Assembly (NCBI GenBank): GCA_028692875.1
Contig: JAQUWL010000011.1
Span: 1 to 63,629 of the forward strand
Length of the DNA stretch: 63,629 nucleotides
From: Sulfurospirillaceae bacterium
Lineage (GTDB): Bacteria > Campylobacterota > Campylobacteria > Campylobacterales > Sulfurospirillaceae
Direction of reading: 5' to 3'
In this document: piece after piece, positions 1 through 63,629 of the stretch
How the letters are laid out: each line of letters opens with the position of its first letter
How positions within the stretch are numbered: the stretch's first letter is position 1
Notes under the pieces: generated by a model
What the model was told of the DNA's origin: nothing
Databases searched by the model: none
Seen by the model: the letters and a program-made list of their open reading frames with translations, nothing else
Made by a program: the position numbers and the translations under genes

Positions 1-212
1 ATGAAAGATTTAATAGAACCTTGCAAGAACAGTTCGTTGATTACTATGATGATTTACTTTTTACCGACATTGATGAATTTAACAAAAAAATGGCTGATTG
101 GCTCATTGATTACAACACCATAATCCCCCATCATGGTTTACATATGAAAACTCCTGTACAATACCTCCTAGAAACTAACCCTCAGTGCCATATGTTATGG
201 ACTAATACATGA
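1..212 (+). mobile_element. 3' end of a DDE integrase-type transposase gene (partial)
   Basis: The reading frame is open from base 3, so the gene begins outside the window, and it stops at 210-212. The visible ~69 residues start ERFNRTLQEQF and continue through a D/E-rich helix to a YN...HHGL..KTPVQYL ending. This is the typical C-terminal end of the retroviral-type integrase core found in IS481/IS3-like transposases, including the final catalytic-region glutamate helix (ERFN). An ATG at 21 exists but lies inside the domain and is not a real start. No inverted repeat end could be fixed in the following ~65 bases. The exact IS family is not certain; the transposase class is. Confidence 0.8.
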
Positions 213-277
213 TATTGATTATATTTTAAAATTATCATAAAATTAAAACAATTATTTTTAATAACAAAGGGGCAAAA

Positions 278-1960
278 GTGAGAAAAAAAATATATTTTTC
301 AAAGTCTATTAAAGTCAAATTGACACTAATGGCAATTGTAATAATAATAGGAATGACAATAGGCTTGCTTGCAATGCTACAGCAAACAAACAAGCTGGAA
401 GATAAATACTGTGAAACTTCGGCTGTTCTGGAGCTAAATGTAAAAATACAACAAGGAATATCAAGCACACTTATTCTCGAAAGATTGTTGACAAATATTT
501 TAGTTGATGAAAGCCACAAAGACACTTTGCATGCAGAATACTCAAAGAACATATCTCTAATAAAAAAACAAATTGAGGAACTCAACTCAAGCGAAGTTAA
601 AAAAATATCACAAGGCTTTGAGCTTTTCCATATTCGTAAAAATATGAACAATTTCGATGTTTTTGCAAATGCACTTTCAACAAAAATTTCCATGGGCTCA
701 ATTCCCACAAAAGAAGAAATTGGGTTTATGATAACAAAAGGGGGAGAACTGCGAAATGCTTTATCCGAATGGAAAGAAAGAAGTCTTAAAAAAATTGCCA
801 CGCAAAAAAAAGAATATAAAGACGACCTAAAACAAGCAATGATTGTGCAACTTTTATCTTCTGTTATGATAATGCTCATAGTTATTATCGTTTTTGCATG
901 GACAATAAAAAATATCAGACAATCGATTCTTACCACAACAAATGCACTTCAAACATTTTTTGCATACGTCAATAAGAAGACAAAAGACGTTTTATATCTG
1001 GATGAAAACACAGACGAAGAGTTTGCCAAAATGGCAACAGAGATAAATATAAATATCAAAAAAACAGAACAGCATATGCAAGATGAAAATGCATTTATAA
1101 GAAGCGTTGAACAGTTTTGTGAAGACATTGAATCAGGAAATTTTGCCTCCGCAAATGTTGCTGAAACAAATATAGAAGAGTTTAAAGAACTCAAAAATTT
1201 ACTTGAAAATATGAAAAAAACGTTAGTTGCGAATGTGGCGGAAAATCTTTCTGAGCTGTCAATGGTAATGTCTGCTTTTAGCAAATATGATTTTACAAAC
1301 AGAACACCTCAGTTAGGCAAGGTTGCAGAATCTTTAAATTTATTAGGAGATACAATCTGCGAGATGCTGAAAAGCTCTCTTTCTGCTGGTGAGATTTTAC
1401 AAAAACAGTCTGATGAACTTTTAAAAAGCATCGCACAATTGGCGAACAGCTCACAAGAACAAGCAAATGACCTTGAAACATCTGCAAATTCACTACAGAA
1501 CATAGAGCAATCAATGGTTGCAGTTAATGAAAAAACAAATCAAATTATCAACCAAAGCGAAGAAATTAAAAATGTTATTGCAATCATAAGCGATATTGCC
1601 GACCAAACAAATCTACTTGCACTAAATGCCGCCATTGAAGCCGCACGTGCAGGAGAACACGGCAGAGGATTTGCTGTTGTCGCTGATGAAGTAAGAAAGC
1701 TAGCAGAGAGAACACAAAAATCTTTGGCTGAAATTGAAGTAAGCACAAATGTTCTTGTGCAGGGACTCAACGAAGTCGGAGAATCTATTACGAAACAGAC
1801 AAATTTTGTTGAAATAGTTGCCAAATCTGTCGGTCAAATTGATAAAAAAACACAAGAAAACGCAAATATTGCAGAAAAAAATAGACTCGTTGCTAGCAAC
1901 GTTGCGGATAAGGCAAGAGAGCTTGCAAGTATTTCTAAAAATTACAAAATGAGAAAATAA
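278..1960 (+). CDS. Methyl-accepting chemotaxis protein
   Basis: Membrane chemoreceptor that passes ligand signals to CheA/CheW. The start is GTG at 278 with an AAGGGG ribosome site at 268-272. The 560-residue protein has one membrane helix at ~11-31, a periplasmic sensing region of ~160 residues with no family I recognise, a second membrane helix at ~190-213, and a long cytoplasmic coiled coil. The hairpin tip signature ([20 protein letters not shown] followed by [18 protein letters not shown]) lies at ~440-480. The C-terminal arm after the tip is short (~80 residues), and no CheR-binding pentapeptide is visible. It stands alone, with no che genes nearby. Ligand unknown. Confidence 0.93.
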
Positions 1961-1994
1961 TAAAAAAGCAAACAACCACTTATTTTTTCTAGAC

Positions 1995-2027
1995 TACCCT
2001 TTATGTTATATTTAAACATAAAGGGTA
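1995..2027 (+). terminator. Hairpin terminator after the chemoreceptor gene
   Basis: Perfect 13-bp inverted repeat (1995-2007 and 2015-2027) with a 7-base AT loop, followed by a short T stretch. It lies 34 bases after the chemoreceptor stop codon. The stem is AT-rich with one GGG/CCC block, so it is a moderate terminator. Confidence 0.55.
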
Positions 2028-2091
2028 TTTAGATGCTAAATGCTTTTTAAATTTAACAATTTTATTGTATAAATCTAAATCTTTTACAAAA

Positions 2092-2112
2092 AACGATACT
2101 TAACGTATTGTT
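2092..2112. promoter_or_regulatory. Imperfect palindrome before the MFS gene, possible operator
   Basis: AACGATAC and GTATTGTT form 8-base arms with one mismatch around a 5-base centre. The site lies just downstream of a possible -10 box (TATAAAT, 2068-2074) and 16 bases before the MFS start. Position fits a repressor site near the transcription start, but no adjacent regulator gene exists, so this is only a suggestion. Confidence 0.25.
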
Positions 2113-2128
2113 GCCAATTAGGATAAAA

Positions 2129-3276
2129 ATGCACAATAAAAAATTTAACAAATCACAAGTCTCTACCATCTCACTCGCTCACATGGTACACGATACATAC
2201 ACCTCTTTTTTAGCACCCATCTTGCCACTACTTATAGAAAAACTTAGTATGTCACTTTCAATAAGTGCATTTTTGGATATCGCCGGAAGGATTCCTGCTC
2301 TTTTCAACCCACTTCTAGGGCTTATCGCCGAAAAAACAGGTGTCAAATACTTCGTCATAATAACACCTTGCATTACCGCAATCTGCATGAGTCTGATAGG
2401 ACTTGCCCCATCATATACCGTTCTTTTTATTTTGCTATTTACAACAGGCATAAGCTCCGCACTCTTTCATGTTCCCTCTCCAGTGATGATAAAAGAGGCA
2501 TCTGGGAACAAAGTGGGAACGGGCATGAGTTGTTTTATGGTTGGCGGGGAACTCGCAAGAACAGCTGGACCTCTACTTGTAACTGCTGGCGTTAGTCTTT
2601 GGGGTCTTGAGGGACTCTACAAGTTAATGCCTTTGGGCATCTTGGCATCGGTTGTTTTATATATAAAACTCAAAGATTTTGACATAAACCGAGCCCCAAA
2701 AAAACCAAAAGAAAAAGGCGACACAAGAAGGCTTTTAAAAAATATTATCCTCTTTTTATCGTTACAGGCTCTTTTATGCTTTTCCAGTCTGGTATGAAAA
2801 GCTCTCTCACGCTATACCTTCCTATATATCTGACAGGTCAAGGACAAAGCTTGTGGTATTCGAGTATCTCCTTGTCTTTACTTCAGTTTTTCGGAGTTGT
2901 TGGTACGTTTCTTTTTGGGAACTTGTCTGATAAATTTGGCAGAAAAAACACGCTTATCTTTTCAAGCATAGGATCAACACTAAGCATGTCGCTTTTTGTC
3001 TATTTTGGCAACATGTATATCCTTGCGATACTAGGAATTTTTCTTTTCGCCTCTGGTCCAATACTAATGGCAACCGTTCAAGACACAAACTCTCATGTGC
3101 CAACATTTATGAACAGTCTTTACATGTCTATCAACTTTGGCGTTAGCTCTGTCGTAGTGTTTTGCGTAGGTGTTCTGGGCGATAAATACGGACTCAATAC
3201 AACATATATCATTTGCAATATCCTTGCTATTGGATGTATCCCGACGGCATTTTTTCTAACGAGATACATCCGATAA
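2129..3276 (+). pseudogene. MFS transporter of the fosmidomycin-resistance (Fsr) type, broken by a frameshift
   Basis: Two overlapping frames together make one ~390-residue, 12-helix MFS transporter. The first runs from ATG 2129 (AGGA site just before) to a stop at 2797 and covers helices 1-6, including the family-like LAHMVHDTY start and a GGELART loop. The second is open through 2740-3276 and continues with FMLFQSGMKSSLTLYLP, helices 7-12 and a GNLSDKFGRKN loop. The break falls near the T5 run at 2753-2757: one base is missing relative to an intact gene. Because each half is otherwise undamaged, the change is recent, a sequencing error in a homopolymer, or bypassed. The earlier TTG at 2108 is a less likely start. 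Family known for drug/fosmidomycin export; substrate here unknown. Confidence 0.75.
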
Positions 3277-3286
3277 AGAATGGTTT

Positions 3287-6200
3287 TTACACTTTTCCTT
3301 TTTCGTACCACTTTCTAAGCCACACATCAAGTGGATACATAAACTTGTAAATAGCAGGCACAACCAGTAGTGTCAATACTGTTGAGCTGACAAGTCCGCC
3401 GATAATAGCCAATGCCATCGGGGCATTGCTCTCATGTCCAGCCCCTCCTCCAAAAGCAAGTGGCAACATCGCACCGATCATTGCAAATGTTGTCATAGAT
3501 ATAGGACGAAGGCGTCTTTCTCCAGCTTCCAAAAGAGCACTGTCTACGTCTTTTCCATCTTTTATAGCGCGGTTAGCAAAATCAACAACCAAAATAGCAT
3601 TTTTGCCAACCATTCCCAATAATAAAATGATACCTATCATAACAAAAAGACTAAACGAGTTGCCACTAAGATAAAGTGCTACCATAACGCCAGTAAACGA
3701 CAAAGGCATCGAAACCATGATGATAAATGGCTGAATAAGCGACTCATAAAGAGCTGCCAAAATAAGATAAATCAAAATAACAGCCAACAAAACAGCAGCA
3801 CCAAAAGCCTTGGTTGTGTCATTCATATTTTCCACATCGCCCGTATAGCGATAGCGATAGCCCTCTGGCAAAATATCTTTAATATTGGCATCTACAACTT
3901 CGACTATTTTATCCAAAGAGATACCAAAAAGATTTGCCGTAACCAACACTTTACGCTCTCTATCAAAACGGTTAATCGACGCAGTGCCAGTTCCCTCTTC
4001 TAAAACAATTAGCCCCTCAAGAGATACGAACTCGCCACTACTATTTCGCACTTGCAACTTTTTCAAATCCTCAACAGATTTGCGAAATGTATCGCCAAAA
4101 CGCAAAGTTATATCAAACTGCCGTCCATTGTCCTCATAGTAAGATATAGCACTGTCACTCGAATATGCTGACCCTAAAATAGCAGCAATATCCTTAACAC
4201 TAACACCGACACGCTGGGCATTTTCACGCAAAATCCTAATCTGCATTTCAGGCTGACCGCTTTGATAATCTCTATCCACATCTACGATACCGTCTGTCTT
4301 TTTTAACAGTGCCATCAACTTAGAAGATGTCTGCTCTAGCACATTTAAATCCTCGCCCGTGATAACAATCTGAACAGGAGCAGTTGTAGCACCTGTGTCG
4401 AAATCATCCACCTTTTCAACTGCTATTATCATATCTTTTATATCTCTAAACTTTTCTCGATATCGCTGAATAATATCCTCTTGTGTTGCCTTTCTCTGGA
4501 CAACAGGCTTTAGCTTTGCATAAATTCTGGCTTTATGAATCTCTTGTGCTGAGTTATAGCCAATAGAAACGATAGAATACTCGATATTTTCATCATTTTT
4601 TAGCTCCAAATCTATCGGCACTACTCTGTCTTTCATACTCTCTAGGTTTATTCCAACGGGTGCTTTTATGCTTATTTGAAATTCACTATTGTCTTGCATC
4701 GGCAAAAAAGTCATACCCACTTTGAGCTGAGTTGAAGCGATAAGCAGACCAACAGTCGCAACCAAAGTCAATGTTTTAAAGCGTAAAAGTGGCTTTAAAA
4801 GCCATACATAACTTTTATCCATCGCCTTCAAAAGTGGTTCTGTCGCATAATAAAACCAACTCTCTTTTGCACTCAAAATCCGTGCACCAACAGACGGGAT
4901 AAACATTATGGCAACAAGATAAGATATGACGATACCTGAAGCCACTGTCATCGCAAATGAATTAAAAAACATACCAACAATGCCATCCATAAAAGCAACA
5001 GGGATAAATACCGCTAGCAGTACTGATGAGATAGCAAGGATGGAAAACGCAACCTCTTTTATACCCTCAAATGATGCTTGAAAAGGATTTTTCCCCTCTT
5101 CCATCTTTTTCATAATATTTTCGATAACAACAATAGCATCATCAATAAAAATACCAATCGCCAAAGTCAAACCAATAAGCGTCAAACGGTTTAAATCATA
5201 TCCGAGTGCGTCCATAATGGCAAAAGTACCGATAACCGATGTGGGAATTGCCAAAGCTGAAACAATAGTAGCGGTAAAATTTCTCAAAAATACAAACACG
5301 ATAAAAATAGAGAGAAATGCTCCAAAAACAAGATCAAATCTCACATTATTGATGTTTACCATAATTTTTTCGGACTGGTCTTGAAGGATTTTAATCTCAT
5401 ACTCTTTTCCAGCAAGCATTTGGAGTTTTGGCATAACTTTCTTAACATCGCTGATGATATTAAGAACATTTTCGCCAGCTATTTTTTTAATCTCCAAAGT
5501 AATACCACGCTGTCCGTTGTAGGATGAAAAACTTTTTGCATCACTCAATCCATCGCTAATAGTAGCAATATCCTTAAGTCTAACACCTGGCTTTACCAAA
5601 AGGTCTCTCATCTCATCAATATTTTTAGCATCACCTTCAGCTTTAATAATAATCTCTTTTGTCTCGCTTATAAACTTTCCAGCACCTTGCTTGATGTTTT
5701 GCTTCTGAATAATAGCACTCACTTCGGAGGCTGAAAGATTGTATTTGTTTAGTAAAAATGGGTCAATAAATACACGAATCTCTCTATCTTGATATCCTAG
5801 TATATTTACCTCGCCAACACCTTTTATGCGTTGAAGCTGGGGTTTGAGTTTTTCATCTGCTAGCCTCATCAGCGAAGTAGCATCGCCCTCTTTTCCAGCT
5901 ATAAAAAGACTTATGACACTTCCTGAGGCTCCAAGCTTTTTAACAACAGGCTTGTCAACCTCAACAGGAAGGTTTAGTGCACCTATCTTGTCACGAACAT
6001 CGTTTGTTGCGATATCAAGATTTTTGTTAAGCTTAAACTGTATCGTTACAGCACTAAAACCCTCATAGCTTGTTGACATCAACTTATCTATGCCATCCAC
6101 GCCAGAGACTGCCTCTTCTATCTTGTCGGTCACTTTGGACTCCACCGTAGAGGCATCCGCACCTTTATAGGTTGTTTGAATAGTCACAATAGGAAAATCC

Positions 6201-6313
6201 ACATTTGGAAAAAGATTTGTTGGCATCGTGTTGTACGACATAAGACCAAAAACGATAAAAGTAAGAACGCCCATAAGTGTTGTGATTGGGCGATTTATAG
6301 CTAGTTTGTACAT
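3287..6313 (-). CDS. RND efflux pump inner-membrane transporter (AcrB/HAE1 type)
   Basis: Proton-driven exporter, the engine of a tripartite pump across both membranes. At 1008 residues it is close to the usual ~1030. It starts with MYKLAINRPIT, the typical N-terminal membrane helix, and has two six-helix bundles separated by large periplasmic porter loops. The proton-relay residues are present: the DD pair in GIFIDDAIVVIEN (~391) and the lysine in GMVGKNAIL (~903). Last gene of the tetR-tolC-adaptor-RND operon, 3 bases after the adaptor stop. Control is expected through the TetR palindrome upstream of the operon. Substrates (drugs, solvents, bile-like compounds) cannot be told from sequence. 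Confidence 0.93.
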   Translation of the reverse strand: MYKLAINRPITTLMGVLTFIVFGLMSYNTMPTNLFPNVDFPIVTIQTTYKGADASTVESKVTDKIEEAVSGVDGIDKLMSTSYEGFSAVTIQFKLNKNLDIATNDVRDKIGALNLPVEVDKPVVKKLGASGSVISLFIAGKEGDATSLMRLADEKLKPQLQRIKGVGEVNILGYQDREIRVFIDPFLLNKYNLSASEVSAIIQKQNIKQGAGKFISETKEIIIKAEGDAKNIDEMRDLLVKPGVRLKDIATISDGLSDAKSFSSYNGQRGITLEIKKIAGENVLNIISDVKKVMPKLQMLAGKEYEIKILQDQSEKIMVNINNVRFDLVFGAFLSIFIVFVFLRNFTATIVSALAIPTSVIGTFAIMDALGYDLNRLTLIGLTLAIGIFIDDAIVVIENIMKKMEEGKNPFQASFEGIKEVAFSILAISSVLLAVFIPVAFMDGIVGMFFNSFAMTVASGIVISYLVAIMFIPSVGARILSAKESWFYYATEPLLKAMDKSYVWLLKPLLRFKTLTLVATVGLLIASTQLKVGMTFLPMQDNSEFQISIKAPVGINLESMKDRVVPIDLELKNDENIEYSIVSIGYNSAQEIHKARIYAKLKPVVQRKATQEDIIQRYREKFRDIKDMIIAVEKVDDFDTGATTAPVQIVITGEDLNVLEQTSSKLMALLKKTDGIVDVDRDYQSGQPEMQIRILRENAQRVGVSVKDIAAILGSAYSSDSAISYYEDNGRQFDITLRFGDTFRKSVEDLKKLQVRNSSGEFVSLEGLIVLEEGTGTASINRFDRERKVLVTANLFGISLDKIVEVVDANIKDILPEGYRYRYTGDVENMNDTTKAFGAAVLLAVILIYLILAALYESLIQPFIIMVSMPLSFTGVMVALYLSGNSFSLFVMIGIILLLGMVGKNAILVVDFANRAIKDGKDVDSALLEAGERRLRPISMTTFAMIGAMLPLAFGGGAGHESNAPMALAIIGGLVSSTVLTLLVVPAIYKFMYPLDVWLRKWYEKGKV

Positions 6314-6316
6314 ATG

Positions 6317-7057
6317 CTATTCCACACTTATCATGCCATTACCAAAGAGACCTATCATCAAATTGTTAGTCTTGACCTCTGCTTGCATCTCTCTAGTGCT
6401 AGCATTTACAATGGGATAAACTTTACTGATTTTGCCCTCATATGTTGTGTCGCTACCATCAACTTTATATACAAATTTCTGACCTATTTTTATTTTTTGC
6501 CAATATTTTTCGTCAAATTTCAACACCAATTTAATATCATTTGGACTTACAACATTTAGCAATTTTGTTTGTGAACCCAAAACGATATTGCCAAGCTCTG
6601 TCATTTTTTTAGCCACCACCAAATCATAAGGTGCAAAAAGCTGGGTTTTAGAAAACTGTATCTCTTTAAGTCTTAGGGTATTGTGTGCATTTTTTAAATT
6701 TAAAGCCGTAATATCCCTATCATACGCATAATTTTCAAATTTTTCTTTGTCGATGACATCAGCTATTGCTTTATATCTGTCGTATGTTTTTTGGGAATGT
6801 TCTGCATTTTTCCGAGCTATCTCAAGAGCTACTTTTGCATTTTCAAGCTCCTGTTTTTCCTGAGAATTTTCCAGACTTAAAAGCACTCCACCTTTTTTGA
6901 CTTTGTCGCCAATCTCTACATGTAGAGCTCCAACAACACCCGAAATAGAAAGTCCTAACTCAGAATTTTTTTCACTTACAACGTCAAAAGTTGCATAGAC
7001 TTCTTGTGCAAAAGCAGACTGAAACATTATAAAAATAAAAAATAAAAATTTTCTCAC
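6317..7057 (-). CDS. RND efflux periplasmic adaptor (membrane fusion protein)
   Basis: Links the RND pump to the outer-membrane channel. The N-terminus is a signal peptide (hydrophobic run ending QSAFA, ~1-17). Next come a lipoyl half-motif, a helical hairpin at ~65-125 rich in E/K/A, the second lipoyl half (LFAPYDLVVAKKMTELGNIV) and a beta-barrel. At 246 residues it is short, lacking most of the membrane-proximal domain that makes typical adaptors 350-400 residues. The start overlaps the tolC-like gene by ATGA (7054-7057), which suggests translational coupling. The short form is seen in other Campylobacterota-type pumps as far as I recall. Confidence 0.85.
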   Translation of the reverse strand: MRKFLFFIFIMFQSAFAQEVYATFDVVSEKNSELGLSISGVVGALHVEIGDKVKKGGVLLSLENSQEKQELENAKVALEIARKNAEHSQKTYDRYKAIADVIDKEKFENYAYDRDITALNLKNAHNTLRLKEIQFSKTQLFAPYDLVVAKKMTELGNIVLGSQTKLLNVVSPNDIKLVLKFDEKYWQKIKIGQKFVYKVDGSDTTYEGKISKVYPIVNASTREMQAEVKTNNLMIGLFGNGMISVE

Positions 7058-8283
7058 TGAACAACTCCTTTTATCTCAACACCAGCTTGGTAAAATGCGA
7101 CGGCTTTTTTATACTCAAAATCAAACAATGCGGTTTTCAGTTGGGCTTGAGCATCATATCTATCACTCAACGCATCCAAATAAGCAACATTGTTTACGAT
7201 ACCGTTTTGAAACTTTTTCTTGACAAGCTCATAGGTTGCCAAAGAAGCCTCAAGCCTTGCCTTTTGGGCATCGATTTTTGATGTGGCGATTTCAAGCTCT
7301 TTTTGCGCCAATCGAAGAGCTACTTTTGCTCTACTTTTTGCATAATCCAAATTTGTTTTGGCAGATAAATACTCTTTTTGAGCAGATTCATACGATGCGT
7401 TTGTGCTTCCAAAATCAAATATTTTCCAACTCATGCTCAACTGCAAAGTGTTTTGATTGTCATAACCTGTATCGTACATTTTATTGTCATAACCATTTTC
7501 AAATCTCGAATAAATATTTTCTATCGCAAACGTTGGATATAGTGACGACTTGGCACTTTTTGCGTTAAAACTTGCACTTTTTACCGCCTCTTCTTGCGAT
7601 AAAATATCTAGCCTTGCTCCATCTTCTTTGGCTTTTTCAAATACTTTTATAGTAGAGCCATTTTCAACACTAACTTCTTTTCCGCTCAAATGTTCCAACA
7701 TGTAAAGAGCATTTGACATCGCCAACTCGATAGACATAAGTGCTACTTTTGATTGGGCGATTTGGGAGATGATTTTTTGTACTTCATCATTTGTTGCACT
7801 TCCTACACTAAGGTATTTTTCAAGGCGATATTTTTCCGCCAAAAGTTGCTCCATCTCCTGCTCTTTTGCTATTTTTGCCTCATTTTGCGCCAACCACTCA
7901 TAGTAATACTGAACCGTTTGCAATGCCACATCGTTTTGTATGCCTTGAACCTCATATTGGGCTTTTTTTATCAAAGCACTGTTTTGTTCATACAAAGCCT
8001 CTCTTTTTCCACCATCATAGAGTATGTAGGATATCTTTGCTTGTCCTGCGAGCGTATCGTTTGGCGTGCTTGGAGTCTCTTTTGCATTGTTTGCGTACGA
8101 TGCACCTATGCTTACATGTGGAAGATACGCACTTTTTGTGGATTGCTCTTTTTGCTTTGTCGCCTCAAGACTATATAAAGATGCTTGAACAGCTTGATTT
8201 TGCTGTGCCATCTCAACCAATTTATCTAAGTTTCCACCAAAAGCAAATACACTTAAAGCCAAAAAAAGAGCTATTTTTTTCAT
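7054..8283 (-). CDS. TolC-family outer-membrane efflux protein
   Basis: Outer-membrane exit channel of the tripartite pump. It has a signal peptide (MKKIALFLALSVFAFG) followed by two repeats of long amphipathic helices with NP/GS-poor strands, as in the OEP family. The sequence is rich in A, K, Q and E with Y..A/L heptads. Its 409 residues match the usual 400-480. It overlaps the tetR gene by 4 bases at its start and the adaptor gene by 4 bases at its end, so three genes are tightly coupled. No lipobox is visible. Confidence 0.87.
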   Translation of the reverse strand: MKKIALFLALSVFAFGGNLDKLVEMAQQNQAVQASLYSLEATKQKEQSTKSAYLPHVSIGASYANNAKETPSTPNDTLAGQAKISYILYDGGKREALYEQNSALIKKAQYEVQGIQNDVALQTVQYYYEWLAQNEAKIAKEQEMEQLLAEKYRLEKYLSVGSATNDEVQKIISQIAQSKVALMSIELAMSNALYMLEHLSGKEVSVENGSTIKVFEKAKEDGARLDILSQEEAVKSASFNAKSAKSSLYPTFAIENIYSRFENGYDNKMYDTGYDNQNTLQLSMSWKIFDFGSTNASYESAQKEYLSAKTNLDYAKSRAKVALRLAQKELEIATSKIDAQKARLEASLATYELVKKKFQNGIVNNVAYLDALSDRYDAQAQLKTALFDFEYKKAVAFYQAGVEIKGVVQ

Positions 8284-8888
8284 TTCATTTCCTTTATAAA
8301 ACTATCAAGTAAAAATATAAGTTGTTTGCGTAAAAGCACTGTTGCCTTAGAAAAGCTTAGATTTCTTGCTTTTGCCAAACAGACCATACCCTTAATCATC
8401 AAGATAATAGTTGTTGCCAAAGAATCAAAATCTAAAGTGCAAATCTCATTTTTTTCAACGCTTTGTTTTAAAGCACCCATAACAAAATCAAAATCTTTTT
8501 GAAAAAATCTACCAGAATAATCAGCCAAAATACCCGTATCATCCACTAAAACGGCACCCAAAAATTGCTGAAAAAGCACTAACATCCTATCGCCCTCTTG
8601 AGCAAACTCAGGATACTCAAAATAACGCATAATCTTCTCTTTGATGTTCATCTTTTCGTGACATTCACTCATAAATTTTTGACAATGTGCTTCAGCAAAC
8701 ATATCCCACACATAAAAGATGATCTCTTCTTTGTTTTTAAAATAAAGGTAAACCGTTCCTTTGCCTATATTTGAGGCTTTGGCTATCTCCTCAATACTCA
8801 CTTGTCGCAACCCTTTTTGGCAAAAAAGTTCCACCGAGGCTTGTGCTATTGCAAGCTTTTTTTCTTCTCTATCAACGTGCTTTGGCAC
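8280..8888 (-). CDS. TetR-family repressor of the efflux operon
   Basis: DNA-binding repressor, 202 residues. The N-terminal helix-turn-helix is clear at ~10-55 (VSIEEIAKASNIGKGTVYLYFKNKEEII), followed by a variable ligand domain. It is the first gene of the operon with tolC, adaptor and RND pump, so it probably represses its own transcript and is released by pump substrates. Its operator is the palindrome just upstream. Identity as TetR family is sure; the ligand is unknown. Confidence 0.92.
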   Translation of the reverse strand: MPKHVDREEKKLAIAQASVELFCQKGLRQVSIEEIAKASNIGKGTVYLYFKNKEEIIFYVWDMFAEAHCQKFMSECHEKMNIKEKIMRYFEYPEFAQEGDRMLVLFQQFLGAVLVDDTGILADYSGRFFQKDFDFVMGALKQSVEKNEICTLDFDSLATTIILMIKGMVCLAKARNLSFSKATVLLRKQLIFLLDSFIKEMK

Positions 8889-8901
8889 AAAATCTCCTTT
8901 T

Positions 8902-8920
8902 ATGACTGACCGTCAGTCAT
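8902..8920. promoter_or_regulatory. TetR operator palindrome
   Basis: ATGACTGAC-C-GTCAGTCAT: perfect 9-base arms around a single C, 13 bases before the tetR start codon. Its symmetry, length and position are typical of TetR-family operators. Binding here would block the whole tetR-efflux transcript. Confidence 0.82.
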
Positions 8921-8959
8921 TTTTTGGAGTTTATCTTTTAAAAATAAACAAGTCAAGCC

Positions 8960-8988
8960 ATAAGCCATTGAAAATCTTAATGGCTTAT
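8960..8988 (-). terminator. Hairpin after the GGDEF gene
   Basis: 10-base arms (ATAAGCCATT / AATGGCTTAT) with a 9-base loop, 18 bases after the stop of the minus-strand GGDEF gene. No strong T tract follows on the minus strand, so termination is only probable. Confidence 0.4.
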
Positions 8989-9005
8989 TTAAAGGGTAGT
9001 AATTA

Positions 9006-10601
9006 TTAAAAAATAAAAACTTCGTTTTTGCCCTTTTTTTTGACTTCATACATTGCATTATCTGCATCTTTTAAAATTTCATCAATAGTTTTTTTATTAT
9101 CAAGAAAGATTGTTCCACCAATACTTGCCGTACAACTATATGTCAATTTTCCATTTGCTGTTTCAAAAAAATACTCCTGCGAAAGTGCGTCTAAAAGTTT
9201 TTTTCCTATCTTTTGCAGTTGATCTCTAGCCTCGTTCTCATCTCCTCCTAACTTTGTAGCAAGAACAACGAACTCATCGCCACCAAAACGTGCAACCGTG
9301 TCACCACTTCGCAAACTTGTTGTAAATCTTGTTGCTACTTTACAAAGAAGTTTATCGCCGATATCGTGTCCTTGTGTATCATTAAGAGTCTTAAAGTTAT
9401 CAAGGTCAATAAACAACAATCCACCATATTCTGGATTTCGGTTACGCATCGCCACAACACAACCAAGTCGATCAAGTAGCAATTTTCGGTTTGGCAAATC
9501 CGTCAGTGCATCGTAATACGCAAGATGTTCTATTATGCATCTGTCATGTTTTTCTTTCATACGCTGCTTAAGTAAAAAATAAACCGCAATCATCAGCAGA
9601 GTTATTGCAATAAAACCCAAAACCAAAAGCATCGTATATCTTTTTTGCATAAAGGTCAACTCTGAAATCTCACCATAGCTAACACCGTATCCTGCAAGCT
9701 GGTTTGAGATATCATAGATAGCATGAAAACTAGCAACATATCCGATTGAATCTTTTATTAAAAGTACAGAAAAGTGTTTGCCTTTTTGAAGTTTTTCTTG
9801 AAAAGACGGCTCTTCTTTGAGTGCTTGATTTATATTTTTTACTACAGAAGAACTCAGCGTCTTTGTTCCGGCAGAAGAGAGTTTCGCATTTTCAAAAACA
9901 AAATCTTCAGAAAAAGGAGAAGAGGTAAAATACTCTTTGTGCTTTTCAAATACCAAATCAGTTGCGATGCTTTTTTTCATCAATAAAATATTGTTTTGAA
10001 AAGGAAGAAGCTTTGAGAGTTCATTTTCAATACTCTCATATGGAAGCGAAAGCTCTACGCTCCCAAGATGCTCTCCTTGCCCATTAATAATTGGAAAAAC
10101 GTAGCGAAACCCTGGATAAACTTTTCCCCCTTCAAATCCAATAGCAACTTTTTTGTCAAAATTTGCCATCTTGATACTCGGTCGGATATGAGCAAGAGGG
10201 TCTCCATACTCCAGTGGCGAATGAAAACGTAAAAAACTATGCCCATCAGGCGTGTGAAAATGAAATTGACGGATGCCAAAAGGAGCAAGCGTCTCACTAT
10301 ATAAAGGATTCAACATCTCGTAAAGTTCTACTCTAAGGCTTTCTTGAGTTTTTTTATCGGCATATTTTGCCTTTTTCAAAATATCCAAAACCAATGGCTG
10401 ATTGATTGAGTATTTAAAATAGTTTTCGATAGAAACACGGTACATTTGAGTAACGGATCTATAGACAAGTTCAAGATTTTTATTTTGAGTTGCTGCCAAG
10501 ATGCTCTTTTCTTTTTGCATTGCGTTAAACGTATACCCAAAAAAAAGTCCGTAGGCAAAAAGTCCCAAAAACAGTGTCAATAAAAAAGTATTTCGCATCA
10601 A
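9006..10601 (-). CDS. Membrane diguanylate cyclase with periplasmic Cache-like sensor
   Basis: Probably makes cyclic di-GMP in response to an outside signal. The 531-residue protein has an N-terminal membrane helix (~5-24), a ~270-residue periplasmic region with double-Cache-type features (HTPDGHSFLRFH, then GFRYVFPI...G..LG..ELSL), a second membrane helix (~325-347) and a GGDEF domain (~360-531). The catalytic motif FGGDEF lies at ~438-443. An RxxD inhibitory-site motif (RSGD) stands just before it, so an active, product-inhibited cyclase is likely. It overlaps the bioV stop by 4 bases. Ligand and target unknown. Confidence 0.9.
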   Translation of the reverse strand: MMRNTFLLTLFLGLFAYGLFFGYTFNAMQKEKSILAATQNKNLELVYRSVTQMYRVSIENYFKYSINQPLVLDILKKAKYADKKTQESLRVELYEMLNPLYSETLAPFGIRQFHFHTPDGHSFLRFHSPLEYGDPLAHIRPSIKMANFDKKVAIGFEGGKVYPGFRYVFPIINGQGEHLGSVELSLPYESIENELSKLLPFQNNILLMKKSIATDLVFEKHKEYFTSSPFSEDFVFENAKLSSAGTKTLSSSVVKNINQALKEEPSFQEKLQKGKHFSVLLIKDSIGYVASFHAIYDISNQLAGYGVSYGEISELTFMQKRYTMLLVLGFIAITLLMIAVYFLLKQRMKEKHDRCIIEHLAYYDALTDLPNRKLLLDRLGCVVAMRNRNPEYGGLLFIDLDNFKTLNDTQGHDIGDKLLCKVATRFTTSLRSGDTVARFGGDEFVVLATKLGGDENEARDQLQKIGKKLLDALSQEYFFETANGKLTYSCTASIGGTIFLDNKKTIDEILKDADNAMYEVKKKGKNEVFIF

Positions 10602-11125
10602 ACTTTATCCTCACAAGTTCTCAAGATATGTCCCGCATTTTTAATATAATAAACCGTCGCAAATTGAATAAAAAAATCTCTACATGTAGAGGCATCAATA
10701 ATCGCATCAAACTCCCCTAAATAGACTTCGATATGAACGCCTTTTTGTTGAAGCTCTTGCAGTTTTTTTACATCCCAAACATAATTTAAAAGCATATCCA
10801 ACTCTTCTGAAGTACCTTTTTTAAAGTATGACTCAAGACTATAAGATAATGGATATGCCACGCTTTTTAAAAATTGCTCGCAATACTCTTTTGTGTTTTT
10901 GGCAAAAGAGAGCGTTTGGAGTTTTTTAAACTTAGCATCACGATTTTGAAAAAAAGCTGGAGAAAAAAGCTGAAGCGTATCAACCCTATGCTTACATGTA
11001 AGAACATACTCAAATGCTTGTATCGCACCATAGCTAAAACCAGCCACGCTAAAGTCATTTTTCAAAAGCCAAGGCTCAAAAAGCTCCTCTTCTCCATAAA
11101 AACAAAAGCCACTAAAGTATCGCAT
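10598..11125 (-). CDS. bioV: Pimeloyl-ACP methyl ester esterase, BioV type
   Basis: Alpha/beta hydrolase that frees pimeloyl-ACP from its methyl ester in biotin synthesis. BioV is the form described in Helicobacter and related Campylobacterota. I chose ATG 11125 (MRYFSGF...) because the family begins there; the longer frame from 11191 lies inside the upstream gene. The ~175 residues carry the nucleophile motif GFSYG (~33), an acidic residue in GEFDAIID (~140) and a C-terminal histidine in NAGH, giving a full Ser-Asp-His set. It overlaps the ftsH-like stop by 14 bases and the GGDEF start by 4 bases, so it may be co-translated with both. Confidence 0.8.
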   Translation of the reverse strand: MRYFSGFCFYGEEELFEPWLLKNDFSVAGFSYGAIQAFEYVLTCKHRVDTLQLFSPAFFQNRDAKFKKLQTLSFAKNTKEYCEQFLKSVAYPLSYSLESYFKKGTSEELDMLLNYVWDVKKLQELQQKGVHIEVYLGEFDAIIDASTCRDFFIQFATVYYIKNAGHILRTCEDKV

Positions 11126-12770
11126 CAACCATCTCTTTGAGTCTTTCACGAGTAATGCTTTCACTCTCACACATCTCCTGAGAAACAGCATTTAGGGCGG
11201 TTTCCATACCCTCTAAAAATGTCTGGGTTTCCTTGAAAGCCTCTTCCAAAATCGTCAATATATCTTGCTCAACTGGCAATAATCTCTCACCCATACCATA
11301 AAGCTCGACCATCTCTTTTGCTATCTCTCTTGCTCTCATCAAATCATCTGTTGCATTTGAAAATTTCTCACCATATTTTATTTTTGTTGCAACCATTCCA
11401 GCAAGATAGACTTTGATTTTGCAAAGCATTTGCGTTTTGGATTCTATCTCTCTATCTACATCTTTAAGTCTATCGTTTACGATACCTATCTTGTCAAAAT
11501 CAATCTCAAACCAAAATGCACACAACGCTTTGGCGGATTGATACAGTGCTTGAATCTTTTTCTCATCATCAGAAAAACTCAAAACTTTCTTTTTGCCCAT
11601 CAAAACCTTTTGACGAACCGCAACAAAATCAGACGTCTCAATAACTTTAGAGTCTCTTCTTAGTGCATTAATGGCAGCTTCATTTACAAATGTCGCCAAA
11701 GCCGCTCCACTAAAACCAACACTCATATTTGCCAACTCATCCACATTTGCCACACATGGTTTATTTGCAAGATAGGCTTTTAGTATATCCAGCCTATCAT
11801 TTCTATCTGGCAGTGGGATAAAAATACGTCTATCAAAACGCCCTGAACGCAAAAGTGCCTCATCTATAACTTCCATTTTGTTTGTCGCACCAATAACGAT
11901 AACGCCACTACTGTCTTCAAATCCATCCATCTCTGTTAAAAGCTGATTTAGCGTGGATTCTCTCTCGTCATTTCGCATACCACCTCTTGCTTTGCCAACA
12001 GCATCTATCTCATCAATAAATATAATGCTCGGTGCATTTGCTTTTGCTTGAGAGAAAAGCTCTCGAACTCTTTTGGCTCCCATGCCGACATAAATCTGCA
12101 CAAAAGTCGCCCCGCTTTGATAAAAAAATGGCACGCTAGCCTCGCCTGCTACGGCTTTTGCTATCATCGTCTTGCCGACCCCTGGAGGTCCCACAAGCAA
12201 AACACCACGAGGTAGAGTGATACCGTATTTTTTGTATTTTGCTGGGGATTTTAAAAAATCTACAATCTCTTCAAGCTCCTCTTTAACATCTTTAATTCCA
12301 GCCACATCGCTAAATTTTATATTTGAGCGCACAGGTCTTATAGCTGAGCTAAAAAACTGTTCAACACCATAAGACTTTTCTCTGCTCTCTTGCTCTTTTT
12401 CTATCTCTTGAGCTCTTTTTTTTCTAGCATATGCAAGAACACCGAGAAACACTAAACACAAAATTCCGATAGCAAATATATCTTCCAAAAATCTATTTTC
12501 TTGCTCAACCTCAACAGGAATGCTCTTTAAAAGTTGTTGAAAATCAACACCTTGTTTTACAATCGAATACTTTCCCTCGTTTGTGTGCAAAATAATTTCA
12601 TTGCCATTTAAAACCGATTTGTAAATCAAGCCTTGTTTGAGTAGGCTTTCATATGCAACCAAGCCGATGGATTTTGGGCTATTTTTCACATAAACAACTG
12701 CAAAAAGCAGTGCTAAAACACTAAATGCCATAAGTGAAATAAGTAACTTTTTAGATTTTAAAATTTGCAT
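11112..12770 (-). CDS. FtsH-like AAA ATPase lacking the protease zinc site
   Basis: Membrane AAA+ protein homologous to FtsH. Visible parts: two N-terminal membrane helices around a short periplasmic loop, Walker A GPPGVGKT, Walker B IIFIDEID, pore-type segment, and second region of homology with ATNKMEVIDEALLRSGRFDRR. The protease half is present, but where FtsH has HEAGH this protein reads YQSAK (11529-11543), so both zinc histidines and the catalytic glutamate are gone; the later Asp ligand in ATDDL remains. It is therefore probably an unfoldase or scaffold, not a protease. Start taken as ATG 12770 (MQILKS); ATG 12779 or 12794 are possible. It sits in the tgt-to-ftsH cluster that I recall from H. 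pylori (HP0281-HP0286). Confidence 0.85.
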   Translation of the reverse strand: MQILKSKKLLISLMAFSVLALLFAVVYVKNSPKSIGLVAYESLLKQGLIYKSVLNGNEIILHTNEGKYSIVKQGVDFQQLLKSIPVEVEQENRFLEDIFAIGILCLVFLGVLAYARKKRAQEIEKEQESREKSYGVEQFFSSAIRPVRSNIKFSDVAGIKDVKEELEEIVDFLKSPAKYKKYGITLPRGVLLVGPPGVGKTMIAKAVAGEASVPFFYQSGATFVQIYVGMGAKRVRELFSQAKANAPSIIFIDEIDAVGKARGGMRNDERESTLNQLLTEMDGFEDSSGVIVIGATNKMEVIDEALLRSGRFDRRIFIPLPDRNDRLDILKAYLANKPCVANVDELANMSVGFSGAALATFVNEAAINALRRDSKVIETSDFVAVRQKVLMGKKKVLSFSDDEKKIQALYQSAKALCAFWFEIDFDKIGIVNDRLKDVDREIESKTQMLCKIKVYLAGMVATKIKYGEKFSNATDDLMRAREIAKEMVELYGMGERLLPVEQDILTILEEAFKETQTFLEGMETALNAVSQEMCESESITRERLKEMVDAIL

Positions 12771-13998
12771 AATTTGCATCCTTTTTGGCTTCAAAAAACT
12801 CTACATGTAACCACTCTTTGGATATATCTTGCTTTGAGTTGATGATAACTTTGTTGTAGTATTGGTCAAAACCACTGTATGTATCACCTTTTTTATCTTC
12901 CACTAAAACATCCAAGGAGCTCTTTAGTGCTTTTCTAAAATTATAATTTTTCTTCTCGACCAAATCCTCAACCTGTTTAAGTCTAGCTTTGGCAACATCT
13001 CCTTTAAGTGTCTCTTTCATTTTTGCCGAAGGTGTGCCATCTCGCTTAGAATAGATAAACGTGTGAATATGCGTCAAAGGAAACCTCTCTAACATCGAAT
13101 ACGCCTCTTGCCAAAGCACCTCGCTTTCGCCTGGATGCCCTACTATAAAATCCGTTCCGAGTGCATAGCCTTTGTCCGCCAAAAACTCAAACAACATCAA
13201 ATCTTTAGCCACATGGTTGCGACGACGCATAATCTTTAGCATCTCCTGCGAAGTATGTTGCAATGCTACATGTAGATGTCTCTCCAGCCACGGCTCATCA
13301 AGAACTTCATAAAAACGCTCATCTATCTGAACAGGCTCGATACTCCCAAGCCTTACCCTTCTAACCCCTTGAATTTTGCCTATTTTATGAAGCAAAGCCC
13401 CAAGCGAGCTATGCGTATCCTTGCCGTAACTGCCGATATTTGTACCCGTAAGCACAAACTCGCCATAGCCATTTCGAGCCAATTTTTCTATCTGCTCAAC
13501 GATAAGCTTTTCATCTTGACTTCTCGCATCGCCTCTTACGTAAGGAATGATGCAATAGCTACAACGAAAATCACACCCTTCTTGTATCTTAATAAACGCT
13601 TTTGTTTTGCCTGCATAATCTTGCACAATCGTCTTATCTAAAGTCTCCAAATCACCCAATTTAAAAAATTTTTCATCACTTTTTAAAAGCGTGTTTATCT
13701 TCTCTTTTTCAGAATGCCCCATCACGCCAAAAACTTTTTCATTTGCAAAAAGCTCTTCGCCCTTGCTCAAAGCACCACATCCAGCGATAACAACTCTTTT
13801 GCCATGCTTGTTTGCTGAATTGATATAACTCCTAACGCCACTATCGGCACCATTTGTAACTGTGCAAGAATTTACCACTACGATATCGGCTTTTTCTTCG
13901 CTATTTACTACTTCAAAGTCTTTCAAATTTTCTATCATAATTTGGGTATCGTAAATATTGGTACGACAACCAAATGTTTTAAAAAAGACTTTTTTCAC
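12751..13998 (-). CDS. mtaB: tRNA t6A37 methylthiotransferase MtaB
   Basis: Radical-SAM enzyme that converts t6A37 to ms2t6A37 in ANN-decoding tRNAs. The N-terminal UPF0004 domain has the cysteines of FGCRTN, NSCTV and AGCGA. The radical SAM motif CxxxCxxC appears in GCDFRCSYC (~155). A TRAM-like C-terminus follows (DTYSGFDQYYNKVII). About 415 residues, normal for MtaB. I chose GTG 13998 (KKVFFKTFGCRTN); the TTG at 14019 would add seven residues inside the previous gene. The start overlaps the mscS stop by ~20 bases and the stop overlaps the ftsH-like start. Confidence 0.92.
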   Translation of the reverse strand: MKKVFFKTFGCRTNIYDTQIMIENLKDFEVVNSEEKADIVVVNSCTVTNGADSGVRSYINSANKHGKRVVIAGCGALSKGEELFANEKVFGVMGHSEKEKINTLLKSDEKFFKLGDLETLDKTIVQDYAGKTKAFIKIQEGCDFRCSYCIIPYVRGDARSQDEKLIVEQIEKLARNGYGEFVLTGTNIGSYGKDTHSSLGALLHKIGKIQGVRRVRLGSIEPVQIDERFYEVLDEPWLERHLHVALQHTSQEMLKIMRRRNHVAKDLMLFEFLADKGYALGTDFIVGHPGESEVLWQEAYSMLERFPLTHIHTFIYSKRDGTPSAKMKETLKGDVAKARLKQVEDLVEKKNYNFRKALKSSLDVLVEDKKGDTYSGFDQYYNKVIINSKQDISKEWLHVEFFEAKKDANYANFKI

Positions 13999-15601
13999 TA
14001 TCACTCTTTGGCACCTCAAGGAAGGTTGGTGCTATAACTTTTTTCTGTGAACCCATATTGATATTTTGTGTTGGGTAGGCTATTTTTATATCGTCTTCAG
14101 CATTGAAAGCGTCGATTATTTCGGCACTAATCGTACTTCGCAAAGTAAGGGTTGCGTAGGCATTGGTCATATACCAAGCACTAATGCAAAAACCTTGTGG
14201 TTCTATAAAAGAGAAGATGCGAGGCTCAACGTTGGTATTTTTCAAACTATACTGACTTCTTAGTTTATTTAACTGTTTTCGCGCTATGTCCGTATAGCCT
14301 TTTGAATATTTTTTGACAATCTCTCGCACAAGATGAGTTGCTTTTTTATGGTTTGAATCGAACGTGATAAAAACATCAATTCCATCCCAAACTGTTCGCA
14401 ATGTTCCGTGGGTATAGTTGGATATCAAAGTGGTAAATATATAGTTATTTGGGATAAAAACAACCCTTCCAGAGCGTCTATTTTCCTGATATGTTGTCAA
14501 AGTAATATCTTCCAAAATAGTCATTCTAAGCAATGAAATATCTATGATATCGCCAACATATCGAATCCCATCTTTCAAAACCATCAAGCGATCGCCCACA
14601 TGAAAGCTCCCGCCAAAAGTGATAACAGTCCATCCAAGTATACTCATAAACCAATCTTTCATAGCAATAGCAATACCAGCAGATGCAAATCCTAAAACCG
14701 TCACTATATACGCAACATTATCTATGTACGAAAAAAGTAAAATAAAAATAATCAACGTAAAATTGACAAAATTGATGACTTTGTTTGCCATGTAAAAACG
14801 TTCATTATCTTCGATATATTTTTTAGCACCGAGTTTAAAAAGTAAAGAAATCACAATGACAATCACAATGACAATACCGATAATAAAAGCTCTTTTGATT
14901 TGTGCTGAGATATCTTGGTTGACTCTTATGGTTACCTCTTCAACTTTTTTTGCACTAAGGTTATAAGTTGTATTTGCTATCTCCATTGCTGATCGAAAAG
15001 CATCTATCTCCTGCTGAGTCTCATTATATGCTTCTTCATTTTCTTTTGTTGGCTCAATTTGTGTTATGCTTGTTTGAAGCTCCTGTTTTTCAGATAACTT
15101 TTCAAGCAAAACGCTTAAACGTTCTATTTTTGTCTTATAAGCATCATTATCTTGCTTGATTTGCTTAATATAAGAAAATGCCGAGATGATAGCCAAAGGA
15201 TTGGATATACGTTGATACATCGGAATCTCAAGCGGCTCGATAAGCTTTGCAAATGGGGAGTTTTGAAATTCGCCCAGCAACTCCAGCTGTTTTTCCAATA
15301 GCTCTTTTTTGTCCGAAAGTTTATCGTATCTCTCTTTGGATGTTTTATCTTTTTTGGATTTGTAATTTTTAACCTCGCTATTTACGATAGCCAACTCTTC
15401 GGCGAGCTTTTGATACGTTATATAGTTTTCATAACGCTTAAACCAAAGATTGTCTTTTATGGCATCATCAATCAAAGATATCTTTTTTTTAAGAGCCTCT
15501 ATCTTGTAAGAGTTTTCAAAATTAACCGCTGTTGTTGCATTGACTTCTGCCACCAAAAAGGAGACCAAAGCAACCAATCCAAATATAATATTTTTAATCA
15601 T
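13979..15601 (-). CDS. MscS-family mechanosensitive channel with long N-terminal coiled coil
   Basis: Probable pressure-relief or ion channel of the inner membrane. It starts with a signal peptide or first helix (~1-22), then ~200 residues of charged coiled coil predicted to lie in the periplasm. Membrane helices follow at ~237-257, 275-295 and 300-320, and the MscS core (GWTVITFGGSFHVGDRL, then I/V-rich beta domain with VVFIPNNYIF) sits at ~320-500. 540 residues. It overlaps aroB by 8 bases at its start and mtaB at its end. Neighbour to a TrkA-like potassium-related protein two genes upstream, which may point to shared ion or osmotic roles (inference). Confidence 0.88.
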   Translation of the reverse strand: MIKNIIFGLVALVSFLVAEVNATTAVNFENSYKIEALKKKISLIDDAIKDNLWFKRYENYITYQKLAEELAIVNSEVKNYKSKKDKTSKERYDKLSDKKELLEKQLELLGEFQNSPFAKLIEPLEIPMYQRISNPLAIISAFSYIKQIKQDNDAYKTKIERLSVLLEKLSEKQELQTSITQIEPTKENEEAYNETQQEIDAFRSAMEIANTTYNLSAKKVEEVTIRVNQDISAQIKRAFIIGIVIVIVIVISLLFKLGAKKYIEDNERFYMANKVINFVNFTLIIFILLFSYIDNVAYIVTVLGFASAGIAIAMKDWFMSILGWTVITFGGSFHVGDRLMVLKDGIRYVGDIIDISLLRMTILEDITLTTYQENRRSGRVVFIPNNYIFTTLISNYTHGTLRTVWDGIDVFITFDSNHKKATHLVREIVKKYSKGYTDIARKQLNKLRSQYSLKNTNVEPRIFSFIEPQGFCISAWYMTNAYATLTLRSTISAEIIDAFNAEDDIKIAYPTQNINMGSQKKVIAPTFLEVPKSDSEKSLF

Positions 15602-16640
15602 TGGCTTCCCTTATAGAGGCAATAACTGTTGCCTTGTCGATATCGTTTTTTATGGCATATGAGCCTATAGAGCATGGCAAAATAAATTTTATAGAGTTGT
15701 TGGCACTTTTTTTATCAAGAAAAAAAGCATCATAAAAAGAGTCATAACTAGCTGGAGTGTAAGAAGTTGGCAGATTGTATTTTTTTAACAATGCCTTAAC
15801 TCTATCAAATTCAGATTTAGATATCAACCCTAACTTTTGAGCTAAACAATTAGCCATAACCATACCTATCGCAACCGCCTCACCATGTAAGTATTTTTCA
15901 TACTTTGTCTCATTTTCTACAACATGTGCAAACGTATGCCCATAGTTCAAAACTGCTCTTATTCCCATCTCTTTTTCATCTTGCGCTACCACGTCAGATT
16001 TTATGCGGATACTAGAAGTTATCGCATAATCCAAATCCTCATGTGTATTTAAATCAGCCTTTTCAAGCCATGCAAAAAAATCAGCATCAAAAGTTACTGC
16101 CATCTTGACAATCTCCGCAACTCCAGCTGAGAACTCTCTTTTTGGAAGTGTTTTTAAAAAAGCACTCTCACAATAAACTGCACGAGGTTGCCAAAATGAG
16201 CCGATAAGATTTTTACCAAAAGCGTTATTGATGCCTGTTTTACCTCCAACACTTGCATCCACTTGTGACAAAAGTGTCGTAGGAATCTGGATAAAGTCAA
16301 TACCTCTTTGAAAAATAGATGCGGCAAAACCTGTCATATCACCTATAACACCACCACCAAAGGCTATAAGTACGGATTTTCTATCTAGTCTATGCTCGAA
16401 ACATTTTTCCAATATCGTGTTTAGAGTTTCAAAATTTTTGTACACCTCCCCATCAGGAACGGTTATTACATGGAACTCTTTGACGTGCAAAAGAGAAAGA
16501 AGTTTTTCAAGATGTAGTGATGCCACGGTTGGATTTGTTACAATCATAACTTTAGCATCAATATCTAAACGATCAAGTTCATTCACAAAAACGGTGTATT
16601 TTTTTGGTTTGACACAACTCAGATTAACAGGTATTTTCAT
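15594..16640 (-). CDS. aroB: 3-dehydroquinate synthase
   Basis: Second step of the shikimate pathway: converts DAHP to 3-dehydroquinate using NAD+ and a metal. Conserved blocks: AFGGGVIGDMTGFAAS (NAD binding), IQIPTTLLSQVDASVGGKTG, and zinc ligands in LNYGHTFAHVVE and HGEAVAIGM. The start ATG 16640 (MKIPVNL) gives 348 residues, the usual length; the frame is open 23 codons further up but that part has no family match. Co-oriented with the COG3400 gene upstream (~85 bases between) and mscS downstream. Confidence 0.95.
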   Translation of the reverse strand: MKIPVNLSCVKPKKYTVFVNELDRLDIDAKVMIVTNPTVASLHLEKLLSLLHVKEFHVITVPDGEVYKNFETLNTILEKCFEHRLDRKSVLIAFGGGVIGDMTGFAASIFQRGIDFIQIPTTLLSQVDASVGGKTGINNAFGKNLIGSFWQPRAVYCESAFLKTLPKREFSAGVAEIVKMAVTFDADFFAWLEKADLNTHEDLDYAITSSIRIKSDVVAQDEKEMGIRAVLNYGHTFAHVVENETKYEKYLHGEAVAIGMVMANCLAQKLGLISKSEFDRVKALLKKYNLPTSYTPASYDSFYDAFFLDKKSANNSIKFILPCSIGSYAIKNDIDKATVIASIREAND

Positions 16641-16725
16641 TGATTTAATCCAATTTTTTTGAATTAATAATACTAAAAAAGAGCTTAAAACACCATAATC
16701 AATCCCCATAATTTAGGGATTTTAT

Positions 16726-18129
16726 TTATGTAGTCACAGGAATAAAAAGCTGATAATTGTCCGAAAGCTTAAAATACAATTTTTCCATATCGGTAGAGAA
16801 AATGGAAAAAATATTGGAATCTAAAATCTTCACGCTAAAAGGCAAAAACTGTAAAATATCGTCTCTTGACCTTAGTTTTATTAACGGATTTTTTTGTGCT
16901 CCGACTATCTCCACATCACGCCCAAAAAGCTTCGATAGGTTTTCAAAATGCTCTGCTAGATTGCTTTTGCTGAAGTCATTTTCAGGATTGTAATCATAAA
17001 GCTTAACTTTTAAATCAAGCTGTTTTGAGAGATCAAAAATAACAGAGGACTCTTTTTCTATCTCATCACTATCTCCTGTCAAGATGATTCCTTCATTAAG
17101 ATTTAAAAAGCCTTTTGTTCCAATCTTTAAAACTGGTATTTTAGTATTGTAGAGAGTTTTTATATATCTAGAAAAAAAAGAACTATTAACAACAATTAAT
17201 CCAATGTCTAGCCTTCTAGCGTCTTCAGCAATCGTTTTCTTTATGGACGTCTCATAGTAGTCAACGGTAACGCTAATATGGCTATTCTCATAACTTTTTA
17301 TCTTCATGAAAACTTTGGAAAAAGTAGGATTTATAACCTTGATATAAAGTTTTTTATTGTTTATCTTTGCATGTAACAAAAAGGCATCATTCAGTAAAGT
17401 ATCTATCTTCTTTTCGCTCATACTAAACATATCTATAAGACAATATATACTTGAGCCAAAAGGCGAAGGAAACTGTCCTAGCTCTTTTTTAACACTACGA
17501 AAAACACTCTGTAAAACGATAGGATCTCCAACCGTTAAAAGAACATCGTTTGGCAAAATCATCAAGGTCGGGCGAGGCAAAATAAGCGTATTGGCTCTAT
17601 AAATAGCAGCTATTTTCCACTTTTTCTGCTCAATGCTTGCCACATGGCGGTACACATAAGAACTTCCAATAGGAACACTTATCTCCATTACCTCACCTAT
17701 TCCAAGACCTACATTTTGCGCAACAACAGGCACTCCAGGTATGTGATCTTTTAACCTACTTGCCAAAATCTCTCTGGAGTCAAGCATAAAAACTCGCTTA
17801 TCATCAATCTCTAAATCCCACTTGCTCATAATAATAATCTGAATTTTTTTATCCAAAAGCCTTATATTTTTATATGTAACAAGGGTGTCCATTTTTTTGG
17901 ACATCATAACCATAGCTTGAAAATACTGATCATTAAAAACAAGTGCAAGTTTTTCAAAGCTAGTTGGATCAAAGTGATATGCTTTAAAATTTTCGGGCAA
18001 TTTTTTTGGCAACTCATCTTTTTTGCATGTTATAAGCGTATAGTTATTTTCTCCCGTATCATTATCTATAACTCTTTCTAAAAATTGTTTAGCTAGAATA
18101 CCGCTGGCAATAATCAGGATTTTCTTCAT
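16726..18129 (-). CDS. COG3400-type protein with TrkA-like NAD-binding and RCK_C domains
   Basis: 467 residues with no membrane segment. The N-terminus ([19 protein letters not shown]) is a Rossmann-like TrkA-N fold, though the classic GxGxxG is replaced by ASGILA. An RCK_C/TrkA-C domain follows at ~145-215 ([18 protein letters not shown]...[18 protein letters not shown]). A universal-stress-like segment (~235-395) and a short C-terminal part end the protein. Known only as a conserved family restricted, as far as I recall, to Campylobacterota (HP0282). The domains suggest a cytosolic sensor or gate of potassium flux, but no transporter is encoded beside it. Function not known. Confidence 0.75.
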
Positions 18130-18167
18130 TTTTGCTCCATAATTTTACAAGGGGGTATTATAGCAAA

Positions 18168-19292
18168 ATGCAGTTTCAAGTCGACCATCAAGACAATCAA
18201 GCCAGAGCATGCACTATTAAAACTGCTCATAGCACGATACAAACGCCTGTTTTTATGCCTGTTGGCACAGTTGGAAGCGTCAAGAGCTTAGATGCCAAAG
18301 ATATGGCTGAAGAGCTGGGTGCAAAGATTATCCTAGGTAACACATACCATCTTTACTTAAGACCAAATGATAAAGTTATTAAACATTTTGGGGGACTTCA
18401 TGGCTTTACCAAATTTCCAAACAGTTTTCTAACAGATAGCGGTGGATTTCAAGCTTTTAGCCTTAGCGACATATCAAAAGCAGATGAAAACGGCATCACT
18501 TTTAAAAGCCATATTGACGGCTCTACACACTATTTCACACCAGAAAAAGTACTGGATATTCAATACAATTTTAACTCAGATATTATGATGATTTTAGATG
18601 ATTTGGTGGCACTTCCAGCCGCTAAAGAACGCATAGCACTCTCCATTAAAAGAACAACTTCATGGGCACAAAGAGCGATTGATTATCATGTTGCAAACAA
18701 AAACAAGGGTATCGGCATTGAGCAAAATATATTTGCGATTATTCAAGGCGGAACAGACAAAGAGTTTCGCAAAATATCCGCCAATGAGCTATGTGCGATG
18801 CAAGAGTATGACGGCTTTGCCATCGGTGGACTTAGTGTGGGCGAACTGAACAATGAAATGTACAACACTGTAGAATTTACAACGCAGTTTATGCCAAAAG
18901 ATAAACCACGATACCTTATGGGCGTGGGAACGCCTGAGGATTTGGTTGAAAATGTGGAACGAGGAGTCGATATGTTCGACTGCGTTATGCCAACAAGAAA
19001 TGCACGAAACGGAACACTTTTTACCTCTTTTGGCAAAGTCAACATCAAATCCGCTCGCTATATTTTAGATGATTCTCCAATCGACCCAGAATGCACATGC
19101 CATACATGTAAGAACTATTCAAGAGGATATTTGAATCATCTTTTTAAAGCGAGAGAGCTTGTGTTTTTTAGACTCGCCTCACTTCACAATCTACACTATT
19201 ATCTAACCCTTATGAAGCAGATGAGAGAGGCGATAAGCGAGGGTGCTTTTTTTGAATTTAAGAGAAATTTTTATCAAAAAAGAGGAAAATAA
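18168..19292 (+). CDS. tgt: Queuine tRNA-ribosyltransferase
   Basis: Exchanges guanine 34 of GUN-anticodon tRNAs for preQ1; queA, needed for a later step, is also in this window at 60.3 kb. Conserved: [12 protein letters not shown] (active-site Asp), GGLSVGE, the nucleophile Asp in [14 protein letters not shown], and zinc ligands CxCxxC with a following His in CTCHTC...YLNHL. 374 residues from ATG 18168, preceded by AAGGGGG at 18149-18155; the TTG at 18132 would add residues outside the family. Transcribed away from the COG3400 gene with only ~38 bases between the two starts. Confidence 0.95.
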
Positions 19293-19328
19293 AGAGTAAG
19301 ATAATCTTAGTTCACTCAAGGCTACACA

Positions 19329-20801
19329 ATGAATGGATATTTTAATGAAGGTACTGAATTTAGGGCTATATTCGAAGAAGCGGCTATTGGCATAGCAAAA
19401 ACATCTCTTGATGGCTACTTTTTAGAGGTCAATAACGCATTTTGCTCCATGTTTGGCTACACTCATGTTGAGATGATAGGACTTTCCATAAGGGAGATAT
19501 CCCACTCTCAAGAGATAGAATCCGACCGAAAAATTTTGCAAGAGCTTATTGAGGGAACAAAAACACAAGCCTCTGTAGAAAAAAGATGTATCCATAAAAA
19601 TGGCAATATCGTCTGGACAAATATCTATGTTTCTCTTGTAAAAGACGTCGATAAAAATCCACTTTATTTTATCTCTGCAAATATAAACATAACCGAAAAA
19701 AAACTTGTCCAACAGCAAAACGAAATGCTCAAAAATCAATTTATAAATTTTTTGGAACAGACAACAGACTTTATCTACTTTAAAGATATAAATAGTCGCA
19801 TTCTCTTTTGTTCTCAAAATATGGCAAACATCACGGGTCACGCTAGATGGCAAGATATGATAGGCAAACATGATTTTGAAATATTCCCACCAGATACGGC
19901 AAAAATCTACTACGAAGAGGAGTTTCCTGTCTTTAAGGGCGTTCCACTTCTTAATAAAATCGACCCTTATTATGATGAAAAAGGTGAAAAAAGGTGGGTT
20001 CTAACCAACAAATGGCCACTTAAAGATAAGAACAACGATATCGTAGGTATTTTTGGCATAAGCAGAGATATAACGGAACAGAAAAATGCACAAGAACAGC
20101 TTACCCACCAGCAATCAAAAATGGCATCAATGGGTGAAATGATGAGTATGATAACCCATCAATGGAGACAGCCAATATCCATTGTATCTATGATTGCAAA
20201 TTCGATAATGGCGGATGTTGAGCTTGAAGAGCAAATAAAACCAGAAGCTCTTCTAGAGTCAATGTCAAAGATAAATCTTCAGGTACAGTATCTTTCTGAA
20301 ACGATAAACGACTTTAGAAACTTCTTTAAGCCAGACAATGAAAAACAGATAGAGGACATAAAAGAGGTCGTTGCAAAAACGATTGATATTATCAAAAAAA
20401 GTCTTGATGAAAACCGTATATCAGTAGAGATACAAACGCCACATATCGAGGCAAAAATATTTAAAAATGAGCTGATTCAAGTTCTTATAAATATCATAAT
20501 AAACGCAAAAGACGCTATCGTTGCCTCTTCTGGAAAAAATGGAACAATATCCATAAAAGCCTCACAAATCGAAAATCTTATACATATATCCATCGAAGAT
20601 AATGGCGGTGGCATACCTGAAGAGTTTTTGGAAAAGATAGGCAATCCAAACATTACCACAAAAGAGTCAAGCGGAACAGGGATAGGTCTTTACATGTCAA
20701 GACTGATTCTAAAAAACCATTTTAACGGAGATATATCTTGGAAAAACACAGGAAATGGAGCTATATTTACCGCAACATTCCCTGCAAATCTGCAAAACTA
20801 G
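19329..20801 (+). CDS. Cytosolic sensor histidine kinase with two PAS domains
   Basis: 490 residues without membrane segments. PAS domain 1 at ~10-125 (FRAIFEEAAIGIAKTSLDGYFLEVN, closing NINITEKK) and PAS domain 2 at ~140-255 (closing GISRDITEQK) precede a linker coiled coil. The phospho-acceptor box MSMITHQWRQPIS sits at ~271-283. An ATPase domain has N box IINAKDA, G1 DNGGGIP and G2 GTGIGLYM. The HQWRQP-type box is common in Campylobacterota kinases. No response regulator is next to it, so its partner must be elsewhere. Signal could be redox, oxygen or a small molecule; no heme or flavin motif is obvious. Confidence 0.92.
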   Translation: MNGYFNEGTEFRAIFEEAAIGIAKTSLDGYFLEVNNAFCSMFGYTHVEMIGLSIREISHSQEIESDRKILQELIEGTKTQASVEKRCIHKNGNIVWTNIYVSLVKDVDKNPLYFISANINITEKKLVQQQNEMLKNQFINFLEQTTDFIYFKDINSRILFCSQNMANITGHARWQDMIGKHDFEIFPPDTAKIYYEEEFPVFKGVPLLNKIDPYYDEKGEKRWVLTNKWPLKDKNNDIVGIFGISRDITEQKNAQEQLTHQQSKMASMGEMMSMITHQWRQPISIVSMIANSIMADVELEEQIKPEALLESMSKINLQVQYLSETINDFRNFFKPDNEKQIEDIKEVVAKTIDIIKKSLDENRISVEIQTPHIEAKIFKNELIQVLINIIINAKDAIVASSGKNGTISIKASQIENLIHISIEDNGGGIPEEFLEKIGNPNITTKESSGTGIGLYMSRLILKNHFNGDISWKNTGNGAIFTATFPANLQN

Positions 20802-22090
20802 TGGGATATCCTCTCTAAGACAGAAGATTCGTGTGCACCCAAACCCTCGGCTCGAGCAAGCATGGCACATGCTGGACCAATCTCTTTAATTCCCTTTTCG
20901 CTCATACTTATAATGGAAGATTTTTTCAAGAAATTGTCCACGCCCAAAGGCGAATAAAATCTTGCCGTTCCACCTGTTGGAAGCGTATGATTTGGCCCTG
21001 CTATATAATCACCTATGGGCTCAGGCGTATATCTTCCCATAAAAATAGCACCTGCATGCTTGATGGACGGCAATAGATCAAAAGGGTGCGTTGTCATTAC
21101 CTCAAGATGTTCTGGAGCAATTTGGTTCATCAGCATAACCGCCTCATCCATATCTTTTGTCACAATAATTGCCGCCCTATCTCTAACAGAAACTTCGGCT
21201 ATTGCTTTACGATTGAGAGTTTCAAGCCATTGAAATATCTTCTCTCTAGTTTGAAGTGCTACATTTCGACAAGGTGTTATCAAGATTGAGCTTGCCATCT
21301 CATCGTGTTCGGCTTGACTTAGCATATCAATCGCCAAATAATTTGGATCTGCACTGATATCCGCCAAAATACCGATTTCACTAGGACCGGCTATCATATC
21401 GATATTGACCTCGCCAAAAACCATCTTTTTTGCAGTAGCTACGAAGATATTTCCAGGTCCTGTAACCACATCAACTTTTGGAATACTTTGCGTTCCAAAT
21501 GCCATAGCACCTATCGCACTTGCGCCTCCAACTTTATATGCCTTTTTAATACCACAAAGATGCATTGCCGCCAACAAAAGATGATTAAGTTTATTGTGCG
21601 GAGCAGGCGTACAGACAATAATCTCCTCAACGCCCGCCACAATAGCTGGTATTGCGTTCATCAAAAGAGAGCTTGGATAAGCTGCCTTTCCACCGGGAAT
21701 ATAAAGCCCTGCCCTATCTACCGGAGTAACTTTTTGACCTAAAACATTGCCATTTTTCTCAAAATCAAGCCACGATTTTGGCAATAACTTCTCATGATAT
21801 GCTCTAATACGTTCATATGCCAACTGCAAAGATTCTTTTAGTGGCACACTCAATCCATCATAGGCAAAACGCATATCATTTAAGGAAATGCTAAGTTCTT
21901 CGATTTTTGAAGGTTCCCATTGATCAAATTTTGCCACATGCTTCATCAGTGCCACATCACCTTCGATTTTAATCTCAAAAATGATATCGGCAACGGCTTT
22001 GGATACGTTGTCCATATCCATATGTCCTCTTTTAAGCAATATGTCAAATTTTTTTCTAAAATCAATCTCGCCAGTATCTAAAAACTGCAT
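20798..22090 (-). CDS. hisD: Histidinol dehydrogenase
   Basis: Last two oxidations of histidine synthesis, histidinol to histidine, using NAD+ and zinc. 430 residues, the normal size. Family blocks visible: PGGKAAYPSSLLMNAIPA, VDVVTGPGNIFVATAKK, DMIAGPSEI (zinc and substrate region), AEHDEMASS, and QIAPEHLEVM with the catalytic Glu-His. It converges on the kinase gene with a 4-base overlap (20798-20801). No other his gene is nearby; fba lies upstream with a 35-base gap. Confidence 0.96.
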   Translation of the reverse strand: MQFLDTGEIDFRKKFDILLKRGHMDMDNVSKAVADIIFEIKIEGDVALMKHVAKFDQWEPSKIEELSISLNDMRFAYDGLSVPLKESLQLAYERIRAYHEKLLPKSWLDFEKNGNVLGQKVTPVDRAGLYIPGGKAAYPSSLLMNAIPAIVAGVEEIIVCTPAPHNKLNHLLLAAMHLCGIKKAYKVGGASAIGAMAFGTQSIPKVDVVTGPGNIFVATAKKMVFGEVNIDMIAGPSEIGILADISADPNYLAIDMLSQAEHDEMASSILITPCRNVALQTREKIFQWLETLNRKAIAEVSVRDRAAIIVTKDMDEAVMLMNQIAPEHLEVMTTHPFDLLPSIKHAGAIFMGRYTPEPIGDYIAGPNHTLPTGGTARFYSPLGVDNFLKKSSIISMSEKGIKEIGPACAMLARAEGLGAHESSVLERISH

Positions 22091-22125
22091 AATCTTCCTT
22101 GTTTGTATCTCTTAAATATATTTGG

Positions 22126-23199
22126 CTAACTTCTGTTGATACAGTTCAAATCTTCAAAAGCTCTTTGTAGTCTTGCTACAACACTTTGCTCTCCAGCTCT
22201 TAGCCATTTTCTTGGGTCATAATACTTCTTGTTTGGCTTATCTTCGCCCTCTGGATTTCCAATTTGACCTTGAAGATAAGGTTGATATTTTTCAACATAT
22301 CCCTTTACGCCATCCCAAAAAGCCCATTGAGTATCTGTATCAATATTCATCTTGACAACACCATAGCTCACAGCCTCTGCGATATCTGCCAACTCCGAAC
22401 CGCTTCCGCCGTGAAATACAAAACTAACAGGATTTTTAGAAGTAGCGTATTTTTGTTCGATGTATTTTTGGGAGTTATCTAAAATCTTTGGCGTAAGATG
22501 CACATTTCCAGGCTTATAGACTCCATGAACATTGCCAAAAGAGGCGGCAATAGTAAATCTATCACTAATAGCACTCAATCTCTCGTAAGCATACGCTACA
22601 TCTTGTGGTTGCGTATAGAGTGCTGAGTTATCCATATGCGTATTGTCCACGCCATCTTCCTCGCCACCAGTACAGCCTAGCTCTATCTCAAGCGTCATAC
22701 CAATCTTACTCATACGCTTTAGATAAGTCTCACATGTAGAGATATTTTGCTCCAAAGGCTCTTCTGACAAGTCCAACATGTGAGAGCTATAAAGAGGTTT
22801 TCCCATTTTTTTAAAATACTCTTCACCAGCATCTAGCAATGCATCAATCCATGGCAAAAGTTTTCGTGCGGCATGGTCAGTATGCAAAATCACAGCAACA
22901 CCGTAAGCTTCAGCCAAAGTGTGTACATGTAAGGCTCCACTAATAGCCCCCAAAACACCTGCTTGAGCACCTGCGCCCTTGCCTGCGTAAAATTCTGCAC
23001 CACCATTTGAGAATTGTACCACTATCGGAGAATTCGCCACCTTTGCTGATTCTAAAACAGCGTTAATGGAATCCGTACCAACGACATTGACTGCAGGCAA
23101 GGCAAAATGATTTGCCTTCGCTACTTCAAAAATCTTCTGTACATCATCGCCTGTAACTACGCCCGGTTTTACAAAATCAAAAATCTTAGCATTGACCAT
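22126..23199 (-). CDS. fba: Class II fructose-bisphosphate aldolase
   Basis: Reversible cleavage of fructose-1,6-bisphosphate into GAP and DHAP; in this group mainly used for gluconeogenesis. 357 residues. Zinc and substrate residues seen in VILHTDHAA, the Glu-rich GGEEDGVDN, FGNVHGVYKPGN, FVFHGGSGSE and VKMNIDTDTQ. Stands directly downstream of the peb4-like gene (11 bases between), the same pairing I recall from C. jejuni (Cj0596-Cj0597). Start ATG 23199. Confidence 0.96.
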   Translation of the reverse strand: MVNAKIFDFVKPGVVTGDDVQKIFEVAKANHFALPAVNVVGTDSINAVLESAKVANSPIVVQFSNGGAEFYAGKGAGAQAGVLGAISGALHVHTLAEAYGVAVILHTDHAARKLLPWIDALLDAGEEYFKKMGKPLYSSHMLDLSEEPLEQNISTCETYLKRMSKIGMTLEIELGCTGGEEDGVDNTHMDNSALYTQPQDVAYAYERLSAISDRFTIAASFGNVHGVYKPGNVHLTPKILDNSQKYIEQKYATSKNPVSFVFHGGSGSELADIAEAVSYGVVKMNIDTDTQWAFWDGVKGYVEKYQPYLQGQIGNPEGEDKPNKKYYDPRKWLRAGEQSVVARLQRAFEDLNCINRS

Positions 23200-23210
23200 G
23201 ACACAGACCT

Positions 23211-24023
23211 CTATTTAAGTTTAATTTTTGCACCTTTTCTAAGTGCTTCTGCTTTATTAGAGACATGAACACGAAATTTTTCCATTTTTAAATTGTTTTC
23301 AATTTGTGCTTTTACTACATCAAAACCAACTTTTTCGCCATCTTTTTTATCTTCAACCAAAATAATATGGTAGCCATATTGTGTTTGAACAGGAGTTTTT
23401 GTGTACTCTTTACCCTTAAGCGCAAATGCTGCATCACTAAAAGGTTTTACCATCTGCTCTGCTGCAAACCAACCCAAATCACCACCATTTTTTCCACTTG
23501 GTCCTGTTGATTTTGTAGTTGCAAACTCTGTAAATTTCTCCACAAGCTTATCGCCACTAAAAGCTGCTAACTCTTTAATAACATCTTTGGCTTCTTGTTC
23601 TGTTTTTAGCAAAATATGTCTTGCTTTTACAGTAGCAGGTTGAACAAATTTATCTGCATTTTTCTCATAAAACTCTTTAACTTCTTTCTCGTCAGCTTTC
23701 ATACTCTCAAAAACTTTTTTCATCCATACTTCTAGCGCCAAATCTTTTTTGATTTTTTTCAAAGCCTCTTGATAATCTTTGTCTTTATCAATCCCGCCCT
23801 TTATAGCCTCAGCTGTCAAAAGCTTTCTCTCTATGGCTTGCTCCAATACTTTTTGCTTAACATCTGCTGGTAAAGCGTCATATTTTGCACCGGGCATTGA
23901 GCGAAGAAGCATTTGGATATCTTCATCTGCCACATCCTCGCCATTAACATTTGCATAAATTGCCGCATTTAAACTCACGCCACATACCAAAGCAGCTAAA
24001 CTGCTCATAAAAATCTTTTTCAC
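23211..24023 (-). CDS. Periplasmic SurA/PEB4-like peptidyl-prolyl isomerase
   Basis: Periplasmic chaperone and prolyl isomerase for outer-membrane proteins (PEB4/CBF2 in Campylobacter). Signal peptide ~1-21 (ending SLNAA), N-terminal helical chaperone part at ~25-130, parvulin domain at ~130-235 (KARHILLKTEQEA, GGDLGWFAAEQMVKPF, VQTQYGYHIILVED), C-terminal helix. 270 residues, matching PEB4. First gene before fba; the upstream nth gene is divergent. I leave the symbol blank because peb4 is used mainly in Campylobacter. Confidence 0.9.
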   Translation of the reverse strand: MKKIFMSSLAALVCGVSLNAAIYANVNGEDVADEDIQMLLRSMPGAKYDALPADVKQKVLEQAIERKLLTAEAIKGGIDKDKDYQEALKKIKKDLALEVWMKKVFESMKADEKEVKEFYEKNADKFVQPATVKARHILLKTEQEAKDVIKELAAFSGDKLVEKFTEFATTKSTGPSGKNGGDLGWFAAEQMVKPFSDAAFALKGKEYTKTPVQTQYGYHIILVEDKKDGEKVGFDVVKAQIENNLKMEKFRVHVSNKAEALRKGAKIKLK

Positions 24024-24198
24024 TACTATCCTTTTTTGTTATTTGTATCCACCTTGATGCAAAAACACCAAAACAGACTCTATTTTGCGAATTTTACCGA
24101 CTATTCATTTAAAACCATATTATGCCCTCCAAAGGATAATAAATAGTGAACAAAGTGCTTTTGGATATAATTTTAGAGATTTTGACTGGGATAAAAAA

Positions 24199-24849
24199 AT
24201 GATTAAAAATGCTACATGTAAAGAGATACAAGAGATTAAAAAATCCCTAATTGCTCACTACAAAGGAGCAACTACGGAGTTGCGGTACAAAAACCTTTAT
24301 GAGCTTTTAGTATGTGTTATCCTCTCAGCTCAATGCACCGACAAACGAGTAAACATCATCACTCCCTCTTTTTTCAAAAGATATCCAGATGTAGTATCTC
24401 TAAGTCAAGCGGAACTTCAAGATATCAAGGAAGAGATTAAATCATGCTCTTTTTTCAACAATAAAGCCACTCATCTTCTAGCTATGGCACAATCTGTGGT
24501 AAACAATTTTAACGCAGAAATTCCTCTGGATGAGAAAAAACTTTTGACGCTTAAGGGAGTTGGGCAAAAAACAGCTCACGTGGTACTCATCGAATATGCT
24601 CAAAAAAATCTTATGGCAGTTGATACACACGTTTTTAGAGTTTCTCATAGACTTGGACTTTCTCGTGCAAAAACCGCTATTGAAACCGAAAAAGATCTTA
24701 GTAAAAAATTTAAAACCTCGCTACACGAACTTCATCAAGCAATGGTTCTTTTTGGGCGATATATTTGCAAGTCTAAAAATCCAAAATGCGATAACGACTG
24801 TTTTTTAACATCTTTTTGCAAAACAAAACAGACATTCAAAGCGACCTAA
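24199..24849 (+). CDS. nth: Endonuclease III
   Basis: DNA glycosylase/AP lyase that removes oxidised pyrimidines. From ATG 24199 it has ~216 residues, the normal size; the frame is open from 24085 but the extra part has no family match. Helix-hairpin-helix with catalytic lysine LKGVGQKTAH and catalytic Asp in AVDTHVFRV are present. The C-terminal iron-sulfur cysteines follow the spacing C-x6-C-x3-C-x5-C, one residue more than the usual x2 in the middle. Divergent from peb4, as in C. jejuni (Cj0595c next to peb4). Confidence 0.92.
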   Translation: MIKNATCKEIQEIKKSLIAHYKGATTELRYKNLYELLVCVILSAQCTDKRVNIITPSFFKRYPDVVSLSQAELQDIKEEIKSCSFFNNKATHLLAMAQSVVNNFNAEIPLDEKKLLTLKGVGQKTAHVVLIEYAQKNLMAVDTHVFRVSHRLGLSRAKTAIETEKDLSKKFKTSLHELHQAMVLFGRYICKSKNPKCDNDCFLTSFCKTKQTFKAT

Positions 24850-24938
24850 AAACCGTATGTAGTTTAATAAAAATTAATAATGTTTAATGTAATTAAATGT
24901 TTTAGACAAAATAGCACAATTTTGGCACTAATTTGCGA

Positions 24939-25015
24939 TATAATTTTTGCAGGAAGAGGGTCTTAACTTTATCCACAATCCATAATCCGCTACCTCTTCC
25001 TCCCCCATCTTGCTT
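24939..25015 (+). ncRNA. Possible small C/U-rich RNA with its own promoter (candidate)
   Basis: A perfect -10 box TATAAT lies at 24939-24944 in the gap between convergent genes nth and the thioredoxin-like gene. A transcript starting near 24951 would begin AGGAAGAGG and contain the complementary CCTCTTCCT at 24993-25001 (9-bp stem, 33-base loop). A CCCCC run and then a TTTTT tract at 25013-25017 follow. No ORF explains it. No -35 box is seen, which is common in this phylum. Not matched to any known RNA family by eye; could be a chance arrangement. Confidence 0.25.
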
Positions 25016-25016
25016 T

Positions 25017-25583
25017 TTATCCTGTAACGGTATCTATCCATTTAATGGAGCAGCCCATCGAAGGGTGTTGTATTTTCGGAGGCTCTTGTTTTCCAAAAAG
25101 CAACATTATCGCCTCTCTTAGCTCTTCATTGTTGACATTTTTTTCATCCCTCCAGTTATCATCTATTCGTCCATGATAATAGAGTTTCCCATCAGCATCA
25201 AACAAAAACAGATCGGGCGTACATGTAGCCTTAAGCGACCTAACAACCTCTTGTTCGCTATCTATAAGATAAGGAAAACCTAAGCCTAGCTCTTTTATCT
25301 TGTCTAGCATATGAGCAGGAGAATCTTCTGGATAGTTTGGGTGGATATTTGGGTTAATGGCAACCGTGTTAACGTCAACTTTTTTTGCAAAAACACTCAA
25401 TTTTTCCAATCTTTTCCATATCGCATTAGCATAAGGGCAGTGATTGCACATTACTGCCACAATCAGACCATTTTTACCCATCAAAGAGGAGCTATCAAAC
25501 ACTTCCCCTAGCGGGTTCTCCAAACTAAAACATTCTAATTTATCGCCAAGCTCAATATCTTTTGAGTATACAAGTGCCATCAT
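25017..25583 (-). CDS. Thioredoxin-fold protein of the AhpC/TSA-like redoxin family
   Basis: 188-residue cytosolic thioredoxin-fold protein. The N-terminal part resembles peroxiredoxins (LGDKLECFSLENPLGEVFDSSSL). The active site is CNHCPY (~46-51), a CxxC followed by PY as in the family often named thioredoxin-family protein next to bacterioferritin-comigratory proteins. Cis-Pro region TCTPDLFLFD at ~117-126. No signal peptide, so it acts in the cytoplasm, perhaps as a thiol peroxidase or disulfide reductase. Its start is directly after the pepD stop (1 base apart), so the two are likely one transcript. Confidence 0.82.
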   Translation of the reverse strand: MMALVYSKDIELGDKLECFSLENPLGEVFDSSSLMGKNGLIVAVMCNHCPYANAIWKRLEKLSVFAKKVDVNTVAINPNIHPNYPEDSPAHMLDKIKELGLGFPYLIDSEQEVVRSLKATCTPDLFLFDADGKLYYHGRIDDNWRDEKNVNNEELREAIMLLFGKQEPPKIQHPSMGCSIKWIDTVTG

Positions 25584-26864
25584 TTATCCTTTTATTATTT
25601 CTCTAACAATTCTTGCCATCTTGACAACCGAAGCCATATCGCACTCCTCTCTTAAAGAGTGAGGAAATCGTATAGTCGGTCCCATAGAAACTGCTTCAAT
25701 TTTTTTATTTTGAGCATCAATAAGAGCACCGCACTCAAGCCCTGCATGTATAGCCTTAAATGTACACTCTGGATATACAGTCTCAACGATACTCTTAACA
25801 TAATTTGCAAAGTCTCCAATAAAAGGCTTCCAAGGCTTATGCTTTGCCTCGCTTTCAACTAAAAAGCTTAAGACTTCAAAAAATACCCTAGTCTCTTTTT
25901 CAAGACCATCCAAACTCTTCTCCTCCATTGCTCTAGCCATACACTCAATTGTTAAAAAACCATCTTTACAACCAACAATGCCGATATTTATGCTTTTTGA
26001 AGGGATTAACAAATCCTTATCGTAACTCCTAACTCCTTGCGCAAACGCAGACAAAGAGCGTATCAACAGTCCACCGTTTTGGATATAAACATCACTTTTA
26101 AAGTCTAAAACCTCTTCTATTAAAATTCTAGAGTCTTGCACTTTTGGCATCTTTTCTGAAGCAACTATCGTAAAGGCATTTTGAGCAATAGAATTTCTTC
26201 TCTCTCCCCCTTCAATATGGATAATTTTCACATCATGCAATAAAAGCTCATTTGCCAAAACTTTGATAGCAGAAGGTATATGCTTGTCAATATCTATGCC
26301 AGAATGTCCGCCTTTGAGTGGTTTTGTACTTATTTTAAATAATTTAGCTTTACTATCCAAAGGAGCATATAAAATTGGCATTTTTGCGAGGATATCGATA
26401 GAGCCAGCACAACCTACATAGATTTCACCCTCCTCTTCTGCATCAAGATTTAACAGATTTGGGGATTTTATTTGCATTTTAAGATTCATAGCACCAACAA
26501 GTCCGACCTCTTCATCGGAAGTAAAAAGACATTCCAAATCCTTGCTGTTGTCCATACAATCAAGCATAATAGCCATTCCCATACCATTGTCGGCACCCAA
26601 AGTTGAATTTTTTGCTCTTATTGTCCCACTATTTTCAACAATCTCTATATTTGGAGCATCTCCTATGCACACCATATCATAATGTGCTTGCAGACAAACC
26701 TTGGGCTCACCTTTTACACACAAAACATTTTTAAAGCTGTCTGTAAAAACTTCAAAACCTTTTGACTTAGCGTGCTCAACGATGTATTCAAACATCAAAG
26801 AAGCATTGTGGCTACACCTAGGAATACTAGAAATTTTCTTGAAATAGTCATATATTTTATTCAC
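25584..26864 (-). CDS. pepD: Cytosol non-specific (Xaa-His) dipeptidase
   Basis: M20-family metallopeptidase that cleaves dipeptides. 426 residues, a little shorter than E. coli PepD (485). Metal and catalytic residues: HYDMV (H and D) at ~78, TLGADNGMG with bridging Asp at ~111, TSDEEVGLVGA (catalytic Glu and ligand) at ~140, and a final His in RFPHS. The lid domain between is present (KGGHSGIDI). The RKxxGSTxxK-like peptides seen in larger forms are missing, in line with the shorter length. Runs into the redoxin gene. Confidence 0.9.
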   Translation of the reverse strand: MNKIYDYFKKISSIPRCSHNASLMFEYIVEHAKSKGFEVFTDSFKNVLCVKGEPKVCLQAHYDMVCIGDAPNIEIVENSGTIRAKNSTLGADNGMGMAIMLDCMDNSKDLECLFTSDEEVGLVGAMNLKMQIKSPNLLNLDAEEEGEIYVGCAGSIDILAKMPILYAPLDSKAKLFKISTKPLKGGHSGIDIDKHIPSAIKVLANELLLHDVKIIHIEGGERRNSIAQNAFTIVASEKMPKVQDSRILIEEVLDFKSDVYIQNGGLLIRSLSAFAQGVRSYDKDLLIPSKSINIGIVGCKDGFLTIECMARAMEEKSLDGLEKETRVFFEVLSFLVESEAKHKPWKPFIGDFANYVKSIVETVYPECTFKAIHAGLECGALIDAQNKKIEAVSMGPTIRFPHSLREECDMASVVKMARIVREIIKG

Positions 26865-26931
26865 ACAAATCCCCTATAAAACATCAAAAATCTTATACCA
26901 TTTTAACAAATGAAATGCTAATATTGTCCTC

Positions 26932-27165
26932 ATGAAAACAATATTAAAAAATTTCCTGCTCGTTATTTTACCCATTATTTTCAGCGGTTGCTTTTATGTT
27001 AATGACAGAGGAGTATCGGATCGCTACTACAATGGATGCAAAGAGTACTATGACTCACTAGGCAACTACCATAAAGATTGCGATGAAAATATTGTCGAAT
27101 TCAAAGAAATCCCAAAAAGCATAGAAAGAAGTGTAAATAAAGCCACTAAATCATTTACGGAATAA
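26932..27165 (+). CDS. Small lipoprotein of unknown function
   Basis: 77 residues: lipoprotein signal peptide with positively charged start, hydrophobic core and lipobox IFSGC (Cys ~20). The mature part of ~57 residues is rich in Y, D and K with two more cysteines (NGCKEYY, KDCDEN) that could pair. It stops one base before the cmoB start, so they are probably co-transcribed. I recall a small lipoprotein next to cmoB in C. jejuni too (Cj0978), but in the other orientation. No function known. Confidence 0.75.
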
Positions 27166-27166
27166 A

Positions 27167-28066
27167 ATGTATCTTGATGACATAAGACAAGAGAGACTCA
27201 AATGGCTACTTTGGAAGGACATCAGGCCTCTTAGAGAACTGCTTTTGCAACTCCCCGACCTAAAACACACACAATGCGATTTTGGCGATACTATTAAACT
27301 TTTTGACCAAGATATAACAGAAAAACAAAAAGAGTTTATCTTTCATATCGCAAAAGAGTTAAAACCTTGGCGAAAAGGACCTTTTGAGGTATTTGGAACA
27401 TTTATAGATACGGAGTGGCGAAGTTTTATAAAATACAATCTTCTGGAGCCGTATTTCAGCCTTGAGGGTAAAAAAGTTGCCGATATTGGTTGCAACAATG
27501 GATATTATCTATTTAGAATGCTATCTCAAAAACCAAAAAAACTGGTCGGATTTGACCCATCCGCACTATACAAAACCCAATTTGACTTTATAAACCATTT
27601 TCTAAAAACAGATATTTTATATGAAATGTTAGGTGTTGAGCATCTCCCTTTTTATGAAGAAAAGTTTGATGTTATATTTTGCCTAGGCGTCTTGTATCAC
27701 AGAAGTGACCCTGTAAATACTCTAAAAAACCTACATGTAGGACTGGAAAAAGATGGGGAGCTGATACTTGATACCTTTATGATAGATGGCCACGAATCCA
27801 TAGCATTGTGCCCAAATAAAACCTACTCCAAAATTCCGAATGTCTATTTTGTTCCGACGATTAAAGCACTTGAGGGATGGTTTGAGAGGGCAAAATTTAG
27901 AGATTTTGAAATTTTAGAGATTAAAAAAACCGATGCAAATGAACAGCGAAAAACCGACTGGATACATGGAGAGAGTCTTGAAAACTTTTTAGATTCAAAA
28001 AATCCAAACCTTACCATCGAAGGCTATCCTGCACCAAAAAGAGTTTACGTTAAAGCAAAACGGTAA
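27167..28066 (+). CDS. cmoB: tRNA U34 carboxymethyltransferase
   Basis: Transfers the carboxymethyl group of carboxy-SAM to 5-hydroxyuridine 34 in tRNA; its substrate is made by CmoA, also in this window at 48.2 kb. 299 residues. SAM-fold motif [15 protein letters not shown] at ~104, then [20 protein letters not shown] and [13 protein letters not shown]-terminal [14 protein letters not shown] matches the family. Sits between the small lipoprotein and the hotdog gene, the order seen in C. jejuni and H. pylori. Confidence 0.94.
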
Positions 28067-28108
28067 TTTGACCGATTTTGTGTTAAAGAAGTAAAGCAAG
28101 GATGCTAC

Positions 28109-28642
28109 ATGGCGAAAAACCCCATAAAACTAGCTGAAGACGAGATTGAAAAACTCAACGATTTTGATGTAGATTTTGAAGATGATACTTTAGAAGAAGG
28201 TGAAGAGGGATACGAAATTCACGACCTTTCGCTTTCTGAAAATCTCAATACACACAATAAAACAAAAAGCAATTTGTGCGGAAACATCCTAAGACTAGAG
28301 AGTGGTTTTTCAAAAGTCTCTTTACAAACCATTCCAGATATGGCAGTTGACGAATTTGGATTAGTACATAGCGGTTTTATATTTGGTTCAGCAGAGTTTG
28401 CGGCAGTATCAGCGGTCAATGAAGAAAATGTCGTAGTAATAGGCTCAAGAGTAAAGTTTTTTGCTCCTGCAAAAGTAGGGGATTTGGTAGAGTTTGAAGC
28501 TAAAGCCAAATTTGAAGACTCACGAAAAAGAGAGATAAAAGTCATAGGAAAAATAAATGAGATAAAAGTTTTTGAGGGTGTTTTTCAGGCGGTTGTTTTG
28601 GAAAATCATATACTCAAAACAAGACTGAAAGACTTAGCCTAA
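28109..28642 (+). CDS. Hotdog-fold protein of the Cj0977/HP0420 family
   Basis: 177 residues: an acidic ~55-residue N-terminal extension (IDE-rich, NDFDVDFEDDTLEEGEEG) followed by a hotdog/thioesterase-type domain with VDEFGLVHSGFIFGSAEFAAVSAVN and RVKFFAPAKVGDLVEFEAKA. In thioesterases the HGG region carries an acidic catalytic residue further on; here the position after GSAEF holds Glu, so activity is possible. The C. jejuni homologue is known as a virulence-related acyl-CoA-binding-type protein, as I recall. Follows cmoB by 42 bases. Confidence 0.8.
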   Translation: MAKNPIKLAEDEIEKLNDFDVDFEDDTLEEGEEGYEIHDLSLSENLNTHNKTKSNLCGNILRLESGFSKVSLQTIPDMAVDEFGLVHSGFIFGSAEFAAVSAVNEENVVVIGSRVKFFAPAKVGDLVEFEAKAKFEDSRKREIKVIGKINEIKVFEGVFQAVVLENHILKTRLKDLA

Positions 28643-28650
28643 AGATAGTT

Positions 28651-29571
28651 CTATCGCTTTTTTTGAAAACTATCTTTGATTTTAAAATACCCAGACAAAG
28701 CGAACATGCTTAGTATTTGCACAACATGATAAATCAAAGCAAAACAAAAAGAGTCCTCTTCTTTAATACCAAAATAGCTCATCACAAATACGACAGTCGC
28801 TTCATATACGCCTATTCCTGCAGGAGATGAAGGTAGAGCAAGTCCAAAAGCCGAGATAACAAAAACAAGAAAAACTTTTGAAAAAGATAGAGTAAAATTT
28901 GAAAAATATACGATAAAAGCGTACATAAACAAAACATACAAAAGATATAAAAAAGCTGTAACCAAAAATGCCTTTAAGAGTCTTGACTTGGAGATTCTCA
29001 AAATATTTATAAAAATCTTAATAGCAAAACTTTTTATCGCTCTTAAGGGAAGTTTTTTGAGTAAAAAAAGTGTTTTTTTCGGATATTTTATAGATATATA
29101 AAAAAGAATTGTTCCAAATGCAAAAGCAGAGATTGCAGGCACCAATCCCTCAAAAAACTGTGTCTCCTTGCCAAAAAAAATTATAAAAAATGTAAAAATT
29201 ACCAAAAGTAAAAGATCTAAAAATCGCTCTATAATGAGCGAACCGTAGGAGCTTGTAAGTTTTATGCCAAAATAGTGCTTGAGATGATATGGCTTATAAA
29301 AATCCCCAGCCCTTGCTGGTGCGATTTGATTTATTACCATAGATAAGAGATTTACTTTATAGGACTCTTTAAAACTTATTTGCGAACCTGTTAAAATCTG
29401 CCAACGAAATGCCACCAGTACAAAGTTAAAAGCTGTGATAGCAAAAACATACACAACAGCCCAAAAACTATATGTTTTTAAACTATCAAGCAATAGTGTT
29501 ATATCAATCTTAAAATACAGATAGCCTAAAGCCAAAAGTACAACAGAAAAACTAATCAATTTACTCATCAA
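28651..29571 (-). CDS. Flippase-like integral membrane protein (LPG synthase TM / UPF0104 family)
   Basis: 306 residues with seven to eight predicted membrane helices and few soluble parts. Family marks: LVAFRWQIL, IGxIAPARAGDF (here NQIAPARAGDFYKPYHL), SLIIERFLDLL, and near the C-terminus ALPSSPAGIGVYEATVVFVM. This fold is shared by the membrane part of MprF and by lipid flippase-like proteins; the catalytic aminoacyl-transfer domain is missing. Probably moves or handles a lipid; substrate unknown. Converges with the hotdog gene and follows the MBL gene (66 bases). Confidence 0.82.
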   Translation of the reverse strand: MMSKLISFSVVLLALGYLYFKIDITLLLDSLKTYSFWAVVYVFAITAFNFVLVAFRWQILTGSQISFKESYKVNLLSMVINQIAPARAGDFYKPYHLKHYFGIKLTSSYGSLIIERFLDLLLLVIFTFFIIFFGKETQFFEGLVPAISAFAFGTILFYISIKYPKKTLFLLKKLPLRAIKSFAIKIFINILRISKSRLLKAFLVTAFLYLLYVLFMYAFIVYFSNFTLSFSKVFLVFVISAFGLALPSSPAGIGVYEATVVFVMSYFGIKEEDSFCFALIYHVVQILSMFALSGYFKIKDSFQKKR

Positions 29572-29637
29572 AGCTAATTTCCCTTTACGCTTAAAACGAT
29601 GGCATTGTATCTGATTTTGGTTGACAAAAAAGTGATT

Positions 29638-30231
29638 TTATATGTACCGCAACCATTGTGGAAGATTTTTCTGCTCTTCAAAAACCGTTGTAGTTTCGCC
29701 ATGTCCTGGATAAACTCTCCAATTTACCTTAAAATCTAAAAATTTTTTAATGCTTTTTTTCATAGCCGATGCGTCACTATATGGAAAATCAACCCTGCCG
29801 ATAGAGTTTTTAAAAACAAAATCTCCGCTAAAAAAAGCATCTTTTATCAAAATAGCACTGCATCCTGGCGTGTGTCCTGGAAAATGGATAAAACCAATCT
29901 CAACACCATCTATCGAAAAACTTTTATCCCCATCCACTTGAACATCTGCACTACTCAAAGGAACGCCTTGCGAAAAAATATCATCTTCAAGCATAAAAAC
30001 ATCCGCTTTTGGGGCATATATAGGAATATTTAAACTACGCTTAAGCTCTGCATTACTCCAAACGTGATCAAAATGTCCGTGCGTATTTAAAATCGCAACT
30101 GGATTTTTAGCATTTTTCAAAACCCATGATGTCGCACCAACACCCGGATCGATAATAAAATCTTTACAATCAACACTCACGATATAACAGTTGGTGCCAT
30201 AAGCACCCATAGCCATACTATTTATATCCAT
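29638..30231 (-). CDS. Metallo-beta-lactamase-fold hydrolase (glyoxalase II-like)
   Basis: 197 residues, compact cytosolic MBL fold. Metal ligands: NTHGHFDHVW (HxHxDH), FPGHTPGCSAI, GDFVFKNSIGR and the final PGHGETT histidine. Size and motifs fit the YcbL/glyoxalase-II-like group that cleaves thioesters such as S-lactoylglutathione, but this lineage often lacks glutathione, so the true substrate is open. Alone between the flippase-like gene and nadE. Confidence 0.88.
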   Translation of the reverse strand: MDINSMAMGAYGTNCYIVSVDCKDFIIDPGVGATSWVLKNAKNPVAILNTHGHFDHVWSNAELKRSLNIPIYAPKADVFMLEDDIFSQGVPLSSADVQVDGDKSFSIDGVEIGFIHFPGHTPGCSAILIKDAFFSGDFVFKNSIGRVDFPYSDASAMKKSIKKFLDFKVNWRVYPGHGETTTVFEEQKNLPQWLRYI

Positions 30232-30397
30232 AGAACCTGCCTTTTCTTTTTAATAAGCCACATGTAAAATCTTTTTGTGCTGTTTTTTAAGACACCATTA
30301 TATTCTTAATTAAAAATATTACTATTAAAAGAAATAATTAATTTTTTCTTTAGTATAATGACATTGACTCACAAGCACTAAAAAAGGTCTAAAAAAC

Positions 30398-31201
30398 GTG
30401 AAAAAATACAATCTTATCGAGACTTTTTTAGTAAAATTTTTACAAGAAGAGGTTTTTAAAACTGGTCTTAAGCGTGCAGTTGTTGGAATCAGTGGTGGAA
30501 TAGACTCCGCTGTTGTTTCTGTGCTTGCTCAAAAGGCGTTTGGCGACTCTTTTTTAGGCGTTATGATGCCCTCTTCCTACTCTAGCCAAAATAGTCTGGA
30601 TGACGCTCTATCCTTATGTCAAAAATTTAATATAAAATATGAAAAAATATCAATAGCAGAGCTTGTAAGTAGCTACTTTATGGATAAAAAAGCGGACAAT
30701 CTTCGTATAGGAAATTTTAGTGCAAGAATGAGAATGTCCGTTTTGTACGATATTTCATCTCGTGAAAATGCCTTAGTTTTGGGCACTAGCAACAAAAGCG
30801 AATTATTGTTAGGTTACGGAACAATCTTTGGCGACCTTGCAAGTGCTATCAATCCAATAGGCGATATGTACAAAACAGAGATTTTTGAATTTGCAAGTCA
30901 TCTTGGCATTCCTCAATCCATAATAGACAAAGCACCTTCTGCGGACTTGTGGGAGGGGCAAAGTGATGAGAGCGATTTGGGCTTTAGCTATTCACAATTA
31001 GACAAGATATTGCATTTATATGTGGATAAAAGAATGAGCAAAGAGGAGCTTTTAGCAGATGGCTATGAAAAAAATATCATAGAATCAGTTATTAGCAGAA
31101 TATACAAAAACCAATTTAAAAGAAAGCCACCGATAGTCGCAAAACTTAGCGAAAGAACCATAGGGCATGACTTTTTATATCCTAGAGACATAAAGCTCTA
31201 A
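30398..31201 (+). CDS. nadE: NAD+ synthase, ammonia-type
   Basis: Final step of NAD+ synthesis: adenylates and amidates nicotinic acid adenine dinucleotide. 267 residues without a glutaminase domain, so it uses free ammonia. PP-loop SGGIDSA at ~33, LGTSNKSELLLGYGT, FGDLASAINPIGD and KAPSADLWEGQSDE blocks are intact. GTG start at 30398. A -10 box TATAAT lies at 30354-30359 behind a T-rich stretch. First gene of the run nadE-degT-lpxK-argB-thrC-kdsB. Confidence 0.95.
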   Translation: MKKYNLIETFLVKFLQEEVFKTGLKRAVVGISGGIDSAVVSVLAQKAFGDSFLGVMMPSSYSSQNSLDDALSLCQKFNIKYEKISIAELVSSYFMDKKADNLRIGNFSARMRMSVLYDISSRENALVLGTSNKSELLLGYGTIFGDLASAINPIGDMYKTEIFEFASHLGIPQSIIDKAPSADLWEGQSDESDLGFSYSQLDKILHLYVDKRMSKEELLADGYEKNIIESVISRIYKNQFKRKPPIVAKLSERTIGHDFLYPRDIKL

Positions 31202-31218
31202 ACATAAGGAAAGCACAA

Positions 31219-32355
31219 ATGAAAGAGATTCCGTTTTACAAACCGTTTATAGACAACAGAGAAAAGACGCTCATCAATGAGGTTTTAGACTTAGAAAAAA
31301 CAACCAAAAAAGTCGATGTGTTAGAGAAAGATTTTACAAAATATATTGGTTGCGAGCATGCCATCTCTACATGTAACGGTACGGCGGCAATGCATCTTGC
31401 AATGTGTGCATTAGATCTTAAAAGAGGCGACAAGATCATCTGCTCGGTCAACTCATTTCCTAGCGTTGCAGAAGTGGTTCGCCATTTTGACGCAGAGCCT
31501 ATATTTGTAGATATTGACAAAGACGACTTCAATATCGATATAGACCAGCTAGAAAATGTCCTAAAAAACAACTCAACAAAAAAACTCAAAGGTGCTTTTA
31601 TCACACATGTAGCGGGACAACCTACAGACATGGACAAAATCTACGACCTCGCATCAAGCTATGATATAAAAATTATCGAAGATGCTTCTGGTGCTCTTGG
31701 AGGAACCTACAAAGGCTCCAAAATAGGCTCAACGGGTGCAGATATAACCACCTTTAGATTTAGTCCGCAAATGCGACATGCGATATCAAGCGGTGGAGTT
31801 TTGGCTACCGACAATGATGAGTTAGCTCAAAGAGCCAAACTACTTAGAAATCATGCCATCGTAAATGAAGGCTGGGATAAATACGGAAACCTAGGATATG
31901 TATATGACGTTATTGATATTGGCATGAAATACGATTTAAATGAACTTAATGCCGCATATGCAATAGGTCAGCTAGAAAAAAATGAAAAATTTATCAAAAG
32001 ACGCATAGAGATAGCTCAAATATACGACAAAGAACTTGCTGATTGTCCGCATGTATCAACACCGATTAAAAAAAGAGAGCATATCTATTCTCAATATATT
32101 ATAAAAATTGATAAAAACAGAGATGGATTTGCAAGAGAGCTTAAAGAAAAGGGGATTTGCACCTCTTTACACTTTATACCTTTGCACTTACTAACATATT
32201 ACAAGCAAAAATATTCACTAAGGGTCAATGATTTTCCAAAAGCACTTGGAAACTATCAACAAATTTTATCTTTGCCAATATATGCAAACCTAAGCGATAA
32301 AGAGGTCTACTATATCTGCGAAAATATCAAAGAGATAGCCAAACATCGTGTATAA
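31219..32355 (+). CDS. DegT/DnrJ/EryC1/StrS-family protein lacking the PLP lysine
   Basis: 378-residue member of the sugar aminotransferase fold type I family. The scaffold is intact: CNGTAAMHLAM (phosphate binding), FVDIDKDDFNID, IIEDASGALGGTYKG (Asp that pairs with the pyridine N). But the Schiff-base segment, usually F-x-F-x-x-x-K-N..GEGG, reads FRFSPQMRHAISSGG, with Met at the lysine position and no lysine in the segment (31756-31803). It may use PMP without a covalent aldimine, as reported for ColD-type dehydratases that carry His there, or have lost activity. Its place between nadE and lpxK, ahead of kdsB, suggests a role in surface sugars. Confidence 0.85.
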   Translation: MKEIPFYKPFIDNREKTLINEVLDLEKTTKKVDVLEKDFTKYIGCEHAISTCNGTAAMHLAMCALDLKRGDKIICSVNSFPSVAEVVRHFDAEPIFVDIDKDDFNIDIDQLENVLKNNSTKKLKGAFITHVAGQPTDMDKIYDLASSYDIKIIEDASGALGGTYKGSKIGSTGADITTFRFSPQMRHAISSGGVLATDNDELAQRAKLLRNHAIVNEGWDKYGNLGYVYDVIDIGMKYDLNELNAAYAIGQLEKNEKFIKRRIEIAQIYDKELADCPHVSTPIKKREHIYSQYIIKIDKNRDGFARELKEKGICTSLHFIPLHLLTYYKQKYSLRVNDFPKALGNYQQILSLPIYANLSDKEVYYICENIKEIAKHRV

Positions 32356-33280
32356 CAAACACAAATTCATAGCGTGGGTTGAAGAGTATCTTTTTAGACC
32401 ACGCTCTATTTTTCAAAAAATCCTATCTTTTTTAATGCTTCCTTTCTCTTATATTTACTGTGCGATTGTTATAGCAAAACGGCAAAAAGCAAAAGAGATT
32501 GACCTTAAAATTCCGATTATTAGCATTGGAAACTTAACCGTTGGAGGAAGTGGAAAAACACCATTTTGTATAGCTTTAGCCAAAGAGTATGAAAATGTTG
32601 CTATAGTCCTTAGGGGTTACAAAAGAGGCTCTCATGGCACTCTTGTTGTGTCAGATGGGACAACTATCAAATGTGATGTTGTAGCCTGCGGTGACGAAGC
32701 GATGCTTTACGCTAAGTCACTTCCAAAAAATGTTGTTATAGTTTGTGAAGACAGAATCGAAGGTATCACTGTAGCAAAAAAAATGGGTGTAAAAATTATT
32801 TTCCTAGATGATGGATTTTCCAAAAGTCACATTAAAAAATTTGATATATTGCTCAAGCCAAATCCAGAACCAACGAATAGTTTTTGCCTTCCTAGCGGAC
32901 CATACAGAGAGCCTAAGTTCTTATATGATGAGGCGGATTTGACATTAAGCGAAGGCGTTGATTTTCAAAGAGTTGTGACTCTAAAAAACCCAACTGAGCG
33001 TATGATACTAGTTACTGCCATCTCAAAGCCATATAGACTAGACCCCTATCTTCCAGACAATCTTATAGCAAAAATCGCCTTTTCTGATCACTACATGCAT
33101 GAAGTGGATGAGCTGGTAGATTTGATGAAAAAGCACAAAGCAACCTCCATCCTAACCACCCAAAAAGATGCCGTAAAGATGATATCTCCTAGATTAACAC
33201 TCTCTATTTTGGAGCTTGAAATCACCATATCTCAACATGTAAAAGAGAAGATAAACGCTTTTTTATCTCAATTTCGATAA
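32348..33280 (+). CDS. lpxK: Tetraacyldisaccharide 4'-kinase
   Basis: Phosphorylates the lipid A precursor at the 4' position on the inner face of the inner membrane. 310 residues. N-terminal membrane-associated helix (FLMLPFSYIYCAIVIA) and P-loop GNLTVGGSGKTPF at ~59. RGYKRG and LDDGFSKSHIKKFDIL match the family; LDDGFQH is the common form, here with Ser-Lys-Ser before the His. GTG start overlapping the degT stop by 8 bases. Confidence 0.93.
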   Translation: MYNKHKFIAWVEEYLFRPRSIFQKILSFLMLPFSYIYCAIVIAKRQKAKEIDLKIPIISIGNLTVGGSGKTPFCIALAKEYENVAIVLRGYKRGSHGTLVVSDGTTIKCDVVACGDEAMLYAKSLPKNVVIVCEDRIEGITVAKKMGVKIIFLDDGFSKSHIKKFDILLKPNPEPTNSFCLPSGPYREPKFLYDEADLTLSEGVDFQRVVTLKNPTERMILVTAISKPYRLDPYLPDNLIAKIAFSDHYMHEVDELVDLMKKHKATSILTTQKDAVKMISPRLTLSILELEITISQHVKEKINAFLSQFR

Positions 33281-33341
33281 AATTCTCCCATTTAATAAAC
33301 ATATCAGTCTTTATAAAAACCTCTCAAACAAGGATTAAAAA

Positions 33342-34190
33342 GTGCAAAAAAAGATACAACAAGCTCAAATACTTATGGACGCACTACCCTACATAAAGCA
33401 ATTTAGAAAGCAAACTATAGTCGTTAAATATGGCGGTGCTGCACAAATCAATCCTGTTTTAAAAGAGAAATTTGCACAAGATATCGTTTTACTTTACCTT
33501 GTTGGTATCAAGCCTGTTATCGTACATGGTGGTGGCAAAAAAATAAACTCAATGCTGGAAAAGCTTGATGTACAAAGTAGTTTTATAGATGGTCTTCGTG
33601 TAACCAACGAGCAAGTGATGGAAGTGGTTGAAATGGTGCTTAGTGGAAATATCAACAAAGAGATTACAACACTGCTAAATCACCACGGAGCAAAAGCCAT
33701 TGGCATATCTGGCAAGGATGCAAATTTTATCAAAGCAAAACCAGAAGACGATGGAAAATATGGTCTTGTTGGCGACATAACTTTTGTCGATAAAGACATT
33801 ATAAAAAATCTTCTCAAAGAAAAATTTATCCCAGTTATCGCTCCAGTAGCATCTGGCGATGACATAACTCATCCAGGATACAACATAAACGCTGATTTGG
33901 CGGCTAGCAAAATAGCTGTTGCGATTAAGGCAAAAAAAATTATCTTTTTAACAGACACTCAAGGCGTATTGGACAAAGAAGGCAATCTCATATCCTCGCT
34001 GGACAAAGATAAGATTAAAAAACTTAAAGCCGATGGCACTATTTCGGGTGGCATGATTCCAAAACTTGACGCTTGCCTAGAGACTATTCGTGGTGGTGTG
34101 CAAAGTGCCCATATCATAGATGGACGCATTGAGCACTCAATACTTTTGGAGCTATTTACAAATGATGGCATAGGAACAATTATCAAATGA
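33342..34190 (+). CDS. argB: Acetylglutamate kinase
   Basis: Second step of arginine synthesis. 282 residues; motifs VVKYGGAAQ (ATP), PVIVHGGGKKI, GISGKDANFIKA, NINADLAASKIAVA, and the ending GTISGGMIPKL...VQSAHIIDGR. The extended N-terminal helix (KIQQAQILMDALPYIKQF) is the type linked to arginine-inhibited, hexameric enzymes, so feedback control is likely. GTG start. Ends overlapping the longer of two possible thrC starts. Confidence 0.95.
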   Translation: MQKKIQQAQILMDALPYIKQFRKQTIVVKYGGAAQINPVLKEKFAQDIVLLYLVGIKPVIVHGGGKKINSMLEKLDVQSSFIDGLRVTNEQVMEVVEMVLSGNINKEITTLLNHHGAKAIGISGKDANFIKAKPEDDGKYGLVGDITFVDKDIIKNLLKEKFIPVIAPVASGDDITHPGYNINADLAASKIAVAIKAKKIIFLTDTQGVLDKEGNLISSLDKDKIKKLKADGTISGGMIPKLDACLETIRGGVQSAHIIDGRIEHSILLELFTNDGIGTIIK

Positions 34191-34201
34191 CAAGGAAAAT
34201 A

Positions 34202-35683
34202 ATGTTTATTGAAACTAGAGGAAATGACGGGAAAAACTCACAAAAAGTACCATTTTCATATGCGATTTTAAATCCAAGTGCAAGTTTTGGAGGCCTTTAT
34301 GTGCCAGAAACGCTGCCAAAGATAACTCAGGAGTTACTTGAAAAGTGGACAGACAAAAGCTATAAAGAGATTACATGTGACGTGCTAAAACTTTTTAATA
34401 TCGACATTGAAGATGATGTAATACAAGAAGCCGTAAATCTTTATGACAATTTTGATGACGGTAAAAATCCTACACCACTGACACAAATCAAAGATGACCT
34501 TTTTGTAAATGAGTTATATCATGGTCCAACTAGAGCTTTTAAAGATATGGCATTGCAACCATTTGGACACATCCTCTCTTCGCTAGCACAAAAAGAAGAT
34601 GAGAGTTATCTTATATTGGCAGCCACTAGTGGCGACACAGGACCTGCCACCCTTTATACATTTTCAAATAAGAAAAATATTCGAGTTGTGTGTCTTTATC
34701 CAAATGGTGGAACCAGTGATGTGCAACGCCTTCAAATGACAACAGCTGAGGGTAAAAATCTAAAAGTTATCGGTATCAACGGAAACTTTGATGACGCCCA
34801 AAACACGCTAAAATCACTACTTAGCTCGGCAACTTTTAAGGCAGAACTTGCCAGACAAAACATCAAGTTAAGTGCTGCAAATTCTGTCAATTTTGGCAGA
34901 ATTATCTTTCAAATTGTTTACCATATTTACGCATATATTGCTCTTGCTAAACAGCAAAAGATAACTATTGGAAATCCTTTTTATACGATTGTACCTAGTG
35001 GTAATTTTGGAAACGCTTTAGGAGCTTACTATGCCAAAAAAATGGGACTTCCTGTTGAAAAAATACTGATAGCATCTAACATAAATAACATCTTAACCGA
35101 CCTTATAACAACAGGCGTTTATGACTTAAGGGAGCGAAAACTCCTTCAAACAACCTCGCCTGCAATGGATATCCTTATATCATCAAATGTCGAGAGGATT
35201 TTAAGCGACAAATATGGCTCCAAAAGAACAAAAGAGTTGATGGAATCACTCAAAAATGACAAATACTACGCCTTGACAAAAGAAGAGCTTGAGAAGCTTC
35301 AAGAAGATTTTGTAGCGTTTTATTCTGATGATCTTTTTGCCAAAAAAATCATCAAAGAGTTTTCAGACAAAGGCTACATCATGGATCCACACACTGCCAC
35401 ATGTATCAAGGCTTATCGTGAATACAAAAACAAAAAGATACCTTACGTGCTTTGTTCAACCGCAGAATGGACAAAGTTTGCCCCCACGATGTACAACGCC
35501 ATCAAAGAGGACTATAAACACTACAGCGACAAAGAGGCACTTGAGGGCATCAGTAAGTCTTTACATGTAGAGATTCCAAAATGTATCGGCGAGCTTTTTG
35601 GCAAAAAAGTTTTACATGAAGACGTAGTTGGAAAAGAGGCGATTGAGCCTATTATTTTTGATTTTTTAAAAAGAACAAACTAA
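34202..35683 (+). CDS. thrC: Threonine synthase
   Basis: Converts O-phosphohomoserine to threonine with PLP. ~493 residues, the long form. PLP lysine in HGPTRAFKDMALQ at ~112; ATSGDTGPATLY binds the phosphate. I prefer ATG 34202 (MFIETRGNDG, the family start) with AAGGA at 34191-34195; the ATG at 34187, overlapping the argB stop, adds five residues. Together with lysC at 56.1 kb it covers part of the aspartate-family pathway. Followed by kdsB after 9 bases. Confidence 0.95.
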   Translation: MFIETRGNDGKNSQKVPFSYAILNPSASFGGLYVPETLPKITQELLEKWTDKSYKEITCDVLKLFNIDIEDDVIQEAVNLYDNFDDGKNPTPLTQIKDDLFVNELYHGPTRAFKDMALQPFGHILSSLAQKEDESYLILAATSGDTGPATLYTFSNKKNIRVVCLYPNGGTSDVQRLQMTTAEGKNLKVIGINGNFDDAQNTLKSLLSSATFKAELARQNIKLSAANSVNFGRIIFQIVYHIYAYIALAKQQKITIGNPFYTIVPSGNFGNALGAYYAKKMGLPVEKILIASNINNILTDLITTGVYDLRERKLLQTTSPAMDILISSNVERILSDKYGSKRTKELMESLKNDKYYALTKEELEKLQEDFVAFYSDDLFAKKIIKEFSDKGYIMDPHTATCIKAYREYKNKKIPYVLCSTAEWTKFAPTMYNAIKEDYKHYSDKEALEGISKSLHVEIPKCIGELFGKKVLHEDVVGKEAIEPIIFDFLKRTN

Positions 35684-35692
35684 GGAAAAGAC

Positions 35693-36412
35693 GTGATTAT
35701 AATTCCTGCGAGAATGGCGTCAACACGATTTCCAAACAAAGTACTTGCCGACATAAATGGCTTGCCTATGTTTATCGCAACAGCAAAACAGGTTGAAAAA
35801 CTCGACAATGTAGCAATCGCTACGGATTCTAGCAAAGTGGTGGATATCGCAAAAGAGTACGGATTTGAGGCTATTTTAACCTCAAATGAACATCAAAGCG
35901 GAACAGATCGTATCAACGAAGCTGCTCAAAAACTTCTTCTTGATGAAAACGAGGTCATTGTCAATGTTCAAGCTGACGAGCCTTTTATAGAGCCATCAGT
36001 TGTGCAAAAAGTAATTAAAAGAGTCAAAAAAGCGCAAGAGTTAAAAGAAGATATTATGATGACCAGTTGCTACAAGCTTATAGACAAATCGTTTGCGACA
36101 GACCCAAATCATGTAAAAGTTATAGTGGATTATCAAAACTATGCAATCTATTTTTCACGCAGTAAAATTCCATACGACAGAGAAGAACATCTTGAATATT
36201 TTGGGCATTTAGGCATATACGGCTTTACAAAACGCTCTTTGCAAGAGTTTTGTGCTCTGCCATGCTCTCCATTGGAAAACATAGAAAAGCTTGAACAACT
36301 TAGGGCTATATATTTTGGTAAAAAAATAGCTATGATTATGGTAGAGAGCCGAAGTTTTGGTATCGATACGACAGAGGATTTAAAAAAGGCGCTTGAAATT
36401 TTTAAGCACTAA
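35693..36412 (+). CDS. kdsB: CMP-KDO synthetase
   Basis: Activates KDO for transfer to lipid A. 239 residues. Nucleotide-binding IIPARMASTRFPNKVLA at the N-terminus, AIATDS, SGTDRINEA, VNVQADEPFI and a late SRSKIPYDR block followed by HLGIYGF. GTG start at 35693. Last gene of the nadE run. Its stop overlaps the stop of a convergent small gene by 4 bases. Confidence 0.95.
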   Translation: MIIIPARMASTRFPNKVLADINGLPMFIATAKQVEKLDNVAIATDSSKVVDIAKEYGFEAILTSNEHQSGTDRINEAAQKLLLDENEVIVNVQADEPFIEPSVVQKVIKRVKKAQELKEDIMMTSCYKLIDKSFATDPNHVKVIVDYQNYAIYFSRSKIPYDREEHLEYFGHLGIYGFTKRSLQEFCALPCSPLENIEKLEQLRAIYFGKKIAMIMVESRSFGIDTTEDLKKALEIFKH

Positions 36413-36705
36413 GAGTCAATAGCTATTTGTTCAAAACAATCCTTGGAAATATCAAAACGATACGCCTCCAAAGGGTTGTTTCCAACCTGAAATATGATTT
36501 TACAAGATTCAAATCCAGACTTCTTTAGCCCTTTTTCAACAACCTCCAAAATAAAAGCTCTTGTGCTAAAAAGATGTGTCGTTGCTTTCCCCTCATACGT
36601 TGAAACCTCACCGCCAACAGGGGTAAAACCCTCTTTTTTAAGATGCTTTTCAAATATAAGCCTATCTTTCAAATCAACAACATCAACAATCAAAATAACT
36701 TGCAA
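36409..36705 (-). CDS. Small conserved-looking protein of unknown function
   Basis: 98 residues, mixed alpha/beta pattern (MQVILIVDVVDL..., then GGEVSTYEGKATTHLFSTRAF, EVVEKGLKKSGF, KIIFQVGNNP). It has no signal peptide, no cysteine pair and one Cys only in each half. The alternation of strands and amphipathic helices suggests a ferredoxin-like fold. It follows dsbD by 10 bases on the same strand, so the two are probably co-transcribed, yet nothing in the sequence points to redox work. I do not recognise the family. Confidence 0.65.
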   Translation of the reverse strand: MQVILIVDVVDLKDRLIFEKHLKKEGFTPVGGEVSTYEGKATTHLFSTRAFILEVVEKGLKKSGFESCKIIFQVGNNPLEAYRFDISKDCFEQIAIDS

Positions 36706-36715
36706 AACCTTTTCC

Positions 36716-38449
36716 TTAAAAAACTTTTTCCAATATCAAAAGAAACTCTTCAGGCGACTTATAACCAACCACGCGTAAAGTCTCAAGCTCTTTTTGGTCT
36801 TTAAAAAAGAGTATAGCTGGCGGTCCAAATATGCCAAACTCCTTCATTATCGCCTTGTCATCATCACTGTTTTGGGTTACATCAACTTTTAAAAGCAAAA
36901 AATCGTTCATTTTTTCACGCACACCATCTGCTGGAAATGTATTTTTCTCCAGCTCCACACAACTCACACACCAAGAAGCATAAAAATCCAAAAGAATAGG
37001 TTTTTTAGCACTCTTGATAATTTCATTTAGCTGTGCGAGTGTTTGCACCTTTTGAAACTTATCTTTAGTTGTAACTGCTGTATTACCCACACTTTTTTGT
37101 GTTAATCTCTCCAAAGGCTGAAGCATATTTGTTGAGCCACTAAAAAGCCCTACCAGCAAAGCAACTGCATACACAAACATCACTAAAGCAATGCTCTTAA
37201 AGAGCCTCTTCCAAGAAGATTCACTCTCTAGCACATCAAACGCTCCCAAGTATACAGAAGAGCTCAAAATTAAAACTGCCCACAATAGCACAGAAATATT
37301 TTCATCCACAACTCTTGATATCATCCAAACCGCAACACCAAGCATTAAAATACCAAAAACGCTTTTTACATTCTCCATCCATTTTCCAGGGCGTGGCATG
37401 TATTTCCCAGCCGCTGTTCCTATTATTACCAACGGCAATCCCATACCCAAACTCATCATAAAAAGAGCAGCTCCACCAAGCAATGCATCCCCACTTTGCC
37501 CGATATATATCAATGCACCAGCCAAGGGAGCCGCCACGCAAGGACCAACGATAAGTGCTGATAAAAAGCTCATAACTGAAACTCCAAAAATACCACGACC
37601 TTGCATATGGTCAGATGTTTTTGTGAGTTTTGACTGTATAAAATTTGGCATTTGGATATCGTAAAAACCAAACATAGATAAAGATAGCAAAACAAAAATA
37701 GCACTAAAAATCGAAATTATCCAAGGATTTTGAAAAGCAATTTGAAGGTTTGCCCCAAAAAGTCCAGCCAAAACTCCAGCTATCGTATAGGCAACAGCCA
37801 TTGCAAAAACATATACTAGCGACAGCACAAAACCTCTTTTGGTGTTCATATGCTCATTGGCTTGAGAAACAACGATAGATGAGAGAATCGGAATCATAGG
37901 AAAAACGCAAGGCGTTAAAGACAAAAGCAGTCCAAATCCAAAAAAGCTCAAAAGAACAAATAAAAAACTCTCGTCAGCAAAAGAATCAGCTATATCGTCT
38001 TGTTCTGATTGTGTTTTTTTGCCATTTTTTAAAACAAGGGCAAATGTTTTTTTCATCGGCTGATAGCAAATGCCACCCTCTGAACATCCCTGAAAAGAGA
38101 CTTGAAGGGTAAGTTTTTTTGTGCCAACAGTCTCACTTAGAAGAGTATTTAAAATTAAAATCTCAAAAGAGCTATCAATCGCGCTATAGCTTCCAATCTG
38201 TTTAATATTTGGTCGTTTTATCAACTCATCCAAAGAGACTTTTTTCGGTTCAATAATATCAAACTTTAGCTTATCAGCATAAAGATATATCTTCTCACCC
38301 AATGCAAATTTAAGGATAACAGCATCCTCTTTTTGCTCAACAACTACCGAAAACGCCTCTTGCGGAGTTAAAATTTTTTGATTTGTAGTGGCAAAAACTG
38401 AAGATAAAAGAAAAAGAAAAAGAAGAAAAAAATGATATAAAAAACGCAT
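36716..38449 (-). CDS. dsbD: Thiol:disulfide interchange protein DsbD
   Basis: Carries electrons from cytosolic thioredoxin to the periplasm for cytochrome c and disulfide repair. 577 residues in three parts. A signal peptide and periplasmic alpha domain has the cysteine pair in CSEGGIC (~120). Eight membrane helices hold the two redox prolyl-cysteines in LTPCVFPM and VGPCVAAPL. The C-terminal thioredoxin-like domain has WCVSC (~485) and GPPAILFF. All six expected cysteines are present. Divergent from ppk2; a strong palindrome lies between them. Confidence 0.95.
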   Translation of the reverse strand: MRFLYHFFLLFLFLLSSVFATTNQKILTPQEAFSVVVEQKEDAVILKFALGEKIYLYADKLKFDIIEPKKVSLDELIKRPNIKQIGSYSAIDSSFEILILNTLLSETVGTKKLTLQVSFQGCSEGGICYQPMKKTFALVLKNGKKTQSEQDDIADSFADESFLFVLLSFFGFGLLLSLTPCVFPMIPILSSIVVSQANEHMNTKRGFVLSLVYVFAMAVAYTIAGVLAGLFGANLQIAFQNPWIISIFSAIFVLLSLSMFGFYDIQMPNFIQSKLTKTSDHMQGRGIFGVSVMSFLSALIVGPCVAAPLAGALIYIGQSGDALLGGAALFMMSLGMGLPLVIIGTAAGKYMPRPGKWMENVKSVFGILMLGVAVWMISRVVDENISVLLWAVLILSSSVYLGAFDVLESESSWKRLFKSIALVMFVYAVALLVGLFSGSTNMLQPLERLTQKSVGNTAVTTKDKFQKVQTLAQLNEIIKSAKKPILLDFYASWCVSCVELEKNTFPADGVREKMNDFLLLKVDVTQNSDDDKAIMKEFGIFGPPAILFFKDQKELETLRVVGYKSPEEFLLILEKVF

Positions 38450-38514
38450 ACTAAGCCTTTAAATCGTGCTGAATTGGTTAAACATTCTATCAAATTATTG
38501 TAAACTATTTCTAA

Positions 38515-38538
38515 ATTTAAACGATTTATCGTTTAAAT
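38515..38538. promoter_or_regulatory. 24-bp perfect palindrome in the dsbD-ppk2 promoter region
   Basis: 11-base arms ATTTAAACGAT and ATCGTTTAAAT with a 2-base centre. It lies 65 bases before the dsbD start and 65 before the ppk2 start, and ends 15 bases before a -10-like TATACT (38554-38559) on the plus strand. This places it over the -35 region of ppk2, typical for a repressor or activator dimer site. No local regulator gene; the binding protein is unknown. Confidence 0.55.
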
Positions 38539-38602
38539 AAGTCAAATTGATGATATACTCACAATTATTTCAATTTTTGCATAATACAAAAGGAAGCTAA
38601 AG

Positions 38603-39526
38603 ATGGCTAAAAATAAAAGTAAAAAAAATAAAATTGAGAAAATTCATGTTTTGGAAAAAGATTTCGATATTTCAGATGTAGAAGACGAATATATAAACAC
38701 GGAAGAAAAAGATGGAATGGTAAAGGTTTGGGTTAAAAAAAGCAGTATAAAATACCAAAAAGAGCTCAGAAGACTTCAGGTTGAGCTTTTAAAATTTCAA
38801 AATTATGTTAAAAGCAAAGGACTTAGGGTTGTCATACTTCTTGAAGGCAGAGATGCCGCTGGAAAAGGTGGAACAATAAAACGGATTACAGAACATCTTA
38901 ACCCGAGAGGTGCAAGAGTTGTTGCACTTGAAAAGCCTTCCGATAAAGAGAAAACGCAGTGGTATTTTCAACGCTATGTCGAACATCTTCCATCTTCTGG
39001 TGAGATAGTTTTATTTGACAGGTCTTGGTACAACCGTGCTGGAGTAGAGCCTGTTATGGGGTTTTGTACACAAGAACAACATAAGGAGTTTTTGAGAGAA
39101 GTACCAAAATTTGAAACCATGATAGCCAACTCAGGTATTATATTTTTTAAATTCTATTTCTCAGTCAACAAGGATGAACAGGCAAGAAGATTTAAAGAGA
39201 GAAAAACAGATCCTCTAAAACAATACAAACTATCCCCCGTTGATGAAAAATCTCAAGAATTATGGGATCAGTATACAATTGCAAAATACTCGATGCTACT
39301 CTCGTCAAATAACCCAAGATGTCCATGGATAATCGTACTATCAGACAATAAAAAGAAAGCACGCACAAACACAATCAAACACATATTGTCAAACGTAGAA
39401 TATCCAGACAAAATCAATAAAAAATACCTAAAAACTGATTTAGAGATTATAAGATCTGGAAAAGAAGAGATAGAGATGATGGAGAAAAGCCTAAAAAATG
39501 ATGATTTAAGTCGTCTTAATGGATAG
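38603..39526 (+). CDS. ppk2: Polyphosphate kinase 2
   Basis: Transfers phosphate between polyphosphate and nucleoside di- or monophosphates. 307 residues, the single-domain class. Walker A EGRDAAGKGGTIKRI at ~77, lid-like KPSDKEKTQWYFQRY, Walker B VLFDRSWYNRAGVEPVMGF at ~136. Lys-rich first 15 residues, then an acidic block. Subclass (ADP- or AMP-phosphorylating) cannot be fixed by eye. Preceded by AAAGGAAG and ATG 38603. Confidence 0.93.
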   Translation: MAKNKSKKNKIEKIHVLEKDFDISDVEDEYINTEEKDGMVKVWVKKSSIKYQKELRRLQVELLKFQNYVKSKGLRVVILLEGRDAAGKGGTIKRITEHLNPRGARVVALEKPSDKEKTQWYFQRYVEHLPSSGEIVLFDRSWYNRAGVEPVMGFCTQEQHKEFLREVPKFETMIANSGIIFFKFYFSVNKDEQARRFKERKTDPLKQYKLSPVDEKSQELWDQYTIAKYSMLLSSNNPRCPWIIVLSDNKKKARTNTIKHILSNVEYPDKINKKYLKTDLEIIRSGKEEIEMMEKSLKNDDLSRLNG

Positions 39527-39535
39527 TACTTACTG

Positions 39536-39571
39536 TCTCCCCGCTTTTACTTAATCATAACAGCGGGGAGA
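39536..39571. terminator. GC-rich hairpin between convergent ppk2 and dnaK
   Basis: 10-base arms TCTCCCCGCT and AGCGGGGAGA with a 16-base loop, lying between the stops of two convergent genes (10 bases from each). Probably terminates both sides; neither side has a long T tract. Confidence 0.6.
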
Positions 39572-39580
39572 TAAAATTTA

Positions 39581-41461
39581 TTATTCTACTTCTGCATCTA
39601 TGACATCGTCGTCTTTTTTGCTTGACTCTTTAGAAGCCTCACCCTCTTTTTTCTCATCTTTTTTATACATAGCCTCTGCAAGTTTGTGGCTAGCTTCGCT
39701 TAGGGATTTAACTTTGGCATCAATTTCTTCTTTAGTCACATCTTCTTTTGCCAATATCTCCTTGAGAGCCTTAAGCTCATTCTCTATTTTTGATTTGTCT
39801 TCCGCACTTATGCTATCACCTAACTCACTGAGTGATTTTTCGGTTTGGTGTGCCAATGCATCGGCCTGATTTCTAGCATCAACAGTCTCTTTGCGTTTTT
39901 TATCCTCTTCTTTGTGAAGCTCAGCATCTTTAACCATCTTTTCAATCTCGGTCTCATCTAAACCTGAACTTCCAGAAATTTTAATCTCTTGCGCCTTGCC
40001 AGTTGCTTTATCTTTAGCAGAAACAGTTAAAATACCATTGGCATCGATGTCAAAAGAAACTTCGATTTGTGGCACACCTCTAGGGGCTGGAGGAATACTC
40101 TCAAGATTGAACTGACCCAAAGATTTGTTGTCTCTTGCGAACTCACGCTCACCTTGAAGTGCATGAATTGTTACGGCTGGTTGATTATCTTCTGCTGTTG
40201 AAAAGACTTGAGATTTTTTAACAGGAATAGTTGTTCCCTTCTCGATCAACTTCGTCATAACACCACCTAATGTCTCAATACCAAGACTTAGAGGGGTTAC
40301 ATCCAAAAGAAGAATATCTTTTACGTCGCCCTTTATAACAGCACCTTGAATCGCAGCACCAATAGCCACAACCTCATCTGGATTTACTGATTTATTTAAC
40401 TCTTTTTCAAAAAATGCTTTAACTTTTTGCTGAACCAAAGGAACACGAGTTGATCCCCCAACCATAACGATTTCTTTAATTTCTGACTTTTTCAAAGATG
40501 AGTCATTGACTACTTCTTTGATTTTCTTAATTGTTAAATCTACCAAATCTTCAATCATCGACTCAAATTTTGCACGGGTTAGTTTTTTAACCAAATGCTT
40601 TGGACCACTTGCATCAGCAGTAATAAATGGTAAATTAATCTCTGTTTCCATAGACGAAGACAGCTCTTTTTTTGCATTTTCGGCTGCTTCTTTAAGACGT
40701 TGAAGTGCCATAACATCAGCTTTTAAATCCATGCCGTTCTCATTTTTAAACTCTAATGCCAACCAGTCAATTAGGCGGTTATCAAAATCATCACCACCTA
40801 AAAATGCATCACCACCTGTTGAGAGAACTTCAACAACATTATCACCCGTTTCAAGTACAGTAACGTCAAATGTACCACCACCTAAGTCATAAACAACAAT
40901 TTTCTCAGCCTCTTTTTTATCCAAACCATAAGAAAGCGCAGCCGCTGTTGGCTCATTGATAATTCTTAAAACATTAAGACCTGCAATCGTACCTGCTTCT
41001 TTGGTTGCTTTACGTTGAGAATCATTAAAGTAAGCAGGAACCGTAATAACAGCGTCCGTTACCTCTTCACCTAGAAAACTCTCTGCATCTTCTTTAAGTT
41101 TCATCAACACTTTTGCGCTGATTTCTTGTGGCGTATAAACTTTACCATCAATTTCAATGGCACATGCACCATTTCTATCAACCACTGCGTAAGGAAGACG
41201 TTTTTTAGCTTCATTTGCTTTTTCTTCATTACTCATTAAACCCATAATTCTTTTAATAGAGTAGATGGTACGTTTTGGGTTAGTGACCGCTTGACGCTTT
41301 GCGGTATCGCCAACTAAAACCTCTTCTTTATCGGTAAATGCAACAACAGATGGTGTTGTATTTTTACCCTCTTTGTTTGGGATAACTTTGCTCTCGCCTC
41401 TTTCAAAAATAGCAACACAAGAGTTTGTCGTTCCCAAGTCTATACCAATTACTTTTCCCAT
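39581..41461 (-). CDS. dnaK: Chaperone DnaK
   Basis: Hsp70 chaperone, 626 residues. [12 protein letters not shown] start, phosphate loops [24 protein letters not shown], linker and substrate domain, and the acidic end [10 protein letters not shown]. Third gene of hrcA-grpE-dnaK; the 114-base gap to grpE holds a 6-base repeat and a hairpin that may change the message ratio. Dosage controlled with the operon by HrcA/CIRCE. Confidence 0.98.
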
Positions 41462-41470
41462 TTTTTATCC

Positions 41471-41494
41471 TTTTTATTTTTATTTTTATTTTTA
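41471..41494. repeat. Four tandem copies of a 6-base AT unit before dnaK
   Basis: TTTTTA repeated four times (24 bases) just upstream of the dnaK ribosome site, in the leader between grpE and dnaK. On the mRNA it gives A-rich, unstructured sequence. Slippage would change leader length by 6 bases. Confidence 0.8.
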
Positions 41495-41536
41495 CATTCT
41501 TAAGCGGTAAGCAAAGCCCGCCTAAGAACCACCTTA

Positions 41537-41561
41537 TGCACGAAGCAAAGCTTCTGTATGC
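41537..41561 (-). other. Hairpin in the grpE-dnaK intergenic region
   Basis: GAAGC-AAA-GCTTC stem extended by partly paired GC bases on both sides, 14 bases past the grpE stop. Could be an mRNA processing or stabilising hairpin ahead of dnaK. No T tract, so not a normal terminator. Confidence 0.3.
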
Positions 41562-41575
41562 TCTTTAATTCTCTA

Positions 41576-42145
41576 CTATTTTGCGATACTTACCATTGCT
41601 GGGCGCAAAACCCTATCTTTGATTTTGTAACCTTTTTGAAAAACTTGCAAAATCTCTCCAGTACTCTTGCCCTCACTCTCCATCTGCATAATCGCCTCAT
41701 GAAAATTAGGATCAAACTCCATATTTGTGTCCACCAAAACGATACCATGCTTCTCAAATGTCTTCCTAAACTGCTCCACTGTTAGTCCTATACCCTCTTT
41801 TACCTTATTTAACAAGTCACTACTATCTAGTTCTTGATTTTCTCCTGAAACCATGGCAATCTCAAGTGCATCAATCACAGGCAAAAGATCCCTTGCAAAA
41901 ACTTCGTGAGCATAACTTACAGCTTGTATTTTTTCTTTCTCAAGTCGTCTTTTAATGTTATCAAAATCAGCACTAGCTCTTAAGTACTTATCTTCAAGTT
42001 CTGCTATTTTGGCTTTTAAAATATCCTCTTGAGACTCTTGCTCTATCAAACCCTCAACTTCCACAGCAGACTCCTCAGTTGAGCAAACCTCCTGTTCAAC
42101 TTCGGTCTCAATTTTCTCTTTCTCTTTTGCTTTTTCTTTGCTCAC
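41576..42145 (-). CDS. grpE: Nucleotide exchange factor GrpE
   Basis: Exchanges nucleotide on DnaK. 189 residues: acidic, disordered ~45-residue N-terminus, long coiled coil (KAKIAELEDKYLRASADFDNIKRRLEKE), then the beta-wing domain with GI.LVDTNMEFDPNFHEAIMQ. Starts 3 bases after the hrcA stop, so translated with it. Confidence 0.96.
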   Translation of the reverse strand: MSKEKAKEKEKIETEVEQEVCSTEESAVEVEGLIEQESQEDILKAKIAELEDKYLRASADFDNIKRRLEKEKIQAVSYAHEVFARDLLPVIDALEIAMVSGENQELDSSDLLNKVKEGIGLTVEQFRKTFEKHGIVLVDTNMEFDPNFHEAIMQMESEGKSTGEILQVFQKGYKIKDRVLRPAMVSIAK

Positions 42146-42148
42146 ATA

Positions 42149-42946
42149 TTACTCCTTGGCTTTGTTTAAAAAACTTTTAAAATCACTCTCAATTCTTCCG
42201 AAACAAAAGAGTTTCATATCATCATCTCTAAACCTAGCACGATGCTTTATGGCCATACATCCTTTTGGCATAAAGCCATCGAAATAAACACCATCTTCAA
42301 GTGACTCACAAAATTCAGAGTTTAAAAGCTTGTCTACAAATCTAGCATCTTTAAAATCTCTAGCTATCGCATAAACCTCATTTTCTCCCTCTCTAACAAC
42401 ATGTGATTGGGCAAAAATATCTTCAAGTTTGTCATGGAGCTCATAAAGCCCAACTTGTGAACAAATACGCTTTAAATCCTTCATGCTACACCCAACAAGA
42501 CCAGAGAGAAACGCTTTAATTTTTTCATTGTATTTTAACACTACTTCATAGCCATCAAATACCAAAATAAGAAAACGACCATCCACGCTAACAATTTCAT
42601 TGAACATAGGTTTACAACTCTTCTCAAGCGTACAAAATATGCCAAAATCCTTAGCACAATCAGAAATCCTATCTACATTTCCTATCTCAAGGGACTCAAA
42701 TGGATTTAGATTTTCTCGCCAATAATCAACAAGCGCTCCGTAAGTAGGAATACGACCGCTACTTACATGTAACTGTGCAAGATGACCCTCTTGCGATAAT
42801 TTCTTAAAATATATTCTTATGGTTGATGGCGACATCTCCATTGTCATCTTCATTTGCAATTCAGAAGAACCGATAGGAAGTTTTGATTTTATATACTCTT
42901 GAATAATCGCCTCAAGAATAAAATCTTGTTTTTTAATACTTTTCAT
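42149..42946 (-). CDS. hrcA: Heat-inducible transcription repressor HrcA
   Basis: Repressor of the heat-shock operon. 265 residues, the short form found in Campylobacterota (other bacteria ~340). Winged-helix region at ~5-70 (KQDFILEAIIQEYIKSKLPIGSSELQ, MSPSTIRIYFKKLSQEGHL), then the GAF-like core, shortened. First gene of hrcA-grpE-dnaK, with a good promoter and a CIRCE-like site just upstream. Confidence 0.94.
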   Translation of the reverse strand: MKSIKKQDFILEAIIQEYIKSKLPIGSSELQMKMTMEMSPSTIRIYFKKLSQEGHLAQLHVSSGRIPTYGALVDYWRENLNPFESLEIGNVDRISDCAKDFGIFCTLEKSCKPMFNEIVSVDGRFLILVFDGYEVVLKYNEKIKAFLSGLVGCSMKDLKRICSQVGLYELHDKLEDIFAQSHVVREGENEVYAIARDFKDARFVDKLLNSEFCESLEDGVYFDGFMPKGCMAIKHRARFRDDDMKLFCFGRIESDFKSFLNKAKE

Positions 42947-42950
42947 AACA

Positions 42951-42977
42951 TTAGCACTCTTCCTCTTTAATTGCTGA
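42951..42977 (-). promoter_or_regulatory. CIRCE-like operator of the hrcA operon (one arm degenerate)
   Basis: TTAGCACTC at 42951-42959 is a perfect CIRCE arm. After the standard 9-base spacer, the other arm AATTGCTGA keeps 6 of 9 bases. It lies 5-31 bases before the hrcA start, directly downstream of the promoter, as expected for HrcA autorepression. Confidence 0.8.
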
Positions 42978-42981
42978 TTGA

Positions 42982-43011
42982 ATTATACAACATTGAGTGG
43001 ATTATTGTCAA
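42982..43011 (-). promoter_or_regulatory. Sigma-70 type promoter of hrcA-grpE-dnaK
   Basis: On the minus strand, TTGACA (43006-43011) and TATAAT (42982-42987) are both perfect, with an 18-base spacer. Transcription would start about 42975, inside the CIRCE site. Strong -35 boxes are rare in this phylum, so this stands out. Confidence 0.8.
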
Positions 43012-43118
43012 GTATATACCTTTAGCCAAATAGACTAAAGTTGTTTTAGTCAATAAGACATATATAGCATAGTTTTAAGAAAATTTTATTGATGAGAAAA
43101 TTCTACATGTAGCTTGAG

Positions 43119-43283
43119 TTAAATGTGGTTTTTGTGTTTTCTTTTTGATTTAAGAAATGATTTGATAAATATTTTTATATCTTTGGCGGATTCATGAAGT
43201 CTTAAAAAAAATCTCTCCCTCTCCTTAAGTGATACAAAAACTTCGTTAAGTGCTTGTCTTTCTCTCTGTGTTAAGGTGCTCAC
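43119..43283 (-). CDS. 54-residue basic protein coupled to the XRE gene
   Basis: GTG start at 43283 overlaps the stop of the XRE-type gene in GTGA, so it is likely translated by re-initiation. The 54 residues start STLTQRERQALNEVF, contain a helix-forming middle part rich in E and R, and end in a K/R/H-rich tail. No family recognised. Its size is below common ORF cut-offs. Two helices with a basic tail could bind nucleic acid or the XRE protein. Existence is supported by the overlap and by helical periodicity only. Confidence 0.5.
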   Translation of the reverse strand: MSTLTQRERQALNEVFVSLKERERFFLRLHESAKDIKIFIKSFLKSKRKHKNHI

Positions 43284-43528
43284 TTATTCTCCTTCAATTC
43301 ACTGCAAATCTTTTTTGCAACACGCAACAAGTCGTCATCGTCCAACTCGCCTAGCATCTTAAAGATAGCCGTAGCTGCTTGAGGTTGAGAATTACCAAGT
43401 CGCCAATCCTGATAGGTTCTCATAGATATGCCAAGTCTATCTGCCATCTCACGCTGGGATATCTTTTTTCCTAGGAATTTTGACTCTACCGCATTGTGAA
43501 GGACATTAAATATATCATTTGTCTTCAT
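43280..43528 (-). CDS. Small XRE-type helix-turn-helix protein
   Basis: 82 residues, nearly all helix-turn-helix: ISQREMADRLGISMRTYQDWRLGNSQPQAATAIFKML fits the Cro/C1 fold at ~22-60. Acidic C-terminal helix (GELDDDDLLRVAKKICSEL) may dimerise. Followed directly by the 54-residue protein. Could be a phage-type or antitoxin-type regulator, or a chromosomal repressor; the flanks show no toxin, integrase or phage gene. Upstream DNA is very AT-rich without a clear palindrome. Confidence 0.82.
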   Translation of the reverse strand: MKTNDIFNVLHNAVESKFLGKKISQREMADRLGISMRTYQDWRLGNSQPQAATAIFKMLGELDDDDLLRVAKKICSELKENK

Positions 43529-43789
43529 GCGAAGATTTTATCCTAGTCTATTTTAATTGCACCTAAATATAATCAAAACATACAAAATTATATCTAAAAA
43601 ATTATATTTTAGTGCTATTTTACTCTTTAAAATAGATATTTTATACATTTTTCTGCTATTTGATTATAAAATTTATTTGTTTTATACGAAAAACAGTATA
43701 AAACATTAGTATAAAAACTTTAAAATATTGATTTAAGATAGTAATGTTTATTTAAGGTAGGCGGATAATGGGATTAAAATTTGGGAAGT
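43529..43789. other. AT-rich intergenic stretch of about 260 bases
   Basis: Region between the XRE gene start and the rpsO terminator. Long A/T runs and repeated short pieces (TATAAAAC, AAATTATA) but no ORF, no clear palindrome, and no tRNA. It must hold the XRE-pair promoter. I see nothing else in it. Confidence 0.5.
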
Positions 43790-43820
43790 AAAAAAGGCGG
43801 GTAGTATCTACTAGCCCGCC
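43790..43820 (-). terminator. Rho-independent terminator of rpsO
   Basis: On the minus strand GGCGGG(C)TAGTA-GA-TACTACCCGCC, one bulge, followed by six T. It starts 8 bases after the rpsO stop codon. The best terminator in the window. Confidence 0.9.
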
Positions 43821-43827
43821 AGAAGCA

Positions 43828-44100
43828 CTATTTGTCTCTGATAGAAAGTTCTTTAATAACCTGAGTGTATTTTTCGAAATCTTTTCTCTTAAGATAAGAC
43901 AACAATCTCTTTCTTTGACCTACAAGCTTAAGCAAACCTAGTCTTGAAGAGTGATCTTTAACATTGATTTTCAAATGCCCTGTCAAATCATTTATTCTAA
44001 ATGAAAGAAGTGCTATTTGAACCTCTGGAGAACCTGTATCTCCCTCTTTTCTGGCAAATTTGGAAACAATTTCCAATTTTTTAGCCGAATCCAAAGCCAT
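43828..44100 (-). CDS. rpsO: 30S ribosomal protein S15
   Basis: 90 residues, standard S15: [26 protein letters not shown] and [25 protein letters not shown]. Binds 16S rRNA early in 30S assembly. Own transcription unit with the terminator downstream and an AGGAGG-like site (CAGGAGGT) before ATG 44100. Next to divergent rrf2-flhA, as in C. jejuni. Confidence 0.98.
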
Positions 44101-44258
44101 CGTGACCTCCTGATTGGTATATATATTTTGCTTTAAAAGCTTCGAATTATATCCAAAAAAACAAAAGAATAGTTTAAAGTTAAAATATAACCGTAGCTAT
44201 TTCCAATATACTGATTTAGACAAAATGATTAAAGCAAATAATAGTTTTTATTTAGTAC

Positions 44259-44287
44259 AATGTTTGTCTTATTTAACAACAAACATT
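44259..44287. promoter_or_regulatory. Inverted repeat at the rrf2 promoter, probable Rrf2 operator
   Basis: AATGTTTGT and ACAAACATT, 9-base perfect arms with an 11-base spacer. The left arm overlaps a -10-like TACAAT (44256-44261); the right ends 11 bases before the rrf2 start. The place fits autorepression by the Rrf2 protein, though an mRNA hairpin would look the same. Confidence 0.5.
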
Positions 44288-44298
44288 AGGAAGAGTAT

Positions 44299-44703
44299 AT
44301 GCTATTGACAAAGGCTAGTGAATATGCACTATTATCATTAATTGTCATCTCTCAGAAAGATGCTCCGCAAGATGTCGATACGCTATCTTCTAAGCTGGGT
44401 ATATCAAAAAGTTTTTTAGCAAAAATTCTTCAGTCCCTAGCAAAAGAGGGTTTTCTTAAGTCGTTTAAAGGTGCTCATGGTGGTTTTATGTTAGCTGACA
44501 AGCCAGAAACACTTTCAATTAAAAAAATTATCGAGTGTGCTGAAAAAAAACCTACAGTTGTGTTTGAGTGTGCAACCTCTTCAAAATGTTGCCCCAACAA
44601 TAGAGGCGACATTTGCAAGGTTCGCCCATTTATGCACAAGCTCCAAACAAAAATTGATGTGTTTTTGGATAACATGACACTTAAAGATATTATAGAAATT
44701 TAG
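44299..44703 (+). CDS. Rrf2-family regulator with a cysteine cluster
   Basis: 134 residues. Winged helix at ~1-65 (YALLSLI, LGISKSFLAKILQSLAKEGFLKSFKGAHGGF), then the cluster loop CATSSKCCPNNRGDIC at ~91-106 with four cysteines. Three cysteines at this place hold an iron-sulfur cluster in IscR/NsrR-like members, so it may sense iron-sulfur status, NO or redox. It ends 9 bases before flhA, so flagellar export could be tied to this sensor. Same order in C. jejuni (Cj0883c-Cj0882c, from memory). Confidence 0.88.
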   Translation: MLLTKASEYALLSLIVISQKDAPQDVDTLSSKLGISKSFLAKILQSLAKEGFLKSFKGAHGGFMLADKPETLSIKKIIECAEKKPTVVFECATSSKCCPNNRGDICKVRPFMHKLQTKIDVFLDNMTLKDIIEI

Positions 44704-44712
44704 GGGTTTTTA

Positions 44713-46899
44713 TTGGCAAAAAATCAATCAACACTTCTAACTCGTGTTGCACCATTCTTAGAGCCTATTATCAAATCAAAAGATTTGACTATTGTAGTCT
44801 TTATTGTTGCGATTTTAGCTATTATTATCGTTCCTTTGCCAAGTGCGATGCTAGATTTTTTCCTTACTATATCTATATCCATATCTGTTCTTATTATTCT
44901 TATCTCTTTATACATACCAAAACCAACGGATTTAACGACATTTCCGACACTTATTCTTATCATAACACTCTATCGACTTGCTCTTAATATAGCAACAACA
45001 AGAATGATTTTGAGCAATGGGCACCTAGGAACAAATGCGGTCAGCGATATCATCTCAAGCTTTGGGGAATTTGTCGTTGGCGGAAACTATGTTATCGGCA
45101 TTGTTGTCTTTTCTATTTTGGTTCTTATTAACTTTATGGTTATTACCAAAGGATCAACAAGGGTTGCTGAGGTTTCAGCACGTTTTACATTGGATGCAAT
45201 GCCTGGAAAACAGATGGCGATCGATGCTGACTTGAACGCTGGATTGATTGATGAAAAAACCGCAAGAGCTAGACGAGAGGCGATTATCCAAGAGGCAAGC
45301 TTTTATGGTGCAATGGACGGCTCAAGTAAATTTATAAAAGGTGACGCAGTTGCTGGCATTATCATAACTATCATCAATATCATAGGTGGCTTCCTTATCG
45401 GGGCTTTTCAACATGACCTTGATATGCAAACAAGCATCCAAACATACACTATACTAACAATAGGCGATGGTTTAGTTTCTCAACTTCCAGCACTCATTAC
45501 CTCTACGGCAACAGCCATCATCATTACTCGCTCCAATAGATCTGATGAGAGTTTTACCGATGGAGCCATGAATCAGCTTTTTGGAGAGTATAAAACACTC
45601 CTTATTGTAGGTTTTATACTGATGATGTTTGCCATAGTTCCTGGACTTCCCACTATTTCACTAGGCTTTGTAGGTCTAATTTTTCTCTCGCTGGGTTATT
45701 TGGTTAAAAATACGCAAGAGGGTGGCTCTTTGCTAGAGCAAGTTTTCTCCTCAAGTAAAATTTCTGCACAAAAATCAAAACAAGAAGCAACAGAAAAAAC
45801 AACTCCACAAACCCCCAGAAAAAGCCCTGAAGAGTTAAAAAAAGAGGAAGAAAATGCTCTAAATGATATCCTAAAGCTTGAAGTTTTAGAGCTAGATTTG
45901 GGCTATCAACTTATCAAGCTTGCCGATCCCGCACAAGGCGGAGATTTACTTGATAGGGTTAAAAGCACTAGACGTAAAATTGCAGCTGATTTTGGATATT
46001 TAATACCTCAAGTACGCATTAGAGACAATCTTCACCTAAGTCCAAACACCTACCAACTCCTCCTAAAAGGCAACGAGATAGGAAATGGAGAGATATATCC
46101 AGATAAATTTTTGGCGATGGATAGTGGCTTGGCAACTGAAAAAATACAAGGAATTGCCACCAAAGAGCCAGCGTTTGGACTTGATGCTATTTGGATAGAT
46201 CCAAAAATAAAAGAAGATGCTATCATTAAAGGCTACACTACAGTTGATCCTGCAACCGTTATCTCTACGCACTTGAGCGAGCTTATCAAAAAACATTCTG
46301 AAGAGCTTTTAACACGTCAAGAAGTTCAAAGCCTAGTAGACAAAACTCAAAAAGATTATCCTGTGGTAGTTAGCGACTGCCTAAGAGTTGCAAATATAGG
46401 TCTAATTCAAAAAGTTCTTAAAGCCTTGTTGCACGAAAAGATACCAATCAAAGACCTGCTAACGATTTTAGAAACTATTAGTGATATTGCGGAGGTTACA
46501 AAAAATACAGGCATTATAGTTGAGCAAGTACGAGCAAAACTCTCTCGCACCATCACGAAACTCTACAAAGACGAGGATGGAATACTAAAACTCATCACTT
46601 TCAATGCCTCAACCGAGCAAAAACTATTGGATGCTTTGCACGAGAGAGATGGCGTTAGGGATTTACTATTAAACATAGGACAGATAAATACCTTAGTCCA
46701 ACATGTAAGCGAAGAGGCAACAAAACTACTTCAAAAAGGTATTGCTCCTGTTGTGATTATTGTTGATCCACTGCTTCGCAAATCGCTCTCTGATATTTTT
46801 GAAAAATTTGGTCTTGAGGTTGTTGTGCTTTCACATGCAGAGATAGACTCTAGTTCAAAATTTGAAGTTTTAGCAACCATTGAAATTGAAAAACTCTAA
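44713..46899 (+). CDS. flhA: Flagellar export gate protein FlhA
   Basis: Core of the flagellar type III export gate, 728 residues, the normal size. Eight membrane helices within ~1-330 and the FHIPEP signature segment (RVAEVSARFTLDAMPGKQMA) at ~150-170. The long cytosolic domain binds substrates and chaperones (~370-728). TTG start at 44713 with AGGGG at 44702-44706. In Campylobacterota FlhA is also needed to switch on later flagellar genes. The only full-size flagellar gene in the window. Confidence 0.96.
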   Translation: MAKNQSTLLTRVAPFLEPIIKSKDLTIVVFIVAILAIIIVPLPSAMLDFFLTISISISVLIILISLYIPKPTDLTTFPTLILIITLYRLALNIATTRMILSNGHLGTNAVSDIISSFGEFVVGGNYVIGIVVFSILVLINFMVITKGSTRVAEVSARFTLDAMPGKQMAIDADLNAGLIDEKTARARREAIIQEASFYGAMDGSSKFIKGDAVAGIIITIINIIGGFLIGAFQHDLDMQTSIQTYTILTIGDGLVSQLPALITSTATAIIITRSNRSDESFTDGAMNQLFGEYKTLLIVGFILMMFAIVPGLPTISLGFVGLIFLSLGYLVKNTQEGGSLLEQVFSSSKISAQKSKQEATEKTTPQTPRKSPEELKKEEENALNDILKLEVLELDLGYQLIKLADPAQGGDLLDRVKSTRRKIAADFGYLIPQVRIRDNLHLSPNTYQLLLKGNEIGNGEIYPDKFLAMDSGLATEKIQGIATKEPAFGLDAIWIDPKIKEDAIIKGYTTVDPATVISTHLSELIKKHSEELLTRQEVQSLVDKTQKDYPVVVSDCLRVANIGLIQKVLKALLHEKIPIKDLLTILETISDIAEVTKNTGIIVEQVRAKLSRTITKLYKDEDGILKLITFNASTEQKLLDALHERDGVRDLLLNIGQINTLVQHVSEEATKLLQKGIAPVVIIVDPLLRKSLSDIFEKFGLEVVVLSHAEIDSSSKFEVLATIEIEKL

Positions 46900-46918
46900 C
46901 ACAAACTCAAGGACAAAA

Positions 46919-47950
46919 ATGAACCATAAAATGTACCACCTTTCTCATACTGATTTGGACGGATACGCTTGCCAGATGGTTACGGCAATGTATTTTAAAA
47001 ATATCTCTTTTTATAATTCCAACTACGGCAAAGAGATAAATGAGTGCTTTGATAGCATTTTAAAAGAGATACAAATCTCCAATGATATGCAACATATTAT
47101 ATTAATCACTGATGTAAATCTAACAATGGAGCAAGCAAAAGAGTTTAACTCCAAAGTAAACTTATGTGAAAAAGATGTTTTACTGCTATTGCTAGATCAC
47201 CACAAAAGCGGTCAAGAGTGTTCCGATGAATATGAGTGGTATTTTATGGATCCGACACGAAGCGCAACCAAAATAACATATGACTTTTTTGCATCAATTT
47301 TTGAGCCAAATGAAGAGATGGAACATTTTGTAAATATTGTTAATTCAGTAGATATATGGCTTGAGGACAAACAAGAGTTTGAACTCGGAAAGGTTCTTTT
47401 GGGTCTCGTTAGCGGTGCAAGAGAGGTCAATAGAATAATGTTTCCGCAAGAAAATACAGACTATATCTTCTCACTACTAAATCAGAGTCAAAAATTTTTC
47501 AAAAAAGAAAATCCACACATCGTTTTAGACGATCACGTTCACAAACTAAAAAAATACTTTTTTAAACACAAAAACAACACAGACGACACTTTAAGCAATC
47601 TTGTCTCAAACTATATAGTTAAACTATTAACAAAAAACAAAGACAAAATGCAGATAATCTACAAAGAATACAAAGGTATACTCACATACAATATAGGTAG
47701 CGTATCTGTTATCGGCAATGATTTTCTTAATGCCAATCCTGATATTGATTTTTTCATGGACGTAACTTCTAAAAAAACGATTAGTCTTAGGTCTAATGGG
47801 AAAGTCGATGTGAGTAAAATGGCAGCACATATTGCCAATGGTGGCGGTCATCCCAACGCTAGTGGAGGACTATTAAACACTTTTAAAGATAGTTTTATCT
47901 ATGATGATATCAAAAGTCAAATTGTAAATATTATTTCAAGCAAAGGGTAG
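46919..47950 (+). CDS. DHH/DHHA1-family phosphohydrolase (NrnB-like)
   Basis: Probable oligonucleotide or phosphoester hydrolase. From ATG 46919 (MNHKMYHLSHTDLDG, with AAGGA before it) it has 343 residues; the frame opens at 46880 inside flhA. Metal motifs: HTDLDGY, ITDVN, LLDHHKS (DHH) and a later Asp in NSVDIW. The C-terminal DHHA1 domain ends GGGHPNASGG. Fits the NrnB type that removes short RNA; a cyclic-di-AMP enzyme would carry extra domains not present here. Starts 20 bases after flhA. Confidence 0.87.
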   Translation: MNHKMYHLSHTDLDGYACQMVTAMYFKNISFYNSNYGKEINECFDSILKEIQISNDMQHIILITDVNLTMEQAKEFNSKVNLCEKDVLLLLLDHHKSGQECSDEYEWYFMDPTRSATKITYDFFASIFEPNEEMEHFVNIVNSVDIWLEDKQEFELGKVLLGLVSGAREVNRIMFPQENTDYIFSLLNQSQKFFKKENPHIVLDDHVHKLKKYFFKHKNNTDDTLSNLVSNYIVKLLTKNKDKMQIIYKEYKGILTYNIGSVSVIGNDFLNANPDIDFFMDVTSKKTISLRSNGKVDVSKMAAHIANGGGHPNASGGLLNTFKDSFIYDDIKSQIVNIISSKG

Positions 47951-47953
47951 GCA

Positions 47954-48223
47954 ATGGCAAATCAAAAAATAGAAATTGAGCTAGAAAAAGCGGAGGCTGA
48001 AATCGAAGAGTTAGCTATGCAACTCTCTGATATGCTAGGTGCTGCTCTTTACTTCGCCGGAGCAAAAAAAGAGGATTTGCAAAAAGCGATAGATGCTTAT
48101 TTGCAAGGATTGGATGAAGTTCTTGATGATGAAGAGGACGATGACTCAGAGATGGGACTAGAAGAGATTATAGAAGTAATAGAGCACATTAAACGCAAAA
48201 ACCCAAAACTATTTGGTCGATAA
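47954..48223 (+). CDS. Small acidic helical protein of unknown function
   Basis: 89 residues, predicted all helix with a coiled-coil start (IEIELEKAEAEIEELAMQL), a less polar middle (MLGAALYFAGAKKED), and a very acidic part (DEVLDDEEDDDSEMG). Starts 3 bases after the DHH gene and is probably translated with it. I recall a similar small gene at this place in C. jejuni, without a function. No signal peptide or cysteine. Confidence 0.7.
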   Translation: MANQKIEIELEKAEAEIEELAMQLSDMLGAALYFAGAKKEDLQKAIDAYLQGLDEVLDDEEDDDSEMGLEEIIEVIEHIKRKNPKLFGR

Positions 48224-48243
48224 TATAGGTCTCTAACGAGTAC

Positions 48244-48948
48244 CTATTTTATCGCCACAAATGTTACAAAATTACCCCATTTAAAAAATGTTTCCACAGT
48301 TTTAAATCCAGCGTTTTTAACCATTTTTTTATTTTCTTCTTCCGTATATGGAACTAAAACATTCTCTAAAGCTTCTCTTTTTTGAGAGATTTCAAAGTCG
48401 CTATAACCTTGCTTCTTCTTAAATGCATGGTACAAATCTATCATCTGTTTTCCCAACGCTTTGTCTTCAAAAACAATTTTTTCGCTAAAAACAAAAATAC
48501 CATCTTTATTTAAAGAGTTATATATCTTACTTACAAAATCAGCTCTTTCAATCGGACGAATAAACTGCAACATATAATTAGCGATAATAACATCTTGCAA
48601 CGCAAAGTCGGCACTCAAGATATCTTCGCAACGCAAAGCTATAGGTGCGTTATACGCCAAAATCTTTCTTTTGGCGATATCAAGCATCGCCTCAGCATTG
48701 TCAATACCAACAAGGTTGTAAGTTTTATTGCTCTTTTTCCATAGTGCCAAAAGGGTATTTGCGGTTGAGCAACCCAAGTCCAATATTGAAGCATTGCTCT
48801 TTACATGTAAGCATATAAAATCACTCACAAACTCAATAACTTCCTTATAAAATGGCACGGAGCGATCTAGCATATCATCAAAAACAATAGCCACATTTTC
48901 GTCAAATTCAAACTGCTTTTTAATCGGCTTTGTAAATACTTTATCCAT
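48244..48948 (-). CDS. cmoA: Carboxy-S-adenosyl-L-methionine synthase
   Basis: Makes carboxy-SAM from SAM and prephenate for CmoB (27.2 kb). 234 residues. SAM fold ILDLGCSTANTLLAL at ~58, GIDNAEAMLDIAKRK, and ANYMLQFIRPIERADF. N-terminal FDENVAIVFDDMLDRSVPFYKE is the CmoA hallmark. Last gene of ligA-tlyA-ribF-cmoA, 3 bases after ribF; same order in C. jejuni. Confidence 0.95.
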   Translation of the reverse strand: MDKVFTKPIKKQFEFDENVAIVFDDMLDRSVPFYKEVIEFVSDFICLHVKSNASILDLGCSTANTLLALWKKSNKTYNLVGIDNAEAMLDIAKRKILAYNAPIALRCEDILSADFALQDVIIANYMLQFIRPIERADFVSKIYNSLNKDGIFVFSEKIVFEDKALGKQMIDLYHAFKKKQGYSDFEISQKREALENVLVPYTEEENKKMVKNAGFKTVETFFKWGNFVTFVAIK

Positions 48949-49786
48949 AATCTACTCTTGTTCTAAAAAATCCATCAGATAGAGCTTGCAAGAACTGAGT
49001 CTCTCTTTGGCATTTTTAATATCTTTGCAAATCTGCTCTTTTAGCTGACGCAAGTTCGAAAATTTTATATTTTCTCTCAAAAAATCTACAAAAAATATCT
49101 CAGCCAATGTCACATTTTCGATTTTTTCATTTATTATGTGCGTCTCTATCGAAAAGAGATTGTCCGTGCTTTGCCTTACTCCGATAAAAGATACAGAGTC
49201 ATAAACACTAAAACCAATGCGTGTACGAGTTGCATAAACACCCTCTTTGGGAAAAAGATAATCCCTCACTTTTAGGTTAAGTGTAGGAAAGGTCTCTTTT
49301 TTCCCAATTCCTTGCCCTTGAATCACATCGCCTTGAATCGCATACTCCCTGCCCAAAAATCCATTTGCTTTTACAATATCCCCACACTTTATCAACTCTC
49401 TTATAGTGCTCGAATGAACTGAAATATTTTTATATTTAAACTCTTCAACAATCTCGACTTCGCCATCATACATATTCTTTAGCATCTGGGCATCGCAAGA
49501 TTTATTAGCACCAAATTTAAAATCATACCCAACAACAATCTTTTTTAAAGCTGGGAACTCTTTCTTTAAAAGCTCAATAAATTCTGCTCCGCTTAAATTT
49601 TTTAGTTTTAAAAAATGATAGAACATGCATGGATATTTTGAATACTCGCTACGCTTAACACCAGGCGTTAGATTGGCTTGATCTTTATCTACAACAAAGA
49701 GAGCTCCATTTTTGCCAAGCCTCTTAATAAGCTCTTTGTGACCTAAATGCACACCATCAAAACTGCCTATAGCAACGGTATCTACA

Positions 49787-52476
<2,690 letters not shown>

Positions 52477-52529
52477 TTATCTATTTGAAAAATTATTGTA
52501 TCAAAAATTTTATACATTTTTATGACATT

Positions 52530-53294
52530 TTATGACGTAAGATAACTGCTGTAAAGCAGTTTTAGCAACGTCAATCCGACCATGGTTAAAAAGGCTCCTC
52601 TGATAAAACCAACCTCTTTTTTAATAACCATATTTGAGCCCATATAAGCTCCCAAAATTTGACCTATTGCCATAACAAAACCTGCAATCCAAAGAACATT
52701 TCCACTCCATATAAAAACACCCAAAGAGACTATGTTACTTGTAAAATTCATAATCTTAGTATGTGCTGTAGCTTTTTTTAGATTGAGTCCCAAAAGTCCT
52801 ACAAACGCAATAGTCCAAAACGTACCAGTTCCAGGCCCGAAAAATCCATCGTAAAAACCAATTCCCAAACCAAAGATAAGATAAAAACTATTTGCTTTAA
52901 GTAGAGCATGTTTGTCGATTTCGCCCATATTTGGAGAAAAAAGTATATATGCAAATATCATCGCCAACATCACTGGAATCGCCCTAGATAGCAGTGAAGC
53001 ATCAATCAGTAAAATAGCGTAAGTTCCAGCAACTGCACCAATAAAAGTATAAAAAATTCCCCACATCACTTCGTTGTACGCAATAAATCCCTTACGCACA
53101 AAATTTAGCGATGCCATACCGCTACCAAAAGTTGCTTGCAGTTTATTTGTCGCCAAAGCTACATGTGGAGGCATTCCAGAGGCTAGCAAAACAGGAATAG
53201 TGATAATCCCGCCACCTCCAGCAATCGCATCAATAAAACCCGCCACGAAACCTGTCGCAATAAAAATAAGATAAAAATAAAACTCAAGCTCCAT
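52530..53294 (-). CDS. TSUP (TauE/SafE) family sulfur-anion exporter
   Basis: 254 residues, seven to eight membrane helices. Family marks: GFVAGFIDAIAGGGGIITIPVLLASGMPPHVALATNKLQ at the start and the repeat GFYDGFFGPGTGTF in the middle. Moves sulfite, sulfonates or related anions; YfcA-like. In a sulfur-active organism this may matter, but no sulfur gene is nearby. Overlaps the zinc-ribbon gene by 11 bases. Confidence 0.9.
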   Translation of the reverse strand: MELEFYFYLIFIATGFVAGFIDAIAGGGGIITIPVLLASGMPPHVALATNKLQATFGSGMASLNFVRKGFIAYNEVMWGIFYTFIGAVAGTYAILLIDASLLSRAIPVMLAMIFAYILFSPNMGEIDKHALLKANSFYLIFGLGIGFYDGFFGPGTGTFWTIAFVGLLGLNLKKATAHTKIMNFTSNIVSLGVFIWSGNVLWIAGFVMAIGQILGAYMGSNMVIKKEVGFIRGAFLTMVGLTLLKLLYSSYLTS

Positions 53295-53772
53295 CGGATT
53301 TTGAGTCCTCAGCTTCTAGCTTGCTGGGCTGTTTGTTGGCAATTTGAAATGTTGAGTTTCTTATTTTTCTCATAATCTCACGCTTAACACCACTTAAAAC
53401 ATAACGTCTATCGCCGCCTTGCACTCTTGCTTTTTCGCATCCTCCACACTCGTTGCAGACAAAAAATGTTGTCTTTTCATGTAGATTTGAAGTTGCTTTA
53501 CAGTTTTCATCATCACACATCAAAGCAGAAGAGCAAACAGGGCAATAGCACCATAAAAGAGTTATATTATCGCCTCTGTATTGCCATTTCCATATTACAT
53601 TGTGAAACTCATCTTGTTTGTATTTTTTGTACTTTGGCTCTAAAAGTTTATATACAACAAAGGGAAATCCTAAAATAATTACCACGATTGAAAATACCAA
53701 TACCTCAACAATCCAAAGCGGTATATCATATAACGCACTAATGCGTGGCAATAGGTCTATTATTTTGTCCAT
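53284..53772 (-). CDS. Membrane-anchored zinc-ribbon protein of unknown function
   Basis: 162 residues. One membrane helix at ~19-42, then a cytosolic part with two metal-binding knuckle sets: CYCPVCSSALMC...ENC and CNECGGC, nine cysteines in ~50 residues. The tail is charged and disordered. It overlaps the TSUP gene and follows folP by 12 bases, so it is in the same transcript. Looks like a zinc ribbon that holds a metal or binds nucleic acid at the membrane. No family recognised. Confidence 0.75.
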   Translation of the reverse strand: MDKIIDLLPRISALYDIPLWIVEVLVFSIVVIILGFPFVVYKLLEPKYKKYKQDEFHNVIWKWQYRGDNITLLWCYCPVCSSALMCDDENCKATSNLHEKTTFFVCNECGGCEKARVQGGDRRYVLSGVKREIMRKIRNSTFQIANKQPSKLEAEDSKSDGA

Positions 53773-53784
53773 TTAAATCTAATC

Positions 53785-54927
53785 CTAAAAAATTTTATTT
53801 ATTGCTTGGGCTACATGTAGCGCTTGTGCGTGCTCTTTTACATCATGCACACGAATAATACTAGCGCCGTTTTCCACAGCCCTAAGATGAATTGCAAGTG
53901 TTCCAGCGAGCCTATCTTTAACATCACAAGGGTAGATTTTGTCTATGAGAGACTTTCTGCTAGCACCCATCAAAAGAGGATAGCCAAAATGCAAAAAATG
54001 TGCGTGATGTTTTATAAGCAAAAGGTTATGCTCTAAAGTTTTTCCAAAACCTATGCCGGTATCCAAAATCATTTTTTTAATCCCAAAACTCTTTGCTTTT
54101 TCTATTCGCTTAGTAAAAAAATCATCAACTTCAAGGATAACATTGTCGTATTTTGGGCTTTCTTGCATCGTTTGAGGTAAGCCTTTTTTGTGCATCAAAA
54201 CAACTGTCGCATCAAACAATGAAACTATTTTTGCAACCTCATCATTTTCCAAAGCCGTTATATCATTAACGATGCTAAATCCTCTCTCAAGTGCATAACG
54301 CAAACAAAGAGGCGAATAACTATCTAGTGAAAATTGTGCTTTTTCATAAAGCTTTTTGGCATAAATAGCATCAACCACATCTTGGATGCGAGCCAGCTCC
54401 TCCTCTTGCGAAATCGCCACACTTCCAGGTCTTGAAGAGACACCACCAATATCTACAATATCTGCACCATCTTCAATCATCTTTTCTACATGTAGCAATG
54501 CTTGCTCTTTGGAAAAACGACTATTTTTGTAAAAACTATCTTTATTTGTATTGACAACACCCATAATTGAAACTTTAGAGTCTGGCAACATTAAAAAAGA
54601 GGTTATTTTGTCTGCAAATGTCTTAAGTCCAAATGGCTGTACTTTCTCTTTTTTTGACAAAACTCTTAGTTGTGCATCTGTTGCCATAAGTATCGCATCA
54701 ACAGTTGCATCCTTACATGTAATAGTATCTTTTGGCACTGCCAAATCCGCACCGATAGACAAAGCATCTTGCTTAAGAATATTTGCCGCTGGAGATTTTA
54801 TGCCTTCAATGTACAAAAGATTTATTTTTGATTTTTGTCGCATAATGACGCTTCCCTCGTGAGTTACGCCTATTTTATTAAAAAGTGCTTCAAGATTTGT
54901 ATGCTCATCCAGTCTATAAAGTCTCAT
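53785..54927 (-). CDS. folP: Dihydropteroate synthase with N-terminal extension
   Basis: Joins pABA to the pterin in folate synthesis; sulfonamide target. 380 residues, ~100 more than E. coli; the extra N-terminal part (~1-110) is seen in H. pylori FolP as well. TIM-barrel core: IMGVVNTNKDSFY (usual NVTPDSF changed), ADIVDIGGVSSRPGS (usual GGESTRPG), NDITAL, DTGIGFGKTLEHNLLL, GASRKS. The changes in the pABA loops may alter sulfonamide binding. Overlaps the holB stop by 4 bases. Confidence 0.93.
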   Translation of the reverse strand: MRLYRLDEHTNLEALFNKIGVTHEGSVIMRQKSKINLLYIEGIKSPAANILKQDALSIGADLAVPKDTITCKDATVDAILMATDAQLRVLSKKEKVQPFGLKTFADKITSFLMLPDSKVSIMGVVNTNKDSFYKNSRFSKEQALLHVEKMIEDGADIVDIGGVSSRPGSVAISQEEELARIQDVVDAIYAKKLYEKAQFSLDSYSPLCLRYALERGFSIVNDITALENDEVAKIVSLFDATVVLMHKKGLPQTMQESPKYDNVILEVDDFFTKRIEKAKSFGIKKMILDTGIGFGKTLEHNLLLIKHHAHFLHFGYPLLMGASRKSLIDKIYPCDVKDRLAGTLAIHLRAVENGASIIRVHDVKEHAQALHVAQAINKIF

Positions 54928-55550
54928 TGGTTTTGCCTATTTAAAATATGCAAAAATAACGATATAAGCAACGTTTGTGCCCTTGTATTTAAATCTGCCA
55001 AATGCAACAGTTTTTGAAAATGCTCTAGCTCTTCGTGAGTAAAGGAGATATTGTGCTCCAAAATCGCCTCACCAATTACCGCTTGTATCAACTCTTTAAG
55101 GTCATTTTTATCGCAACGTGAATGCTCTTGAATAAAGTTAAAAGCATCTCCTAATTCAAGTTTTGAAAAATTTAGCCCTGTTGATACAACCTCTTTTTCA
55201 AATGCCAACTCTTTAAGCAACAACCTTGAGCGAATAGTTGGCAAAAATGCTGTTTTCACAGGAGCCAGAAGAATAAAAACGATATTTCTAGGTGGCTCTT
55301 CAAGTATCTTTAAAAGTGAATTTTGAGCATAAATATTGTAATTTTTGGCACATAAAATCAGAGTCTTTTGAGACGATTCGGCTATAAAAGCCTCTTTTAC
55401 CACCTCTTTAGCGTCCTCAAGTACAAAATCTTCTCGGATGAAAAAAAGATGTCTCGTTTTAGAAAATTTTTCCTCTAAATGCTCGCAAGCTTTTTCAAGA
55501 TTTTTGCATATCAAAAGATGGCTAGAGGAGGCATCTTCATCATTAATCAT
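54924..55550 (-). CDS. holB: DNA polymerase III subunit delta'
   Basis: Part of the clamp loader. From ATG 55550 (MINDEDASSSHLLI) it has ~208 residues, short like other Campylobacterota delta' and without a full collar domain. It keeps the N-terminal AAA-like fold with YNIYAQNSLLKILEEPPRN (the SRC-containing family stretch has AQNALLKTLEEPP) and a TIRSRLLL arginine segment. No zinc finger or Walker A. The ATG overlaps the hobA stop by 8 bases. Order hobA-holB-folP is as in H. pylori. Confidence 0.9.
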   Translation of the reverse strand: MINDEDASSSHLLICKNLEKACEHLEEKFSKTRHLFFIREDFVLEDAKEVVKEAFIAESSQKTLILCAKNYNIYAQNSLLKILEEPPRNIVFILLAPVKTAFLPTIRSRLLLKELAFEKEVVSTGLNFSKLELGDAFNFIQEHSRCDKNDLKELIQAVIGEAILEHNISFTHEELEHFQKLLHLADLNTRAQTLLISLFLHILNRQNQ

Positions 55551-56094
55551 TTTCAAAAACAACCTCGGCAAACAAAACCGCATCAATACTTTTGTTTAAA
55601 AGTTTAAAAAGCTGAATCAACTTCACATCTAACATATCGTCGCTAGAGCTAAGGTAAAAGCTATCTTGAAGTTGCTCGTCAAAAACCCACATAAAGCTAT
55701 TGTCTTTTCGTTTTGCTAACTCCATCTTGTTGTTTTCGTTTTTGCCAATATAAAAAAAAGTATATCCGCCCGGAAAAGAGTGCGAGAGCAAATCCTCCAA
55801 AAGACTAATCTCCTCTTTTTGTCGAACCTGAGAGAGATTTGGATAAAGCATCTCCAAAGAGTAAAAGGGCAACAAAGGTCTTGCCCCTTTTGGGTTGTTA
55901 ATAGTGCTAAGAATATATTTACAAAACCATTTTCTCTCATCATCGGTAACAATAATAAAAGTGTGACCATTTAGTAAGTTTTTCAACATGGAAGCAGCAA
56001 GAGGAACCCACTCGAACCTTTTTTCTTCCATCCAGCTCATCATTGAGCCTTCTTTTCTCATCTCATTTAGTGTCCACTTTAAAAATTGTTGCAT
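55543..56094 (-). CDS. hobA: DnaA-binding initiation factor HobA
   Basis: Binds DnaA domain I and promotes oriC complex formation; known only in Campylobacterota (DiaA-like SIS fold). 183 residues. Recognised by TDDERKWFCKYILSTIN, RPLLPFYSLEMLYPN, SFMWVFDEQLQDSF and LLDVKLIQLFKLLN-type end. Between lysC and holB, the exact place seen in H. pylori (HP1229-HP1231). A strong lineage marker. Confidence 0.92.
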   Translation of the reverse strand: MQQFLKWTLNEMRKEGSMMSWMEEKRFEWVPLAASMLKNLLNGHTFIIVTDDERKWFCKYILSTINNPKGARPLLPFYSLEMLYPNLSQVRQKEEISLLEDLLSHSFPGGYTFFYIGKNENNKMELAKRKDNSFMWVFDEQLQDSFYLSSSDDMLDVKLIQLFKLLNKSIDAVLFAEVVFEND

Positions 56095-56097
56095 TGA

Positions 56098-57300
56098 TTA
56101 TTTGTCCAGCTTATATGCACTATGTAGTGCTCTTACAGCAAGTTCTCCATATTTTGCTTGAATTACCAATGAGATTTTTATCTCACTTGTACTTATCATT
56201 TCGATATTTATATTTTCTTTTGCCATCGTATCAAATGCTATACATGCAACGCCACTATGAGATTTCATGCCAACACCAACAACAGATACTTTAACGATAT
56301 CGCTATCATACTCTACAACATCGCTAGCCTTAAGCTCACTCATAGCTTTTCTTGTGGCTTCAAGTTCATTTTGCGGAACTGTAAAACCTAGATTTGTTGT
56401 GCCATCGTGACCTACATTTTGGATAATCATATCCACGTTCACATTTGAATCTGCCAATTTTTTAAATATTTCCGCCGCAATGCCAGGCTTATCGGTCACG
56501 CCACGAAGGGTAACTCTTGCTTGATTTTTATCTAGTGCGATTCCGCTTACTAATGGTTGCTCCATAATATTATCTTCCTTTGTGATTAATGTACCTTCAT
56601 TATTGTTAAAACTACTGCGTGTTACAAGATTTACATTTAGCTTTTTTGCCATCTCAACAGAGCGACTTTGCAATACTTTTGCCCCCAAACTTGCAAGCTC
56701 CAACATCTCATCGTAGCTTATCTTATCTAACTTTTTAGCTTTTGGCTCAATGCGAGGATCGGTAGTATAAACGCCGTCCACATCGGTATATATCTCACAC
56801 AAATTCGCCTCTAAAGCACCGGCAATAGCTACTGCCGACAGGTCGCTTCCGCCACGACCCAATGTTGAAACCTCGCCATTACATGTAACTCCTTGAAACC
56901 CAGCAACCACGACAATATTGCCCTCGTTGAGTCTAGCTTGCATTTGTGCAACATCAATCTTTTCAATGCGTGCTTTTGTGTGAAAATTGTCCGTTACGAT
57001 ACCCGCTTGCCTTCCACTCATAGAAACAGCAGGGTATCCCAACTCGCTCAAAGCAATCGCCAATAAAGCGCTAGTTACTCTCTCTCCAGAGCTTAAAAGC
57101 ATATCAACTTCTCGCTGATTTGGGCTCTTACTAAAATAAGCTGCAAAATCAAGCAATTTATTTGTCTCGCCACTCATTGCTGAGACAACCACCACTACAT
57201 CATTTCCAGCTTTTCGTGTTTGTATTACCCTTTGTGCCACAGCCTCAATTCTCTCAACGGTTCCAACACTTGTACCGCCATATTTCTGAACGATAAGCAT
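56098..57300 (-). CDS. lysC: Aspartokinase
   Basis: First step of lysine, threonine and methionine synthesis. 400 residues. Kinase part: VQKYGGTSVG, GRGGSDLSAVAIA, YTDVDGVYTTDPR. Two ACT domains follow (ITLRGVTDKPGIAAEIF and VSVVGVGMKSHSGVA). The length and ACT pattern fit the lysine/threonine-inhibited class. Ends 3 bases before hobA. Confidence 0.96.
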   Translation of the reverse strand: MLIVQKYGGTSVGTVERIEAVAQRVIQTRKAGNDVVVVVSAMSGETNKLLDFAAYFSKSPNQREVDMLLSSGERVTSALLAIALSELGYPAVSMSGRQAGIVTDNFHTKARIEKIDVAQMQARLNEGNIVVVAGFQGVTCNGEVSTLGRGGSDLSAVAIAGALEANLCEIYTDVDGVYTTDPRIEPKAKKLDKISYDEMLELASLGAKVLQSRSVEMAKKLNVNLVTRSSFNNNEGTLITKEDNIMEQPLVSGIALDKNQARVTLRGVTDKPGIAAEIFKKLADSNVNVDMIIQNVGHDGTTNLGFTVPQNELEATRKAMSELKASDVVEYDSDIVKVSVVGVGMKSHSGVACIAFDTMAKENINIEMISTSEIKISLVIQAKYGELAVRALHSAYKLDK

Positions 57301-57301
57301 T

Positions 57302-57772
57302 CTACAAATATCCTTCTTTTTTAAAATAGTTCATTACTTGCTTGTACACAGGACGCTTAAAATAGGTCACGTGCTCAAACACTTTGTCTGGCTCAACAAA
57401 CTTGTATGACAAAAATTCTGGCTCTTTGGTCATAAGGTTTATTTTTGCATCTTTTTTTAGTCTTACCAAAAAATACTTTTGCGTCTGCCCATCAAATGGG
57501 TACATTTTTTTGGCTATCTTCTGAGGAAAGTCATACTTGAGCCACTGTGGGTATTCCGATAAAATCTCAATACTATTTGTGCCTATCTCCTCTTTTAGCT
57601 CTCTTAAAAGTGCTACTTTTGCACTCTCTCCTTCGTCAATTCCTCCTTGCGGAAACTGCCAAGCATCCTCTATATCATTTCTGCTTGCAATAAATATTTC
57701 ACACTTAAAAGGATATCTAGGGGAGACAATGACAGCAGCCACATTGGGTCTGTATCGTTTTGGTGCTTCCAT
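57302..57772 (-). CDS. rppH: RNA pyrophosphohydrolase (Nudix)
   Basis: Removes pyrophosphate from the 5' end of mRNA, starting decay. ~156 residues. Nudix box [24 protein letters not shown]-terminal [12 protein letters not shown] and QFPQGG. I use ATG 57772; the upstream TTG adds one residue. Stops one base before lysC. Also named NudH. Confidence 0.92.
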
Positions 57773-57854
57773 CAATTTTTGCCCCTATTTTTTGATAAAA
57801 TGGTAGCAAAAAAGTCATTAAAATTGCTTGATATGATTATAAAAAGGCTTATAT

Positions 57855-58910
57855 TTGCTACTGTATATACACATCCCCTTTTGCGAAACAAAATGCCATT
57901 ATTGTGCCTTCAACTCTTATGTTGATAAATTTGATATTGCTGAGCACTATTTTAGGGCTATGGAAAAACAACTAGAGTTTGAGTTAAAACGCTTCAATGT
58001 CCAAAAAAACAGCATTTCTTCAGTTTTTATAGGAGGCGGAACACCTTCAAGTGTTGATGCAAAACTGTATAAAAATATTTTCAGACAAATAGAGCCTTTC
58101 TTGGTTGAAGATGCAGAGATTACCACTGAAGCCAATCCAAACTCTACAACAAAACAGTGGATTGAGAAGATGATGGAGCTAGGGGTCAATCGTATAAGTT
58201 TTGGTGTTCAAAGTTTCAATAATGACAAACTACTATTTTTGGGTCGAACTCACGATGCCATCAAGGCACAAGATGTCATATCTTTTGCACATCAAGTTGG
58301 CATAAAAAATATCTCACTTGATTTGCTCTACGGACTTGTGCTAGACACACCATCTTTGCTTGAAAAAGACCTAGATATCGCCTTTAGTCTACCCATCAAT
58401 CATCTAAGTGCTTATGCTTTAACTATCGAAAAAAACACCCCTTTTGCCAAACGCAAAAAGATTGTTAATTCTACTCTTGAACTAGCACAAATCGTTGTTG
58501 ATGGAGTTCAAAAAAGAGGATTTTACCAATACGAAATCTCAAATTTTGGAACCTACAAAAGTAGGCACAATTTAGGCTATTGGCAATACAAAAACTATAT
58601 AGGCATAGGAAGTGGTGCAGTTGGTTTTTTAGATAATAAACGCTTTTACCCATCCAAAAATCCAAACAAATATATAGAAAATCCACTACAAATAAAAACT
58701 GAACAGCTTACTTTGCAAGACCAACACATAGAGAAGATATTTTTAGGTCTTAGAAGCGAAGTTGGAATAAAAAAAGAGATGCTAACTCAAGAGGAACAGC
58801 AAAAAGTGGCTCTTTTGATTGATGAGAAAAAGCTTACATGTAAAGATAAAACGCTCTTCAATAACAACTACTTTTTAAGCGATGAGATAGTACTTTTTAT
58901 AACTAATTAA
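57855..58910 (+). CDS. hemW: HemW-like radical SAM protein (heme chaperone)
   Basis: Often annotated as oxygen-independent coproporphyrinogen III oxidase, but the 351-residue length and the CETKCHYCAF motif (CxxxCxxC, no fourth cysteine) mark HemW, which binds and hands over heme. Radical SAM motif at ~10-17, GGGTPSSV at ~57, ANPNS, RISFGVQSFN, DLLYGL, YALTIEKNTPF, YEISNF. TTG start at 57855 with AAGG before it. Divergent from rppH, as in C. jejuni. Confidence 0.88.
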   Translation: MLLYIHIPFCETKCHYCAFNSYVDKFDIAEHYFRAMEKQLEFELKRFNVQKNSISSVFIGGGTPSSVDAKLYKNIFRQIEPFLVEDAEITTEANPNSTTKQWIEKMMELGVNRISFGVQSFNNDKLLFLGRTHDAIKAQDVISFAHQVGIKNISLDLLYGLVLDTPSLLEKDLDIAFSLPINHLSAYALTIEKNTPFAKRKKIVNSTLELAQIVVDGVQKRGFYQYEISNFGTYKSRHNLGYWQYKNYIGIGSGAVGFLDNKRFYPSKNPNKYIENPLQIKTEQLTLQDQHIEKIFLGLRSEVGIKKEMLTQEEQQKVALLIDEKKLTCKDKTLFNNNYFLSDEIVLFITN

Positions 58911-59033
58911 ACACTTTAAAGGTCTTTATTTTTAGCTTCAAGCAAAAGGCTATATATGTACGATTTATCTGTTTTTGAGAAAAACTAAGATACAATTAGC
59001 CTTTTTAAAATACCCAAAATTAGGCGGTAAATA

Positions 59034-59507
59034 ATGTTTGGTCTCAGCATTATGGAAATTTTAGTCATTGCAATAATTGCAATTCTTTTTCTAGGTCCAG
59101 ATAAACTTCCAAGCGCCATGGTGCAAATAGCAAAGTTTTTCAAAAGCTTTAAAAATAGCATCAATGATGCTAAATCATCTTTTGAGCAAGAGATGCGTAT
59201 TCACGAGCTTAAAGAAGATACGTTGGCTTACAAAAAAAAGCTTGATGATGCAGCAACTAGCATGAAAAAAACTATCTCCTTTGATGAACTTGAAGAGCTT
59301 AAAAATTCTACACAAAACATTAATGACTCACTTAAAGAGATTGAGGATGACATCAGAGGCACAGCAACCCTAAAGAGTGACTTTATGCAAACCAACAGGG
59401 CATTCTCGCCAAATTTGAACTCAGAAATGAAAAAAGAGATAAAACCTAAAAAACCAGAAGAGCCCAAAGAGAAAAAAATCAATACAGAGGAAAGCAAAAA
59501 TGTTTGA
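59034..59507 (+). CDS. tatB: Twin-arginine translocase subunit TatB
   Basis: Receptor part of the Tat exporter of folded proteins. 157 residues. N-terminal membrane helix with the family start MFGLSIMEILVIAIIAILFLGPDKLP, then an amphipathic helix (KFFKSFKNSINDAKSSF) and a long charged tail. The P in LGPDKLP and the Glu at ~8 fit TatB more than TatA. Its stop overlaps the tatC start by 8 bases. Confidence 0.93.
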   Translation: MFGLSIMEILVIAIIAILFLGPDKLPSAMVQIAKFFKSFKNSINDAKSSFEQEMRIHELKEDTLAYKKKLDDAATSMKKTISFDELEELKNSTQNINDSLKEIEDDIRGTATLKSDFMQTNRAFSPNLNSEMKKEIKPKKPEEPKEKKINTEESKNV

Positions 59508-60267
59508 AGAGCTAAAGCCTCATATTGAAGAGCTAAGAAAGCGATTGACCGTATCTATAGCAGTTATTTTTGTGATGTTTTTTATCTCATTTGCTTTTTG
59601 GGAGCCTCTTTTGGGATGGATGATAGCTCCTTTGAAAGATGTTTTACCAAAAGGCAGTAGCGTTATCTTTACTGGCGTTCAAGAGCCTTTTTTCACAGCC
59701 CTAAAGGTAGCTTTTTTTGCTGGTCTTGTTGCTTCATTGCCAGTTATTTTTTGGCAATTTTGGCTTTTTGTTGCTCCAGGATTGTATGACAATGAAAAAA
59801 AGATGGTTGTCCCTTTTGTGCTATTTGCAACGATTATGTTTCTTATAGGTGCCTCTTTTTGCTACTACATAGTTATCCCTTTTGGATTTGATTTTCTAAT
59901 CAACTTTGGAGGAAAACTCTTTACTGCACTTCCAAGCATAGGCGAATACGTCGGCTTTTTCTCCAAACTTCTAATAGGTTTTGGTATCGCTTTTGAGCTT
60001 CCTGTTATTACTTTTTTCTTTGCGAAACTCGGTATGGTCGATGACCATATGCTAAAGGAATTTTTCAGATACGCTGTTGTTATCATCTTTGTAGTAGCCG
60101 CTATCTTGACACCACCTGATGTTTTAACTCAATTTTTAATGGCAGTTCCTCTTATCATGCTTTATGGAGCCTCTATCTTAATAGCCAAAGCAATCAATCC
60201 GTACACACCGCCTGTTGAGAGTGATGACGAGGATGAGGACGAAGAGAAAGAAAAAGAGGACTTGTAG
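59500..60267 (+). CDS. tatC: Twin-arginine translocase subunit TatC
   Basis: Six-helix core of the Tat exporter, 255 residues. HIEELRKRLTVSI start, EPFFTALKVAFFAGLVASLPVIFWQFWLFVAPGLY, GIAFELPVITFFF, AAILTPPDVLTQFLMAVPL. Ends in an acidic tail (DDEDEDEEKEKEDL), unusually rich in D/E. The queA coding region follows directly with a problem start (see queA). Confidence 0.96.
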   Translation: MFEELKPHIEELRKRLTVSIAVIFVMFFISFAFWEPLLGWMIAPLKDVLPKGSSVIFTGVQEPFFTALKVAFFAGLVASLPVIFWQFWLFVAPGLYDNEKKMVVPFVLFATIMFLIGASFCYYIVIPFGFDFLINFGGKLFTALPSIGEYVGFFSKLLIGFGIAFELPVITFFFAKLGMVDDHMLKEFFRYAVVIIFVVAAILTPPDVLTQFLMAVPLIMLYGASILIAKAINPYTPPVESDDEDEDEEKEKEDL

Positions 60268-60268
60268 T

Positions 60269-61288
60269 ATTAATCCTTTTTTAAAATCAAGCTATGATTA
60301 TGATTTGCCACAAGAGCTTATCGCAACCCATCCATCGGAGCCTAGAGACAATGCTAGGCTCTTAGTATTTGATAGAAAAACAAAAAAGATTACCCATACT
60401 GTTTTCAAATCTCTTTTTGATTTTATTCCATCCGACACCGCAATCATACTTAATGACACAAAAGTTGTTAAAGCTAGAATATTTGGGAAAAAAGCAAGCG
60501 GAGGAGAGTTGGAATTTTTACTCAATACTCCACTTCAAGACAATCTTTATAGTGTTTATATCAAAGGCAGAGTTAAAGTCGGAATGGATGTCTATTTTGA
60601 CCAAAATTTAGTGGCAAATATTGCTGAACTCAAAGAAGATGGAACAAGAGTAGTCTCCTTTTTCCAGCATTCTAAACCTGTCGACACCAAAACACTCTTT
60701 GATATCTTAGAAAACATTGGACATATCCCACTGCCTCCATACATAAAACGAGAAGATACAAACGAAGACTCCAAAGATTATCAAAGCGTATTTGCCAAAG
60801 ATAGAGGTGCAGTTGCCGCACCTACGGCATCATTGCATTTTACAGACACAATGTTTAAAGAGCTTAAAAAAAGATACAAAACCGCTTTTTTAACTCTACA
60901 TGTAGGTGCTGGAACTTTTAAGCCGGTTGAGACTGAAAATATTCAAGACCACGTTATGCATTGTGAATTTTTCTCTATCTCAAATAAAGCAGTAGAATTG
61001 ATACAGACTCAAAAACCACTTTTAGCAGTTGGTACAACAGTTACTAGAACTGTGGAGTATTATGTCAGAGAGCAAAAAACATCTGGTCAGTGCAATCTCT
61101 TTTTACATCCAAACAATATGCCCCAACGCATAAGTCATCTATTAACAAATTTTCATCTTCCAAAATCAACACTGATTATGTTAGTAGCATCTTTTATCGG
61201 AATTGAGCAGACTCTTGAGTTGTATAAGGAAGCTGTGAAGCAGAAGTATCGCTTTTTCTCTTATGGCGATGCAATGTTGATTATATAG
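60269..61288 (+). CDS. queA: S-adenosylmethionine:tRNA ribosyltransferase-isomerase, probable ATT start
   Basis: Adds the epoxycyclopentane precursor to preQ1-tRNA, after Tgt in queuosine synthesis. Conserved: SYDYDLPQELIATHP, ILNDTKVVKARIFG, PPYIKR, YQSVFAKDRGAVAAPTASLHFT, LHVGAGTFKPV, GTTVTRTVEYY, NFHLPKSTLIMLVASFIG. No ATG, GTG or TTG stands between the family start and position 60233. Upstream starts at 60233 (or 60215) would add a lysine/arginine-rich tail read from the tatC end. The codon in the expected place is ATT (60269), with AGAGGA 8 bases before it. I annotate the ATT; the alternative is ATG 60233. Confidence 0.82.
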   Translation: MNPFLKSSYDYDLPQELIATHPSEPRDNARLLVFDRKTKKITHTVFKSLFDFIPSDTAIILNDTKVVKARIFGKKASGGELEFLLNTPLQDNLYSVYIKGRVKVGMDVYFDQNLVANIAELKEDGTRVVSFFQHSKPVDTKTLFDILENIGHIPLPPYIKREDTNEDSKDYQSVFAKDRGAVAAPTASLHFTDTMFKELKKRYKTAFLTLHVGAGTFKPVETENIQDHVMHCEFFSISNKAVELIQTQKPLLAVGTTVTRTVEYYVREQKTSGQCNLFLHPNNMPQRISHLLTNFHLPKSTLIMLVASFIGIEQTLELYKEAVKQKYRFFSYGDAMLII

Positions 61289-61562
61289 TAAGATCCAACA
61301 AGGAACCTATCATCTCATCTTGAGCTTTAATCGCTTGAGCATTGGCTTCAAAATTTTTCTCTACCACAATTTGCTCTGTAGACTCTTTAGCCAAATCTGT
61401 TCTTGTGTCGCTTTGCGAACTATTTGCACTAACAGAAGAGTCGCTACTTTGTAATGTTGTATTTAAGGCTTTATAGTCAGAGTTGCCAACATTGGCTACA
61501 TTACTTGCACTATTGTCCATCCATGAGACATTTGCCATCATAGAGTTTGCATTTATTTGCAT
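61281..61562 (-). CDS. Miniature flagellar axial (rod/hook)-like protein
   Basis: 93 residues that look like only the two ends of a flagellar rod or hook protein. The N-terminus (MMANVSWMDNSASNVANVGNSDYKA) matches the ANNIANxxTxGYK segment of FlgB/C/G; the C-terminus (VEKNFEANAQAIKAQDEMIGSLLDLTI) matches the FEANxKVIxTADEMLGxLLxI helix. The ~40 residues between are S/T/D-rich linker. It overlaps the queA stop by 8 bases in convergent direction. Possible role: joint or cap part of the rod, or a decoy export substrate. Family known as small rod-C-domain proteins, little studied. Confidence 0.7.
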   Translation of the reverse strand: MQINANSMMANVSWMDNSASNVANVGNSDYKALNTTLQSSDSSVSANSSQSDTRTDLAKESTEQIVVEKNFEANAQAIKAQDEMIGSLLDLTI

Positions 61563-61751
61563 AATATACTCCTAAATATACTTGCCAAAACTATACTCTT
61601 GCTTGCTTAAATAAATCCTAAAAGCAAAAACATAGTATATTTTGAAAAGCCAATCACATGAAAAATCAAAATAAAACAAGTGATGATTAAATTTTAACCA
61701 TATAATTGTATATTTTAAACTCTTTTAAATAATACAATTTCAATAGCAAAT

Positions 61752-61767
61752 AAAAAAAAGGGGGGGG
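61752..61767 (+). promoter_or_regulatory. A8-G8 tract forming the ribosome binding site of amt
   Basis: Eight A and then eight G (61760-61767), 6 bases before the amt start codon. The G run is the only Shine-Dalgarno candidate. Slippage in the run would change ribosome pairing or spacing. In related bacteria G runs of this length drive phase variation. Confidence 0.7.
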
Positions 61768-61773
61768 TAAAAA

Positions 61774-63436
<1,663 letters not shown>

Positions 63437-63446
63437 ATGTTTTTTA

Positions 63447-63486
63447 CTCCTTTTGGGTAGAATGTTAAAAATTTACCCAAAAGGAG
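63447..63486. terminator. Inverted repeat after glnK, probable terminator
   Basis: 13-base perfect arms CTCCTTTTGGGTA and TACCCAAAAGGAG with a 14-base loop, 10 bases after the glnK stop. No T tract follows on the plus strand; could end transcription weakly or be an mRNA end structure. Confidence 0.5.
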
Positions 63487-63504
63487 ACTTAGATGAATTG
63501 GTAT

Positions 63505-63629
63505 GGTAGTGTCAAAATAACTGTGTAAATCCAAAAATTTAATTTATCAGGAAGGCTTGAAAGTTGCTTTATCTGGTAAATTTATTCAAAGGATTTACAA
63601 ATGAACATTTTAAATAAAGAAGAACTTCA
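63505..63629 (+). mobile_element. Left end of an IS256-like insertion sequence (partial)
   Basis: Starting near 63505 is GGTAGTGTCAAAATAACTGTGTAAATCC-like sequence of the terminal-repeat type seen in IS256-family elements (ending TGTGTAAA). About 70 bases later an ORF begins with ATG 63601 and AAAGGA at 63588-63593. Its first nine residues MNILNKEEL fit the start of IS256/Mutator-type transposases. The rest lies beyond the window. GTAAATCC (63525-63532) and GGATTTAC (63591-63598) form an inverted pair around the leader. Confidence 0.55.

Follow-up and report, generated by a model that had tools for sequence, protein, structure and literature searches.

In sugar aminotransferases of the DegT/DnrJ/EryC1/StrS fold family (PF01041), the active sites are formed at the dimer interface, and the cofactor is contacted by an Asp (to N1), a His (to O3'), a Ser and a Thr (to the phosphate) and by water-mediated contacts of a Glu and a Gly (PMC5936713). 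Relatives lacking the Schiff-base lysine are already known. The PMP-dependent 3-dehydratases ColD, E1 (RfbH) and SpnQ have the DegT fold without this lysine, and enzymes of the ColD/E1 kind need a fixed catalytic His in its stead (PMC8987622). In eukaryotic serine palmitoyltransferase, the fold-type I paralogue SPT1/LCB1, which belongs to a different subfamily, has lost the lysine and is non-catalytic, its documented partner being the lysine-bearing paralogue SPT2 (PMC6148460). An order-wide lysine-free family tied to lpxK appears to be undescribed; a literature search, with subscription journals mostly outside its reach, found no paper coupling a DegT protein with LpxK in the Campylobacterales. 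This order includes Campylobacter, Helicobacter, Arcobacter and bacteria of the sulfur cycle.

The window, i.e., the whole stretch of 63,629 nucleotides that was analyzed, harbors a gene of this kind. Its predicted position between nadE and lpxK was confirmed, the identities of nadE, lpxK, argB, thrC and kdsB all lying above the curated NCBIfam cut-offs:

30398..31201, + strand: nadE, NAD+ synthase, upstream neighbor (NCBIfam cut-off)
31219..32355, + strand: DegT-fold pseudo-aminotransferase, 378 amino acids, ATG start (ORF call, PF01041 profile, AF2 model)
32348..33280, + strand: lpxK, tetraacyldisaccharide 4'-kinase, the start of which overlaps the stop of the pseudo-aminotransferase gene by 8 bp (NCBIfam cut-off)
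35693..36412, + strand: kdsB, downstream after lpxK, argB and thrC, given as context (NCBIfam cut-off)

The PF01041 profile matched the protein over its full length (307 bits, residues 11-370 of 378). The AF2 model (pLDDT 91.7, pTM 0.90, with a low-confidence stretch at residues 211-240) showed ArnB as its nearest structure (TM 0.87, 30% identity). By both profile and fold, the protein is a member of the DegT/DnrJ/EryC1/StrS fold family. The curated cut-offs of every named DegT member were well above its scores, the nearest being PseC (292.3 bits against a cut-off of 423.5) and ArnB (244.2 bits against 631). The protein shares with ArnB and PseC the fold, the full-length PF01041 match and remnants of the pocket (Asp, Thr, an aromatic residue and His-Tyr), but lacks the Schiff-base lysine, the O3'-contacting His/Gln, His182, Glu191 and the glycine of the TxGP type, and remains below the NCBIfam cut-offs.

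The Schiff-base lysine site and the cofactor pocket

The residues of the former active site were located with an alignment of 155 rows, comprising 135 distinct orthologues and 20 lysine-type relatives:

31681..31683, + strand: Asp155, the sole strongly kept cofactor contact, present in 130 of 135 orthologues (155-row alignment)
31753..31797, + strand: old PLP-lysine loop FRFSPQMRHAISSGG, residues 179-193 (sequence and alignment)
31771..31773, + strand: Met185 codon, in the place of the Schiff-base lysine (sequence and alignment)

The original prediction of a Met in the lysine place, within a loop as long as the family form, was borne out: FRFSPQMRHAISSGG and the corresponding ArnB loop FSFHAIKNITCAEGG are of equal length, and the ArnB lysine is matched by Met185. 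Although a two-residue gap appears within the loop in the printed HMMER alignment, register and length agree. Column 185 is Lys in all 20 lysine-type relatives (entropy zero) as against 10 of the 135 orthologues, among which more than 10 residue types were found (S30, L25, M24, A10, K10, R7, V5, T5 and others), with an entropy of 3.23 bits and a variability rank of 7 among 378 positions. Within the window's family, the lysine is replaced by M, S, A, V or T in all readable copies, among them those of the isolates Sulfurospirillum cavolei, S. diekertiae and S. arcachonense. The loss of the lysine is a trait of the whole group, neither a sequencing error nor a single odd copy; it is shared by related species and by most orthologues across the order, Met itself being present in 24 of 135 orthologues.

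No lysine elsewhere in the site takes its place, as position +1 is Arg in the window protein and Lys in only 33 of 135 orthologues. Across the 135 orthologues, no conserved base was found in the 179-193 loop and no conserved His in or near the lysine place. The His two residues after the lysine site, considered as a replacement base, was rejected, not being conserved in the orthologues. Since ColD, E1 and SpnQ have a fixed catalytic His at a site that varies here and that no His takes over, the group is not ColD-like.

Eight of the ten orthologues with Lys185 belong to one genus, f19/g23 (L095, L096, L130-L132, L137, L138 and L142), the remaining members of which have R, N or G at this position. 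All ten are nested within the group and have neither His158 nor Glu191; on these grounds, the idea that the Lys-bearing members of f19/g23 are ancestral active enzymes was rejected.

The published cofactor contacts fall on D155, 158, 180, T55, 191 and 192 of the window protein. The claim of an otherwise intact PLP pocket was not confirmed and is right only in part, since the pocket is for the most part lost. Besides Asp155, Thr55 is retained in 115 of 135 orthologues, and the aromatic residue at 80 (F80), H318 and Y/F319 are mostly kept. Position 158, which is the O3'-contacting His/Gln in relatives, is E, D, N, A, Q or R in orthologues; position 182, His in most relatives, is N or S; and Glu191 is lost in favor of N, S or T. 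The phosphate-binding Ser at 180 is kept in about half (Ser in 67/135, Arg in 46/135, with R180 in the window's family). Glycine 28 of the N-terminal TxGP-type loop, present in 20/20 relatives, is lost in the orthologues. As a small set of eight, the cofactor-contact columns were more variable than the remaining columns conserved in the relatives (Mann-Whitney p=0.007). The group has neither the Schiff-base lysine nor the full set of cofactor contacts of a DegT sugar aminotransferase, and the DegT/DnrJ/EryC1/StrS aminotransferase label given by family profiles is almost certainly wrong for these lpxK-linked proteins. The retention of Asp155, Thr55 and His318 in most orthologues could mean that a ligand, even free PLP or PMP, is still bound; this and the ten Lys185 orthologues are points against the non-catalytic role proposed below.

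Linkage to lpxK and distribution in the Campylobacterales

lpxK was the next gene in 130 of the 133 readable loci; among all 135 loci, it was absent from the fetched stretch in three (all f23) and cut off in two. nadE was directly upstream in only 87 loci and absent there in 45, while lpxK stayed. Hence, lpxK rather than nadE is the constant companion of the gene. An 8-bp overlap with lpxK was observed in 55 of 108 measurable gaps, and 80 of the 108 were overlapping in all; the overlap is kept across families. The suggestion that the neighbors serve lipid A and KDO synthesis was therefore upheld for lpxK, to which the lipid A link is specific, kdsB being located further downstream as context only. 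In many genomes without the gene (f11/g28, f14/g49, f16 and f18), nadE runs straight into lpxK, and in others (e.g., f8, f3, f13 and f20) different genes are present ahead of lpxK. The order nadE-lpxK-thrC of f11/g28 is that of C. jejuni.

The gene was found in 44/44 genomes of the window's family, with 71-81% identity save for two broken or partial copies. In the Campylobacterales, 213 of 299 genomes gave a match at E<=1e-80, and in a sample of the phylum 251 of 397 did so at E<=1e-75, all Campylobacterales among the matches listed. A tree of 85 proteins, in which the lysine-type relatives are a sample only, placed the orthologues on one side of a branch with an SH-aLRT of 100 and a long stem (0.76). 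The best explanation is that the group is an ancient paralogue of nucleotide-sugar aminotransferases of the ArnB/PseC type.

Strongly diverged copies were observed exactly between nadE and lpxK in f14/g41 (L167, L197 and L198), L167 being 36% identical to the window protein. Two genomes picked as lacking the gene (G100 and G112) also turned out to have it at this locus, in a highly divergent form. A scan of viral contigs gave a single match, a 57% identical orthologue on an IMG/VR contig (L220), which is more likely a fragment of a Campylobacterota chromosome than a virus.

Selection and group-specific residues

Purifying selection on the gene is strong, the median dN/dS being 0.038 over 94 pairs. 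Mean identity to the window copy at the same loci was 76% for this protein, compared with 61% for LpxK, 67% for NadE, 72% for ThrC and 79% for ArgB. The 155-row alignment revealed about 24 residues that are near-invariant in orthologues and rare in relatives, i.e., K68, R69, K72, S76, R88, H89, F90, D91, E93, L123, L208, Y227, D230, V231, I294, N300, A305, L317, H323, K331, Y332, A342, L343 and Q347. The principal clusters are the following:

31420..31434, + strand: K68-R69-G-D-K72, group-specific and near-invariant, in the loop ahead of strand 72-76 (alignment and AF2 model)
31480..31497, + strand: R88-H-F-D-A-E93, group-specific and near-invariant, in the loop ahead of strand 93-97 (alignment and AF2 model)
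31579..31587, + strand: K121-K-L123, near-invariant, in the loop ahead of strand 123-129 (alignment and AF2 model)
32209..32214, + strand: K331-Y332, group-specific and invariant, in the small domain (alignment)

In the AF2 model, K68-K72, R88-E93 and K121-L123 are helix-to-strand loops, and the cofactor residues are at the opposite strand ends. Strands 72-76, 93-97 and 123-129 are neighbors in the sheet of the family, which has the strand order 3-2-4-5-8-9-1 (PMC5936713). From the secondary structure and this published order, we infer that the three loops form one patch, mostly basic, at the sheet edge that faces away from the former active site. Part of the predicted patch may be at the dimer interface.

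Proposed role at the LpxK step and rival explanations

It is very likely that the group consists of pseudoenzymes performing no PLP or PMP catalysis. A pseudoenzyme that is strongly selected usually points to a step of regulation or assembly, and the genomic linkage suggests that the function is probably tied to lipid A and LpxK. Our best explanation is that a pseudo-aminotransferase may well have been kept in the Campylobacterales to assist or regulate the LpxK step without catalysis of its own. PLP chemistry would have been abandoned and the protein retained in a non-catalytic role, made together with LpxK and working with it. As a binding partner or regulator, it would act on the 4'-kinase reaction in lipid A synthesis or on the delivery of the lipid substrate of LpxK, with the conserved, mostly basic patch at the central sheet's edge as a putative contact surface, and the remnant groove may still bind or sense a small sugar-like ligand. 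A direct partnership with, or regulation of, LpxK is judged possible from gene order, with somewhat less assurance; operon neighbors need not interact, and against a role at LpxK, lineages without the gene have LpxK without the pseudo-aminotransferase. Still more tentative is the proposal that a sugar aminotransferase was recruited as a dedicated LpxK regulator or scaffold, which would control or organize lipid A synthesis in most Campylobacterales.

Among the rival explanations, a sequencing error or decaying pseudogene has practically no probability and was refuted; no supporting point was found, all readable family copies, including those of the isolates, are also without the lysine, and a dN/dS of about 0.04 is against decay. 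The original prediction had offered a novel type of PMP-dependent sugar enzyme or a regulatory protein; the former is not supported, and the latter proved the better half. A new kind of cofactor enzyme, such as a PMP-dependent dehydratase, could draw on the mostly kept Asp155, Thr55, aromatic 80, His318 and Tyr/Phe319, yet most contacts are degraded (His/Gln158, His182 and Glu191 are gone, and half of the orthologues are without Ser180), no conserved base is present at or near the freely varying site 185, and ColD and E1 carry a fixed His (PMC8987622), making such an enzyme highly improbable. New catalysis without PLP is an unlikely explanation of better standing. A new active site could have been formed from invariant residues (H59, K68, R69, R88, H89, D91 and others), with a nucleotide sugar or a precursor of lipid A as its substrate; the abundance of invariant polar residues (H, K, R, D and N), the conservation exceeding that of LpxK and the location in a lipid A operon agree with this. 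However, the strongest group-specific cluster is predicted to lie in loops that lead from helix to strand, at a distance from the pocket in which the fold performs its chemistry, and the relative-conserved residues 28, 182 and 191 are lost.

The protein could also be a prozyme, pairing in the same cell with a DegT aminotransferase that still has its lysine. Lysine-free SPT1, as the partner of SPT2, is a precedent for such a heterodimer (PMC6148460), and the location of sugar aminotransferase active sites at the dimer interface (PMC5936713) would suit it. At least one other DegT protein was found in every carrier genome tested. The group resembles SPT1 in the proposed non-catalytic state of a lysine-free paralogue, but, in contrast to SPT1, no constant paralogue partner was found for it, its constant companion being the gene of an unrelated kinase, lpxK. 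The GnnB-like L001 was not found (E<=1e-80) in many carriers (e.g., G016, G046, G049, G070 and G111) and was present in genomes without the gene (e.g., G071, G146 and G177); a prozyme for a GnnB-type aminotransferase is unlikely in view of this failed co-occurrence, and a prozyme in general is considered quite improbable. Slightly lower still is the chance of a function unrelated to lipid A, with the adjacency reflecting operon history (e.g., NAD synthesis or operon expression). nadE is the usual upstream neighbor (87 loci), and translational overlap alone could keep the gene and lpxK paired; against this, lpxK is retained in the 45 loci where nadE is not adjacent, and its overlap is conserved across families.

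The group, almost certainly misannotated, sits in a core lipid A operon of the Campylobacterales. If the tentative proposal of an LpxK regulator or scaffold is true, lipid A synthesis in most of the order would be controlled by the protein at the 4'-kinase step, and we know of no other bacteria with a control point of such kind at this step. As the genome itself suggests the partner, LpxK, and the natural absences provide ready comparisons, the idea is directly testable. In a comparison that included L190-L215, LpxK positions 125, 219 and 286 were L, M or S in most carrier genomes and often charged or small in f11, f16, f18 and f13, which lack the gene, but unchanged in f14 genomes lacking it; this co-variation with gene presence, contradicted by f14, is a suggestive lead.

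Regarding the paralogues of the same cell, the other DegT proteins in which the loop was read (L001, L002, L004, L006 and L007) all have the lysine. L002 is a true PseC (490.5 bits on the PseC profile) located beside a PseB-like dehydratase. DegT paralogue L004 (own genome C43:58302-59357) showed an in-frame TGA within the matched stretch. In the L001 region (L001:593-2586; own genome C27:8676-9716), hemH-like, UDP-GlcNAc 3-dehydrogenase-like oxidoreductase, WbpE/GnnB-like aminotransferase and alaS-like genes are arranged in a row, in the gene order of C. jejuni, and the region has the look of a GnnA/GnnB pair serving the synthesis of lipid A with 2,3-diaminoglucose.
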